Below are positions 1-64,000 of a stretch of DNA of 64,000 nt, piece by piece (position 1 is the stretch's first letter; each line of letters starts with the position of its first letter). The DNA is taken from positions 852,001 through 916,000 of the forward strand of contig QCNP01000001.1 of assembly GCA_003210095.1 (NCBI GenBank), in the 5' to 3' direction. Below the pieces are notes generated by a model, which was given only the letters and a program-made list of their open reading frames with translations, ran no database searches and had not been told where the DNA came from. The translations under genes were made by a program, and so were the position numbers. The DNA is from Pelagibacteraceae bacterium AG-426-E17 (GTDB lineage Bacteria; Pseudomonadota; Alphaproteobacteria; Pelagibacterales; Pelagibacteraceae).

Positions 1-705
1 CATCCTGAGTTTGATATTACTTTAATGCCTGGAATGGTTAAAAACCACAAACATGCATTAAGAGTTAATGCATCTCCAATGATGAAAGAAATTAAAAAAA
101 TCATCAATGATGCAGGTGTTGTAGTATTATCTGATGCTTGGTTAGCTGGTGGATTTGTTTCAAAGAAAAATTGTATTTCAAATCCAGCTTCAGTAAAAGG
201 TCAAACTTTTAGAGCAGCAGGTAAAGCATTTAACCAAATGTTAGAAGCAGCAGGTGCAGGTATACAGTCTATGCCATCTTCTGAAATCTACAATGGTTTA
301 CAAACAGGAGTTCTTGATGGAGCAAACACAAGTTCAGGAAGTTTTGTATCATACAGAATTTATGAGCAAGTTAAGTGTGCTACACCTCCAGGAGACTACG
401 GTTTATGGTTTATGTATGAACCAATTTTAATGTCAAAAAAATCATTTGATGCATTAGATAGTAAACAACAAAAAGCGTTAATGAAAGCTGGTAAGGTCGC
501 AGAGAAATATATGACTAAGGAAGCTGCTGGTTTAGATACGACAATGGAAAAAGCATACAAAGAAGCTGGTGTTAAATTGTCTTATATGAAAAAATCAGAT
601 TTTGATGCTTGGTTAGCTATTGCTAAACAATCTTCATACAAAAATTTTGCAGAAAAAGTACCAAACGGTCAAAAATTGATCGATATGGCTTTAGCTGTAA
701 AATAA
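1..705 (+). CDS. TRAP transporter substrate-binding protein, DctP family (5' truncated by window edge)
   Basis: Reading frame open from window start; KGQTFRAAGKAFNQMLEAAGA...MPSSEIYNGLQTGVLDGA is typical of DctP-type solute-binding proteins; followed by DctQ and DctM genes. Confidence 0.9.
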   Translation, partial: HPEFDITLMPGMVKNHKHALRVNASPMMKEIKKIINDAGVVVLSDAWLAGGFVSKKNCISNPASVKGQTFRAAGKAFNQMLEAAGAGIQSMPSSEIYNGLQTGVLDGANTSSGSFVSYRIYEQVKCATPPGDYGLWFMYEPILMSKKSFDALDSKQQKALMKAGKVAEKYMTKEAAGLDTTMEKAYKEAGVKLSYMKKSDFDAWLAIAKQSSYKNFAEKVPNGQKLIDMALAVK

Positions 706-719
706 TTCAAATAAAATTA

Positions 720-751
720 TACCCCCACAAATATATACGTGGGGGTATTTT
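720..751 (+). terminator. GC-rich hairpin followed by T-tract between dctP and dctQ (attenuator / 3' end stabiliser)
   Basis: ACCCCCAC (721-728) and GTGGGGGT (739-746) are perfect 8-bp inverted arms with a 10-nt loop, followed by ATTTTT. Confidence 0.75.
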
Positions 752-753
752 TC

Positions 754-1251
754 ATGACTGATAAATTTATTAAATTAACTAATTGGTTAGCAAAAGCTTG
801 TGGCATATTCGCTGCAGGTTGTCTTTTTTTATCTATAGTTATTATCACCGAATTAGTATTTGAAAGATATTTATTCAAAAATGCAATTACATGGCAGACT
901 GAGCTAGTTACAATGTTACTAGTTGCATCGACTTTCATCGGAAGTGCATATGTTCTAAGTGAAAAAGGTCATGTAAACATGGAATACCTTTATACATTTT
1001 TAAGTGAAAAAAATGTTACAAAATTAAAAATTTTTACAGATAGCCTTTGTTTAATTTTCTTCTTAATTTTATTTTATGTAAGTTACGAAATAACTTATGA
1101 AGCTTTTATAAAAAATTATAACACAGGTACAGTCTGGGGCCCTCCATTATGGATACCTTATTCATCAATGCTTATTGGGGCAACTCTAATGACAATGTCA
1201 TACATTTCTGAATTAATTTTACACGTAAGAAAACTTAAGGAGTTTAAATAG
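754..1251 (+). CDS. dctQ: TRAP transporter small permease (DctQ)
   Basis: 166 aa membrane protein with TWQTELVTMLLVASTFIGSAYVLSEKGHVNME; ATG at 754 preferred over the GTG at 739, which lies in the hairpin. Confidence 0.85.
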   Translation: MTDKFIKLTNWLAKACGIFAAGCLFLSIVIITELVFERYLFKNAITWQTELVTMLLVASTFIGSAYVLSEKGHVNMEYLYTFLSEKNVTKLKIFTDSLCLIFFLILFYVSYEITYEAFIKNYNTGTVWGPPLWIPYSSMLIGATLMTMSYISELILHVRKLKEFK

Positions 1252-2582
1252 TGGACCCATTGTTATTAGGATTAATTGTTGGAGTTTCAACAGTTGTAAT
1301 GTTATTTTCAGGTATACCGATTGCATTTGGTCTATGTTTTATCTCAGTAATTTTTTTAGTAATTGCAGAAGGATTTTCAATTTTAAATGTATTTGCAGAA
1401 ACATTTTATGCTGGTTTAAATTCATTCGTTTTGTTGTCTATCCCAATGTTTATTTTGATGGGAATGGCTGTTGCAAACTCACCAGCTGGTAAAGATTTAT
1501 ACACAGGTTTGGATAGATGGCTTTGGAGATTACCAGGCGGACTTGTGGTATCCAACATTGGAGCCTGCTCAATATTTGCAGCTTTAAGTGGATCTAGCCC
1601 AGCAACTTGTGCTGCTATTGGCACTATGGGAATTCCTGAAATGAGAAAAAGAGGTTACTCTGCAAGATTAGCCACAGGATGTATAGCTGCTGGAGGAACT
1701 CTTGGAGTATTAATTCCTCCCAGTATAGTGCTAATAGTTTACGGTTTAGCTACAGGAACATCTATTGGAAGATTATTTTTATGTGGTGTTATACCTGGAT
1801 TGCTTCTTGCAGGCTTATTTATGTTATGGGCTTATATATATTCATATTTTATTGACAAAAAGTCTGCAGAAATTCTCAGAAATAGAAAACCTCCAACTTT
1901 AAGAGAAAAGTTAGAAGTCATTCCTAGAGTACTTCCTTTCTTATTAATTGTAGTTGGTGTTTTATATGTTTTATATGGTGGTGTAGCAACACCTTCTGAA
2001 GCGTCGGGAGTAGGTGCTTTTTTAGTATTTGTCATGATTGCTATTGTTTATAAAATTTATCAACCAAAAAAAATATGGGATATAGTTAAGGTATCTATGA
2101 AAGAGAGTGTAATGATAATGTTTATCATTGCGGGCTCATATATATTTGCTTTTAGTTTATCCACCCTTTATGTAACGCAATCGATTGCTCAAACTATTGT
2201 AGAGATGGGTTTAAATAAATGGGTTTTATTTTTTTATATAAATATTTTTCTTTTAATAGCTGGTTTCTTTTTACCACCAGTAGCAGTAATTGTTATGACT
2301 TCAGCAATTCTGCTTCCAATAATTACTCAATTTGGTTTTGATCCTTATTGGTTTGCAATTGTCTTTACAATAAATATGGAGATTGGTTTGATTACACCTC
2401 CGGTTGGTTTAAATTTATATATTATAAAAGGGATTACTCCTGATGTTAGTCTTTCTGAAATATTAAAAGGCTCAATTCCTTTTATGATAATGATGGTCAT
2501 CTGTATAATAATATTGTGTATTTTCCCAGAAATAGTAACTTGGTTACCTGACAAATTAATGGGAAAAGCTCTTGCATACTAA
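1251..2582 (+). CDS. dctM: TRAP transporter large permease (DctM)
   Basis: 443 aa, multi-TM, LSIPMFILMGMAVANSPAGKDLY...GTLGVLIPPSIVLIVYGLAT; GTG start overlapping dctQ stop. Confidence 0.93.
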   Translation: MDPLLLGLIVGVSTVVMLFSGIPIAFGLCFISVIFLVIAEGFSILNVFAETFYAGLNSFVLLSIPMFILMGMAVANSPAGKDLYTGLDRWLWRLPGGLVVSNIGACSIFAALSGSSPATCAAIGTMGIPEMRKRGYSARLATGCIAAGGTLGVLIPPSIVLIVYGLATGTSIGRLFLCGVIPGLLLAGLFMLWAYIYSYFIDKKSAEILRNRKPPTLREKLEVIPRVLPFLLIVVGVLYVLYGGVATPSEASGVGAFLVFVMIAIVYKIYQPKKIWDIVKVSMKESVMIMFIIAGSYIFAFSLSTLYVTQSIAQTIVEMGLNKWVLFFYINIFLLIAGFFLPPVAVIVMTSAILLPIITQFGFDPYWFAIVFTINMEIGLITPPVGLNLYIIKGITPDVSLSEILKGSIPFMIMMVICIIILCIFPEIVTWLPDKLMGKALAY

Positions 2583-3576
2583 TAAAAAAATTAATCGTAA
2601 AATATCAGTTGCACCCATGATGGATTGTACAGATCGTCATGATAGGTTTTTTTTAAGGCTAATCAGCAAAAACGTTATGCTTTATTCAGAAATGGTTGCA
2701 ACCAAGTCAGCTATACATGGTGATAGAGAAAAAATTTTAGGATTTAGAAACGAAGAACAGCCTGTTGCACTTCAAGTGGGTGGTTCAGATAAAAAAGAGC
2801 TTGCACAAGTTGCTAAATTGGCTGAGGAGTATAGTTATAAAGAAATTAACTTAAATCTAGGATGCCCCAGTAAAAAAGTTCAAAAAAACTCTTTTGGAGC
2901 CTGTTTAATGAAAGAGCCTGATCTCGTAGCAGATTGTTTAAATGAAATGGTGAATGCTTGCAATATTCCCGTAACTGCAAAAACTAGAATTGGTGTTGAT
3001 GATATTGAAGATTTTGATTATCTTAATAAATTTGTAAACAAAATCAAAGAAGCAGGCTGCAAAACAATTATATTGCATGCAAGAAAAGCAATTTTAAAAG
3101 GTCTTACACCAAAGCAAAACCTTTCAATACCAAAATTAAATTATGATAGAGTTTATGAGATTAAAAAAGAAAACCCTGATTTAGAGGTTATTATTAATGG
3201 CGGGATTACAAACACTGAAGATATTAAAAAACATTTAGAAATATGTGATGGCGTTATGATAGGTAGAGCAATTTATCAAAATCCATATTTTTTATCTGAG
3301 ATTGAAAAAGAAATATTTAGTAATAATACTGTTCCATCTCGAGAAGATATAGCTAGAGAAATTTTAAAATATTTAGAAGAGGAAGTAAAAGTAGGAACAA
3401 AAGTAAATCATGTTATGAGACATACAGTTGGACTATATCATGGGCAACCTGGTTCTAAAGATTGGAAAAGATACTTAAGTGATAATATGATGGCAAGAGA
3501 CTCTGATTTTCAAAAAGCAAAACATATAATGACAATCGTCCAAAATAATGAAAAAGCAAATCAGACTAATACCTAA
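2572..3576 (+). CDS. dusA: tRNA-dihydrouridine synthase (DusA type)
   Basis: ISVAPMMDCTDRHDRFFLRLIS..., NLNLGCPSKKVQ, HVMRHTVGLYHGQPGSKDWKRYLS; TTG start overlapping dctM. Confidence 0.9.
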   Translation: MHTNKKINRKISVAPMMDCTDRHDRFFLRLISKNVMLYSEMVATKSAIHGDREKILGFRNEEQPVALQVGGSDKKELAQVAKLAEEYSYKEINLNLGCPSKKVQKNSFGACLMKEPDLVADCLNEMVNACNIPVTAKTRIGVDDIEDFDYLNKFVNKIKEAGCKTIILHARKAILKGLTPKQNLSIPKLNYDRVYEIKKENPDLEVIINGGITNTEDIKKHLEICDGVMIGRAIYQNPYFLSEIEKEIFSNNTVPSREDIAREILKYLEEEVKVGTKVNHVMRHTVGLYHGQPGSKDWKRYLSDNMMARDSDFQKAKHIMTIVQNNEKANQTNT

Positions 3577-4412
3577 TGGAAAATCTTAATTTAAACGAGA
3601 TAATAAATTTATTAACTGTTCTTGCAATTGCAGCAGCTGTGGCTGGTTTTATGGCTGGTTTATTAGGAGTAGGGGGTGGTATTATAATGGTACCAGCTTT
3701 GTATTATGCTTTTACCGTTTTAGATTTTGATTTAGTGACAAGAATGCATTTATCAGTTGGTACTTCTCTTGCAATAATTATACCTACTTCAATTATTTCT
3801 ACAAAAACACATATGGAGTACGACGCAGTTGATTTTAATATGGTAAAGTCTTTTGGAATTTTTATAGTTTTAGGTGTTCTTTGTGGAACCTTCTTGGCAG
3901 TAAGTTTAAAAACACCAGCATTAGTTTTATTTTTTGCAATTTTTTCATTTTGTGTTGGTCTGTTTTTTATTTTTTTAAGGGAACAATTGATGGATAAACC
4001 AAAAAAAATCTCAGAATTAATAAAAAAAATTTCAGGGATATTGATAGGATTTATTTCAGTCCCCTTAGGTATTGGTGGAGGCTCTTTAATGGTACCATTT
4101 ATGCGAACCTTTGGATATGATATTAGAAAGTCTATTGGTACAGCTGCAGCGGTTGGTTTTTTAATAGCTTTGACTGGTTCAATCACAATGATAACAGGTG
4201 GAGAAATAATTGATAATGTAAAATCACCATTCAGTTTTGGTTACATTAATTTGTTAGGTTTCCTTGTTTTTGTACCTGTAACAATGGTAATGGCCCGAAT
4301 TGGAGCCAAAGTTGTTTACAAAATTAATAAAAAGTTATTAAGCAAAATATTTGGATGTTTTTTGTTGTTAGTTTCTGTTAGGTCCTTCGTTGAATATTTT
4401 AATATAAATTAA
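3576..4412 (+). CDS. TauE/SafE family sulfite/anion exporter-like membrane protein (copy 1)
   Basis: AGFMAGLLGVGGGIIMVPAL repeated as GFISVPLGIGGGSLMVPFM (TauE/SafE internal repeat). Confidence 0.88.
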   Translation: MENLNLNEIINLLTVLAIAAAVAGFMAGLLGVGGGIIMVPALYYAFTVLDFDLVTRMHLSVGTSLAIIIPTSIISTKTHMEYDAVDFNMVKSFGIFIVLGVLCGTFLAVSLKTPALVLFFAIFSFCVGLFFIFLREQLMDKPKKISELIKKISGILIGFISVPLGIGGGSLMVPFMRTFGYDIRKSIGTAAAVGFLIALTGSITMITGGEIIDNVKSPFSFGYINLLGFLVFVPVTMVMARIGAKVVYKINKKLLSKIFGCFLLLVSVRSFVEYFNIN

Positions 4413-4426
4413 TTAACAAGGCTCCA

Positions 4427-5260
4427 TTGTCCTTATCAATTTTAATAAACGAATACTGGTATTTTATTTTACTTATAGTTTTTGCAGCAACTGCTGTTGG
4501 TTTCTTTGCTGGATTATTTGGAATAGGTGGTGGATTGATTTCTGTTCCATGTCTTTTTTTTATATTTGAAACTTTAAATATTGAAAAAGATTTTTTAATG
4601 CATTTAACAGTTGGTACAGCCTTTACAATAACAATATTTACATCTTCAGCGTCTGTCTTTACCCATTATAAAAATAAATTGGTTGATATAAATGTGGTAA
4701 AAACCTTTGGGTTATTTGTTGTTTTAGGTGTTCTAATGGGAACAGTTTTTGCCGCATATATGAGCACAAAAAGTCTTGTTCTTTTTTTTTCAGTAGTTGT
4801 TTACGTTTTTGGAGCATACTTAATGCTTGCGAACGAACAAGTTAAGAGAGTTAGTATAAATAGAGCATTTTATCCTAAAGCTATCTTTGGTTTAATATCA
4901 GGATTTATATCCGCACCTATGGGTATTACTGGTGCTATGATGAATGTTCCGTTACTACGATACTTAGGTTATCCAATAAGTAAATGCATTGGGAGTGCCG
5001 CAACTATTGGATTATTTATATCTATAACTGGTTCAGTTGGTTTTTTAATTTCAGGTTTTTACTTTAGTGCAAATTTACCTTTTAGTATTGGATTTGTTAA
5101 TATCCCAGCTTTTTTATTGTTTGTCCCAATTACAACTTTTATGGCAAGACTTGGAGCAAACACTGTTTACAAAATGAACAAAATCAAAGCTCAAAGACTT
5201 TTTGGAGTTTTTCTTTATGCTGTTGGAACAATTTTTATATACAGGTATTTTAATATTTAA
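4427..5260 (+). CDS. TauE/SafE family sulfite/anion exporter-like membrane protein (copy 2)
   Basis: VGFFAGLFGIGGGLISVPCL ... GFISAPMGITGAMMNVPLL; TTG start; divergent tandem paralog of the previous gene. Confidence 0.86.
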   Translation: MSLSILINEYWYFILLIVFAATAVGFFAGLFGIGGGLISVPCLFFIFETLNIEKDFLMHLTVGTAFTITIFTSSASVFTHYKNKLVDINVVKTFGLFVVLGVLMGTVFAAYMSTKSLVLFFSVVVYVFGAYLMLANEQVKRVSINRAFYPKAIFGLISGFISAPMGITGAMMNVPLLRYLGYPISKCIGSAATIGLFISITGSVGFLISGFYFSANLPFSIGFVNIPAFLLFVPITTFMARLGANTVYKMNKIKAQRLFGVFLYAVGTIFIYRYFNI

Positions 5261-6705
5261 TTAATCTTTTGATCGTATTCACCAATTTTTCCAGTTTCTT
5301 GTAATAACTTATCAATAAAATAAAAGATCTCTTTTTTTAAATCATCAGACGACGGACTTTCAGTAACTACAACTAAAGAGGGTTTGTTTGAGGAAGCTCT
5401 AATCAATCCCCAAGACCCATCCTCTAATGAAAATCTAATTCCATTGACTGTAAGTATATTATTTATTTTTAGTCCTTTAATTTTAAAATCATTTTCTTTT
5501 AGTTTATTAATTTTATCAATCATTTCATCAATGACTCCGTATTTTTCTTCATCTTTACAAAAAGGACCCATTGTCGGACTTTGAAAGGTTTTAGGTAAAC
5601 TTTTTATTAAAACATCTAACTTTTCATTTTGATTATCCAAAAGGTTACAAACTTGAATTGCAGAATTAATACCATCATCAAAACCATAACCAAGTGGTTG
5701 ATTAAAAAAGAAATGTCCACTCTTTTCAAATCCAGCAATCGCTTTATCCTCATTTACTTTTCTCTTTATGTATGAATGACCAGTTTTCCAATATATTGTA
5801 TTACAATTATTTTTATTTAAAATCTCATCATTCATGAACAAACCAGTTGATTTTACATCAACTACAAATTTTGAATTTTTATGTTGATTTGAAATATTTC
5901 TTGCAATTAATAATCCAATTTTATCTGCAAAAATTTCTTTACCACTATTATCTATAACACCAACTCTATCTCCATCACCATCAAAACCAAAACCCACATC
6001 TGCATTATTTTGTTTTACACATTTTGCAATTTCATGAAGCATTTCCATATCCTCTGGATTTGGGTTGTATCTAGGAAAAGTGTAATCTAAATTACAGTCT
6101 AGTTCTATTACCTCACATCCTATACCTCTTAAAATTTCAGGTGCAAATATACCAGCTGTCCCATTACCACAAGCTGCAACCACCTTTAATTTTTTTGTTA
6201 ATTTATTTTTTGATAATTCTTCGATATAAACTTTATTAAAATTTTTGACTTCTTGATATTTACCCGAACCACTAATAAATTTTTCATTTAAAACGATATC
6301 TTTTAATTCTGACATTTCGTCCTTACAATGTGTTAGTCCTTTCTCTATCCCCATTTTAATACCTGTCCATCCATTTTCATTATGGCTTGCGGTTATCATT
6401 GCAACAGCATCTGAATTTAATTTAAATTGTGAAAAATAAACAGTAGGAGAAAGACATAAACCTATATCTTTTACATTACATCCTGTAGACAAAAGTCCAT
6501 TTACGAAATTTTTTTTAACATTCTCACTGTATGACCTATAATCATGACCAACTATAACGGTTGGATTTTTTTTTGTTTTTATGACCTGTGTTCCGAATCC
6601 TTTTCCGACCGACTCGATTCCCAATTCGTTGATGCTTTCTGGGAATAACCATCTCGCGTCATATTCTCTAAAACCAAAGGGATCTATTTTTTTCTCTTTT
6701 TTCAT
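5257..6705 (-). CDS. Phosphomannomutase/phosphoglucomutase
   Basis: TASHNENGWTGIKMG phosphoserine loop, GFDGDGDRVGVID metal loop, GFEKSGHFFF; internal ATG at 6705 (MKKEKKIDPFGFREYDARW) is the likely start. Confidence 0.92.
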   Translation of the reverse strand: MKKEKKIDPFGFREYDARWLFPESINELGIESVGKGFGTQVIKTKKNPTVIVGHDYRSYSENVKKNFVNGLLSTGCNVKDIGLCLSPTVYFSQFKLNSDAVAMITASHNENGWTGIKMGIEKGLTHCKDEMSELKDIVLNEKFISGSGKYQEVKNFNKVYIEELSKNKLTKKLKVVAACGNGTAGIFAPEILRGIGCEVIELDCNLDYTFPRYNPNPEDMEMLHEIAKCVKQNNADVGFGFDGDGDRVGVIDNSGKEIFADKIGLLIARNISNQHKNSKFVVDVKSTGLFMNDEILNKNNCNTIYWKTGHSYIKRKVNEDKAIAGFEKSGHFFFNQPLGYGFDDGINSAIQVCNLLDNQNEKLDVLIKSLPKTFQSPTMGPFCKDEEKYGVIDEMIDKINKLKENDFKIKGLKINNILTVNGIRFSLEDGSWGLIRASSNKPSLVVVTESPSSDDLKKEIFYFIDKLLQETGKIGEYDQKIN

Positions 6706-6779
6706 GTTGATATTTGTATATTTCTTTAATTTTTTTATTGCATATTTTTTTTCATGTTCTATAAATGTTCTATTGATTT

Positions 6780-6795
6780 CTAATTTATATAGTGT
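6780..6795 (+). promoter_or_regulatory. NrdR-box-like element 1 (CTAATTTATATAGTGT)
   Basis: Right half TATATAGTGT matches the NrdR box consensus as I know it (ACACwATATATwGTGT); 31 bp upstream of a second match; upstream of nrdA. Confidence 0.6.
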
Positions 6796-6810
6796 ATTTA
6801 AGAAATCTGC

Positions 6811-6826
6811 ACACAACATATAGTTG
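6811..6826 (+). promoter_or_regulatory. NrdR-box-like element 2 (ACACAACATATAGTTG)
   Basis: Left half ACACAACATATAG matches the NrdR box at most positions; exactly 31 bp after element 1; just upstream of TATAAT (6833-6838). Confidence 0.65.
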
Positions 6827-6832
6827 TTTTAC

Positions 6833-6838
6833 TATAAT
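6833..6838 (+). promoter_or_regulatory. -10 element TATAAT of the putative nrdAB promoter
   Basis: Perfect TATAAT, 24 nt upstream of nrdA ATG, followed by GGGAG Shine-Dalgarno. Confidence 0.6.
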
Positions 6839-6861
6839 ATTAAGTTAAAATAGGGAGTTTA

Positions 6862-8802
6862 ATGAATAAAGTATTGTCTCAGGCCATTAAGAAAGCTGTC
6901 TCTGAATTTAAACCAAAAGTTGAAATTCATAATAAAACTAAAGGTCCTGATTTATTCACATTAAATAATAATACCGAATTATTTCAAAATTCAAAAGGCA
7001 TAACAATTAAAATTGACAGAAGTAGAGACAACAACTTAACAGATTTTGGTAGGGCAACTTTAACTGATAGATATCTTGGTGAGAATGAATCCTTTCAAGA
7101 CCTGTTTGCTAGAGTGGCAAGTCATTATGCAGATGACAATCTACATGCACAAAGATTATATAATTATATAAGCAATCTATGGTTTATGCCAGCAACGCCA
7201 GTTTTATCTAATGGTGGAACAACAAGAGGTTTGCCAATCTCATGTTTTTTAAATGAAGCAAGTGATAGCTTACAAGGAATACTTGGTCTCTGGAGTGAAA
7301 ACGTTTGGTTAGCAGCTCGAGGAGGGGGTATTGGAAGTTATTGGGGCAACCTAAGATCAATTGGCGAAAAAATTGGAAGAGTAGGAAAAACTTCAGGAAT
7401 AATACCTTTCATTAAAGTTATGGATTCTTTAACAATGGCAATCAGCCAAGGCTCTTTAAGAAGAGGATCTGCAGCATGCTATTTACCTATTGATCATCCT
7501 GAAATCGAGGAGTTTATAGAGATGAGAAGACCTACAGGGGGAGATCCAAATAGAAAATCACTTAACTTACACCATGGAGTGCTTGTGTCAGATTCTTTTA
7601 TGAGAGCAGTTGAACTTGATGAACAATGGGCACTCAAAAGCCCTAAAGACGGTGCAGTTCAACAAACAGTATCTGCAAGAAACTTATGGATAAGATTATT
7701 GACTGCTAGAATTGAAACAGGAGAACCATACATCATTTACATTGATACTGTTAATAGACAAATACCACAACACCATAAATTAGCTGGATTAACTGTAAAA
7801 ACTTCAAACCTTTGCAGTGAAATAACTTTACCAACAGGTATCGATAGGGAAGGCAGAGATAGAACGGCAGTTTGCTGCTTGTCATCTTTAAACGTAGAAA
7901 AATACGACGAATGGAAAGATGATGAAAAATTTATAGATGATGTAATGAGATTTTTAGACAATGTATTAAGTGACTTCATCAAAAATGCACCCGAGGAATT
8001 CAGCGATGCTGTGTATTCAGCTACAAAAGAGAGAAGTGTGGGACTTGGTGTGATGGGCTTACATTCTTATTTTCAAAAAAAAATGATACCTTTAGAGTCT
8101 GTAATGAGCAAAGTATGGAATAAAAAAATATTTGAAAACATTCAAAACAAAGTTGATAAATCTTCAAAAGACCTAGCTGAAGAGAGAGGTTCTTGTCCGG
8201 ATGCATCTGAATATGGTTTTAAAGAGAGATTTTCTAACAAAACAGCGATTGCTCCAACTGCTTCCATATCTATTATATGTGGAGGAACATCTCCAGGCGT
8301 AGAGCCTATAGCAGCTAATAGTTATACACATAAAACTTTATCCGGATCTTTTAATGTTAGAAATAAGTATTTAAAAAAAGTTTTAGAAAAACACGGTAAG
8401 AATAATGATGAAATTTGGTCAAGCATAACAACTAATCAAGGCTCAGTTTCTCATTTAGATTTTTTAACCAAAGAGGAAAAAGATGTTTTCAAAACAGCTT
8501 TTGAACTAGATCAAAGATGGCTTATTGATTTAAGTGCTGATAGGACACCACATATATCTCAAGCTCAGTCTATTAACTTATTTTTACCTGCTGATGTGCA
8601 CAAAAAAGATCTACATCAAATTCATTATCAAGCATGGAAAAAAGGTTTAAAAAGCCTTTATTACTGCAGGTCGAAATCAATACAAAGAGCTGAAAATGTT
8701 AATGACGCAAATTCAACAGACATTACAGCAAATGTTTATAAATCAAAAAAACAACCACAAAACGAAGAAAACAAATACGAGGAGTGTTTATCATGTCAGT
8801 AA
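6862..8802 (+). CDS. nrdA: Ribonucleoside-diphosphate reductase, alpha subunit (class I)
   Basis: NLWFMPATPVLSNGGTTRGLPISCFLN, SNLCSEITLP, APTASISIICG, C-terminal ECLSCQ. Confidence 0.95.
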   Translation: MNKVLSQAIKKAVSEFKPKVEIHNKTKGPDLFTLNNNTELFQNSKGITIKIDRSRDNNLTDFGRATLTDRYLGENESFQDLFARVASHYADDNLHAQRLYNYISNLWFMPATPVLSNGGTTRGLPISCFLNEASDSLQGILGLWSENVWLAARGGGIGSYWGNLRSIGEKIGRVGKTSGIIPFIKVMDSLTMAISQGSLRRGSAACYLPIDHPEIEEFIEMRRPTGGDPNRKSLNLHHGVLVSDSFMRAVELDEQWALKSPKDGAVQQTVSARNLWIRLLTARIETGEPYIIYIDTVNRQIPQHHKLAGLTVKTSNLCSEITLPTGIDREGRDRTAVCCLSSLNVEKYDEWKDDEKFIDDVMRFLDNVLSDFIKNAPEEFSDAVYSATKERSVGLGVMGLHSYFQKKMIPLESVMSKVWNKKIFENIQNKVDKSSKDLAEERGSCPDASEYGFKERFSNKTAIAPTASISIICGGTSPGVEPIAANSYTHKTLSGSFNVRNKYLKKVLEKHGKNNDEIWSSITTNQGSVSHLDFLTKEEKDVFKTAFELDQRWLIDLSADRTPHISQAQSINLFLPADVHKKDLHQIHYQAWKKGLKSLYYCRSKSIQRAENVNDANSTDITANVYKSKKQPQNEENKYEECLSCQ

Positions 8803-9803
8803 TTAAAAAAGAAGAAAGCGGAAAAATTATACAACCAAAAAAAATGGGATTATTAGTAGAAAATCCTGTTTATAAGCCATTCAGATACCCATGGTGTTAT
8901 GATGCATGGTTAACTCAGCAAAGAATACATTGGTTACCAGAAGAAGTGCCTCTAGGTGATGATGTTAGAGATTGGCAAAAAAATCTGTCAGTGCCAGAAA
9001 AAAATTTAGTTACCCAAATATTTAGGTTTTTCACCCAAGCAGATGTTGAAGTAAACAATTGTTATCTTAGACATTACACAAGTGTTTTTAAACCAACAGA
9101 AGTTTTAATGATGATGACAGCTTTTGCATCTATGGAAACAGTTCATGTTGCAGCGTATTCTCACTTGCTAGATACAATTGGAATGCCAGAGTCTGAGTAT
9201 TCTGCATTCATGAAATATAAAGAAATGAAAGACAAGTATGACTATATGCAAGGTTTCAATGTTAATTCAAAAGAGGATATAGCAAAGACAGTTGCTGTTT
9301 TTAGTGCTTTCACAGAAGGCCTTCAGTTATTTGCGAGTTTTGCAATATTATTAAATTTCCCAAGACACAATAAACTTAAAGGCATGGGTCAGATCGTTAC
9401 TTGGTCTGTGAGAGATGAAACTCTGCATTGTAATTCAATGATAAGAATATTCAAAGAGTTCATTAAAGAAAATCCAGAAATATGGACTCCAAAACTTAAA
9501 AAAGAAATCTACGATGCATGTAGAACAATTGTTGAGCATGAGGATGCATTTATAGATTTAGCTTTTGAGATGGGACCAATGGAAGGTTTAACTGCTCAAG
9601 AAGTTAAAGATTACATAAGATTTATTGGTAACAGAAGATTAGTTCAACTAGGTTTAGAGGCTATCTATGATGTCGAAAAAAATCCATTAACATGGTTAGA
9701 CACTATGTTAAACGCAGTAGAACATATGAACTTCTTTGAAGGTAGGGCTACAGAGTATTCAAAAGCATCTACACAAGGAAGCTGGGTAGACGCTTTTAGC
9801 TGA
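8793..9803 (+). CDS. nrdB: Ribonucleoside-diphosphate reductase, beta subunit (class I)
   Basis: METVHVAAYSHLL (metal ligands and Tyr), RDETLHC, FTEGLQLFASF; ATG at 8793. Confidence 0.95.
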   Translation: MSVIKKEESGKIIQPKKMGLLVENPVYKPFRYPWCYDAWLTQQRIHWLPEEVPLGDDVRDWQKNLSVPEKNLVTQIFRFFTQADVEVNNCYLRHYTSVFKPTEVLMMMTAFASMETVHVAAYSHLLDTIGMPESEYSAFMKYKEMKDKYDYMQGFNVNSKEDIAKTVAVFSAFTEGLQLFASFAILLNFPRHNKLKGMGQIVTWSVRDETLHCNSMIRIFKEFIKENPEIWTPKLKKEIYDACRTIVEHEDAFIDLAFEMGPMEGLTAQEVKDYIRFIGNRRLVQLGLEAIYDVEKNPLTWLDTMLNAVEHMNFFEGRATEYSKASTQGSWVDAFS

Positions 9804-9809
9804 TATTAG

Positions 9810-10514
9810 TTGGTGGAATACTTTAAATTACCTAAAAACACCGCAAGATTAATTGTTTTACAAAGAATAGAGCTTACAAGTCCTTTTCTTAGAAAATTAA
9901 GAAAGTTATTTGGTAGATATGTCTTTTCTAGTTTTATAACTAAATATTTCTTAAATCCTCGTAACATTGGAAAAGAATACTATCGAGTAATGTTAAAAGA
10001 ATTTTTATCAATTGAACAATTTATCAATCAAAATGACAAATCCTTTCTAAGTATTGGTGCTGGTGTAGGAGGGTTAGAAATAATAATAAACAATAATTTT
10101 AAAAATAATAATTATTATTTTATAGAAAGAAATTTTATATCGAAAAAAGTGAGATATGGTTGGGGTGGAATGATTAATAGTGAAGGTTATAATAATTTAG
10201 AATTACAAAAAGATTTTTTAATAACTAACGAAATGAGCGAAAGTCAAATAAATATCTTTGATTATGATAAAGATACTTTGCCTGAAAAAAAATTTGATGT
10301 AATCATTTCTCTATTATCCTTAGATTACCATTACGATTTTAATCTTTACTCAGAGTATTTAAAAAAGATATCAAAAGATGATACAAAGATAATTTTTGAT
10401 ACTATAAGAGCTGATTATTTTAAAAAGATATTTAAAAATGTTAATATAATCCGTTCTGACGCAAATGTTGTTCATAAATCTAAAAGGATTTTATGCAGTC
10501 ATTTTTTAAACTAA
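9810..10514 (+). CDS. Putative SAM-dependent methyltransferase-like protein, function unknown
   Basis: FLSIGAGVGGLEIII resembles Rossmann motif I and KFDVIISLLSLDY a post-I/IV segment; TTG or GTG start. Confidence 0.55.
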   Translation: MVEYFKLPKNTARLIVLQRIELTSPFLRKLRKLFGRYVFSSFITKYFLNPRNIGKEYYRVMLKEFLSIEQFINQNDKSFLSIGAGVGGLEIIINNNFKNNNYYFIERNFISKKVRYGWGGMINSEGYNNLELQKDFLITNEMSESQINIFDYDKDTLPEKKFDVIISLLSLDYHYDFNLYSEYLKKISKDDTKIIFDTIRADYFKKIFKNVNIIRSDANVVHKSKRILCSHFLN

Positions 10515-10590
10515 AAATTTATTTAAGAATAAAAAATTCAATAGTTTTCTAAAAATAAAGAACTTTAAGGTTTTATATAGTACGCTCAAC

Positions 10591-11715
10591 TTATCTTTGA
10601 TTAATTGGTACAACTTTACGATAACTATTTCCTTTGTAGCTAGCGAGTGGTCTAATAAGTTTGTTGGCTGCATGTTGTTCAAGAATATGAGCTGACCATC
10701 CAGTAATTCTAGATATTACAAATATTGGTGTGAAAAAATCTGTATCAAATCCCATCAAATGATAAGTTGGACCTGTGGGATAATCTACGTTTGGATAAAT
10801 ATTTTTTCTATCAATCATTACCTTTTCTACTATGTCATAAATTTTTTCAAACTTTTTGTCTTTTTTTACTTTAGCAACTTTAGCAAAATACTCTCTCATT
10901 GTAGGTACCCTTGAGTCTCCACTTTTATAAACTCTATGTCCAAACCCCATTACAACAGACTTTTTGTCTAAAGCAGTATTTATCCATTTAAGTGCGTTTT
11001 CTGGTTTTTTGATTTTATTCATCATATGCATTACTTCTTCATTGGCACCACCATGCAAAGGACCTTTTAAACTAGCTATAGCACCCGTAATTGCCCCATG
11101 TATATCAGATAAACTACTTGTAATGGTTCTTGCAGTAAAAGTTGAAACGTTAAAGCTATGCTCTGCATATAAAATTAATGACACATCAAAGGCTTTAACA
11201 ATTTCTTTGTTAGGTACTTTACCAAAACACATATAAAAGAAATTTTCTGAAAATGAGAGATTATTTTTAGGGTTTATTATTTTTTTCCCTTTCCTTAATC
11301 TGTAAAAAGCTGCTAAAGCCGTTGGTGTTTTCGCAAATATTCTCATAACTTTTCTCATATTAGCTTTAGGAGAGTTATCTTTTGTCTCTTTATCTTCAAG
11401 ACCCATAATACTTACTGCTGTTCTCGCTACATCCATAGGATGAGATTTTTTTGGAAAATTCTGAATACTATCTAGTAAGGATTTAGATAATCTTCGCTCT
11501 TTTTTTTCATTTTTTTCGAAATTTTTTAATTGTTTTTTGTTAGGTAGTTCTCCATTTAAAATTAGATAAGCAACTTCTTCAAACTTACATTTGGCACATA
11601 AATCTTGTGCAGCATAACCCCGGTAGGTAAGTGAATTAATTTCTGGCATTACTTTAGAAACCTCTGTTTCATCAACAACAATTCCTAATAAGCCTTTTTT
11701 AATATCTTCAGTCAT
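10591..11715 (-). CDS. prpC: 2-methylcitrate synthase / citrate synthase family
   Basis: GFGHRVYKSGDSRVPTMREYF, LKGPLHGGANEEVMHM, GWSAHILEQ; operonic with prpB and prpD. Confidence 0.87.
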   Translation of the reverse strand: MTEDIKKGLLGIVVDETEVSKVMPEINSLTYRGYAAQDLCAKCKFEEVAYLILNGELPNKKQLKNFEKNEKKERRLSKSLLDSIQNFPKKSHPMDVARTAVSIMGLEDKETKDNSPKANMRKVMRIFAKTPTALAAFYRLRKGKKIINPKNNLSFSENFFYMCFGKVPNKEIVKAFDVSLILYAEHSFNVSTFTARTITSSLSDIHGAITGAIASLKGPLHGGANEEVMHMMNKIKKPENALKWINTALDKKSVVMGFGHRVYKSGDSRVPTMREYFAKVAKVKKDKKFEKIYDIVEKVMIDRKNIYPNVDYPTGPTYHLMGFDTDFFTPIFVISRITGWSAHILEQHAANKLIRPLASYKGNSYRKVVPINQR

Positions 11716-12611
11716 TATTTGTGGCCATCTGTATTAAAATTATAAATTTTTTTATCTAGTGAATTATATTTTTTATAATCAACTAGATCGTACAATCTAC
11801 TTCTAGTTTGCATTTTATCAATAACGTTTTTTTGATGTCCATCCTTAAAAATGACCCTTAGACCTTCCTCGACACTTTTCATGGCTAGTCTTTGTGTAGT
11901 AACTGGGTAAATCACGATATTATAACCTAAATTTTCTAATTCTTTATAGTTTATAAGGTCTGATTTTCCAAACTCAGTCATATTGGCAAGTAAATATGAA
12001 TTGAGACTTTTTCTAACTTTTTCAAATTCTTTTTTATCTTTTAATGCCTCAGGAAATATTATTTCTGCTCCAGCATCAATATAGGCTTTACATCTTTCAA
12101 TCATTTTATCTATACCTTCAACACCTTTTGCATCTGATCTTGCGATAATTTTAAAATTCTTATCTTTTTTTGCCTTAACGCATTCTTTAATTTTATTTAC
12201 CATTTTTTTTGTAGAAATAAGTTCTTTATTATCAAGATGACCACATCTTTTTCTCTCCACCTGATCTTCAATATGTACAGCAGTCACCCCAAATTTTTCA
12301 AAAGTTTGTATAGTTTTTTTACACGATTTAAAACCTGTATCAATATCAACAATTGTAGGTAAGTTTGTAACTCTTGCTATTTGTTTTGATCTATTACTAA
12401 CATCCTCTAATGTAGTAAGTCCAATATCTGGATATCCGAGGTCGTTAGACATCACTCCACCAGATACATAAACAGCATCATAACCTATTTCCTCAATTAC
12501 TTTAGCGGTTAAAGGATTATACGCCCCTGGAACTCTTAATATTTTTCCACTTTTCAATTTTTTAACAAAATCTTTTCTTTTTTGCTTAATTTTTTTTTTT
12601 ACAAAGTGCAT
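11715..12611 (-). CDS. prpB: Methylisocitrate lyase / isocitrate lyase-PEP mutase family
   Basis: VPGAYNPLTAKVIEEIGYDAVYVSGG, VHIEDQVERKRCGHLDNK, IARSDAKGVEG. Confidence 0.88.
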   Translation of the reverse strand: MHFVKKKIKQKRKDFVKKLKSGKILRVPGAYNPLTAKVIEEIGYDAVYVSGGVMSNDLGYPDIGLTTLEDVSNRSKQIARVTNLPTIVDIDTGFKSCKKTIQTFEKFGVTAVHIEDQVERKRCGHLDNKELISTKKMVNKIKECVKAKKDKNFKIIARSDAKGVEGIDKMIERCKAYIDAGAEIIFPEALKDKKEFEKVRKSLNSYLLANMTEFGKSDLINYKELENLGYNIVIYPVTTQRLAMKSVEEGLRVIFKDGHQKNVIDKMQTRSRLYDLVDYKKYNSLDKKIYNFNTDGHK

Positions 12612-14113
12612 TAAAAAATTCCAATTTTATTATTTTTTTTAATATTTTTTTTATTAATTACAATATTTAATTTATTTAATTGATTAGATTTTAATTTTTT
12701 TAAATTTTGAACATCTTTTAAAAATCTATCAGATTCTTTTTTAGCGATTACTCCTTTAGTTAAAGTTAAGAATTTTTTAATATAATTTGGTCTTTTAAAC
12801 GGCCTTGATCCATAAGGGTGAGCATCAGCCACACCTTGTTCTTCTGTTATTTTTTTATTATTTTTCAACGTAACAATTACTTTCGCACCAAAGGCCTTAT
12901 TTTTTGGGTTAGGATCATGGTATCGTTTAGTCCATTTCTTATCTTCATGAGTTTTTATAGATCTCCATATTTTTAAAGTACTTTTTCTTTTAGCTCTTGC
13001 TTTGCTGTAAGATTTTACATGATGCCAATTGGCATCCTCTAAAGCAACTGCGAAAATATACATTATAGAATGATCTAAAGTTTCTCTACTTGCATTTGGA
13101 TCCATCTTTTGAGGATCATTAGCCCCAGTTCCTATAACATTATGAGTATGATGACTTGTGTGTATGTCTATTTTTTTAATATCTTTAAGATTTTTAATTC
13201 TTCGGTTTAATTTTTTTGCAAGATCTATCAATGCTTGGGCTTGGTATTCTGCAGAATATTCTTTAGTGTAAGTTTCTAAAATTGCTTTCTTTTCTTCATT
13301 CTTTTTTGGTAAAGGAACTTTATACAAAGCTTTTTTTCCATCTAAAATTCTAGCAACAACACTATCTTCACCTTCATATATTGGACTTGGGGCTCCTTCT
13401 CCTCTCATGGCTCTATCCACTGCCTCTATACCAAGTTTACCTGCATGTGCAGGTGCGAAAGCTTTCCAACTTGATATTTCACCTTTTCTAGATTGTCTAG
13501 TTGATATAGTTGTATGCAATGCCTGTTGTATTGCCTGGTAAATAGTTTCTGTTTTTAAACCAAGCATAGTACCTAAGCCAGCTGCAACACTTGGACCTAA
13601 ATGAGCAATATGATCTACTTTATGCTTATGTAAACATATGCCTTTAACAAGATTAACTTGTACCTCATAAGCTGTAATAATACCTTTTATTAAATTTAAA
13701 CCAGAGATTTTCTTTTGTTGTGCAACTGCGATTAGAGCCGGTATATTATCACCTGGGTGACTATAATCTGCAGCTAGAAAAGTATCATGAAAATCTAATT
13801 CTCTTACAGCAGTTCCATTTGACCATGCTGCCCATTCACAATCAAATTTTTGATTGGAATTTATTCCAAATATAGTAGCACCATTTTTTCTTGGATGTTT
13901 CATAGCCATTTCCCTTGATGAAATTACTGCCTTTCTATTCAAAGAGGCAATAGCTACTGATGCATTATCGATAATTCTATTAATTACCATTTCAACAGAA
14001 TCTTTATTAAGTTTTGCATTATCGCTAGCTAACTCTGCTAATTTCCATGCTAATTGTTTTTTTTTAGAGAGTTTAACTTTAGATGGATAAACTTTTAACT
14101 TATGTATTATCAT
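12611..14113 (-). CDS. prpD: 2-methylcitrate dehydratase (MmgE/PrpD family)
   Basis: [55 protein letters not shown]-type motif. Confidence 0.88.
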
Positions 14114-14795
14114 TTAAATAATTCGAAACAATTTTTTCAATACCAACAAAATCTTTAATTAAGTGGTTATGAGGTATTTGGTTTATATTTTTATCAGTGT
14201 AACCATCTTCAACCAAAATAAAAGGAATATCAGCAGAGCTTGCTGCCATACTATCAACTTCACTATCTCCTATCATTAATGATTTTTTAATATTTCCTTG
14301 CAATATGTCGATTATATTTGTTATGTGCCTCGGATCTGGCTTACAATAATCAAAAGTATTACTTCCTGCTACATAGTCAAAATAATTGTAAACATTAATT
14401 TTTTTTAAAAGATCTATAGCCAGATGTTCTTGTTTATTTGTACAAACAGCCAATGAAATATTATTTTTTTTACTCCATTTTAAAAAATTCAAAACACCAT
14501 TTAACAGTTTGCTTTCAACCACTATATTTTTTCCATAATAATCTATAAACTCTTTAACCATCTCATCCTTAATTTTTTGATCAGTTATTTTGCTAAATTC
14601 TTTTTTAGCACTTCCCCAAATAGATCTTCCAATAAGCACACCAGCACCTTTGCCGACTAAATTTCTAATCTCTTCAGTAGTCTTAGATTCATATCCAAAC
14701 TTTTTCATTACATGGTTATGTGCCATCATTAGGTCTGGAGCTGTATCAACTAAAGTGCCATCTAAATCTAACAAAACTGTATAATTTTGACTCAT
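14100..14795 (-). CDS. gph: Phosphoglycolate phosphatase-like HAD hydrolase
   Basis: [47 protein letters not shown]. Confidence 0.82.
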
Positions 14796-14864
14796 TCTAA
14801 AAGTATTATTAAGAAATAATTTGTGAATTAATTAAGATAGATACTCAACTATAAGAAAAAATCA

Positions 14865-15473
14865 ATGAAACAAATAAATTTACAAAAAAAAATTAGAAAT
14901 AAATTTATAAAACAGGGTGTTAAAATGATAGACCCAAATACAGTTTATTTTTCTAAAGACACTAAAATTGGAAAAAATGTAACTATTGAGCCTTTCGTTG
15001 TAATTGGATCAAAAGTAAAAATCAAAGATAACGCAAAAATATTATCTTTTTCTCATATTGAAGGCGTTATAATTAATGAAAATGTATCTGTTGGTCCATT
15101 TTGCAGGTTGAGACCAGGAACCATTTTAGAAAAGAATTCAAAAATAGGAAATTTTGTAGAAATTAAAAAAAGTAAAGTTAAGAAAAATTCAAAAGTTAGT
15201 CATTTAAGTTACATTGGAGATACAACCATTGGCATATCTGCAAATATTGGAGCTGGAACAATTACGTGTAATTACGATGGAGTTAAAAAAAGCAAAACTG
15301 TAATTGGTGATAATTCTTTTGTTGGTTCAAATTCATCTCTAGTTGCACCAGTTAAAATAGGACGAAATTCTACAATTGGAGCTGGATCTGTAATTACTCA
15401 AAATGTTAAAGATGGAAATTTGTCTTTAACTAGATCAGCTCAATTACAATCTAAGTATAAAAGAAAGAAATAA
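14865..15473 (+). CDS. GlmU C-terminal-like glucosamine-1-phosphate N-acetyltransferase (left-handed beta-helix only; no uridyltransferase domain)
   Basis: [12 protein letters not shown]...IGPF-type hexapeptide repeats, [52 protein letters not shown]; only 202 aa. Confidence 0.85.
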
Positions 15474-15476
15474 ATC

Positions 15477-17297
15477 ATGTGCGGAATTATAGGAATTAAT
15501 AGCAATAAAGAAGTCACATCAACAATTTTAAACTCACTTAGAAAATTAGAGTATAGAGGTTATGATTCAGCTGGTATTGCAACATTAAATAGCGGATATA
15601 TTCAAGAAGTTAAGTGTGAGGGAAGAGTAGACAATCTCGAAAAAAATATTATTAAAAATAAATTACTTGGTAATGTAGGCATTGGTCATGTTAGATGGGC
15701 TACTCATGGTATTCCTAGCACTTTAAATGCTCACCCTCACTCATCTGACAATGTTTCAGTGGTTCATAACGGCATTATAGAAAACTCAACTTTATTAAAA
15801 AAATTTTTAGTTAAAAAGGGACATAGATTTAAATCTCAAACAGATACAGAGGTGATTGTGCATTTAATTACAGAATATTTAAAAAAAAATAATTTAATAG
15901 ACACATTAACAAAAGTTTTAAAAAAACTTCATGGTAGTTTTGCATTAGGAATAATTTTTAAAGATGAACCAGACTTAATTGTTGGTGCAAGAAGAGGCTC
16001 ACCCTTAGCGGTTGGTTATGGTCCAGGTGAAAATTACCTAGGCTCAGATTCTTATGCATTAAAATCTATGACTAATAAAATAACTTATTTAGATGATGGT
16101 GAATTTTGTATTATCAAAAAAACAGAAGTAAGCTTCTTTAGTGAACAAGGAAAAAAAATAAATAAAAAAATACTTTCATTAACAACTGATGAACAAAATT
16201 ACGATAAAGGTGATTACAAACACTTTATGGCTAAAGAGATTGACGAACAGCCACTAACAGTAAAAAATTGCATAAATGAATATATTGATAAAAAAAATAA
16301 TGAAATAAGTATTTTTAATTTTCCGTGGAAAATAAAAGATATATCATCAATTACATTAGTAGGTTGTGGGACTGCTTACCATTCTTGTTTAATTGCAAAA
16401 TATTGGTTTGAACAACTTACTTCTTTTGATGTTCATATAGATATTGCATCAGAATTTCGTTACAGAAAAAATAGATTTAAAAAAGAGACTTTGTACGTTT
16501 TTGTTTCACAATCTGGAGAAACAGCTGATACTTATGCGGCTTTAGATTTATGCAATAAAAACAATATGAAAACATGTTCTGTTGTAAATGTAGTAGAAAG
16601 TTCAATTGCAAGAGACTCAAAATTTGTTTTACCGATACATTGTGGTCCAGAAATTGGTGTTGCCTCAACGAAAGCTTTTTTAGGACAAATGTTAGTGCTT
16701 TATTTATTATGTCTTAAAATGGGTAAACTTAATGATGATATTAAGAAAAAAGATTATATTTCCAAAATCAAAAGCTTATTAAATTTATCTAAAAATATAG
16801 AACTTTCTCTAAAATCTGAAAATAATATTCAAACCATATCAAATAGTTTTACAAACATAAAAGGTTCTATGTTTTTAGGCAGAGGCTACTCATATCCAAT
16901 TGCACTTGAAGGCGCACTTAAATTGAAAGAATTATCTTATATTCATGCAGAAGGTTATCCAGCTGGTGAAATGAAACATGGTCCTTTAGCATTAATTGAA
17001 GATGGTATGCCAGTTGTAGTAATTGCCCCAAGAGATGAATACTACAAAAAAACAATGTCCAATATGCAAGAGGTTATAGCAAGAGGTGCTAAAGTTTTAC
17101 TAATAACAAACAAAAGCACTGACGAGATATTCTCAGAAAATATTTGGCAAAAAATTGAGGTTGAGAATACAGATGATGAACTGTTGCCTTTTTTAATAAC
17201 AATTCCACTTCAAAAATTGGCTTATTATACTGCTTTAAAAAAAGGTTATGATATTGATAAACCTAGAAACCTAGCAAAATCAGTAACCGTAGAGTAA
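15477..17297 (+). CDS. glmS: Glutamine-fructose-6-phosphate aminotransferase
   Basis: MCGIIGI N-terminal Cys, LRKLEYRGYDSAGIA, VSQSGETADT, KPRNLAKSVTVE C-terminus. Confidence 0.97.
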   Translation: MCGIIGINSNKEVTSTILNSLRKLEYRGYDSAGIATLNSGYIQEVKCEGRVDNLEKNIIKNKLLGNVGIGHVRWATHGIPSTLNAHPHSSDNVSVVHNGIIENSTLLKKFLVKKGHRFKSQTDTEVIVHLITEYLKKNNLIDTLTKVLKKLHGSFALGIIFKDEPDLIVGARRGSPLAVGYGPGENYLGSDSYALKSMTNKITYLDDGEFCIIKKTEVSFFSEQGKKINKKILSLTTDEQNYDKGDYKHFMAKEIDEQPLTVKNCINEYIDKKNNEISIFNFPWKIKDISSITLVGCGTAYHSCLIAKYWFEQLTSFDVHIDIASEFRYRKNRFKKETLYVFVSQSGETADTYAALDLCNKNNMKTCSVVNVVESSIARDSKFVLPIHCGPEIGVASTKAFLGQMLVLYLLCLKMGKLNDDIKKKDYISKIKSLLNLSKNIELSLKSENNIQTISNSFTNIKGSMFLGRGYSYPIALEGALKLKELSYIHAEGYPAGEMKHGPLALIEDGMPVVVIAPRDEYYKKTMSNMQEVIARGAKVLLITNKSTDEIFSENIWQKIEVENTDDELLPFLITIPLQKLAYYTALKKGYDIDKPRNLAKSVTVE

Positions 17298-17362
17298 TTT
17301 TTTTTATATTTACTATTCTAATTTGACATAATTTGGATATATATTCGTCTTAAGGTTGAAAT

Positions 17363-18742
17363 ATGAAAAATTGGAAAGTTAATTCTTGGAGAAAATACCC
17401 CGTTAAGCACATACCTTCGTATGATGATGAGAAGGAGTTAAATAATGTTTTAGGAAAAATAAAAACTTTTCCACCGTTAGTATTTGCAGGTGAGACCAGA
17501 CATCTAAAGGACCAATTAGCAAAAGTTGTAGATGGCAAAGCTTTTTTACTACAAGGAGGTGATTGTGCTGAAAGTTTTACAGAATTTCATCCTGATAATA
17601 TAAGGGATACATTTAAATTAATTTTACAGATGTCGCTTGTTTTAACTTTTTCAGCGTCTCTACCAGTGGTAAAACTTGGAAGAATAGCTGGTCAATTTTC
17701 TAAACCGAGAAGTGCTCCAACTGAAAAACAGGGTGATAAAGAATTACCGAGTTACCTTGGAGATAATATAAATGGAATTGATTTTACAGAAAAAGCTAGA
17801 AGACCTGATCCTAAGAGATTGTTTAGAGCATATTCTCAATCAGCTTCAACATTAAATCTTCTGAGGGCGTTTTCTAAGGGAGGATTTGCTGATTTAAACA
17901 AAGTCCATCTATGGAATTTAGATTATATTAAAAAAAGCCCTCAAGCTAAAAGATTTAAAGAGCTTGAGGATAAAATTGCAGATGCATTAGCATTTATGGA
18001 AGCTTGTGGAATTACATCTGATTTTAACAATAGATTATACACAGTAAATTTTTGGACATCCCATGAAGCACTTCATTTACCGTTTGAAGAAAGCATGACA
18101 AGAACAGACTCAACAACTGGAGAGTATCACGATACCTCGGCTCATTTTGTTTGGATTGGAGATAGAACTAGACAATTAGACGGTGGCCACGTAGAATTTT
18201 GTAGAGGAATAGAAAACCCTGTAGGAATAAAATGTGGTCCAACTTCAAAAGCAGATGAAATTGCAAAAATTTGTGAAGTAATCAACCCAAAGAATGAGAA
18301 GGGAAAAATTACTTTAATTTCTAGATATGGACATGACAAAGTCGAAAAGTTTTTACCAAAACTTATTAGAGGAATTAAAAAGGAAGGGCTTAATGTTGTA
18401 TGGTCATGTGATCCAATGCATGGCAACACTCTAGTCTCTACGACTGGATTTAAGACAAGACCATTTAATAATATAGTTAAAGAGGTAAAAAATGTTTTTG
18501 AGGTTCACCAAAGTGAAGGCTCTTATGCAGGTGGGCTTCATATAGAAATGACTGGACAAAACGTAACAGAATGTACTGGTGGTGCTAAAAATATATCCGA
18601 TCAAGATTTGTCAAGCAGATACCATACACATTGTGATCCAAGACTAAATGCAGATCAGGCTCTAGAATTGGCGTTCTTAATATCTGATGAAATTAAGAAA
18701 AATTCAAATTACGCAAAAAATATTATCAGAGCGGCTTCTTAA
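17363..18742 (+). CDS. 3-deoxy-7-phosphoheptulonate synthase, class II
   Basis: LQGGDCAESFTEF, GRIAGQFSKPRSAPTE, WSCDPMHGNT, GGLHIEMTGQNVTEC. Confidence 0.94.
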   Translation: MKNWKVNSWRKYPVKHIPSYDDEKELNNVLGKIKTFPPLVFAGETRHLKDQLAKVVDGKAFLLQGGDCAESFTEFHPDNIRDTFKLILQMSLVLTFSASLPVVKLGRIAGQFSKPRSAPTEKQGDKELPSYLGDNINGIDFTEKARRPDPKRLFRAYSQSASTLNLLRAFSKGGFADLNKVHLWNLDYIKKSPQAKRFKELEDKIADALAFMEACGITSDFNNRLYTVNFWTSHEALHLPFEESMTRTDSTTGEYHDTSAHFVWIGDRTRQLDGGHVEFCRGIENPVGIKCGPTSKADEIAKICEVINPKNEKGKITLISRYGHDKVEKFLPKLIRGIKKEGLNVVWSCDPMHGNTLVSTTGFKTRPFNNIVKEVKNVFEVHQSEGSYAGGLHIEMTGQNVTECTGGAKNISDQDLSSRYHTHCDPRLNADQALELAFLISDEIKKNSNYAKNIIRAAS

Positions 18743-18744
18743 GA

Positions 18745-18769
18745 GCCTAATTTCTTAGATTGATTAGGT
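18745..18769. repeat. Inverted repeat downstream of the DAHP synthase gene
   Basis: CCTAAT (18746-18751) / ATTAGG (18763-18768), 6-bp stem with 11-nt loop; no T-tract. Confidence 0.35.
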
Positions 18770-18819
18770 ATGACTATTAATTCTATACAATAACTATGAA
18801 AAAAGAATATACGTAGATT

Positions 18820-20478
18820 ATGGTAACAAATTTAAAAATTGCACTAGCTCAATTAAATCCACTTGTAGGAGATGTAGTTGGAAATACAAAAAAGTTAATA
18901 GATGTTAGATCAAAATTAGATAAAGATGTAGATATTTTAGTTGCTCCAGAATTATATATTTCGGGATATCCAATTGATGACTTAGTTTTACGAGAGGATT
19001 TTTTAGATCTTGTAAATAAAGAAATAAATAATCTTGCAAAAATTACTACTGACAATAAGTCTGCAATAATTGTTGGTGCACCAAGGAAAAATGATGGCTC
19101 GATAAAAAATTCAGTATTTGTAATAGAAAAAGGCGAAATTATATCAGTAAAAGATAAACACGAATTACCTAACACAGGTGTATTTGATGAGCAAAGAATT
19201 TTTAAAAAAGGCCCTTTAGAAAATTGTGTAAAAATAAAAGGCGTCAACGTTGGTCTGCCAATTTGCGAGGATATATGGAAGAAGACTGTTTTAAAAAAAC
19301 TTTCCGAATCTGGTGCAGAAATAATAATTGCTATAAATGCATCACCATTTACAATATCCAAGTACGATGAGAGAAATGATATAGCATTAAGTAGAGTAAA
19401 AGAGACAAAACTTCCAATAGTCTACCTTAATAGAACTGGAGGACAAGATGAGCTGATATTTGATGGATCATCATTTTCTTTAAACTATGATGGAAAAAAA
19501 TTTTCTAGTCTTGAAGAATTTAAAGAAGATATCTCAATAATTAATTTTAGTAAAAATAACGGTAAATGGATAGGGTATGGAAATTTAAAAGAAAATTCTT
19601 CTCAATCTGAAAGATTATATAAGGCATTAGTTTTAGGTTTGAGAGACTATGTGAAAAATAATAAATTTTCAGGAGTAGTTTTAGGACTATCAGGAGGAGT
19701 GGACTCTGCTTTAGTTGCAGCTCTTGCAACAGATGCATTTGGATCAAAATTTGTTCAGGCAATAATGTTACCAAGTCCTTATACCGGTGAAGAAAGTTTA
19801 AAAGATGCAAAAGATGTAGCTACCTTATTAAATATAAAATATTCCAATTTAAAAATTAGTGAAGCAATGAAAACAGTAGATGAGATTTTAGGAGACTTTA
19901 AAGGGCCGAATTTTACAGCAGGTATCACTGAGGAAAATATTCAATCAAGACTTAGAGGTCTTTTGCTTATGGCATTATCTAATAGATATGGATACATGGT
20001 ATTAGCAACAGGAAATAAATCAGAGTATGCTGTCGGTTATTCAACTTTATATGGTGATATGTGTGGAGGGTTTGCACCAATAAAAGATGTTTGGAAAACT
20101 GATGTCTTTAAACTTTGTGAATGGAGAAATAAAAACTTTTCAGATTTATTTAAAGGACCAAAAGGAAAAGTTATACCGAATAATATAATTAAAAAAGAAC
20201 CAACTGCTGAGTTAAGAGATAATCAAAAAGATACAGATAGTTTGCCTGAGTATAATGTTCTTGATGAAATTCTAAAAGGACTTGTAGAAGAGGAAATCTC
20301 GGTTGAAAAAATTGTTACAAAAGGTTTTGATAGAAATGCTGTTGAAAAAACAGCTAAACTTTTAGCAAAATCAGAATATAAAAGATTTCAAGCAGCACCT
20401 GGACCCAAAGTAACCAATAAAGCTTTTGGAAGAGACAGAAGATTTCCGCTAACAAGTGGATTTAGAAATTGGAATTAA
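18820..20478 (+). CDS. nadE: NAD+ synthase (glutamine-hydrolysing)
   Basis: Nitrilase-like N-terminal domain; VVLGLSGGVDSALVAALATDAFG; TGNKSEYAVGYSTLYGDMCGGFAP. Confidence 0.95.
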   Translation: MVTNLKIALAQLNPLVGDVVGNTKKLIDVRSKLDKDVDILVAPELYISGYPIDDLVLREDFLDLVNKEINNLAKITTDNKSAIIVGAPRKNDGSIKNSVFVIEKGEIISVKDKHELPNTGVFDEQRIFKKGPLENCVKIKGVNVGLPICEDIWKKTVLKKLSESGAEIIIAINASPFTISKYDERNDIALSRVKETKLPIVYLNRTGGQDELIFDGSSFSLNYDGKKFSSLEEFKEDISIINFSKNNGKWIGYGNLKENSSQSERLYKALVLGLRDYVKNNKFSGVVLGLSGGVDSALVAALATDAFGSKFVQAIMLPSPYTGEESLKDAKDVATLLNIKYSNLKISEAMKTVDEILGDFKGPNFTAGITEENIQSRLRGLLLMALSNRYGYMVLATGNKSEYAVGYSTLYGDMCGGFAPIKDVWKTDVFKLCEWRNKNFSDLFKGPKGKVIPNNIIKKEPTAELRDNQKDTDSLPEYNVLDEILKGLVEEEISVEKIVTKGFDRNAVEKTAKLLAKSEYKRFQAAPGPKVTNKAFGRDRRFPLTSGFRNWN

Positions 20479-21839
20479 TGAATAGAGACATTTATTTAAG
20501 CAATAGTTTGGGTGGTAGAAAAGAAAAATTCAAACCAATAAATCCTAAAAAAGTTAGAATGTATGTTTGTGGACCAACAGTATATGATGACCCACATATA
20601 GGTAATGCAAGACCCCTTGTTGTATTTGATATTTTATTTAAAATTCTTAAATGTAAATTTGGAAATTCCTCAGTTGTATATGTTAGAAATATTACCGATG
20701 TTGATGATAAGATTATTGAGGGTGCAAAACAAAAAAAAATATTAATAAATAAGCTAACTACAGATATTACAAAACGATTTAATGAGGATTGTGATTATTT
20801 AAATTGTGAAAAACCATCTTTTGAACCAAAAGCAACTGAAAATATCCCTTTAATGATTGATATGATAAAAATTTTAATTAAAAAAAATAATGCATATGAA
20901 AATAACTCTCACGTTTATTTTGACGTATCGAGTTTTAAAGATTATGGAAAATTATCAAACAAAAATGTCGATCAACTCTTTGCAGGGGCACGAGTTGAAG
21001 TTTCAGAAAATAAAAAAAGGCCTGAAGATTTTGTTTTATGGAAACCATCTTTGAAGGAAGAGCCAGGATGGGACTCTCCATGGGGCAGAGGTAGACCAGG
21101 CTGGCATATAGAATGTTCTGCAATGTCAAAAAAATATCTTGGGGATACTTTTGATATACATGGAGGCGGAAGAGACTTGTTATTCCCTCATCACGAAAAT
21201 GAGATAGCCCAATCACGTTGTGCTAATGACAATAAAAGTCTCTCTAATTTTTGGATACATAATGGTTTTATTACAGTTTCAAATGAAAAAATGTCCAAGT
21301 CTTTGGGGAATATTTATAAGATAAAGGATTTTTATAAAAAGTATAACGGGCAAGTTGTAAGATTAGCATTAATGTCAACTCATTATAAGCAAGCTATGGA
21401 TTGGAGTGAAGATCTATTAATACAATCAAAAAAAATATTAGATAAATGGTATGAGTGCCAAAAAAAACCAGAAGGGAAAGTTTTAATTCCTGATGAAGAT
21501 TTAAATCCTCTTTATGACGATATAAATACACCTGGTTATATAAGCAATATTCATAAATTATACGATAAAGCTTCAAAAGGATCAGATAAAGATAAAGAAA
21601 TTTTTACCATGGCATGTAATTTTGTAGGTCTTTTAATTGAACCAAAATCAAAATGGCTAGAGTTCAAAAAAAATATTTTAGAAATTTCAGAGGAAGAAAT
21701 TTTACAAAAAATAAAAGACAGGAATACTGCTAGAGATAATAAAAATTACGAATTAGCTGATAAAATAAGAAATGAGCTTTCTGACAAAGGTGTTTTAATT
21801 GAAGATAAAGATGATAAAACATCCTGGAAATTAAAATGA
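20478..21839 (+). CDS. cysS: Cysteinyl-tRNA synthetase
   Basis: MYVCGPTVYDDPHIGNARP, GWHIECSAM, GGGRDLLFPHHENEIAQS, KMSKSLGN; ATG at 20478 overlapping nadE stop. Confidence 0.97.
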   Translation: MNRDIYLSNSLGGRKEKFKPINPKKVRMYVCGPTVYDDPHIGNARPLVVFDILFKILKCKFGNSSVVYVRNITDVDDKIIEGAKQKKILINKLTTDITKRFNEDCDYLNCEKPSFEPKATENIPLMIDMIKILIKKNNAYENNSHVYFDVSSFKDYGKLSNKNVDQLFAGARVEVSENKKRPEDFVLWKPSLKEEPGWDSPWGRGRPGWHIECSAMSKKYLGDTFDIHGGGRDLLFPHHENEIAQSRCANDNKSLSNFWIHNGFITVSNEKMSKSLGNIYKIKDFYKKYNGQVVRLALMSTHYKQAMDWSEDLLIQSKKILDKWYECQKKPEGKVLIPDEDLNPLYDDINTPGYISNIHKLYDKASKGSDKDKEIFTMACNFVGLLIEPKSKWLEFKKNILEISEEEILQKIKDRNTARDNKNYELADKIRNELSDKGVLIEDKDDKTSWKLK

Positions 21840-23437
21840 GCAAAGAGAGACTTTATATATTTGATACTACACTAAGAGACGGTGCACAAACTCAAGGTGT
21901 ACATTTTTCTATTGACGAGAAAACAAAAATAGCTCATGCATTAGATAATTTAGGTGTAGATTATATTGAAGGTGGCTGGCCAGGCGCAAATCCATCAGAT
22001 ACTGAATTTTTCCAAAAAGGTTTAGATCTTAAAAATTCCACTTTTACAGCATTTGGAATGACCAAGAAAGCAGGTAGAAGTGCTGAAAATGATCCTGGAT
22101 TATCTGCAATACTTAATTCAAATACTAGTGCAGTTTGTGTAGTAGGAAAGTCATGGGATTTCCATGTTGATGTGGCATTAGGAATTTCAAACGAAGAAAA
22201 CTTAGAAAACATAAAAGAAACTACAAAACATTTTGTTAAAAATAATAAAGAGTTTATGTTTGATGCTGAACATTTTTTTGATGGTTATAAAACTAATCCA
22301 AAGTATTCATTAGCATGTGTTAAAGCTGCTTATGAGAATGGAGCTAAATGGATTGTGCTTTGTGACACAAATGGAGGAACACTTCCTCATGAGGTAACTA
22401 GAATAGTTAAAGAAGTATCAGAACATATTCCTGGTGAAAACTTAGGAATACACGCGCATAATGATACAGGTAATGCTGTGGCCAATTCGATTGCAGCTGT
22501 ATTATCCGGAGCAAGACAAATTCAAGGAACAATAAATGGTTTAGGTGAAAGGTGTGGTAATGCAAATCTAATGTCAATTATTCCGACATTTCATCTTAAA
22601 AAAGAATTATCAGATAAATTTGAAATAAATATTAAAGAAAAAAATATAAAACATATAACTCAATGTTCTAGATTGCTTGATGAGATATTAAATAGAAAAC
22701 CAAATAAACATTTGCCTTATGTTGGAGCTGCTGCATTTTCACATAAAGGCGGTTTACACGTTTCAGCAGTTCAAAAGGATCCCAAAACTTATGAACATAT
22801 AGATCCAGAGGATGTAGGCAATAACAGAAATATTGTTGTCTCAGATCAGTCGGGTAAATCAAATATACTATCAAGACTAAAAACTATTGGAATTGAGATT
22901 GAGGAAGATGATCCAAAAATAAAAAAATTACTTGAGGAAGTAAAAGATAGGGAGTTTATAGGCTACAGTTATGATGGTGCCGATGCATCTTTTGAACTAT
23001 TAGCTCGAAGAGTTATGGGTGAAATACCAAGATATATTTCTATTAAAGAATATGATGTATCTGTATCAAAAAATAAGCAAGAACAAATTATTTCTAAAGC
23101 AAAAGCAAAACTAGAAGTTGATGGAGAACAAATTATTTGTGAAGGCGAGGGCAATGGTCCTGTTCACGCACTTGATAATGCCATAAGAAATAATGTAACT
23201 AAATTGGAAAAATATTCTAGATATTTGAAAGATCTTAAACTTGTTGATTATAAAGTTAGAATTTTAAATACAGGTACAGAAGCTACTACAAGAGTGTCAA
23301 TTGAAAGCACTGACTCTCAAGGTAAGAATTGGTTCACTATAGGTGTTTCACCCAATATAATTGATGCATCTTTTAAAGCTTTAATCGATAGTCTTGATTT
23401 TAAATTATTTAAAGACAAAGCTCCTGCAAGTAAATAG
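21836..23437 (+). CDS. cimA: Citramalate synthase
   Basis: IFDTTLRDGAQTQGVHFS, LGIHAHNDTGNAVANS, HKGGLHVSAV; LeuA-like C-terminal domain. Confidence 0.92.
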   Translation: MSKERLYIFDTTLRDGAQTQGVHFSIDEKTKIAHALDNLGVDYIEGGWPGANPSDTEFFQKGLDLKNSTFTAFGMTKKAGRSAENDPGLSAILNSNTSAVCVVGKSWDFHVDVALGISNEENLENIKETTKHFVKNNKEFMFDAEHFFDGYKTNPKYSLACVKAAYENGAKWIVLCDTNGGTLPHEVTRIVKEVSEHIPGENLGIHAHNDTGNAVANSIAAVLSGARQIQGTINGLGERCGNANLMSIIPTFHLKKELSDKFEINIKEKNIKHITQCSRLLDEILNRKPNKHLPYVGAAAFSHKGGLHVSAVQKDPKTYEHIDPEDVGNNRNIVVSDQSGKSNILSRLKTIGIEIEEDDPKIKKLLEEVKDREFIGYSYDGADASFELLARRVMGEIPRYISIKEYDVSVSKNKQEQIISKAKAKLEVDGEQIICEGEGNGPVHALDNAIRNNVTKLEKYSRYLKDLKLVDYKVRILNTGTEATTRVSIESTDSQGKNWFTIGVSPNIIDASFKALIDSLDFKLFKDKAPASK

Positions 23438-24298
23438 ATGAAAATAAAAAAGTTTTCTGAAAAACCTGCTGATATAAAAGCTAGAGTAGGTGCAAAACCA
23501 ATAGTTTGTTACCCCAATAGTAACATTGTTGATAATTTAAAAATTTTACATGAAGCTAGAAAACACGTAAATCAAATTGACGAGGTCATTGTTCCACCTA
23601 GAGATGCTAAAACTTTTAATGTTAAGTCAGGTAATTTTTTTAGAATAGAAAGTGTTGAAGGTCCACAGGTTGGAGATCTAAATCTATTTAATGCTGAAAA
23701 TTTAGATGAAAAATTTTATTCTGGAAAAACTAGAGCATTGTATGGAACTCATATTTCAGTAGGTGATAAAATGTTCAGTAGTTTCCCTTATCTTAGGTCT
23801 TTAGCTACAATTACATGGGATACTTTAGATTGGTATGGTTATGACAAGGATGGAGGTTCAGTCCATGATGTTATAGGCACAAGATGTGATCCTTATACAT
23901 CTAAGCTAATTTCAGATAAAGATTACCATTATTGTTGCCACTCAAATTTAACTAGAGCTTTAGTAAAAGAAAAAAATGTTAAATTAGATGAAGCTGAAAA
24001 GATAGTCCATGATGTATTAAATGTATTTATGCTAACTGGTTTTACAAATGATACAAAACAATATTTTATGAAATCAAGCCCAGTAAGACCTGGGGACTAT
24101 TTAGAGTTTTTTGCAGAAACAAATTTATTGGGTGCATTATCTGCATGTCCTGGTGGAGATTGCGGGTCAGAACATTCATCTGATGTTGCTAAATGCTATC
24201 CTTTAAAGGTATCTATTTGGGATGTTGATGAAAAATATTTAGATGGGATAAGTTTTTCAAAAACATCTACTTATAATAGAAATCACGGAATTAAATAA
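23438..24298 (+). CDS. DUF1989 / urea carboxylase-associated family protein
   Basis: GTRCDPYTSKL, YHYCCHSNLTRAL, CPGGDCGSEHSSD conserved Cys/His motifs. Confidence 0.8.
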   Translation: MKIKKFSEKPADIKARVGAKPIVCYPNSNIVDNLKILHEARKHVNQIDEVIVPPRDAKTFNVKSGNFFRIESVEGPQVGDLNLFNAENLDEKFYSGKTRALYGTHISVGDKMFSSFPYLRSLATITWDTLDWYGYDKDGGSVHDVIGTRCDPYTSKLISDKDYHYCCHSNLTRALVKEKNVKLDEAEKIVHDVLNVFMLTGFTNDTKQYFMKSSPVRPGDYLEFFAETNLLGALSACPGGDCGSEHSSDVAKCYPLKVSIWDVDEKYLDGISFSKTSTYNRNHGIK

Positions 24299-24301
24299 TT
24301 A

Positions 24302-25015
24302 ATGTCAAAAAAAAATGTTACATTTATTTTGCATAAACCTCAGCTTTCAGAAAATATAGGAGCATGTGCTAGGGGTATAAAAAATTTTGGTTTCAGTAAA
24401 CTGGCATTAATAGATCCAAAGCCTTTATTTCCTAACGACAAAATAATAGCTACATCTGTTGGGGCAAAAGACATAATTAAAAAAAGTAAAGTGTATGATA
24501 ACCTTGAGAATATAATTGATAAGATTGATATTTTAATTGCAACTTCTGCCAGAATTAGAAACAAAAATATTAAACATATTGAATTAAAAGATTTAAAAAA
24601 AATAGACTTTAAAAAAACAGTTGGATTTTTATTTGGTCCAGAGGCATCTGGTCTATCAAATAATGAAATAACTTACACAAACTATACTCTAAATATTTCT
24701 ACTGATAAAAATTTTAAATCCTTAAATCTATCTCATAGCCTAATAATTATAGCTCAATACATTTCAAATATTTTATCTCATGATAAAATTAAGTTAAAAA
24801 AGTCAAAAAAGTTTAAATCAGCATCTAAAAAAGAAATATTATCAATGACAAATCTTTGCATAAAACATCTAAATCAAATAAATTTTTTTAAACAAAAGGA
24901 AAAGAAACCAATAATGCTTGAAAATTTAAGAAATATTTTTTACAAAATGGAATTATCTGATAAGGAAACACGTATTTTATCAAGTGTATTTGCAAGTTTA
25001 GGAAAAAAACGTTGA
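24302..25015 (+). CDS. trmJ: tRNA (cytidine/uridine-2'-O)-methyltransferase TrmJ-like (SPOUT)
   Basis: FILHKPQLSENIGACARGIKNFGF, FLFGPEASGLSNNE, LNLSHSLIIIAQY. Confidence 0.88.
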   Translation: MSKKNVTFILHKPQLSENIGACARGIKNFGFSKLALIDPKPLFPNDKIIATSVGAKDIIKKSKVYDNLENIIDKIDILIATSARIRNKNIKHIELKDLKKIDFKKTVGFLFGPEASGLSNNEITYTNYTLNISTDKNFKSLNLSHSLIIIAQYISNILSHDKIKLKKSKKFKSASKKEILSMTNLCIKHLNQINFFKQKEKKPIMLENLRNIFYKMELSDKETRILSSVFASLGKKR

Positions 25016-25043
25016 TTGACAAAATTTTATGTATCTTTATAAG
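25016..25043 (+). promoter_or_regulatory. sigma70-type promoter for rpsD
   Basis: TTGACA (25016-25021), 16-nt spacer, TATAAG (25038-25043), directly after trmJ stop. Confidence 0.65.
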
Positions 25044-25055
25044 ACGCAATAATTA

Positions 25056-25673
25056 ATGACAAAAAGATTAAAATCTAAACATAAAGTTGACAGAAGATTA
25101 AAAGTTAATCTTTGGGGCAGACCTAAAAGTCCTTTTAACAAAAGAGCCTACCCTCCGGGACAACACGGCCAAACTAAAAACTCAAAACCTTCAGATTTCG
25201 GTATACAGCTTCAAGCAAAACAAAAATTAAAGTCTTATTATGGAAATTTGAATGAGAGACAATTTAGAAATTTATATAGAAAAGCTATTATGAAAAAAGG
25301 CGACACAGCTGAAAATTTAATTGGTTTATTAGAGAGGAGATTAGATTCTGTCGTGTATAGAGCAAAATTTTCAACAACAATTTTTTCATCAAGACAATTT
25401 ATTAATCACGGTCACGTTAGTGTAAATGGAAAAAAGGTAAATATTTCAAGCTATCAATTAAAAGATGAAGATACTATCGAGATTAGAGATAAATCAAAAC
25501 AACTAGCTATCATTGATATAGCTCTAGCGAATAAAGAGAGAGAAACACCAGAATACCTTCAAGTAGATGAGAAAAATAGAAAAATAAAATTTGTAAGGAC
25601 TCCTAAATTTGAAGAAGTTCCTTACCCTGTTGTAATGGAACCTAATTTGGTAATTGAATATTATTCTAGATAA
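25056..25673 (+). CDS. rpsD: 30S ribosomal protein S4
   Basis: S4 domain: [37 protein letters not shown]. Confidence 0.97.
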
Positions 25674-25675
25674 TA

Positions 25676-26008
25676 TTATTTTTTATATTTAATTTGTTTA
25701 TCCTCAAAAAGCTTCTTGAGCTCACCGTTTTCAAACATTTCTTTGACGATATCACAACCACCTACAAATTCTTTTTTGACGTATAATTGTGGAACAGTTG
25801 GCCATTCACTAAATTTTTTAATACCTTCTCTAATTTTTTGGTCACTCAAAACATTCACACTATTAAAATTAACTTCTAAAAATTTTAACATATTTGCAAC
25901 TGCCATTGAGAAGCCACATTCTGGCGCATCTGGTGTACCTTTCATGAATAAACATACATCATTTTTATTAATGTTATTTTCAATTAATTCCTTAGTTTGT
26001 TGATCCAT
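25676..26008 (-). CDS. grxD: Monothiol glutaredoxin (Grx4/GrxD family)
   Basis: CLFMKGTPDAPECGFSMAVANML; FSEWPTVPQLYVKKEFVGGCDIVKEM. Confidence 0.94.
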   Translation of the reverse strand: MDQQTKELIENNINKNDVCLFMKGTPDAPECGFSMAVANMLKFLEVNFNSVNVLSDQKIREGIKKFSEWPTVPQLYVKKEFVGGCDIVKEMFENGELKKLFEDKQIKYKK

Positions 26009-26237
26009 TTTTTTCCTTTGTTTTCAAAGCTAATGCATGTAATTCATTTCCCATTTTACCTTTTAAGGAATTGTATATCATTTTGTGTTGTTCTATTTTA
26101 CTTTTACCGTTGAAAGCTGATGAGGTTATTGTAGCTGAATAATGATTTCCATCTCCAGCCAAATCTTTAATTTCAATAATAGCATCAGGCAATGCTTCTT
26201 TTATCATACTCTCAATTTCTTTTAAATTCATCGACAT
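25992..26237 (-). CDS. BolA family protein
   Basis: DAIIEIKDLAGDGNHYSATITSSAFNGKSKIEQHKMIYNSLKGKMGNELHALALKT; ATGA overlap with purL stop. Confidence 0.92.
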   Translation of the reverse strand: MSMNLKEIESMIKEALPDAIIEIKDLAGDGNHYSATITSSAFNGKSKIEQHKMIYNSLKGKMGNELHALALKTKEKNGSTN

Positions 26238-28432
26238 CAATTAACCATATATTTTATTAGCCAACTTTTATTATATTCTCTTAATTTGTCTACTTGTAAT
26301 GTTGGCTCACCATCTATTATAACACTATCTTTAACGACCTCACCTAATAAATCATAATGATTTGAGTTTTTATCAAGTATTTCTTTAACTTTTTCTAAAC
26401 TTTCTTTTTTAATTTCAATAATATAACGGCCTTGATCTTCTGAAAAAAAATACTCAAATTTATCAATTAAACCTTTTAATTTATAAAATTTTATTCCTTT
26501 ATTTCCTTTAATACACATTTTTGTAATTCCTGTAATTATTCCACCCAAAGAAACATCATGAGCTGAAAGTATCAACTTATTTTCAATTAATTTCATTATT
26601 GCTTCTCCATTATTTTTTTCATTAAATAAATTTACATCAGGTGGTGGCCCTTTTTTCTCATTTAAAATTTCTTTAGCAAAAATACTTTGATCTAAATTAC
26701 CTTCAGTTTTACCCACAACTAAAATTAGGTTACCTATATTTTTTAAATCCATGGTCACCATATCTTTATAATTTTTAATTATACCGACTCCTCCTATAGT
26801 TGGAGTTGGCTTTATACCTTTATCTTTAGTCTCATTATAAAAAGACACATTTCCTGAAACCACTGGAAAATTTAAATATTTACTTGCTTCATTTAGACCC
26901 TCTACACATTCTACAAACTCTCCCATATTTTCTGGTTTTTCTGGATTTCCGAAATTTAAACAATTAGTTATAGCTATTGGTTTTGAACCTACTGAAATTA
27001 GATTTCTCCAAGTTTCACATACAATTTGCTTACCTCCACTTAAAGGATGAGCATAACAATATGCTGCTGATGAATCTACCGATGCAGCTACAGCTTTTTC
27101 TGTGCCATGAACTCTTACTACTCCTGCGTCACCACCAGGTTTTTGTATAGTATCGCCCATAACAGTATGATCATATTGTTCCCATATCCATTCTTTTGAA
27201 CATATATTAGGACTTGAAATTATTTTTTTTAAAGCTTCAGTTATTTTTAATTTTTTAAAATCTTTTTTTTTAAATTTTATTTTCTGAGGTGTTTTACTCT
27301 TTTTCCATTTTCGGTCATATTGTGGTGCTTGCTCTGATAAAAAATCAATAGGTATATTGGCAACATTTTCGTTATTAAAATATAATTCAATATTTTTTGA
27401 ATTAGTTGTTTTACCAATTATAGAAAAATCTAAATTCCATTTATCAAATATCTCTTTAGCTTTTTTTTCTTTACCATTTTCAAGAACTATAAGCATTCTT
27501 TCTTGACTTTCTGATAACATAATTTCATAAGGAGTCATATTTTCTTCACGACAAGGAACTTTATCTAGAAATAATTCAATACCTAATTTTCCCTTTGACG
27601 CCATTTCTACACTTGAAGATGTTAACCCAGCGGCACCCATATCTTGAATTGCTATAATTGAGTCATCTTTCATCAATTCAAGACAAGCTTCTAAAAGTAG
27701 TTTTTCTGTGAAAGGATCTCCAACTTGGACCGTGGGTTTCTTTTCCTCAATTTTATCGTCAAATTTTGCTGATGCCATACTTGCACCATGAATTCCATCT
27801 CTACCTGTTTTGGATCCAACGTAAATTACTGGTTTATTTAAGCCAGCCGCTTTCGAATAAAAAATTTTATTTTTTTTTACTAAACCCAGTGTCATTGCGT
27901 TGACTAAAATATTACCGTTGTAAGACTCATCAAAACTTGTCTGACCAGCAATAGTAGGCACTCCAATACAATTTCCATATCCTCCTATGCCTTGAACTAC
28001 ACCTCTAAGAAGATTTTTTGTTTTTTTATTAGATGGAGAACCAAAGTGAATAGAATTTAAATTTGCTATTGGTCTAGCCCCCATTGTAAATACATCACGA
28101 AGAATTCCTCCAACCCCAGTTGCAGCTCCTTGGTATGGTTCAATAAATGATGGATGATTGTGGCTTTCAATTTTAAAAACTATGGCATCATTGTCTCCAA
28201 TATCTATTACGCCTGCATTTTCGCCAGGTCCTTGTATAACTTTATCACTTTTTGTATTTAATTTTTTTAAATGAATTTTCGAAGATTTATAAGAACAGTG
28301 CTCATTCCACATGGCAGAAAAAATACCAAGCTCTGTTATATTTGGTGTTCTTTTTAAGAGTTCACAAATTTTTTTATATTCATCTTTTTTTAAACCATGT
28401 TCGATCGCAATTTTTTCATTTACTTTTATCAT
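26237..28432 (-). CDS. purL: Phosphoribosylformylglycinamidine synthase subunit PurL
   Basis: [51 protein letters not shown]. Confidence 0.97.
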
Positions 28433-29112
28433 CTCATATTACTCAATAAGTTTTCAAAAAAGTACGACCCATCATTACTTGATAAACAATTGTCAATTAC
28501 CCTTTCTGGATGGGGCATCATCCCCAAAATATTCTTATTTTTATTAAATACACCTGCTATGTTTTCAATTGAGCCATTTGGATTTGAGTTTTCTGAAACT
28601 TCTCCATTTATATCACAATATTTACAAGCGATTAAATCATTATCTTGTAAAAAATTTAAGTCGTCTTTAGAACAAAAGTAATTTCCATCATTGTGTGCTA
28701 TATGAAGTTCTAAAATATCTTTTTTAATTTTATGAAAATATTTATTTTTAACTTTGTTTGCTTTGACATAAATATTTTTACAAATAAATTTCAAATATTT
28801 ATTTCTCAAAAGAGCACCAGCCACAAGACCAGTCTCAATCAAAATTTGAAATCCATTACAAACTCCAATTACTAATCCACCTTTATTTGCAAATTCTATT
28901 ACTGAATTAATTATTTTTGATTTTGAAGCTATACTGCCACATCTTAAATAATCACCATATGAAAAACCACCTGGTAATACAATTAAATCAGATTTAGGAA
29001 CAGAAGTTTCATTATGCCAAACCATTTTATTTTTGAAACCAAATTTTTTTAAAGCAACATCCATGTCTCTATCACAATTAGATCCTGGAAATATAATTAC
29101 TGATGATTTCAT
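28429..29112 (-). CDS. purQ: Phosphoribosylformylglycinamidine synthase subunit PurQ
   Basis: [46 protein letters not shown]. Confidence 0.97.
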
Positions 29113-29345
29113 TAAATAATTTCGTAATCTTCGATTACTAAATTTGCCAAGAGTTTTTTACATATTTCTTCGACATTTTTTTTCGCATCTTTCTCATTTT
29201 TAATATCTGTTTCGATTTCAAAGTATTTTCCCTGCCTTACTTCATTCACATCGATAAAATTCATACTATTTAAAGTTTGTTGTATGGCTTTTCCTTGAGG
29301 ATCTAAAACACCTTTTTTTGGTGTAACAATAACTTTAATTTTCAT
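29112..29345 (-). CDS. purS: Phosphoribosylformylglycinamidine synthase subunit PurS
   Basis: 77 aa; KVIVTPKKGVLDPQGKAIQQTLNSM. Confidence 0.95.
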   Translation of the reverse strand: MKIKVIVTPKKGVLDPQGKAIQQTLNSMNFIDVNEVRQGKYFEIETDIKNEKDAKKNVEEICKKLLANLVIEDYEII

Positions 29346-30130
29346 TTATTTTTTTTTAATTTTACAGCTTTTGGCTTTTTGAAATTAACTTCTCTTATAT
29401 TTGATTCCTCGTATAATATCCCGAGTCTTGATGCGACTTCTTTGTAAGCTTGAATTAGGTTTCCTAGATCTTTTCTAAATCTGTCCTTATCTAATTTCTT
29501 TTCACTTTTTGCATCCCATAATCTACAAGTATCAGGACTAATTTCATCTGCGAGAATAATCTCATTTCTACTGGAGTTTCTTATTTTTCCAAATTCGACT
29601 TTAAAATCTACAAGTTTAATGCCAACTCCTCTAAATAAACCGATTAAAAAATCGTTAATTCTGAGTAACTGTTTATTAATTTTCTCTATTTCATTTTTTT
29701 TTGCCCAATTAAATGCATAGATATGCTCTCTTGAAATTAAAGGATCTCCTAAATCATCATTTTTTAAGCAGTATTCAATTAATGGATCATTCAATACTGT
29801 TCCTTCAACTATACCAAGTCTTTTAGTAAGAGATCCTGTTGCTATATTTCTCACTATAAATTCAATAGGTAAAATATCCACAAACTTTATTAATTGCTCT
29901 CTCATATTCAATCTTTTAACTAAATGATTTTTTATTCCAATTTGTGATAAATTTTTTAATATATGTTCAGATATTCTATTATTTAATACTCCTTTTCCGT
30001 CAATAATCGCTTTTTTTTGATTATTAAAAGCTGTAGCATCATCCTTAAAATATTGAATTACATAATTTTTATCAGAAGTTGCATAAATTACTTTAGCTTT
30101 TCCTTCGTAAAGTTTTTTCCCTTTTTTCAT
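29342..30130 (-). CDS. purC: SAICAR synthase
   Basis: LYEGKAKVIYAT, EFIVRNIATGSLTKRLG, LVDFKVEFGKI, DEISPDTCRLWD. Confidence 0.97.
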   Translation of the reverse strand: MKKGKKLYEGKAKVIYATSDKNYVIQYFKDDATAFNNQKKAIIDGKGVLNNRISEHILKNLSQIGIKNHLVKRLNMREQLIKFVDILPIEFIVRNIATGSLTKRLGIVEGTVLNDPLIEYCLKNDDLGDPLISREHIYAFNWAKKNEIEKINKQLLRINDFLIGLFRGVGIKLVDFKVEFGKIRNSSRNEIILADEISPDTCRLWDAKSEKKLDKDRFRKDLGNLIQAYKEVASRLGILYEESNIREVNFKKPKAVKLKKNK

Positions 30131-31422
30131 TATTTAAATACTCTTTTAAAAATTAAATTTACATTTTTAAAATGTTTAGAATAACTAAAAATAATTTTAA
30201 GTTTTTTAGATGGAATTTTACTCATTATATATTTGTCAGACTGTATAACATTAAACAAATCTAAATTTTCAGCAAAGCACTTTTTTGCATAATTTTGAAC
30301 CATTCTGTAGGACTTTTCTCTTGATAAACCAGTTTTTGTAAGCTCTAACATTAGCTCTTGAGAAAAAATTAAGCCCTTTGTGATATTTAAATTTTGCAAC
30401 ATCTTTTTTGGGTAAACAATCATGTTGTCCAGTATGTTTGAAAGTCTTACCAATGCAAAATCTAAAGTTATATTTGCATCAGGCCCTATATTTCTCTCAA
30501 CACTTGAGTGTGAAATGTCTCTTTCATGCCATAAGGCTATATTTTCAAGTGCAGGCACAACAGAGCTTCTAACCATTCTTGCTAGCCCTGTTAAATTTTC
30601 ACTTAATATTGGATTTTTTTTGTGTGGCATAGCAGATGAACCTTTTTGTTTTTTTGAAAAATATTCTTGTAACTCATAAACTTCAGTTCTTTGTAAATGT
30701 CTTATTTCGGTTGCAACTCTTTCAATAGATCCTGCTATTATCCCTAGAACTGAAAAATAAAACGCATGTCTGTCTCGAGGAATTACTTGAGTTGAAACCG
30801 GTTCAATTTTTAAACCTAGTTTTTTTGCAACATGTTTTTCAACACTTGGATTAATATTTGCAAAAGTGCCAACAGCACCTGATATTGCGCATGTAGATAC
30901 CTCTTCAATTGCTAATTCTAATCTTTTTTTATTTCTTTTAAATTCTGCATAATAAGATGCTAATTTTAAGCCAAATGTAATAGGCTCTGCATGAATACCA
31001 TGACTTCTACCCATACAAGGTGTGAATTTATATTTCTTAGCTTGTCTTTTTAAAACTTTTAAAATTTGATCTATATCTTTAAGAATTATTTTACCAGACT
31101 GAACTAATTGTATATTAAAACTAGTATCCAAAACATCAGATGAAGTCATACCTTGATGAAGATATCTTGCTTTTATACCAGCTTTTTCAGTAACAGAAGT
31201 TAAAAAAGCAATTACATCGTGTTTAACCTGTCCTTCAATTTGATGAATTCTTTTTACATTAATTTTTGCTTTTCTTCTTACAATTGATGACACACCCTTA
31301 GGTATTTGACCAAGCTTTTCCATTGCTTGTGCTGCAGCTATTTCTACATCAAGCCAAATTTTATACTTATTCTCTTCAGACCAAATACTTGTGAGTTCTT
31401 TTCTGGAATATCTAGATATCAT
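30130..31422 (-). CDS. purB: Adenylosuccinate lyase
   Basis: MISRYSRKELTSIWSEENKYKIWLDVE, HQGMTSSDVLDT, GSSAMPHKKNPILSEN. Confidence 0.97.
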   Translation of the reverse strand: MISRYSRKELTSIWSEENKYKIWLDVEIAAAQAMEKLGQIPKGVSSIVRRKAKINVKRIHQIEGQVKHDVIAFLTSVTEKAGIKARYLHQGMTSSDVLDTSFNIQLVQSGKIILKDIDQILKVLKRQAKKYKFTPCMGRSHGIHAEPITFGLKLASYYAEFKRNKKRLELAIEEVSTCAISGAVGTFANINPSVEKHVAKKLGLKIEPVSTQVIPRDRHAFYFSVLGIIAGSIERVATEIRHLQRTEVYELQEYFSKKQKGSSAMPHKKNPILSENLTGLARMVRSSVVPALENIALWHERDISHSSVERNIGPDANITLDFALVRLSNILDNMIVYPKKMLQNLNITKGLIFSQELMLELTKTGLSREKSYRMVQNYAKKCFAENLDLFNVIQSDKYIMSKIPSKKLKIIFSYSKHFKNVNLIFKRVFK

Positions 31423-32192
31423 TAATTATAAGGAGGCCTCTTTAAGTTTTTAACAGATTCTGTAAAAATTTCATATCCATTATCAGTTATACCAACTGTA
31501 TGTTCGAATTGCGCAGATAAACCTTTGTCTTTAGTCACGGCCGTCCATCCATCATTTAAAATTTTAACCTCATATTTACCAGCATTAATCATTGGCTCTA
31601 TGGTAAATGTCATCCCAGGTTGTAGTTCAGGTCCTGTATCCTTTTTTCCATAATGTAATACATTTGGACTTTGGTGAAATACATCACCTATACCATGTCC
31701 ACAAAAATCTCTTACAACACTAAAACCTGCTTTTTCCACATGTGTTTGTATTTCATGACCAATGTCACCTAGCTTTTTACCAGGTTTTAAAATTTTAATT
31801 GATTTCATTAAAGACTCATAAGTAACATTAATTAAATTCATTGATTTGACTGAGGGTTTTCCTACAGTAAACATTCGACTTGTATCACCGTAATGATTGT
31901 GAACTACTGCTGTCACATCGATATTTAATATATCTCCATCTTCCAAAACTCTCTCACCTGGTATTCCATGACAAACAACATGATTTAATGATGTGCATAT
32001 AGATTTATTAAAACCCCGATAATAAAGTGGGGCAGAGTGGCCACCATTGTCTTTGATAAATTCATAACACAACTCATCTATTTTATTAGTGCTTAAACCA
32101 GGTTTAATATAATCTGTAATCATGTCTAGGGTGCTAGATGCAAGTGACCCCGCTTTTCTCATTTTTTCAAATTTCTCAGAATAATTATTCAT
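31422..32192 (-). CDS. map: Methionine aminopeptidase type I
   Basis: VCHGIPGERVLEDGDILNIDVT, DFCGHGIGDVFHQSPNVLHYG, FTIEPMIN. Confidence 0.96.
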   Translation of the reverse strand: MNNYSEKFEKMRKAGSLASSTLDMITDYIKPGLSTNKIDELCYEFIKDNGGHSAPLYYRGFNKSICTSLNHVVCHGIPGERVLEDGDILNIDVTAVVHNHYGDTSRMFTVGKPSVKSMNLINVTYESLMKSIKILKPGKKLGDIGHEIQTHVEKAGFSVVRDFCGHGIGDVFHQSPNVLHYGKKDTGPELQPGMTFTIEPMINAGKYEVKILNDGWTAVTKDKGLSAQFEHTVGITDNGYEIFTESVKNLKRPPYN

Positions 32193-32871
32193 CAATAATA
32201 TTTATTTTTTTTTCAATTTTAATTTCTTTGTTACTCAATAAACATCTATAGGCTAAAAACTTCACGCCACTCTTTTTAGCTATTAAATAATTTTTGTAAT
32301 AATTTAAATCTATATCTTTAGCTATTTTAAAGTTATTAATACCTTGTATTTGAGTTAAAAATAAGACAAATGGTTTATAGCCTTGTTTTAAAGCTTCAAT
32401 TAACTTTTTTAGATGTTTGGTGCCTCTTTCAGTAACAGCATCAGGAAATTCAGCTATTTTTTGATCTCTTAAAAGAGTAACGTTTTTTACTTCAATTATA
32501 TTTTTATCGCATAAAAAATCGAACCTAGTATCACTTGAAAACTTAAATTCAGGTTTAATATTTTTGATGGATTTAAATTCATTTATCAATCCCTTGTTCA
32601 ATCCGTCAGCAACAATTTTATTTGCTCTATGAGTGTTTACTCCGACTAATTTTTTATTAGCTTCTATTATTTCTAAAGTAAATTTCAGCTTCCTTTTTGG
32701 ATCGTCGTTTTTAGATAAAAATACTGTATTATCTTTATCTAAAAGACCTTTCATTGAACCTGTGTTAGGACAATGAGCTGTAACTATCGAATTATTTACT
32801 TTTATATCTGTAAAAAATCTTTTATATCGCTTGATTAATTTGCCTTTAATTAAAGTATTGGTAAATTTCAT
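32185..32871 (-). CDS. sfsA: Sugar fermentation stimulation protein SfsA
   Basis: AHCPNTGSMKGLL, SDTRFDFLC, IIEVKNVTLL, FPDAVTERGTKHLKKL; start at MKFTNTL (32871), not the longer ORF. Confidence 0.92.
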   Translation of the reverse strand: MKFTNTLIKGKLIKRYKRFFTDIKVNNSIVTAHCPNTGSMKGLLDKDNTVFLSKNDDPKRKLKFTLEIIEANKKLVGVNTHRANKIVADGLNKGLINEFKSIKNIKPEFKFSSDTRFDFLCDKNIIEVKNVTLLRDQKIAEFPDAVTERGTKHLKKLIEALKQGYKPFVLFLTQIQGINNFKIAKDIDLNYYKNYLIAKKSGVKFLAYRCLLSNKEIKIEKKINIIDE

Positions 32872-32893
32872 TATATTTAATTTATATTTGTAT

Positions 32894-33637
32894 ATGTCAA
32901 ATAAGAAAGAAATAATTGCTGGAATTATAATAATTGGTAACGAAGTACTATCTGGTAGAACCAAAGATATCAATACAAGCACTCTCGCCACATGGCTAAA
33001 TTCTTTAGGTGTAAAAGTCAAAGAAGTAAAAATTATACCAGATGAAGAACAAACAATTATAAATACTGTTAATCAATACCGTAAATCTTATGACTATGTA
33101 TTCACTACTGGTGGAATTGGACCAACACATGATGATATAACAGCAGAGTCAATTTCAAAAGCTTTTGATATAGAGTACGGTTTTCACAAAGAGGCATATT
33201 CAATTCTAGAAAGTTATTATAAACCAGGTGAGTTTAATGATGGTCGGCAAAAAATGGCAAAAATGCCAGTTACTGCCAATTTAATATATAACCCATCAAG
33301 TGGATCGCCAGGTTTTAATGTTGAAAATGTTTTTTGTTTACCAGGGGTACCATCAATAATGCAGTCGATGCTTGGTAGTTTAACAAATAAAATTGCAGGC
33401 GGTGAACCTATCCTAAGTGAAACAATAAACTTGAGGACTGTTGAAAGTGAAATTGCAAAATCTTTAACCGATGTACAAAATAAAAATACTGATGTTGAAA
33501 TTGGTAGCTATCCCTTTTTTAAAGCAGGCAAACTTGGAGTAGCAATAGTTCTTAGATCAACAGATAAAAACAAAATTGAATTTTGCAAATCAGAAATAAT
33601 AAAATTCGTTAAAGATAAAGAAATTCAAATAGTCTAA
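32894..33637 (+). CDS. Molybdopterin-binding / CinA N-terminal-like domain protein
   Basis: IIIGNEVLSGRTKDINTSTLATWLNSLG, FTTGGIGPTHDDITAESISKAF; start ATG 32894. Confidence 0.88.
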   Translation: MSNKKEIIAGIIIIGNEVLSGRTKDINTSTLATWLNSLGVKVKEVKIIPDEEQTIINTVNQYRKSYDYVFTTGGIGPTHDDITAESISKAFDIEYGFHKEAYSILESYYKPGEFNDGRQKMAKMPVTANLIYNPSSGSPGFNVENVFCLPGVPSIMQSMLGSLTNKIAGGEPILSETINLRTVESEIAKSLTDVQNKNTDVEIGSYPFFKAGKLGVAIVLRSTDKNKIEFCKSEIIKFVKDKEIQIV

Positions 33638-33643
33638 TTCAAA

Positions 33644-34048
33644 ATGTTATATTTTGCCTACGGTAGTAACTTAAATCATTTTCAAATGAAAAAAAGGTGC
33701 AAGGACTCTAAATATATCAAGAAATTTGAAATCAAAGACTTTAGACTTACATTCAGAAGTAAATATGGTGTTGCAGATATAGAGAGTAAAAAAAATTATT
33801 CAATACAAGGCGGTCTTTATGAAATATCTAAATCAGATGAAAAAAAACTTGATATTTATGAGGATTTTCCAATCTTATATAAAAAGATCTATTTTGATAA
33901 TGATAGTCAAAAAATTATGGCGTACAGCATGGTTAAAAAGAGTTTATTCATTTACCCAAGTAAAAGGTATCTTGATGTAATTAAACAAGGATACAAAGAC
34001 TGTAAATTAGATATCAAATACTTAGAAAAAGCTCTTAGAAATTTTTAA
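33644..34048 (+). CDS. Gamma-glutamylcyclotransferase-like (GGCT/AIG2 fold) protein
   Basis: MLYFAYGSNLNHFQMKKRC and IQGGLYEISKSDEKKLDIYEDF. Confidence 0.85.
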   Translation: MLYFAYGSNLNHFQMKKRCKDSKYIKKFEIKDFRLTFRSKYGVADIESKKNYSIQGGLYEISKSDEKKLDIYEDFPILYKKIYFDNDSQKIMAYSMVKKSLFIYPSKRYLDVIKQGYKDCKLDIKYLEKALRNF

Positions 34049-34735
34049 ATGCGTTCAAAGTACGAAATTTTTAAAATTGGAATAAAAGATGTTGCACCAC
34101 ATTTGTTATCAGTTTTTCCTTTTGGAATAATATTTGGTGCAATTGGCATTGAACTGGGTTTTAGTCCATTATTCACTTATGCAACTTCTTTAATAATTTT
34201 TGGTGGCGCTTCACAAATAGTTTTTCTACAACTTTTATCTGGTGGCGCATCTTCATTAATTGCAATTACTTCTGTTGGGGTAATAAATTCAAGACATTTT
34301 TTATATGGCGCAGTATTATCTGAATATTTACAAAAATTATCTTTAATTAAAAAACTTTTAATTTCTTATTTTATAGTCGATCAAGGATTTGCTGTTTCAA
34401 ATCAGTATTTTAAAAAAAATCCAACTGAGGAATTTAATCATTATCATCTAATTGGTTCAGGAATAATATTGTGGTTTATCTGGCAGGTTTCCACAATAAT
34501 GGGAATTTACTTAGGATCTATTGTACCTGAGGAACTTGGATTAAAATTTGCAATTCCTCTAACGTTCATTGCAATAATAGTAAATGAGTTAAGAAAATTT
34601 GATCATGTTTTAGTTATGCTAGTTTCAGGTTTAGCAGCTACTTTTTTTTATAATGCCCCCTTCAAAACCTACATAATAATTTCACCACTCATTGGACTTT
34701 TTGCAGCGATGGTAATTAATAAATTAAAAAAATGA
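34049..34735 (+). CDS. azlC: AzlC family branched-chain amino acid permease
   Basis: VFPFGIIFGAIGIELGFSP, FGGASQIVFLQLL, NSRHFLYGAVLSEYL; adjacent AzlD. Confidence 0.88.
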   Translation: MRSKYEIFKIGIKDVAPHLLSVFPFGIIFGAIGIELGFSPLFTYATSLIIFGGASQIVFLQLLSGGASSLIAITSVGVINSRHFLYGAVLSEYLQKLSLIKKLLISYFIVDQGFAVSNQYFKKNPTEEFNHYHLIGSGIILWFIWQVSTIMGIYLGSIVPEELGLKFAIPLTFIAIIVNELRKFDHVLVMLVSGLAATFFYNAPFKTYIIISPLIGLFAAMVINKLKK

Positions 34736-35043
34736 CCTGGACTTCAATTTTTATAGCTGGAATTTTAACTTATTTTACAAGAATGAGCATGGTTACATTG
34801 ATCAGAAAAGAAATGATAAGTGATAATTTAAGAAAGATTTTAAATTATGTACCATCTGTAGTTTTCCCTTCAATAATATTTCCTGGGGTTTTGTTAGATG
34901 ATTTTGGAGCCTTCGTTACTATAAGTGATCCAAAAATATTTGGAGCTTTAACTGCTTTAGTTATTGGGTTTTTTACAAGGAATGTTATTTTAACAATTGT
35001 ATCAGGGCTATCTTCATATTGGATTGTTATTTTTGTTTTCTAA
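34732..35043 (+). CDS. azlD: AzlD family protein
   Basis: 103 aa, TYFTRMSMVTLIRKE...LNYVPSVVFPSIIFPGVL; overlaps azlC. Confidence 0.85.
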   Translation: MTWTSIFIAGILTYFTRMSMVTLIRKEMISDNLRKILNYVPSVVFPSIIFPGVLLDDFGAFVTISDPKIFGALTALVIGFFTRNVILTIVSGLSSYWIVIFVF

Positions 35044-36773
35044 TTAGATAACCAAACTGTTTCAGAAGGTTTTAAGGATAATCTTTTACTAATAATGTTA
35101 ACTTTTTTACTTAAAAGGTTTTTATATTTATCTTGATTGTTAGCTAATAAAACACTTTGTGATTTTGAAGACATATTTGTAATACAAATAATAGTTTGTT
35201 TTTTATCTAAACTCACTCTTTTATAGGCGAGTATTTTTTTACCAAAAGATAAACATCGCATAGATGCGTTTGGATGGAATGCTTTTTGTTTTTTTCTTAT
35301 TTTTAATAAATTAGTAATATGATCGTAGTAAATTTTTTGTTTGGATTTTTTATCTTTTAAAAATCTATCTAATTTTGACTTGTTCCATTTATATCTGTTA
35401 AGGTCTCTTTTATTATTAGATATAACATATTTATATTCGTCATTAGCCTTGCCAAATATTGAATTAAAGTAAACAGCAGGTACACCCTCAATCGAAAACA
35501 TTATTGCATGCGCAGAGACATATCTTTCTAAAGAATATAATCCTTTTTTATCATAATCAGTATTTTTGAAAGCGTTAAAGAGAGTTATGTTGACTTCATA
35601 AACTTTTTTTTGTGCTTTATTTATTTTTCTATAAGAAAGTTGAGCTCCATTTTTCCTTAATCTTTTAAATAAGTTATTAAGGGTACCCTTGTTTAAATAA
35701 CCCTCAGCAGGTCTCATTCCTATACCATCATGTGAAGCAATAAAATTAAAATAATTATTTTTAAATTTTGTAGATGGTAATTTTTTTATCCACTGATTTA
35801 ATTTTGAACTATCTTCAAAAAGAAAAGCATGAATTAAAAGGGGAGGTAGTGTAAAATTATATATCCAGTTAGCTTCGTCATTCTTTTTTCCAAAATAACT
35901 TAAGTTTTCTTTTTCAGGTAAATTAGTTTCAGTAATTAAATAAGGTGAATTTTGTAAGGAGTTACATATTATTCTTAGTAATTTTATTATTTCGTGAGTT
36001 TGCTTGAGATTTATACATTTAGTACCGCTTTCTTTCCATAAGTAGGCAATTGCATCTAGTCTAAAAATTGATACTCCATGACATGCTAAGTTGATCATGA
36101 TTTTAATAAAACGCATTAAGACTTTTGGGTTTTTAAAATTTAAATCTATTTGGTCAGAGCTAAATGTTCTCCATATAAAATCAGGTTTATTAAATACATG
36201 AATCTTCTTAAGTAGTTTATTTTCCCGTGGTCTTACAACTTTAGAAACATCAAATTTATTATTTACTTTTAAAAAATAATCTTTACCTGGTGATTTATTT
36301 CTCAAAAAATTTTTAAACCATAATCCCTTTGAGGAAGCATGATTTATAACAATATCAGCCATAATATTATTTTTTTTTGAAAAATTATTTATGTCTGCCC
36401 AAGATCCTAATTTACTATCAATTTTATAATGATCTTTAACAGCAAATCCGCTGTCACTACTTGATGGATAAAATGGTAAAAAATGTATCGTATTAAAATA
36501 CCTTGATAAATTTTTGTTATAAAAATTCTTAAATGACTTAATTGAATTTATTTTTCCATTTTCATAAACACTATCACCATAACAAATCACAACCGAAGTA
36601 TCTTCGGATATTTTCAATTTTTTAGTTTTAGCTTTTAATATTTTTCTATTAGAAATTTTGATTAATTCAAAAATTTCATCAGAAAATATTTTTAAATCTT
36701 TATTGTTAAAATTTTTACTATAAATATTTTTTAGCTTAGAATTTATTTGACTTTTTACTGTGCTTGATAACAT
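35040..36773 (-). CDS. GH13 family glycoside phosphorylase (sucrose phosphorylase / glucosylglycerate phosphorylase-like)
   Basis: FNTIHFLPFYPSSSDSGFAVKDHYKID, MADIVINHASSKGLWF, IFRLDAIAYLWKESGTKCINL, FNFIASHDGIGMRPAEG. Confidence 0.82.
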   Translation of the reverse strand: MLSSTVKSQINSKLKNIYSKNFNNKDLKIFSDEIFELIKISNRKILKAKTKKLKISEDTSVVICYGDSVYENGKINSIKSFKNFYNKNLSRYFNTIHFLPFYPSSSDSGFAVKDHYKIDSKLGSWADINNFSKKNNIMADIVINHASSKGLWFKNFLRNKSPGKDYFLKVNNKFDVSKVVRPRENKLLKKIHVFNKPDFIWRTFSSDQIDLNFKNPKVLMRFIKIMINLACHGVSIFRLDAIAYLWKESGTKCINLKQTHEIIKLLRIICNSLQNSPYLITETNLPEKENLSYFGKKNDEANWIYNFTLPPLLIHAFLFEDSSKLNQWIKKLPSTKFKNNYFNFIASHDGIGMRPAEGYLNKGTLNNLFKRLRKNGAQLSYRKINKAQKKVYEVNITLFNAFKNTDYDKKGLYSLERYVSAHAIMFSIEGVPAVYFNSIFGKANDEYKYVISNNKRDLNRYKWNKSKLDRFLKDKKSKQKIYYDHITNLLKIRKKQKAFHPNASMRCLSFGKKILAYKRVSLDKKQTIICITNMSSKSQSVLLANNQDKYKNLLSKKVNIISKRLSLKPSETVWLSN

Positions 36774-37993
36774 TAAACAAATTTTTTATTATCTTCACTA
36801 ACAGCTTCATTTAATCTTACAAGAAAATCAGGTATTGCACTTTTCACTCGACTCCAAGTTGGAATAAATGGTGTATCCATTGGATTAATGTAAAAAGCTT
36901 CTCCTGCTTTCATAATATTTACCGCGAATAATTCAACCGCTTCCTCTTCTTTGTGAGAATCGAATTTTAATCCATTCATTGCAGCATCACTTCTATAAAT
37001 ATCAATTAAGTCTAAAGCAGATCTATAGTATGTTGCTTTTAAAGATCTGAAAGTTTCTCTACTAAATGAGTTTCCTTGTGTTGCCAATTTTTTTATAAAT
37101 GTTTTTATAATGTCAATTGACATTTTTGAAAGTCCTTTAGTTTCGTCATCAATAGAGAGATCCTGATGTTTATGATCATAAGCGTCTGCTAAATCAACTT
37201 GGCAAATATTATTCGGTGAAAAACTTCTTTGCATTTCTGATAAAATTCCAACTTCTATACCCCAATCTGATGAAATTCTTAATTCTGGTAATACATTACG
37301 TCTGAATGAAAATTCACCTGCTAATGGGTATTTAAATGATTTCATAAAATTTAGATAGTCACTTTGACCTATAGTTTTTTCTAATGCTGTTAACAAAGGC
37401 CCAACCAAAAGTCTTGCCACTCTTCCATTCATTTTATTATTTGCAATTCTTGGATAATAACCTTTACAAAATTCAAAGTTAAACAATGGGTTTACAACTG
37501 GATAAAATAATTTGGCCAACATTCTTCTATCATAAGTTTTGATATCACAATCGTGTAATGCAACAGATCTTGCGGTATCTCTAGCTATACACATTCCTAT
37601 ACAATACCAAACATTTCTACCTTTACCCATTTGGTTTGGTGCTAAATTTTTCTTCTCCAACTCACTATCTAATTTTTTAAGTTTAGGTCCATCGTTCCAT
37701 AAAATTGTGAAAGGAACATTTATTTTTTTAAAAAATTTCCAAGCCTTTTTAGCTTGGCTTTCTGAAGCTTTATCTAACCCAATAATAACGTGGTTTAAAT
37801 ATTTTGTCTTACTTATTTGACTTACTATGTTAGGTAGTGCAGCACCTTCTAATTCTGAATATAAGCATGGAAGAATTAATTCCATTTTTCTTTCTTTAGA
37901 AAAGCTCAATAAATTTTTTTCAATCTCTGTTGTAGATTTCGTACCAAAATCATGCAGTGTAGAAACTATTCCATTTTGAGAAAAATCACCCAT
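36773..37993 (-). CDS. Glycosyltransferase, glucosyl-3-phosphoglycerate synthase-like (GT81-like)
   Basis: ELILPCLYSELEGAALPNIVSQ, VALHDCDIKTYDRRMLAKLFYPVV, PLAGEFSFRRNVLPELRISSDWGIEVG; next to a HAD phosphatase. Confidence 0.75.
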   Translation of the reverse strand: MGDFSQNGIVSTLHDFGTKSTTEIEKNLLSFSKERKMELILPCLYSELEGAALPNIVSQISKTKYLNHVIIGLDKASESQAKKAWKFFKKINVPFTILWNDGPKLKKLDSELEKKNLAPNQMGKGRNVWYCIGMCIARDTARSVALHDCDIKTYDRRMLAKLFYPVVNPLFNFEFCKGYYPRIANNKMNGRVARLLVGPLLTALEKTIGQSDYLNFMKSFKYPLAGEFSFRRNVLPELRISSDWGIEVGILSEMQRSFSPNNICQVDLADAYDHKHQDLSIDDETKGLSKMSIDIIKTFIKKLATQGNSFSRETFRSLKATYYRSALDLIDIYRSDAAMNGLKFDSHKEEEAVELFAVNIMKAGEAFYINPMDTPFIPTWSRVKSAIPDFLVRLNEAVSEDNKKFV

Positions 37994-38010
37994 AAGTTAT
38001 TCTAGTAACA

Positions 38011-38805
38011 TTATTTTATTTTATCTAGCGCTAATTTGACAACTTCTTTCCAACCCTCTGGGGCAGGTTTTTTTGATACTAAACAGTTATTAATATTTAT
38101 CTTATCTAGTGTAAATTTATCATTAAAGACTAAACAAGGTATATCGCTATTTTTGAGCATATCTAAATCATTGTAATTATCACCAACACCAATTGTAAAC
38201 AATTTTTCTTTAGTTACTTTTTTAAATACTTTTACAACATTTTTCATTGCTTGAGATTTACTGACTTTATCACAAAGATTAATCACTCTTCCCCCTTCCT
38301 GTAATGATAAACCAATTTCATTTACAGACTTAAAGAGTTCTGTTTTGTCAGATTTTGAACCCTCAAATAATAATGGGATTGAGTACTCTCTATTTAATGA
38401 AGCCTTAATTTTTTCTTTAGGAAGTCCTAGTACATTTATTTGTTTTTTAATATCTAAGTTTTTGATAAATTTACATTTTGAACTAAGTTTAGTTGATATC
38501 TTATTTTCAAACACTTTTAGTATTTCGTCAATTTCTCTACTTAAACTAATTTTTTCCGGGAAACCTGAATTAATTAAGTTTAAATTATAAATAGCTGCAC
38601 CATTTTCAACCACGTAAGATAAATTTTCATCCAATTCCTCGTTAAATACCTCAATTTCTTGGCGTGTTTTACTTGAATTAGGAATAATACAGATATCCTT
38701 TGAAATCAGATCTTTTAAATAATCTAAGATTTTATCGAATTTAAAAGTATCTCTATCAAGTAAAGTTCCATCTAAATCTGTGAATATAATTATTTTTGAA
38801 GTCAT
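38011..38805 (-). CDS. HAD phosphatase, mannosyl-3-phosphoglycerate phosphatase (MPGP)-like
   Basis: IFTDLDGTLLDRDT, CIIPNSSKTRQEIE, YVVENGAAIY, TIGVGDNYNDLDML, APEGWKE. Confidence 0.82.
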   Translation of the reverse strand: MTSKIIIFTDLDGTLLDRDTFKFDKILDYLKDLISKDICIIPNSSKTRQEIEVFNEELDENLSYVVENGAAIYNLNLINSGFPEKISLSREIDEILKVFENKISTKLSSKCKFIKNLDIKKQINVLGLPKEKIKASLNREYSIPLLFEGSKSDKTELFKSVNEIGLSLQEGGRVINLCDKVSKSQAMKNVVKVFKKVTKEKLFTIGVGDNYNDLDMLKNSDIPCLVFNDKFTLDKININNCLVSKKPAPEGWKEVVKLALDKIK

Positions 38806-38840
38806 AGCCCAAATTATCCACAGTTTTATAAATAAGTGTC

Positions 38841-40286
38841 TTACATATCAACAATTAACGTATCCTTAGAACCGCCACCTTGAGAGCTGTTAACAATTGT
38901 GCTGCCTTTTCTTAATGCAACTCTCGTTAATCCACCAGTTGTAACATAGGATGTCTTTCCACTTAAAACAAAAGGTCGTAAATCAAGATGTCTTGGCTCA
39001 ATATTGTTCTCAGTAATTGTTGGTGCTGTTGATAAAATTTCTAGTGGCTGAGCAATAAATTCTCTAGGATTTTTTTTTATTTTATTAATCACTTCTTGTC
39101 TCTCTTTAGGCGGAGCTTTTGGACCAATCATAATCCCATAACCGCCCGAGGCATTTGCAGGTTTTACTACTAATTTTGAAATATTATCTATTACATAATC
39201 TCTTTGGATCTTTTCATGGCATAAATAAGTTTCTACTTGATTTAGAATAGGCTGTTCACCTAAATAGTAAACTATCATTTTATTTACGTAAGAATAAACT
39301 ACTTTGTCATCTGCTATACCCGTTCCTATTGCGTTTAGAATTCCAACATTACCTTTTCTCCAACATTTAAATAAACCAGGTACTCCAATCACAGACGCTT
39401 TGTTAAATGCTTTTGGATCTAAAAAACTATCATCTAATCGTCTATATATACAATCGACTTTTAATGGTCCTTTAACTGTTTTCATATATACAATGTCATT
39501 TTCCACAAAAAGATCTTTCCCTTCAACTAATGCAATTCCCATCTGCTCAGCTAAATATGAGTGCTCAAAATATGCAGAATTATAAATTCCAGGTGTTAAA
39601 ACCACCATATGTGGATCTTTAGTTTTTTTAGGAATACACTCAATCATGCAGTTGAAAAGTTTATTTGTATAATGATTAATTGATGCAACTTTATATCTGG
39701 TAAACAGTTCAGGAAATACATCTCTCATAACCATTCGATTCTCAAGCATATAAGAAACACCAGAGGGAACTCTTAAATTATCTTCTAAAACTAAATAATC
39801 TCCCGCCTTATTCCTTATTAAGTCAACTCCAGAAATGTTGGACCAAGCTTTATATTTTGGAGAAAAACCCTCGCATTCTTTTACATAATATGGTGATCTA
39901 AATATTATTTCTTTTGGAACGACATTATCTTTAAATATTTTCTTTTGATTATAGACGTCATCTATAAATAAATTTAAAGCCTTTACCCTTTGTTGCAGTC
40001 CTTTCGAAACTTTATTCCATTGGGATCTTGGAATTATTCTAGGTATAATATCAAGTGGCCATTTCTTTTCCTCAGCTCTATTATTCGCTGCATATACTCT
40101 AAAATTTATACCTCTTGCGCTGATAGTGCTTTGACAGTTTTTCTCAATTTCTTGCAATTTTTTTTTTCCGTATCTTTCAAGGATATTAGAAATTATCATT
40201 GCATGTTTTCGTAACTTGTTGTCTTCTGTAAAGTACCCATCGTATGCATACTTTGCATTGTAGTTTTTCCATAACTTAGTGACCAT
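38841..40286 (-). CDS. Circularly permuted ATP-grasp type 2 protein (DUF404/DUF407)
   Basis: DLIRNKAGDYLVLEDNLRVPSGVSYMLENR, LVVKPANASGGYGIMIGP, RPFVLSGKTSYVTTGGLTRVAL, NSSQGGGSKDTLIV. Confidence 0.9.
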   Translation of the reverse strand: MVTKLWKNYNAKYAYDGYFTEDNKLRKHAMIISNILERYGKKKLQEIEKNCQSTISARGINFRVYAANNRAEEKKWPLDIIPRIIPRSQWNKVSKGLQQRVKALNLFIDDVYNQKKIFKDNVVPKEIIFRSPYYVKECEGFSPKYKAWSNISGVDLIRNKAGDYLVLEDNLRVPSGVSYMLENRMVMRDVFPELFTRYKVASINHYTNKLFNCMIECIPKKTKDPHMVVLTPGIYNSAYFEHSYLAEQMGIALVEGKDLFVENDIVYMKTVKGPLKVDCIYRRLDDSFLDPKAFNKASVIGVPGLFKCWRKGNVGILNAIGTGIADDKVVYSYVNKMIVYYLGEQPILNQVETYLCHEKIQRDYVIDNISKLVVKPANASGGYGIMIGPKAPPKERQEVINKIKKNPREFIAQPLEILSTAPTITENNIEPRHLDLRPFVLSGKTSYVTTGGLTRVALRKGSTIVNSSQGGGSKDTLIVDM

Positions 40287-40287
40287 T

Positions 40288-40317
40288 TTGACAGCTTTTA
40301 TTAGTTATACCTATTAT
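40288..40317 (+). promoter_or_regulatory. sigma70-type promoter candidate for the Anbu gene
   Basis: TTGACA (40288-40293), 18-nt spacer, TATTAT (40312-40317) in the divergent intergenic region. Confidence 0.5.
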
Positions 40318-40395
40318 GCAAATGCATTTTAGATATATCAGATATGATATAAATCGATTATAAATACATTGTTTAATTAAATAATACATTAAATT

Positions 40396-41121
40396 ATGAC
40401 ATACTGTATTGGAATTAAAACTAAAGAGGGCATAATAGTAGCATCAGACTCTAGAACTAATGCTGGTTTTGATAACGTAAATATATATTCAAAAATGTTT
40501 ACTTATGACGTTGGTGATAGAACTATTATAATAGTTACTTCAGGAAATCTTGGAACATCTCAGGCGGTATACAAATCTATCGAAAAGGATTTAAACGATA
40601 AAAATGGAATAAAAAATTTAAATACATGTGAAGATTTTGATCAAGTAGCAAAATATGTTGGAGGTCTGAATATTAAACACTCATCCCCAAAGGGAATTAA
40701 TACTGATACCGTATTACTTGGATCAACTTTTATAGTAGGTGGTCAAATCAAAGGGCAACCAATGGAATTATTCTTAGTTTACCCTCAGGGAAATTATATT
40801 AAACCCGCAGATAGTAAACCATATTTGGTGATTGGAGAAGTCAAGTACGGCAAACCAATTTTAGATAGAGTTATTACACCAAATGTTTCAATTGGTGATG
40901 CTTCAAGATGTGCCTTAATATCAATGGACTCTACACTTAAAAGTGACTTAACTGTTGGTCCCCCAATAGATTTTGTTGTTTATAAAAAAGATGAATTAAA
41001 GATTACATCTCAAAAATGCTTGAACTTAAATGACAAAGAATTTTCCAAAGTTTCTGTTGAATGGTCAGAAGGTATTTTAAAAATATTTAATTCTTTTCCA
41101 AGGTTTGATTGGGAAAAATAA
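40396..41121 (+). CDS. Anbu-type bacterial proteasome-like peptidase
   Basis: MTYCIGIKTKEGIIVASDSRTNAGFDNVNIYSKMF with Thr after Met; VTSGNLGTSQAV; DASRCALISMDSTLKSDLTVGPPID. Confidence 0.9.
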   Translation: MTYCIGIKTKEGIIVASDSRTNAGFDNVNIYSKMFTYDVGDRTIIIVTSGNLGTSQAVYKSIEKDLNDKNGIKNLNTCEDFDQVAKYVGGLNIKHSSPKGINTDTVLLGSTFIVGGQIKGQPMELFLVYPQGNYIKPADSKPYLVIGEVKYGKPILDRVITPNVSIGDASRCALISMDSTLKSDLTVGPPIDFVVYKKDELKITSQKCLNLNDKEFSKVSVEWSEGILKIFNSFPRFDWEK

Positions 41122-41145
41122 TTACTTAAAAGAAATAATTTTTCA

Positions 41146-43833
41146 ATGATAAAAAGAGATCTTTATTATGAGAGAATTCCTACTAAAAGTTTAAGAGACG
41201 ATGTTAGATACCTAGGAAATATACTTGGAAAAGTAATAAGAGAACAAGAAGGAAATAAATTTTTTAAATTGGTTGAAAAAACAAGGCTTTTATCAAAGGC
41301 AAATATTGCAAATAAAAATAAAAAGGATCCTTTCAAAAATCTATCTAAAGAAATTAAAAAACAAAGACCTAAAGAACTTCTGAAACTAACTCGAGCATAT
41401 AATCATTTTATGAACCTATATAATTTGGCTGAGTCAGTAGATGTTTCTAGAACTCTTGACCAATATGACAATTCCTCAAAAAGTAATAAAAACAAAAATA
41501 TATTTATTGAGGAAATATTTGAGAGTTTTTTTAAAAATAAAAATATTTCAAATAAAACAATTTATGATTTGGCTAAAAGACTTAATATCGGTATTGTTTT
41601 AACCGCCCATCCTACTGAAGTAAAGAGAAGGACATTAATTCAAAAATATCATACATTGACCGAAATATTGGAACAAAGAAATTTACTTCAAAACTATCCT
41701 TCTAAAATAAAAGTATTAGACAAAAAGATGTTTGATGAAATAACAATTATATGGAACACAGATGAGCTTAAAAGATACAAACCATCTCCTTTTGATGAAG
41801 CGAGATGGGGATTAGCAATTATAGAAGATAGTTTATGGGATACAATTCCTAAAGTCTACAGAAGACTTAACGAAATATTTGTAAAAAATATGAAAAAGAA
41901 TTTACCAAAAAATTTTAATCCTATCGAATTTGGTTCATGGATGGGTGGTGACCGAGATGGAAATCCTTTCGTTACATCTAAAGTTACTGAGGAAGTCTTG
42001 CTTTTGTCAAGATGGGAAGCTGCAAAACTTTATGAAAAATCTTTAACAAAATTAATAAGATCTTTTTCTATGCAAAAATGTTCCAAAAAAATATTAAGAT
42101 ATACTGGTCATTCTTATGAACCCTATAGAGTTTATTTAAGACCTCTAAGAGATAAAATGAGAAAAACTCATAGAATGATAGAACGACACTTGGTTCAAAA
42201 AAAACCTCTAAATCAAAAAGAACTTATTTCCTCTAAAGAAGATATTTTAAAACCATTGAGAGTAGTGAGAGAATCTTTGGAGCAGTCACAAAATGAAAAT
42301 ATCGCTAGCGGGGAATTATTAGACTTAATGAGAAGAGTGAAATGTTTTGGAATTAATCTTGCTAGATTAGATATAAGACAAGAGTCATCTAGACATACAA
42401 AACTTATTGCAGAAATAATAAGAAGAAAATTTAAGAAAAACTATTATTCTTGGACAGAGCTAGACAAAATAAATTTTTTGACTAAAAAAATAAAAGAAAA
42501 AAATTTTATTAATAGTTTTAAATTTAAAGATAAAGAAAATTTAGAGGTTTGGTCTACTTTCAAAGCTTTATCAAGTCAACCTAAAGAATGTTTGGGAGCT
42601 TACATTATATCTATGACATCTTCAGCATCCGATATTCTTTCAGTTATACTTCTACAGAAAGAGGCAAACATAGAACACAAATTAAGAGTGGTGCCTTTAT
42701 TTGAAACTTTAGATGACTTAATAAACGGTAGCAAAATAATGTCATCCTTGTTTAAATTAAACTGGTATCGAAATATGATTAATTATGAACAAGAGATTAT
42801 GATTGGTTATTCAGATTCTAGTAAAGATGCAGGTAAACTATGCGCAAGTTGGCATCAATATAAATTACAGGAAGAAATTTTAGCTTTGTCAAAAAAATTT
42901 AAAATAAAATTATCTTTTTTTCATGGAAGAGGTGGTTCTGCTGGAAGAGGAGGTGGACCAATACAGGCTACTCTTAAATCTCAACCACCTGGATCGGTTA
43001 ATGGTAAAATAAGAATTACAGATCAAGGTGAGGTAATACAACAAAAGTATGGCTATGAGCCCATAGCTAAATACAATCTATGTAGTTACATAAGTTCTGT
43101 GATGTTAGCTACTTTAATACCTCCACCTCAACCAAAAGAAAATTGGCGAAACTTGATAAAGAGTATGTCGGATATATCAAAAAGTTCTTATAGAAAAAAT
43201 TTAACATCTAGCACTGAATTTATAAGATACTTTAAAACAGTTACACCTCATTTAGCATTAGGAAAATTATCTATTGGGTCTCGTCCTTCTAAAAGAAAAA
43301 ATTTAGATAATATTAAAGGTCTTAGAGCAATACCTTGGGTATTTGCATGGACGCAAATAAGATTAATGTTACCAGCATGGCTAGGTACTGCCGAAGCATT
43401 AAGATACTCTTCAATTAGAAAATTTAAAAAAACTCTAATTGATATGGAAAAAAATTGGCCGTTTTTTAATTCGACCATGGATTTACTTGATATGGTTATT
43501 TCAAAAGTTGATCCAGAAATTTCAAAAATTTACGAAGGTTATTTAGCGGACGATAATCTAAAAAGAGTGGGTAAGAAACTCAGGTTTCAATTTGAAGCTT
43601 TAAAAAAACTTAATCATAGCATTACACCCTCTGAAATTTTAAAACAAAGAAAAGTATTTAGAAGTCCTGCAATTATAAGAAATGTATATTCTGAAGTTTT
43701 AAATATCCTCCAAGCAACAGTAATGATGAAATTAAACAAAAAAAATAACAATAAAATTAATAACGATTATCTAAATGATGCCTTAATGACTAGCATTGCA
43801 GGTATATCGGCAGCAATAAAAAATACTGGTTAA
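41146..43833 (+). CDS. ppc: Phosphoenolpyruvate carboxylase
   Basis: LTAHPTEVKRRT, GSWMGGDRDGNPFVT, MIGYSDSSKDAG, FFHGRGGSAGRGGGP, ending AGISAAIKNTG. Confidence 0.97.
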   Translation: MIKRDLYYERIPTKSLRDDVRYLGNILGKVIREQEGNKFFKLVEKTRLLSKANIANKNKKDPFKNLSKEIKKQRPKELLKLTRAYNHFMNLYNLAESVDVSRTLDQYDNSSKSNKNKNIFIEEIFESFFKNKNISNKTIYDLAKRLNIGIVLTAHPTEVKRRTLIQKYHTLTEILEQRNLLQNYPSKIKVLDKKMFDEITIIWNTDELKRYKPSPFDEARWGLAIIEDSLWDTIPKVYRRLNEIFVKNMKKNLPKNFNPIEFGSWMGGDRDGNPFVTSKVTEEVLLLSRWEAAKLYEKSLTKLIRSFSMQKCSKKILRYTGHSYEPYRVYLRPLRDKMRKTHRMIERHLVQKKPLNQKELISSKEDILKPLRVVRESLEQSQNENIASGELLDLMRRVKCFGINLARLDIRQESSRHTKLIAEIIRRKFKKNYYSWTELDKINFLTKKIKEKNFINSFKFKDKENLEVWSTFKALSSQPKECLGAYIISMTSSASDILSVILLQKEANIEHKLRVVPLFETLDDLINGSKIMSSLFKLNWYRNMINYEQEIMIGYSDSSKDAGKLCASWHQYKLQEEILALSKKFKIKLSFFHGRGGSAGRGGGPIQATLKSQPPGSVNGKIRITDQGEVIQQKYGYEPIAKYNLCSYISSVMLATLIPPPQPKENWRNLIKSMSDISKSSYRKNLTSSTEFIRYFKTVTPHLALGKLSIGSRPSKRKNLDNIKGLRAIPWVFAWTQIRLMLPAWLGTAEALRYSSIRKFKKTLIDMEKNWPFFNSTMDLLDMVISKVDPEISKIYEGYLADDNLKRVGKKLRFQFEALKKLNHSITPSEILKQRKVFRSPAIIRNVYSEVLNILQATVMMKLNKKNNNKINNDYLNDALMTSIAGISAAIKNTG

Positions 43834-43902
43834 TTAAAAAATTTACTTATTGATCTTGTTCAATTATAAATATTGACATAAACACTCATGAAAATAACTC
43901 AT

Positions 43903-43988
43903 GCCCTCGTGGTGAAATTGGTAGACACAAAGGACTTAAAATCCTTGCCCTTTTGGGAGTGCCAGTTCGAGTCTGGCCGAGGGCACCA
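43903..43988 (+). tRNA. tRNA-Leu (anticodon TAA)
   Basis: GCCCTCG...CGAGGGCACCA acceptor, long variable arm, GTTCGAGTC T-loop, CTTAAAA anticodon loop, encoded CCA. Confidence 0.95.
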
Positions 43989-43991
43989 CTA

Positions 43992-44753
43992 ATGAACAAA
44001 ATTATATCTGATATAAATTCAAAATCTAAAAAGATTAAAGATTTCTTAAATAAAAATCTAAAAAAAAGTAAATTAAGATCTAACTTATATATTGTTATAG
44101 GTGGCGATGGTTTCATGCTAAAAACTTTAAAAAGAAACAAAAAAAGCTCTAGAATTTTTTATGGAATAAATTCAGGTAACTATGGTTTTTTAATGAACAA
44201 ATTTTCAAGAAATAAAACAATCGAAAATTTGTCAAAATCAAAAATGATATCAATTTCTCCATTAGAAATGGAAGTAATAACTAAAAATAAAACAACAAAA
44301 AAATATTTGGCTATTAATGAGGTATCTATTTTGAGACAAAGTAGACAAGCAGCCTCTTTACAAGTGGTTTCAGGTAAAAAATATATTATAAAAAAATTAA
44401 TTTCAGACGGGATTTTAGTATCAACACCAGCGGGGAGCACAGCTTATAATATGTCTGTTCATGGACCTATATTAAGTTTAAATTCAAAAAAATTATCAAT
44501 ATCACCAATAAGTGCTTTTAGACCTCGAAGATGGAAAGGTAAAATTATAAGTGATAAATCCATAATTCGAATTAAAAATTTAAATCCATTAAAAAGACCA
44601 GTCAGTGCAGTAGCAGATAATGTTGAAATACGTAATGCTAAAAAAATTATTGTTAAAACCAATAAAAAAATTAAGTTTAATCTTTTGTATGACACAAATA
44701 GAAGTCTTCAAAAAAAAATTAAACTAGAACAGTTAAGAAGAGAAACAAATTAG
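43992..44753 (+). CDS. nadK: NAD kinase
   Basis: IGGDGFMLKTL, YGINSGNYGFLMN, AINEVSILR, DGILVSTPAGSTAYNMSVHGPIL; start ATG 43992, 3 nt after the tRNA. Confidence 0.9.
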   Translation: MNKIISDINSKSKKIKDFLNKNLKKSKLRSNLYIVIGGDGFMLKTLKRNKKSSRIFYGINSGNYGFLMNKFSRNKTIENLSKSKMISISPLEMEVITKNKTTKKYLAINEVSILRQSRQAASLQVVSGKKYIIKKLISDGILVSTPAGSTAYNMSVHGPILSLNSKKLSISPISAFRPRRWKGKIISDKSIIRIKNLNPLKRPVSAVADNVEIRNAKKIIVKTNKKIKFNLLYDTNRSLQKKIKLEQLRRETN

Positions 44754-44829
44754 TGGTGCCCCCGCACGGATTCGAACCGCGGACCTATTGATTACAAATC
44801 AATTGCTCTACCAGCTGAGCTACAAGGGC
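44754..44829 (-). tRNA. tRNA-Thr (anticodon TGT)
   Basis: Reverse complement GCCCTTGTAGCTCAGCTGGTAGAGC...ATTGATTTGTAATCAAT...GGTTCGAATC...GGGGGCACCA. Confidence 0.94.
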
Positions 44830-44858
44830 GTTTAGTGTTGTTTATAATATATTTATTA

Positions 44859-45605
44859 CTAATCAAGATTTTTTTTTACCTTGTTTATATGAAAAAAAAC
44901 AATCGATGCACTATTAGATATATTTAAACTTTCTAAATCTTTATTAATTTTAATCTTTACAAAATAATCAACATATTTTTCTGTTTTTTGGTTTAATCCA
45001 AAGCCTTCGGAACCAAAAAGAAGAACATTATTTCCTTTCCATTCTACATCAGAAAAATCCTTCTTGGCGTTTGTATCAAAACCATAAATCCAAAAATTTT
45101 TTTCCCTTAGAAATTTTAAAGTAGTATTAATATTTGAAACCTTGAATATTTTCATATATTCAATACTCCCACTACTTGCTTTATACATTGCTTTGCTTTT
45201 TTCAGGGTAATGTCTCTCTTTAACAATAATACCATCAATTTTAAAAGCTAAAGCACTTCTAATAATTGAACCTATATTTCGTGGATCTGTTACTCCCTGA
45301 AGACAAATAAGTGTTTTATTCTGTTCTTTTTTTATAAATTCCTTCAAATCTAAATCCTCTAATTTTTCTATTTCTGCGACGAAACCTTGGTGTAAAATTT
45401 GCTCATTTTTACAATATTTATCTAATTCTTTTTTAGTTTTAAAATAAACCTTAATGTTTTTAATCAAGTTAATTTTATTGTTTTCTCTATGAATAGTTTT
45501 TTTACTTTCCTCGGTTAAAAATAGTCTAATTACTTTTCTGTTGGGATTTTTTAGAGCCTCAATTACTGGATGTTTACCAACAATATAAAAGTTTGAATTT
45601 GACAT
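44859..45605 (-). CDS. rlmB: 23S rRNA (guanosine-2'-O-)-methyltransferase RlmB-like (SPOUT/TrmH family)
   Basis: YIVGKHPVIEALKNPNRKV, CLQGVTDPRNIGSIIRSALAF, LLFGSEGFGLNQ, SLNISNSASIVFFH. Confidence 0.9.
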   Translation of the reverse strand: MSNSNFYIVGKHPVIEALKNPNRKVIRLFLTEESKKTIHRENNKINLIKNIKVYFKTKKELDKYCKNEQILHQGFVAEIEKLEDLDLKEFIKKEQNKTLICLQGVTDPRNIGSIIRSALAFKIDGIIVKERHYPEKSKAMYKASSGSIEYMKIFKVSNINTTLKFLREKNFWIYGFDTNAKKDFSDVEWKGNNVLLFGSEGFGLNQKTEKYVDYFVKIKINKDLESLNISNSASIVFFHINKVKKNLD

Positions 45606-45658
45606 TATAATTACCAATTTTACTTAATTTTTAACTAATTTTATTGTTATTTCTCATA

Positions 45659-45686
45659 TTGCATTTGTTCAATAAAAATATATAAA
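45659..45686 (+). promoter_or_regulatory. Candidate promoter of the tRNA-Tyr/tRNA-Gly/tuf unit
   Basis: TTGCAT (45659-45664), 16-nt spacer, TATAAA (45681-45686). Confidence 0.4.
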
Positions 45687-45743
45687 ACCACTGTTGTTTA
45701 AAGCTTTAATTGAACAAGGTGACGCTACTCCTATTTCTATTTA

Positions 45744-45829
<86 letters not shown>

Positions 45830-45872
45830 TTCTCTAAAGTATTTAAATAACTTGGAGTATTAACTTGGTTAT

Positions 45873-45946
45873 GCGGGTGTAGTTCAATGGTAGAACGCTA
45901 GCCTTCCAAGCTGGATGTAAGGGTTCGATTCCCTTTACCCGCTCCA
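45873..45946 (+). tRNA. tRNA-Gly (anticodon TCC)
   Basis: GCGGGTGTAGTTCAATGGTAGAACGCTAGCCTTCCAAGCTGG...GGGTTCGATTCCCTTTACCCGCTCCA. Confidence 0.95.
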
Positions 45947-45979
45947 AAAATTATAATTTTTAAAGTGAGGTAAAAAGTA

Positions 45980-47170
45980 ATGTCGAAAGAGAAATTTAAT
46001 AGGACAAAACCACATTGTAACATTGGTACAATTGGACACGTAGACCATGGTAAAACAACATTGACTGCCGCTATAACTAAAGTGCTGTCAGAAACAGGAG
46101 GCGCACAATTTACAGCATATGATCAAATTGATAAAGCTCCGGAGGAAAAAGAAAGAGGAATTACGATTTCAACAGCACACGTTGAGTATGAAACTGAAAA
46201 AAGGCATTACGCTCACGTAGATTGCCCCGGACATGCTGACTATGTAAAAAATATGATTACTGGTGCAGCCCAAATGGATGGAGCTATTTTAGTTGTAAAT
46301 GCAGCTGATGGCCCAATGCCACAAACAAGGGAACATATTCTTTTAGCAAGACAAGTTGGTGTTCCAGCAATTGTTGTATTTTTAAATAAAGTTGACCAAG
46401 TTAAAGATAAAGAACTAATTGAACTTGTAGAGGAAGAAATTAAAGAACTATTAACTTCTTATAAATTCCCAGGTGATAAAACTCCGATTATAAAAGGATC
46501 GGCCTTAGCTGCAGTTGAGGGTAAAGATGAGGAAGTTGGAAAAAAAGCTATCATGGATTTAATGAAAGCTGTTGATGAACACATACCTCAGCCTGATAGA
46601 CCTAAGGACAAACCTTTTTTAATGCCTGTCGAGGATGTATTTTCGATTTCTGGTAGAGGAACAGTTGTAACTGGTAGAGTTGAACAAGGTGTTGTTAAAA
46701 CTGGGGAAGAAATTGAGATTGTTGGAATAAGAGATACCAAAAAAACTGTTTGCACTGGAGTAGAAATGTTCAGAAAAATTTTGGATACAGGTGAGGCTGG
46801 AGATAATATAGGTGCCTTATTAAGAGGTGTAGAGAGAACTGATGTTGAAAGAGGACAAGTTTTGGCAAAACCAGGATCTGTAACTCCACACACAGAGTTT
46901 GAAGCTCAAGCTTATGTATTAAAAAAAGAGGAGGGTGGAAGACACACACCTTTTTTTACAAAATACAGACCTCAATTTTACTTTAGAACAACCGATGTTA
47001 CTGGTGAAGTTGAATTACCATCTGGAACAGAAATGGTTATGCCGGGAGACGATGCTAAATTCAAAGTTAAATTAATTACACCTATCGCTATGAGTGAAAA
47101 ATTAAATTTCGCAATTCGTGAAGGTGGAAGAACTGTAGGAGCTGGAGTAGTAACTAAGATTATTAAGTAA
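45980..47170 (+). CDS. tuf: Translation elongation factor Tu
   Basis: [50 protein letters not shown]. Confidence 0.98.
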
Positions 47171-47182
47171 GCTGCCCCTCTT

Positions 47183-47258
47183 AGGAGTGTAGCTCAATTG
47201 GTAGAGCGCCGGTCTCCAAAACCGGAGGTTGGGGGTTCGATTCCCTCCGCTCCTGCCA
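47183..47258 (+). tRNA. tRNA-Trp (anticodon CCA)
   Basis: AGGAGTGTAGCTCAATTGGTAGAGCGCCGGTCTCCAAAACCGG...GGTTCGATTCCCTCCGCTCCTGCCA. Confidence 0.95.
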
Positions 47259-47263
47259 TAATA

Positions 47264-47467
47264 ATGAAAATGTTTATGAAAAACCCAATTAAATTTTTGC
47301 AAGAGGTTAAACAAGAGGCTTTTAAAGTTACCTGGCCAACTGGTAAGGAAACAATACAAGGCACATTGATGGTTGCAGCGATGGCAATTATTGCATCAAT
47401 ATTTTTTTTACTTCTTGATCAATTTTTCCAGTTTATTTTGGGTTTAATTTTAAAAATAGGTCTTTAA
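47264..47467 (+). CDS. secE: Preprotein translocase subunit SecE
   Basis: NPIKFLQEVKQEAFKVTWPTGKETIQGTLMV; ATG at 47264 just after tRNA-Trp. Confidence 0.94.
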   Translation: MKMFMKNPIKFLQEVKQEAFKVTWPTGKETIQGTLMVAAMAIIASIFFLLLDQFFQFILGLILKIGL

Positions 47468-47997
47468 TGAAAAATTGGTACATAGTTCAATCTCATTCAA
47501 GTTTTGAAAATAAAGTAGCTCAACTAATAAAAGAGGAGGCAGATAAAGCTAAAATATCTGATAAAATTGAGGAAATAGTCGTACCAACACACGATGTTAC
47601 TGAGGTTAAAAGAGGTAAAAGAGTTCAAAGAAAAAAAAAATATTTTCCTGGATATGTTTTAATTAAAAGTGAAATGGATAATAACATTTATCACATGATT
47701 AAAAATATAAAAAAAGTTAGCGGTTTTTTAGGATCAAAAGGTGTCCCAGTTCCAGTTTCAGATAAAGAAATAGAAAAAATATTAGGTCAAATGAAAGATG
47801 GAATAGCACAACCAAAATCCACAATTGACTATTCTATTGGAGAAAAGGTGCAAGTAGTCGACGGACCTTTTGCATCGTTTTCAGGATTAATAGAGGATAT
47901 TGACGAAGAAAAATTACGTGTTAAAGTTTCAGTGTCTATTTTTGGAAGACCAACTCCGGTAGATCTAGAGTTTAACCAGATAGAAAAGGTAAGTTAA
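47467..47997 (+). CDS. nusG: Transcription termination/antitermination protein NusG
   Basis: [44 protein letters not shown]. Confidence 0.97.
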
Positions 47998-48425
47998 TGG
48001 CAAAAAAAGAAATTAGTGGATATGTGAAATTACAAATTAAAGGTGGTCAAGCTAATCCAGCCCCACCCGTAGGACCTGCTTTAGGACAAAGAGGTATAAA
48101 TATTATGGAATTTTGTAAAGCTTTTAATGAAAAAACAAAAAATTTTATGGGTAAACCTGTTCCTGTAATTATTACTGTATATAAAGATAAAAAATTTGAT
48201 TTTGAGATTAAATCACCTCCAGCATCTCACTTTATTAAAGAAGCGGCTAAATTAAAAAGTGGATCCCAAGAACCAGGTAGAACTATTGTAGCGTCAATAA
48301 CAACAAAGCAAGCTAAAGAAATAGCAGAAAAAAAAATGAAAGATTTAAATGCTCATGATTTAGATGAAGCTGTAAAAATAATTGCAGGCTCTGCTAGATC
48401 TATGGGTATAGAGGTAAAAGATTAA
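47997..48425 (+). CDS. rplK: 50S ribosomal protein L11
   Basis: [37 protein letters not shown]. Confidence 0.98.
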
Positions 48426-49114
48426 TGCCATCAAAAAGATTTAAAAAACTTCCTGAAAAAACAAATTTATTAAAGCCTCTTAAAATAAATGAGTTGCTGC
48501 CTTTGGTTAAAAAAAATTGTACAACGAAGTTTGATGAGTCAATTGATCTAAGCATTGCTATTAATAATAAACAAAAAAAAAATGAAATTAACATCAGAAC
48601 AGCTATTAATTTACCTGGCGGAACAGGAAAAAAAGTAAAAGTAGCAGTAGTAGCAGAGGAAGCCAAACATAAAGATGCTAAAGATGCAGGTGCTGATATA
48701 GTTGGAGGTGATGATTTTATCGAAAAAATTAAAAATGGTGATTTAAACTTTGAAAAATTAATTTCATCAACTTCAATGATGTTAAAATTATCTAAACTTG
48801 GGAAAATATTAGGTCCCAAAGGGTTAATGCCTAATCCTAAACTTGGAACAGTTACTGATGATATTTCAAGTGCAGTCAAAAATGCAAAGTCAGGTCAAGT
48901 AGAGCTCAAAAATGATAAAGATGGAAATATTGGTCTCAGCTTTGGAAAAAAATCTTTTTCAGATGATAAATTAATTAAAAATTTCGATACTATAATCGAA
49001 ACTATTGATAGAGAAAAATCAAATTATACAATTAAAGGTGATTTGATAAAAAATATTTTTATCACTTCATCTATGGGTGTTTCCTATAAAGTTAAACTAG
49101 ATAAGGCTATTTAA
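48425..49114 (+). CDS. rplA: 50S ribosomal protein L1
   Basis: LGKILGPKGLMPNPKLGTVTDDI. Confidence 0.97.
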   Translation: MPSKRFKKLPEKTNLLKPLKINELLPLVKKNCTTKFDESIDLSIAINNKQKKNEINIRTAINLPGGTGKKVKVAVVAEEAKHKDAKDAGADIVGGDDFIEKIKNGDLNFEKLISSTSMMLKLSKLGKILGPKGLMPNPKLGTVTDDISSAVKNAKSGQVELKNDKDGNIGLSFGKKSFSDDKLIKNFDTIIETIDREKSNYTIKGDLIKNIFITSSMGVSYKVKLDKAI

Positions 49115-49116
49115 TT

Positions 49117-49626
49117 ATGATGAATAAAGAAAAAAAACAAACATACATAAAAAATATGACATCTGAAATTGATAAATCGGATGCAGTAATCGTAACACAT
49201 TATCAAGGGTTAACAGTTAAGCAATTAGATGAACTTAGAAATAGAATGAGAGAACATGGGATACAATTTAAAATTACTAAAAATAGAATTACTAAATTAG
49301 CTTTAGAAAAAACAAGATGTAAAGAATTGTCGAAACTTTTTACAGGACCTACGGCAATAGCTTTATCATCTGATGCAATTACATCTGCAAAAATATTAAC
49401 TAATTTTTCTAAGGAAAATTCAAATCTAAAGATTCTAGGTGGAATCATGGGTGGAGATATTCTTGACGTTGCTGGTGTCAAAAATGTTGCAACTTTACCC
49501 TCTTTGGATGAAGCAAGAGCAAAAATAGTGGGTATTTTACGATCTCCAGCGCAAAAAATCGCAAGTATTTTACTTGCACCAGCCTCAAAAATCGCTATTT
49601 TAGCGCTCGAAAAATCAAAAAAATAA
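49117..49626 (+). CDS. rplJ: 50S ribosomal protein L10
   Basis: VTHYQGLTVKQLDELRNRMREHGIQFKITKNRITKLA. Confidence 0.96.
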   Translation: MMNKEKKQTYIKNMTSEIDKSDAVIVTHYQGLTVKQLDELRNRMREHGIQFKITKNRITKLALEKTRCKELSKLFTGPTAIALSSDAITSAKILTNFSKENSNLKILGGIMGGDILDVAGVKNVATLPSLDEARAKIVGILRSPAQKIASILLAPASKIAILALEKSKK

Positions 49627-49644
49627 CCTTAGGACATTTTTAGT

Positions 49645-50019
49645 ATGGCTGATCTTAATAAAATTATCGACGAATTATCAAAACTAACTGTAGTTGAAGC
49701 TGCAGAATTATCAAAACAACTTGAAGAAAAATGGGGAGTAACTGCTGCAGCAGCTGTTGCAGCTCCTGCTGCTGGTGCAGCTGCAGGTGGAGCACCTGCT
49801 GAAGAAAAAGATGAATTTACAGTAGTATTAGCATCTTCAGGTGATAAAAAAATTAATGTAATTAAAGAAGTTAGAGCAATAACAACTCTAGGTTTGAAAG
49901 AAGCAAAGGATTTAGTTGAAGGGGCGCCCAAAGAGATTAAATCTGGTGTAAGTAAAAAAGATGCTGAAGAGATGAAGAAAAAACTCGAAGCAGCTGGTGC
50001 AAAAGTAGAACTTAAGTAA
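49645..50019 (+). CDS. rplL: 50S ribosomal protein L7/L12
   Basis: Ala-rich hinge; [56 protein letters not shown]. Confidence 0.98.
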
Positions 50020-50038
50020 ATAAACAAAGAATTTTAAA

Positions 50039-50063
50039 GCTGTTAATCTAATAAATTAACGGT
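50039..50063 (+). promoter_or_regulatory. RNA hairpin in the rplL-rpoB gap
   Basis: GTTAAT (50042-50047) / ATTAAC (50055-50060), 7-nt loop; stem extendable with one C-G and wobble pairs. Confidence 0.45.
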
Positions 50064-50071
50064 TTAAATAA

Positions 50072-53000
50072 ATGCAGTTATCTTTTACTAAAAAGAAAAA
50101 TATAAGAAAAAATTTTGGAAAATTAAAAGAAGGTTTATCTATACCCAACCTTATCGAGGTTCAAAAAAATTCTTATAAAGAATTAACTGAATATCTTCCA
50201 GACATAGAACCACAATTTATTAAAGGCTTCGATAGAGTTTTTAAAAGTATATTTCCAATTGAAGATTTAAATGAAAAAGCAACACTAGAGTATGTCAGTT
50301 ATAAATTAGAAAAACCAAAGTTTGATGTAGAGGAATGTATACAAAGAGGTTTAACTTATTCATCTGCATTAAAATGTAATTTAAGGTTAGTTGTATATGA
50401 AATAGATCAAGAAAATAATACTAAGGATATTTTATCTGCCAAAGAACAAGAAGTTTATATGGGCGAGGTTCCTATGATGACTAATAGTGGGACCTTTATA
50501 ACAAATGGAGTTCAAAGAGTTGTAGTAAATCAAATGCATAGAAGTCCTGGCGTATTTTTTGACCATGATAAAGGTAAATCACATGCAAGTGGAAAATTAT
50601 TATTTAATTGCAGAGTAATTCCAAATAGGGGATCTTGGTTAGACTTTGAGTTTGATGTAAAAGATTTACTATATTTTAGAGTAGACCGAAAAAAGAAAAT
50701 ATTAGTATCGACATTACTTTTAGCATTAGGTTTTAACAAAACAGATATTGTTAAAGAATTCTATGAAAAAGAAATGTTTGTATTCGATGATAAAATTAAA
50801 AAATGGAAAACAAAGTTTAATCCAGAGAACTATAAATCTAAAAATTTTTCTGAAGAAATTATAGACGCAAAATCGAGTAAAGTTGTAATTAAAAAAGGTG
50901 AAAAAATTAATTTTTTAAAAGCAAAAAAACTTCAAAGTGATGGTTTAAAAGAAATATATGTTTCAAGTGAATTTCTCTTAGGCAAATATTTAGTGAAACA
51001 AATTGTTTCTGGAGATGATGCCTTTAAAGTAGGTACAGAAATAAATGACACAATAATAGAAAAATCTTTAGATGCTAAAAATTATACTATTGAAGTTGCA
51101 TATACAAATACAATTAATAAAGGTCCGTATTTACTTCAAACTATATTAAATGATAAAAATGAGAATAAAAACGATGCTATTAATGAAATTTATAAGGTTT
51201 TAAGACCTGGCGAACCTCCTACAATAGAAATAGCAACTCAAATATTTAATAATCTTTTTTTTAGTTCAGATAGATATGACTTGTCTGATGTAGGCAGAGT
51301 AAAAATGAATTCTAGATTAAACTTAGATTGTTCAGATAAAATAACAATATTAAGAAATGATGATATTTTAGCAATTATCAAAAAAATGTTAGATTTAAGA
51401 GATGGCAAAGATGAAATAGATGACATCGACCACTTAGGAAACAGAAGAGTTAGATCTGTGGGAGAATTAGTCGAAAATCAAGCGAGAATTGGTGTTTATA
51501 GAATGGAAAGAGCTATCAAAGAAAAAATGACAACTTTAGATGTTGAGTCAGCTATGCCCCAAGATTTAATTAATGCTAAACCATTAACTATTTCACTAAA
51601 AGATTTTTTTGCAACATCACAACTTTCACAATTTATGGATCAAACAAATCCACTTTCTGAGATAACACATAAAAGAAGAGTTTCAGCATTAGGACCTGGC
51701 GGACTAACTAGGGAGAGAGCAGGTTTTGAAGTAAGAGACGTTCATCCAACTCATTATGGAAGAATATGCCCAATAGAGACTCCGGAAGGTCCAAATATAG
51801 GATTGATCAACAGCTTATCCACTTATTCTAAAATCAATAAATATGGTTTTATAGAATCTCCTTATAAAAAAGTTATAGAAGGAGTTGTTCAGGATAAAAT
51901 AGAATACCTTTCTGCAATGGAGGAAACTAAGTATACTATTGCCCAAGCTAATTCTAAAGTAGATAAAAATGGTAAATTTATTGAAGATTTAGTTTCAAGT
52001 AGACAAAATTTAAATTTTATACTCTCGAAGCCTGAAAACATAGATTATATTGACGTTTCTCCAAAACAGCTGGTATCAGTTGCGGCTTCTTTAATACCTT
52101 TTTTAGAGAATGATGATGCAAATAGGGCTTTGATGGGTTCAAACATGATGAGGCAAGCTGTTCCTTTACTTAAACCCGAGTCCCCTTTAGTCGGAACAGG
52201 AATTGAAAGTGATGTTGCTTTAGATTCTGGCGTTACAATTGTCGCAAAAAGAGACGGTATAGTGGATAAAATTGATGGAAAAAGAATTGTAATTAAAGCT
52301 ACTAGTGAAACAGATTATTCTAAATCTGGTGTTGACATTTATAATTTGCAAAAGTTTAAAAGATCAAATCAAAATACGTGCATAAATCAAAAACCATTAG
52401 TAAGAGTAGGCGACAAAGTTAAAAGTGGTGACATAATTGCTGACGGACCATCAACAAAAATTGGTGAGTTGGCTTTAGGAAAGAATGTAACAGTAGCTTT
52501 CATGCCATGGCAGGGTTATAATTTTGAGGATTCTATTTTAATATCAGAAAGATGTGTCACAGATGATGTATTTACATCTGTTCATATAGAGGAGTATGAG
52601 GTCATGGCTAGAGACACTAAACTTGGAGAGGAGGATATCACTAGAGACATTCCCAATGTTAATGAAGATGCTTTAAAAAATCTAGATGAGTCTGGTATTG
52701 TTTATATTGGTGCAGAAGTTAAGCCAGGGGACATATTAGTTGGGAAAGTTACCCCAAAAGGAGATACCGCGTCTGGACCGGAAGAAAAATTATTAAGGTC
52801 AATCTTTGGTGAAAAAGCAATTGATGTAACTGATACATCATTAAAAATGCCTAGTGGCAGTGGGGGTACTGTTATAGATGTTAGGGTTTTCAATAGACAT
52901 GGAATTGAAAAAGACGAAAGATCTATAACTATAGAAAGAGCCGAAATTGATTTAGTCCAACAAGATAGGATTGTTGAGGTAGAAATTTTAGATAGAAGTA

Positions 53001-54154
53001 TTAAACAAAGAGCTCTTCAAATCTTATCGGGACACAAGCTTGAGAAAAAAACAAAAAATTTAATTGCTGGTGATGTAATAAATCAGGATAACATTTCAAA
53101 AATATCAGTTTCAGAAATTTTTAAATTAGAACTTAGTGATAAAAAAAATAAGGAAATACTTGAAAAATTAGAAGAACAATATCAAAAAGCTAACAAGGAT
53201 ATTCAAGATCGATTTGAGGATAAAGTATTAAAAATTAGACAAGGTGATGATTTGTTACCAAGTGTGATGAAAATGGTAAAAGTTTTTGTAGCTATAAAAA
53301 GAAGATTAAGGCCTGGTGATAAAATGTCTGGACGTCATGGAAATAAAGGTGTTGTTAGTAAGATTGTTCCCGTTGAAGATATGCCTTATAGAGAAAATGG
53401 AAAGCCAGTTGATATAGTTTTAAATCCATTAGGTGTGCCTAGTAGGATGAATGTTGGTCAAATATTAGAAACTCATCTTGGTTGGGCATGTTCAGAGTTG
53501 GGGGATAAATTGAAGTTTTTAATTAATGAAAACCAAAAGAAATTAGAAATAAATTCTAAAATAAAAGATTTTTTAAAATCTATATATGGTCAAGAGATAT
53601 TAGGAAATTTTATTGAAAAACTGTCTAAAAATGAATTTTCTGACCTTTGTGAAAACTTAATGAATGGTGTGCCTATTTCAACACCGGTTTTTGATGGTGC
53701 TAAAGAAAAAGATGTAACCGAAATGCTGCAATTAGCAAAATTACCTATGTCAGGTCAAACTCAATTATGGGATGGAAGAACAGGAGAAAAGTTTGATAGA
53801 CAAGTCACAGTAGGAACAATTTATATGTTAAAACTTCATCATTTAGTTGAAGATAAGATACATGCGAGATCTACTGGACCATATAGTTTAGTAACTCAAC
53901 AACCATTAGGTGGAAAAGCACAATTAGGAGGCCAAAGATTTGGAGAAATGGAAGTTTGGGCATTAGAGGCATACGGAGCATCCTATACTTTACAAGAAAT
54001 ATTAACTGTAAAATCTGACGATGTTGCTGGAAGAGTGAAAGTGTACGAGACAATTGTAAAAGGTGAAGAAAACTTTGAGTCAGGTATTCCAGAATCTTTT
54101 AATGTTCTAGTAAAAGAAATTAAATCTTTAGCATTAAATGTGGAGCTAAACTAA
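50072..54154 (+). CDS. rpoB: DNA-directed RNA polymerase subunit beta
   Basis: [56 protein letters not shown]; 1360 aa. Confidence 0.98.
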
Positions 54155-54155
54155 T

Positions 54156-54470
54156 ATGAAAAAGTTTATAATATCTTTTATTATTTTTTTTAATATACAA
54201 AATCTAGTAATAGCTAATGAATTAATAAAATTAGGAGAAGATATTTTTTTAAATAAGGAGCAATGTGTAAATTGTCATATTTTAAACGCATCTGATGGTG
54301 GAAATAATCAGCTTTCTAAAGACCATGTAATTAACATAGTAACCAACGGATATGGGGTTATGCCAGCCTATAAAGATATTTTAACTAAAAATGAAATTGA
54401 AGCAGTAGCAACGTATGTTGCGACAGAGGGAAAAAATTGGAAAAATAAATTAAGTTCATTTGTGCAATAA
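54156..54470 (+). CDS. Small secreted class I c-type cytochrome (single CxxCH)
   Basis: Signal peptide [20 protein letters not shown]; heme motif CVNCH; distal [25 protein letters not shown]; 1-nt gaps to rpoB and rpoC. Confidence 0.9.
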
Positions 54471-54471
54471 T

Positions 54472-57400
54472 ATGAAAAAAGAAATTAATAATATTTTTAA
54501 ATCTAGCGAAATATCAGATGCTCAAAATTTTAATAGTATAAAAATTTCTTTAGCCAGTCCTGAAAAAATAAAGTCCTGGACATATGGTGAAATAAAAAAA
54601 CCAGAGACAATAAATTACAGAACTTTCAGACCAGAGAAAGATGGACTTTTCTGTGCTAGAATTTTTGGACCAATCAAAGATTATGAATGCCTTTGTGGTA
54701 AATATAAAAGAATGAAATTTCGAGGGATTATTTGTGAAAAATGTGGAGTAGAAGTTACTAAATCTAATGTGAGAAGAGAGAGAATGGGCCACATAAATTT
54801 GGCTACCCCTGTTGCACATATATGGTTCCTAAAATCTTTACCAAGTAGAATTTCTTTAGCAATAGATATGAAATTAAAAGAGGTTGAAAGAGTTTTGTAT
54901 TTCGAAAACTTTATTGTAATCGAACCAGGTTTAACAGGATTAAAGAAAAATCAACTATTGTCTGAAGAAGAACTTATTAAATATCAAAATGAATTTGGTG
55001 ACGAAGCATTTACTGCTGGAATTGGTGCTGAAGCAATTTTAGAAATATTAAAATCAATTGATTTAGAAAAAGAAAAGGAATTATTAGTAAAAACAATAAA
55101 TGAAACAAAATCTAAAGTATCAGAGGAAAGATCAATAAAAAGACTTAAGTTGATAGATTCATTCTTAAAAACTGGTAACAAACCAGAGTGGATGATATTA
55201 ACGGTTATACCAGTAATACCTCCTGAATTACGTCCTTTAGTACCATTAGATGGTGGAAGATTTGCTACATCTGATTTAAATGATTTGTATAGAAGAGTTA
55301 TAAACAGAAATAACAGACTAAAAAGATTAATGGATTTAAAAGCACCAGATATTATTGTTAGGAACGAAAAGAGAATGCTTCAAGAATCTGTGGACGCACT
55401 TTTCGATAATGGTAGAAGAGGAAGAGTTATAACTGGCACTGGTAAAAGACCTCTTAAATCACTTGCAGAAATGTTAAAAGGTAAACAAGGAAGATTTAGA
55501 CAAAACCTTTTAGGAAAAAGAGTAGATTATTCTGGTAGATCAGTAATAGTAGTTGGTCCAGACTTAAAATTACACGAATGTGGATTGCCTAAAAAAATGG
55601 CTTTAGAATTGTTTAAGCCTTTTTTGTATGCAAGATTAAATAAGCTCGGTCTAGCGTCGACAATTAAACAAGCGAAAAAGTTAGTTGAAAAAGAGACTAA
55701 TGCTGTATGGGATGCATTAGAACTAATTGTAAGGGAGCATCCTGTTATATTAAATAGAGCACCTACACTTCATAGATTAGGTGTACAAGCTTTTGAGCCA
55801 AAATTGATTGAGGGTGACGCTATCGAATTACATCCATTAACTTGTGCCGCATTTAATGCTGATTTTGATGGTGACCAAATGGCAGTACACATACCATTAA
55901 GTTTAGAAGCACAACTAGAAGCAAGAGTTTTAATGATGTCTACAAACAATATTTTAAGTCCTTCTAACGGAAAACCAATAATAGTTCCTAGCCAAGATAT
56001 GATATTAGGTATTTATTATTTATCATTACCACCTTATCAAGATAAAAAAGTTGAAGGTTATTTTGTCAATAATTCCGAAATCGAACAAGCTTTAGAAAGT
56101 GGAAGCATTAAAATACATTCTAGAATTGTTTCAAGGTTTGAAACTGTTGATGAAAAAGGTAACACAAAATTTGAAAACAAAATAAGTACAGTCGGAAGAT
56201 TTCTTTTAGCAAATCTTCTACCTAAAAATAAAGATATCACTTTTTCATTAATAGATAGAGTTTTACCTAAAAAAATTGTCTCAGAAATAATTGATATTGT
56301 ATTTAGATTTACAGGACAAAAAAGTACTGTAATTTTTTGTGATAAGTTAAAAGATTTAGGTTTTAAACACGCATTTAAAGCAGGTATTTCATTTGGTAAG
56401 GATGATTTAATTATACCAGAAAATAAACAACAATTATTAGATGAAACAACACAATTAATCAAAGATTATGAAAATCAATATTCTGAGGGCTTAATTACAA
56501 GAGGAGAAAAATATAATAAAGTTGTTGATGCATGGTCAAAGTGCACTGATAAAGTTGCGTCTGAGATGATGAAAAGAATTTCTGCAACTGAAAAAACTGA
56601 TAAAGGATTAAACATAAATTCTGTTTTCATGATGGCTGACTCAGGTGCAAGAGGTTCAGCAGCACAGATGAAACAATTAGCTGGTATGAGGGGATTAATA
56701 GCAAAACCGTCCGGTGAAATTATTGAGTCACCGATTACTTCAAATTTTAAAGAGGGATTAACTGCATTAGAATACTTCAATTCTACGCATGGAGCTAGAA
56801 AAGGTCTTGCAGATACAGCATTAAAAACAGCTAATTCAGGATATTTAACAAGAAGATTATGTGATGTTGCTCAGGATTTAACAATTACAAAAAAAGACTG
56901 TGACTGCAAGAGCAAGGGAAGTATTACTTTATCTGAAATAATTGAAGGTGGAAATATTATTGTGAGTTTATCAGAGAGAGCGCTAGGAAGAATAGTTGCT
57001 GATAACGTTAAAAATCCTATATCTGGAGAAGTAATAATTAAAAAAGGTGAAATGATTGATGAAGCATGCTGTGAAAAAATCGATGCAGCTGGTGTTAAAG
57101 CCATAAATGTTTACTCAGTAATAACATGTGGTTCTAAAGAAGGTGTTTGTGCTATGAGCTACGGTAGAGATCTTTCTAGAGGTCAAATGGTTAATGTAGG
57201 TGAAGCTATAGGAATGATTTCTGCACAATCAATTGGTGAACCTGGGACGCAATTAACAATGAGAACTTTTCACGTAGGAGGTACAGCTCAAATTAAACAA
57301 GACTCTCAAATAGTTGTAAAAAAAGATGGTATGTTAAAAATAATCAATACAAACCTACTTGAAGATTCTAAAAAAAATCAAATAGTTATGGGTAGAAATA

Positions 57401-58641
57401 CTCAGATATCTTTAGAGGATGAAAAAGGTGTGCAAATTGCAATTTATAAAGTTCCTTATGGATCAAAACTTTTTTTTAAAAATGGAGATAAAGTTAAAAA
57501 AAATTCAAAAGTTTGTGAGTGGGATCCTTATACCACCCCTGTTATAGCGGAAAAAAGTGGCATTGTTAATTTTGTAGACTTAATTGATGGAGTCTCTCTT
57601 TCAGAAACTTTAGATGATACTACAGGAATATCGTCAAAATCAGTTATTGATTGGAGATCACAATCAAAAAATACTGAACTTAAACCTAGAATAACATTAA
57701 GAGATGAAAAAGGAAACGTAGTTAAAAAAGCAGATGATAATGAAGCTAGATATTATTTAGTTCCAGATTCTATTTTGTCTGTAAAGGATGGGCAAAAAAT
57801 TAGTGCTGGAGATGTTATAGCTAGACTTCCTAAAGAAACTTCAAAGACAAAAGATATTACTGGTGGATTACCTAGAGTTGCAGAATTATTTGAAGCTAGA
57901 AAAGCAAAAGATAGTGCGATAATAGCTGAAAATGACGGTAAGGTAATGTTTGGTAAAGAGGTTAGGGGCAAACAAAGAGTATCAATAGTTTCTGACTCTG
58001 GGGAAACTTCAAATTATTTAATTCCTAAAGGGAAACATATTAATTTTAACCCAGGTGAGGAAATTAAAAAAGGTGAATATCTTCTCGATGGTCAACCTTT
58101 ACCACATGATATTTTAAGAATTCTAGGTATAAAAGAATTAACCGAATATTTCGTAAATCAAGTTCAGGAAGTTTATAGATTACAAGGTGTAATTATAAAT
58201 GACAAACATATAGAAACAATTTTAAGACAGATGCTTAAAAAAGTTGAAATAAAAAGCTCTGGAGACTCTGATTACCTACCTGGTGAGATAATCGATAGAT
58301 TCACTCTAGAAAATGTAAATGAGGAGTTAGTAAAAAATGGAAAAAATCCCGCTGTAGGAGAAAGAGTACTTATGGGTATTACTAAAGCTTCATTACAAAC
58401 CGAATCTTTCATCTCTGCTGCTTCGTTCCAAGAGACGACAAGAGTTTTAACTGATGCTGCTATTAGAGGAAAAATTGACACACTAACAGGGTTAAAGGAA
58501 AACGTAATTGTTGGAAGACTTGTTCCAGCTGGAACTGGATCAATCAAAAATAAGTGGAATAAAAAAGCCCTTGAGGACGATCAGAAATTTTTATCTGAAC
58601 AAGAAAAAATAGATCAAGCTGAAACCCCTGTAAATCCATAA
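54472..58641 (+). CDS. rpoC: DNA-directed RNA polymerase subunit beta'
   Basis: [23 protein letters not shown] zinc site, [16 protein letters not shown] catalytic loop; start ATG 54472. Confidence 0.98.
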
Positions 58642-58670
58642 TAATAAAGCATTATTTTTATTGTTTTAAT

Positions 58671-58698
58671 TTGACAATTTCAAAAACTGTAGTATTTT
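58671..58698 (+). promoter_or_regulatory. Candidate promoter for the rpsL-rpsG-fusA... unit
   Basis: TTGACA (58671-58676), 16-nt spacer, TATTTT (58693-58698) in the 153-nt rpoC-rpsL gap. Confidence 0.5.
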
Positions 58699-58715
58699 CA
58701 CCAAGATTTTGGTTG

Positions 58716-58730
58716 GATAGTAGTACTATC
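58716..58730 (+). promoter_or_regulatory. Perfect inverted repeat in the rpsL leader
   Basis: GATAGT-AGT-ACTATC, 6-bp arms, between the candidate promoter and rpsL. Confidence 0.5.
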
Positions 58731-58794
58731 TAGGTACTAAACACGACCACAGATATTACACTAAAAATTATCTCTTCCTTAATCATTTTAAATT

Positions 58795-59166
58795 ATGCCG
58801 ACTATTAACCAATTGTTAAAAAAAAAAAGGATTAAGCCAAAGGCTAGGGACAGAGTTCCTGCACTTGAAAAATCTCCACAAAAAAGAGGTGTATGCTTAA
58901 AAGTTTACACAACTACACCTAAAAAACCTAATTCAGCATTAAGAAAAGTCGCTAGAGTAAGACTATCAAACGGTCACGAAGTTACATCTTATATTCCTGG
59001 CGAAGGTCACAACTTGCAAGAACACTCTGTTGTTTTAATAAGAGGTGGAAGAGTTAAAGATTTGCCAGGAGTGAGATATCATATTTTAAGAGGAAACTTA
59101 GATACTCAAGGCGTGACAGCAAGAAAACAGCAAAGATCAAAATACGGCGCAAAAAAAGGTAAATAA
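58795..59166 (+). CDS. rpsL: 30S ribosomal protein S12
   Basis: [51 protein letters not shown]. Confidence 0.98.
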
Positions 59167-59168
59167 TT

Positions 59169-59639
59169 ATGTCTAGAAAAAAAAGCGCTCCAAAAAAACT
59201 TATCTCTATAGATCCAAAATATAAATCTGCGATTATACCAAAGTTAATTAATTCATTAATGTACGATGGAAAAAAAACTATTGCAGAAAAAATAGTCTAC
59301 GATGCAATAGATAAAATTAAGTCTAAATCTAAAGACGAACCGATTACTGTATTCAATCAAGCAATAAGCAATATTAAACCCACTGTAGAAGTTAGATCAA
59401 GAAGAGTTGGTGGTGCAACATATCAGGTTCCTGTTGAAGTAAAATCAAAAAGATCACAAGCACTTGCTATAAGGTGGTTAATAGATGCTTCTAGAAAAAG
59501 AAAAGACAAAAAAATGTCTGATAAAATATTCAATGAAATTTTCGATGCCTACCAAAACAGAGGCTCTGCCATAAAAAAAAAAGAGGATACACACAAAATG
59601 GCCGAGTCCAATAAGGCGTTCGCACATTTTAGATGGTAA
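59169..59639 (+). CDS. rpsG: 30S ribosomal protein S7
   Basis: [38 protein letters not shown]. Confidence 0.98.
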
Positions 59640-59643
59640 AATT

Positions 59644-61722
59644 ATGACGAGAACCCATAAATTAGATAAATATAGAAATATTGGAATAATGGCACACATT
59701 GATGCCGGTAAAACTACTACTACCGAAAGAATATTATACTATACAGGAAAAAGTCATAAAATTGGTGAGGTACATGATGGTGCCGCTACAATGGATTGGA
59801 TGGAGCAAGAACAAGAAAGAGGAATAACCATCACATCTGCTGCAACTACATGTTTTTGGAAAGATCATAGAATAAATATTATAGATACCCCTGGTCATGT
59901 GGATTTTACTATTGAGGTCGAGAGATCGTTAAAAGTATTAGATGGAGCAGTTGCAGTTTTTGATGGTGTAGCTGGAGTCGAACCTCAATCAGAAACTGTA
60001 TGGAGACAAGCTGATAAATATAAGGTTCCGAGAATTTGTTTTGTAAACAAACTTGATAGAACAGGCGCTGATTTTTTTAGATGTGTGGAAATGATAAAAG
60101 ATAGACTTGGTGCAAAACCTTTAGTAATGCAAGTCCCTATTGGTATAGAGTCATCTCTTCAAGGAGTTGTTGATTTAATTAAAATGAAGGCAATTGTTTG
60201 GAAAAACGAGGATTTAGGTGCTGCATGGGAAGAAAAAGAAATACCTGAGGATTTAAAAGAAATAACTTCTAAATATAGACAAGAATTAGTTGAGACAGCC
60301 GTTGAGCAAGATGAAAAACTAATGGAGAAATATTTAAATGGCGAAGAAGTTAACATAGAGGAGTTAAAAAAATGTGTAAGACAAGGTTGTTTAAATTTTG
60401 ATTTTGTACCAGTATTAACAGGATCTGCTTTTAAAAATAAAGGCGTACAACCATTACTTGATGCAGTCGTAGATTATTTACCAAGTCCAGTAGATATCGG
60501 ATCTATTAAAGGTACTAAACAAAATTCAGACGAGGAAATAACTATGAAATTTGAGGATAATGCACCATTTTCTGCTTTAGCTTTTAAAGTTGCTAATGAT
60601 CCTTTTGTTGGATCTTTGACATTTATTAGAATTTATTCAGGAACAATAAAATCAGGAACAGGTATTTATAATACATCCAAAGATAAAGAGGAAAGAGTAG
60701 GACGTATGCTTTTGATGCATGCTAATTCAAGAGAAGATATAAAGGAGGCTAACGCAGGTGATATCGTTGCACTTGCTGGACTAAAATATACAATTACAGG
60801 TCACACTTTAGCAAATGAAGAGATGCCAGTTTTGTTGGAACCTATGGAATTCCCTGATCCTGTTATCGAAATTGCAGTAGAACCAAAAACAAAAGGTGAT
60901 CAAGAAAAAATGGGAGAGGCACTTGGTAGATTAGCTAAAGAGGATCCATCATTCAGAGTAACATCAGATGAAGAGTCTGGACAGACAATAATAAAAGGCA
61001 TGGGAGAATTACATTTAGATATAATTGTAGATAGGATGAAACGTGAGTTTAAAGTTGAAGCAAATGTCGGCGCTCCTCAAGTTGCTTATAGAGAAACTAT
61101 ACTAAAACCTTCCGAATTTGATTATACACATAAAAAACAAAGTGGAGGCGCGGGTCAGTTTGCAAGAGTAAAATTATCTATTGAGCCTCTTGAACCTGGG
61201 AAAGGAAGAGAAGTTGAAAGTAAGATTAAAGGGGGTGCAATTCCTAAAGAATTCATTCCAGGTGTGGAGAAAGGTATAGAAACAGTCTCTGACTCAGGTA
61301 TATTAGCTGGTTTTCCTATAATAGATTATAAAGTTACAATTTTAGATGGCTTACATCACGATGTTGACTCTAGTGTTTTAGCTTTTGAATTAGCTTCAAG
61401 ACAATGTTTTAAAGAAGCGTGTGCAAGAGCTACTTTAAAATTATTAGAACCGATAATGAGAGTGGAAGTTGTTACACCAGAAGATTATATGGGTGATGTC
61501 ATAGGCGATTTAAACAGTAGAAGAGGACAAATAAACACTCAAGAGCAACGTGGAAATGCCACAGTAATTACAGCTATGGTGCCTTTAGCAAATATGTTTG
61601 GATACATTAATGCATTGAGATCCATGTCTCAAGGAAGAGCTCAATATTCAATGTTCTTTGATCATTATGATAAAGTACCTCAAAATGTTCAAGATGAAGT
61701 AACTAAAAAAACAGGATCATAA
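59644..61722 (+). CDS. fusA: Translation elongation factor G
   Basis: [51 protein letters not shown]. Confidence 0.98.
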
Positions 61723-61723
61723 G

Positions 61724-62032
61724 ATGGAAAAACAAAATATAAGAATAAAGTTAAGAGCATACGATAATAAAGTTTTGGATCAATCTACTGAGGAAATAGT
61801 TAATACAGTTAAAAGAACAGGTGCTAATATTAAAGGTCCAATTCCATTACCCACAAAGATCGAAAGGTATACAGTTTTGAGATCACCACATATCGACAAA
61901 AAAAGTAGAGAGCAATTTGAGACAAGAACTCATAAAAGATTAATTGATATTATAGAACCTACACCACAAACAGTAGAAGCATTAATGAAACTTGATCTTG
62001 CTTCAGGTGTAGACGTGGAGATAAAAATATAA
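61724..62032 (+). CDS. rpsJ: 30S ribosomal protein S10
   Basis: [46 protein letters not shown]. Confidence 0.98.
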
Positions 62033-62742
62033 TGAATGAAATTGGATTAATTGGAAAAAAAATTGGTATGACAAGGGAATTTTACAAAACTGGTCAGTCT
62101 GTACCTGTGACAGTAATAAAATTTGATAAAGGTAGAGTAATTCAAGTAATCACTAAAGATAAAAATGGTTATAATGCAATACAAATGGGATTTGGAAAAA
62201 TAAAAAACTCTAAACTTTCAAAACAAATGAAAGGTTTTTTTGCAAAAAAAAATACTGAACCAAAAAAACGTTTAAAAGAATTTCGTGTTGAAAATATTGA
62301 AAATTTTAAAGAAGGTAATGAATTTGGTATAGAAATTTTTAAAGATACAAAATTTGTGGACATAAGATCTAAAACTATTGGAAAAGGTTTTGCTGGTGCG
62401 ATGAAAAGACACAATTTTGCTGGTTTAAGAGCTACCCACGGTGTATCTATTTCACATAGATCTCATGGATCAACTGGTCAAAGACAAGATCCGGGTAAAG
62501 TTTTTAAAAATAAAAAAATGGCTGGCCATATGGGTGATAAAATAAGAACTATTCAAAATATAGAAATAATAAAATCAGATTTGGATAATAACCTGCTTTA
62601 TTTAAAAGGATCAATACCAGGGTCTAAGAACACAGAGGTTTTAGTTAAAAAGTCAGTAAAAAATTTGAGAAAATTAACTATGTTAGAAAAGATTGAAAAA
62701 ATAGAAAAGCTAAAAAAAGTACCTGAAAAAAAGAAAAAATAA
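62032..62742 (+). CDS. rplC: 50S ribosomal protein L3
   Basis: IGLIGKKIGMTREF, GKGFAGAMKRHNFAGLRATHGVSISHRSHGSTGQRQDPGKVFKNKKMAGHMG. Confidence 0.97.
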   Translation: MNEIGLIGKKIGMTREFYKTGQSVPVTVIKFDKGRVIQVITKDKNGYNAIQMGFGKIKNSKLSKQMKGFFAKKNTEPKKRLKEFRVENIENFKEGNEFGIEIFKDTKFVDIRSKTIGKGFAGAMKRHNFAGLRATHGVSISHRSHGSTGQRQDPGKVFKNKKMAGHMGDKIRTIQNIEIIKSDLDNNLLYLKGSIPGSKNTEVLVKKSVKNLRKLTMLEKIEKIEKLKKVPEKKKK

Positions 62743-62743
62743 A

Positions 62744-63367
62744 ATGAAAATTGATAAATTAAGTTTAGACGGTAAAAAAACTCCAATTGAGATTAAAGAC
62801 GAAATTTTTTCATCTAAAATTAATGAGTCCTTAATAAGTCAGGTAATTTACAAAACAAATGCAAATTACAAAGGAAGAAGAGCCAAAACAAAGCAAAAAA
62901 ATGAAATTATCGGATCAACCTCGAAAATCTATGCTCAGAAGGGAACGGGTAATGCTAGGCACGCAAGTAGAAAAGCCCCAATTTTTGTTGGTGGTGGTGT
63001 TGCTCATGGTCCCAAAGGGCAAACTAAACATAAAATAAGAAAGCTAAACAAAAATGAAAAGAAAATTGGTGTTGCTTCTTTATTGACAAAAAAAATAAAA
63101 TTAAACGACTTATTAATATTCAATGACTTTTCAAAAGAAATAAAAAAAACTAAAGAAATATTTTCGCTTTTAAATAAATTTCATGCAAAAAATAGCATTA
63201 TGATTTTAGATAAATCCTCGAGGAATAACATTTTAAAAGCTACAAGAAACATTCCAAATGTTAAATGTACCGATGTAAATCATTTTAGTGCTTTTGATAT
63301 AATTAAATATAAAAAAATAATATTTACTGAAACATCAATAAAAGAATTAGAAAAAAGGTATACTTAA
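62744..63367 (+). CDS. rplD: 50S ribosomal protein L4
   Basis: RRAKTKQKNEIIGSTSKIYAQKGTGNARHASRKAPIFVGGGVAHGP. Confidence 0.96.
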   Translation: MKIDKLSLDGKKTPIEIKDEIFSSKINESLISQVIYKTNANYKGRRAKTKQKNEIIGSTSKIYAQKGTGNARHASRKAPIFVGGGVAHGPKGQTKHKIRKLNKNEKKIGVASLLTKKIKLNDLLIFNDFSKEIKKTKEIFSLLNKFHAKNSIMILDKSSRNNILKATRNIPNVKCTDVNHFSAFDIIKYKKIIFTETSIKELEKRYT

Positions 63368-63660
63368 TGTTTAATATAAATAAATATGATACAATTTTAA
63401 GTCCTGTAATAACTGAAAAATCTACCAATCTATCAGCACAAAATAAAGTAGTATTTAAAGTTTTAACTAATGCTAATAAAAAAATATTAAAAAAAAATAT
63501 AGAAAAAATATTCAAAGTTAATGTTACTAAAATTAATATTATAAACAAAAAAACAAGAACAAAATTTACCAGAGGAAGAATTGCAAAGGTAAAAGGTTAC
63601 AAAAAAGCTATTGTAACACTTAAAAAAGGTCAGTCTATAGACTTAACAACAGGAATTTAA
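63367..63660 (+). CDS. rplW: 50S ribosomal protein L23
   Basis: [57 protein letters not shown]. Confidence 0.95.
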
Positions 63661-64000
63661 TGGCACTTAAAACTTTTAAACCTTATACAAAATCTACTAG
63701 AGGTACAGTATTAGTAAATAAAGATAATTTATGGAAAGGAAAGCCATATAAACCTTTGACTTCTATAAAATATTCATCGAGTGGTAGAAATAATCAAGGA
63801 AGAATTACAGCAAGAAATAATGGAGGCGGACATAAACAAAAATATAGAAATATAGATTTTTATAGAAAGAAAACTAACTCTATGGCTACAGTTGAAAGAA
63901 TAGAGTATGACCCAAACAGGTCATGTCATATTATGCTTGTAAAGTTTGATGATGGCGAAAAATTTTATTACTTAGCACCACAGGGAATAAATGTTGGTGA
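63660..64000 (+). CDS. rplB: 50S ribosomal protein L2 (3' truncated by window edge)
   Basis: [63 protein letters not shown]; start overlaps rplW stop. Confidence 0.95.

Follow-up and report, generated by a model that had tools for sequence, protein, structure and literature searches.

NrdR acts by a dATP/ATP mechanism at paired boxes separated by 15 to 16 bp (PMC12051234, PMC12176259, PMC9110341). In Escherichia coli (nrdHIEF, nrdDG, and nrdAB) and Streptomyces coelicolor (nrdRJ and nrdAB), two 16-bp boxes 15 bp apart lie in the promoter of the ribonucleotide reductase (RNR) operon, and the NrdR protein is composed of a Zn-ribbon and an ATP-cone. Inverting the hallmark C of the box weakens NrdR binding some 50-fold in S. 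coelicolor (PMC9110341), and at E. coli nrdAB a canonical box is paired with a box of non-canonical centre (PMC12176259). For its part, the SOS repressor LexA has in alphaproteobacteria the operator consensus GTTC-N7-GTTC (cited in PMC12700426), a direct repeat found in the SOS operators of Caulobacter; the main text of that study names no nrd gene. After DNA damage, nrdAB is upregulated in both Vibrio cholerae and E. coli; in V. cholerae, LexA fails to bind the nrdA promoter by EMSA and nrdAB lies outside the SOS regulon (PMC5963079).

The nrdAB locus described here, from the SAR11 lineage, shares with E. coli and S. coelicolor the box pair in the RNR promoter and the domain composition of NrdR, and differs from them in a lopsided first box, in C-x-C zinc knuckles in NrdR, and in a LexA box adjoining the pair. 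As in Caulobacter, the GTTC-N7-GTTC repeat is also present at lexA and umuD; unlike in Caulobacter, it is present at nrdAB as well. In contrast to the V. cholerae nrdA promoter, to which LexA does not bind, the SAR11 nrdAB promoter has a conserved LexA box.

Organization of the nrdAB locus

The locus lies in a window of 64 kb, by which we mean the whole stretch of DNA analysed, from a genome of 1.15 Mb that is 99% complete and whose relatives are uncultured Pelagibacteraceae (SAR11). The class I RNR operon and its divergently transcribed neighbour are listed in Table 1, together with the elements found between them. The ATP-cone domain was absent from both NrdA and NrdB. The start of the mutase gene preferred by the first-pass annotation was supported, given that homology starts at residues 1 to 3 in 94 of 110 relatives and that the phase between its ATG and the operator varies among relatives. 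Phase variation was used in place of a count of in-frame stops in the N-terminal extension because that count also scored the window's own open reading frame as stopped. Directly downstream of nrdB, the open reading frame at 9810-10514 gave a weak, below-cut-off match to a methyltransferase family (PF13489).

Table 1. Features of the nrdAB locus (window coordinates; information is the mean per column over 78 distinct aligned blocks)
Feature	Position	Strand	Sequence	Information (bits)	Remarks
Phosphoglucomutase/phosphomannomutase-family gene	5257..6705	-			Divergent; start at 6705
LexA (SOS) box	6756..6770	+	GTTCTATAAATGTTC	1.96	GTTC-N7-GTTC; 13/15 positions invariant in 85 distinct regions
Candidate -35	6773..6778	+	TTGATT	1.92	TTG invariant; putative promoter element
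NrdR box 1, lopsided	6780..6795	+	CTAATTTATATAGTGT	Right half 1.84, left half 1.06	C4 absent in 85/85
Candidate -10	6795..6800	+	TATTTA		TATATT-like in relatives; T6795 and A6796 invariant; weak consensus match; putative promoter element
NrdR box 2	6811..6826	+	ACACAACATATAGTTG	1.76	9/16 positions invariant, including C4, A6, A8, T9, T11, and G13
TATAAT of the first-pass annotation	6833..6838	+	TATAAT	0.79	Not conserved
nrdA	6862..8802	+			Large subunit of class I RNR; no ATP-cone
nrdB	8796..9803	+			RNR small subunit; start at 8796 preferred over GTG at 8784 by inspection

A pair of NrdR boxes upstream of nrdAB

The two boxes proposed by the first-pass annotation, their 31-bp offset, and the TATAAT downstream of them were all found at the coordinates given there. 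The boxes, with a spacer of 15 bp, match the NrdR consensus ACACWATATATWGTGT at 12 (box 1) and 13 (box 2) of 16 positions. A single box was not significant, as one match with at most three mismatches occurred in the window, compared to a mean of 2.05 after shuffling; the case for NrdR sites therefore rests on the pair and on its conservation. The pair scores 25 out of 32 and was the only one in the 64-kb window to reach at least 24 with that spacer. A score of 25 was reached in none of 20 dinucleotide-shuffled windows and in none of 2,000 shuffles of the 156-bp intergenic region between nrdA and the mutase gene. Likewise, the half-pair pattern ATNTAGT-N24-ATNTAGT occurred only once in the whole genome, at the nrdAB site. 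The locus thus carries two 16-bp boxes in the promoter region of an RNR operon, at a spacing within the 15- to 16-bp range.

To describe conservation, 110 nrdA upstream regions were collected (NrdA identity, 83 to 100%), 85 of which were distinct, including that of this genome. They aligned without indels from 6746 to about 6830, with both boxes and their 31-bp spacing conserved in the 85 distinct regions, although most of the genomes come from one genus and the sequences are therefore not independent. Information was high in the LexA box, TTGATT, the right half of box 1, and box 2 (Table 1), and averaged 0.99 bits in the spacer between the boxes and 0.61 bits in the leader. Both NrdR boxes and the LexA box were also present in a second Pelagibacteraceae genus (L199, NrdA 80% identical), with one extra base between the LexA box and box 1 compared to the window. 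Within the 85 distinct regions, the LexA box, TTGATT, and the NrdR boxes kept a fixed mutual register. Neither a LexA-TTGAT pattern nor a box 2 pattern gave matches in the viral_contigs set.

The two boxes differ in quality. In box 2 both halves have their hallmark positions (C4, A6, A8T9, T11, and G13), C4 and G13 among them, while box 1 keeps A8T9, T11, and an invariant G13 and, among the 85 distinct regions, has C4 never and A6 almost never. Hence, the description of the boxes as having one strong and one weak half holds for box 1 and fails for box 2. Since box 1 lacks C4 in all 85 regions, what we claim is a pair of NrdR boxes of which one is degenerate. Judged by its sequence, the operator pair is real, essentially as it had been annotated: its score is unmatched in the window and it is conserved without indels. 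The pair at 6780-6826 is predicted to bind NrdR and to mediate repression of nrdAB.

The LexA box and a probable SOS regulon of the lineage

No element of the region is more conserved than the LexA box, which was missing from the first-pass annotation. By chance, about one GTTC-N7-GTTC repeat would be expected in each window. The closest other copy of the nrdA box in the genome was GTTCTATAAAAGTTC, directly upstream of lexA, a gene present with its full domains. Matches to GTTCTATNNANGTTC were found in most genomes of the genus, chiefly at nrdA and lexA, and the reversed pattern was near zero.

A GTTC-type repeat was present upstream of lexA in 13 of 13 cases (L123-L134 among the loci). At umuD, GAAC-N7-GAAC adjoined the gene start in 29 genomes out of 30, among them those of the sister family, and a contig end truncates the remaining locus; the strict LexA repeat lay upstream at loci L352-L370 and L372-L381. 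The recA gene showed a degenerate GAAC-N7-GTAC in 28 of 30 cases (L234-L263). The motif at umuD and lexA and its degenerate form at recA suggest that the lineage has a small SOS regulon, whose mark nrdAB also carries. Accordingly with this picture, LexA may be expected to bind at 6756-6770 and to repress nrdAB. A search of the open-access literature found no report of a LexA site at an alphaproteobacterial nrdAB, although an earlier mention elsewhere is possible; the joint LexA-NrdR operator is thus a variant for which the open-access literature searched yielded no description.

Position of the promoter

The first-pass annotation had taken the TATAAT at 6833-6838 as the -10 hexamer, with box 2 over the -35 region and spacer. 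Neither point was sustained. Relatives lack TATAAT at that column, where it is private to this genome; the two matches returned by the scan were one locus counted twice. The conserved candidate is instead TTGATT-N16-TATTTA (6773-6800), with the LexA box adjoining its -35 hexamer. If this is the promoter, box 1 lies in the spacer between -35 and -10 and box 2 immediately beyond the point where transcription would begin. A consensus scan found no canonical sigma-70 promoter, TTGATT-N16-TATTTA being a weak match, so that conservation is what recommends 6773-6800 as the probable promoter position.

In one subclade (L100-L106, L108, and L111), hexamers resembling TTGTTT-N16/17-TATAAT were observed. 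There the -35 falls within NrdR box 2, and the -10-like hexamers stop a few bases short of the ATG, with almost no leader. The window, unlike this subclade, has an AGGGAG ribosome site before nrdA. Given these alternative hexamers, promoter use may differ among lineages.

The NrdR protein

The genome encodes nrdR, on whose presence the first-pass annotation had staked its reading. The gene (L001:1501-1959; G000:C1:965210 on) has a glyA-like gene on its upstream side and a ribD-like gene on its downstream side, both named by inspection. Its product has a Zn-ribbon (PF22811, above cut-off) followed by an ATP-cone, and its structure model (mean pLDDT, 83) found E. coli NrdR structures as best match. 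D15, R17, and the RRRR stretch, residues that contact DNA in S. coelicolor NrdR (PMC9110341), are invariant.

The Zn-ribbon keeps four cysteines and departs from the arrangement of two CxxC knuckles, which makes it a variant NrdR. At least one C-x-C knuckle was present in 30 of 30 Pelagibacteraceae NrdRs (L158-L164, L324-L343, L349, and L350 among the loci), confined to the first knuckle in this genome and the two nearest to it, confined to the second in 17 proteins, and in both knuckles in 10. Two canonical CxxC knuckles were present in the sister-family NrdRs (23) and in five outgroups. No description of the C-x-C variant was found in the open-access literature searched. The knuckle change may be connected with the lopsided box 1, a correlation drawn from two families only.

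Distribution in other alphaproteobacteria

A search for the combination covered 88 regions upstream of nrdA in further genera and families of alphaproteobacteria. With a threshold of at least 11 of 12 hallmark positions and a spacer of 15 to 16 bp, an NrdR pair was found in 58 regions (shuffle mean, 0.35). A forward LexA box was present in 10 regions (shuffle mean, 0.85; maximum, 2), and all 10 lie 25 to 72 bp upstream of an NrdR pair, the distance being exactly 27 bp in four regions. In several other families, a TTG/GTGACA-like hexamer directly follows the LexA box, comparable to TTGATT here. Given the 10 LexA boxes in 88 regions, the LexA and NrdR combination at nrdA is patchy in the class; it is apparently fixed in Pelagibacteraceae. 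In three outgroup nrdA regions (L218, L269, and L282), a reverse GAAC-N7-GAAC was observed at much the same distance, 214 to 234 bp, upstream of the NrdR pair, possibly by chance.

A model for dual control and its alternatives

We consider it probable, at roughly 80%, that nrdAB is a dual NrdR/LexA target, controlled through a compound repressor operator in the intergenic region shared with the mutase gene. With an NrdR pair and a LexA box, the promoter probably responds to DNA damage as well as to the supply of nucleotides. At high dATP, an NrdR tetramer loaded with dATP/ATP would bridge the two boxes, which are separated by three helical turns, across the promoter and turn nrdAB off; when dNTPs fall, NrdR would release the operator. 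LexA, just upstream of the -35 hexamer, would repress independently of NrdR, until RecA on damaged or phage-replicating DNA induced its self-cleavage and nrdAB rose together with recA, lexA, and umuDC. Both proteins are thus proposed to act as repressors here. Counting against dual control are the absence of the hallmark C from box 1, the non-canonical knuckles of NrdR, the weak consensus match of the promoter, and the precedent of V. cholerae, where nrdAB is damage-induced without LexA binding (PMC5963079).

Other readings of the same elements were weighed. NrdR might act by itself, repressing from boxes over the TATAAT at 6833-6838, with the GTTC repeat having no LexA function at nrdAB. The reality of the NrdR pair and the chance frequency of a lone repeat agree with this, but it is made very improbable by the repeat being the most conserved element and matching the lexA box, by the recurrence of LexA boxes beside NrdR pairs in other alphaproteobacteria, and by the lack of conservation of TATAAT. 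The LexA box could also serve the divergent mutase gene and not nrdAB, since the intergenic region is shared, the box is separated from the mutase ATG by 50 bp and from the nrdA ATG by 91 bp, and the mutase gene adjoins nrdA in nearly all relatives examined. However, the LexA box, TTGATT, and the NrdR boxes stay in fixed register, whereas the mutase ATG lies at a variable distance of 50 to 75 bp, and the LexA boxes of other families are similarly placed relative to the NrdR pair of nrdA, so that we regard this assignment as highly unlikely.

A further reading concerns box 1, whose conserved right half could be promoter sequence, box 2 being the only NrdR site. The unconserved left half of box 1, with C4 missing and A6 nearly always so, and the overlap of its right end with the candidate -10 lend it some weight. 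Nevertheless, the ATNTAGT motif is shared by both boxes at an exact offset of 31 bp, free of indels, and E. coli nrdAB pairs a canonical box with a non-canonical one too; on balance a single NrdR site seems unlikely. Within the dual-control reading, we put forward tentatively, at somewhat less than even odds, that the C-x-C NrdR of Pelagibacteraceae reads an asymmetric operator, composed of a full box and a half box, and acts jointly with LexA on a promoter of rigid spacing, the RNR operon thereby integrating dATP and damage signals. If so, with no ATP-cone on NrdA or NrdB, the nrdAB promoter would be the cell's main point of ATP-cone-based dATP feedback. No ATP-cone protein besides NrdR was found in the genome, so that transcription may carry all such feedback in it.

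SAR11 bacteria, whose cells rank with the most abundant of the ocean, have kept few regulators. A fixed LexA and NrdR operator suggests that nucleotide sensing and the SOS response are both coupled to their dNTP supply, and offers a mechanism for the induction of host nrdAB during pelagiphage infection. Upon infection by phage HTVC027P, which has no nrd genes, SAR11 host nrdA increased 3.1- to 8.9-fold and nrdB 2.5- to 5.8-fold, and host recA, lexA, umuD, and umuC were also upregulated; other replication genes rose too, and no connection between nrdAB and LexA was drawn in that study (PMC12753301). In "Candidatus Pelagibacter ubique," lexA, recA, and mucA share one late iron-stress cluster (PMC2864753). 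Both data sets fit a common LexA regulon; for nrdAB neither is proof, given the rise of other replication genes in the phage study.

NrdR-like sites in the sister family

In the sister family, which has a class II nrdJ, an NrdR pair was recognized by inspection upstream of this gene, where a LexA box was not seen. Also in that family, a pair of half-box repeats resembling those of NrdR, with a 31-bp offset, was observed just upstream of gcrA (PF07750), a cell-cycle regulator (L197:1493-1541, L194, L195, and about 17 more genomes; gene identity checked in three loci), which hints at NrdR control of gcrA.
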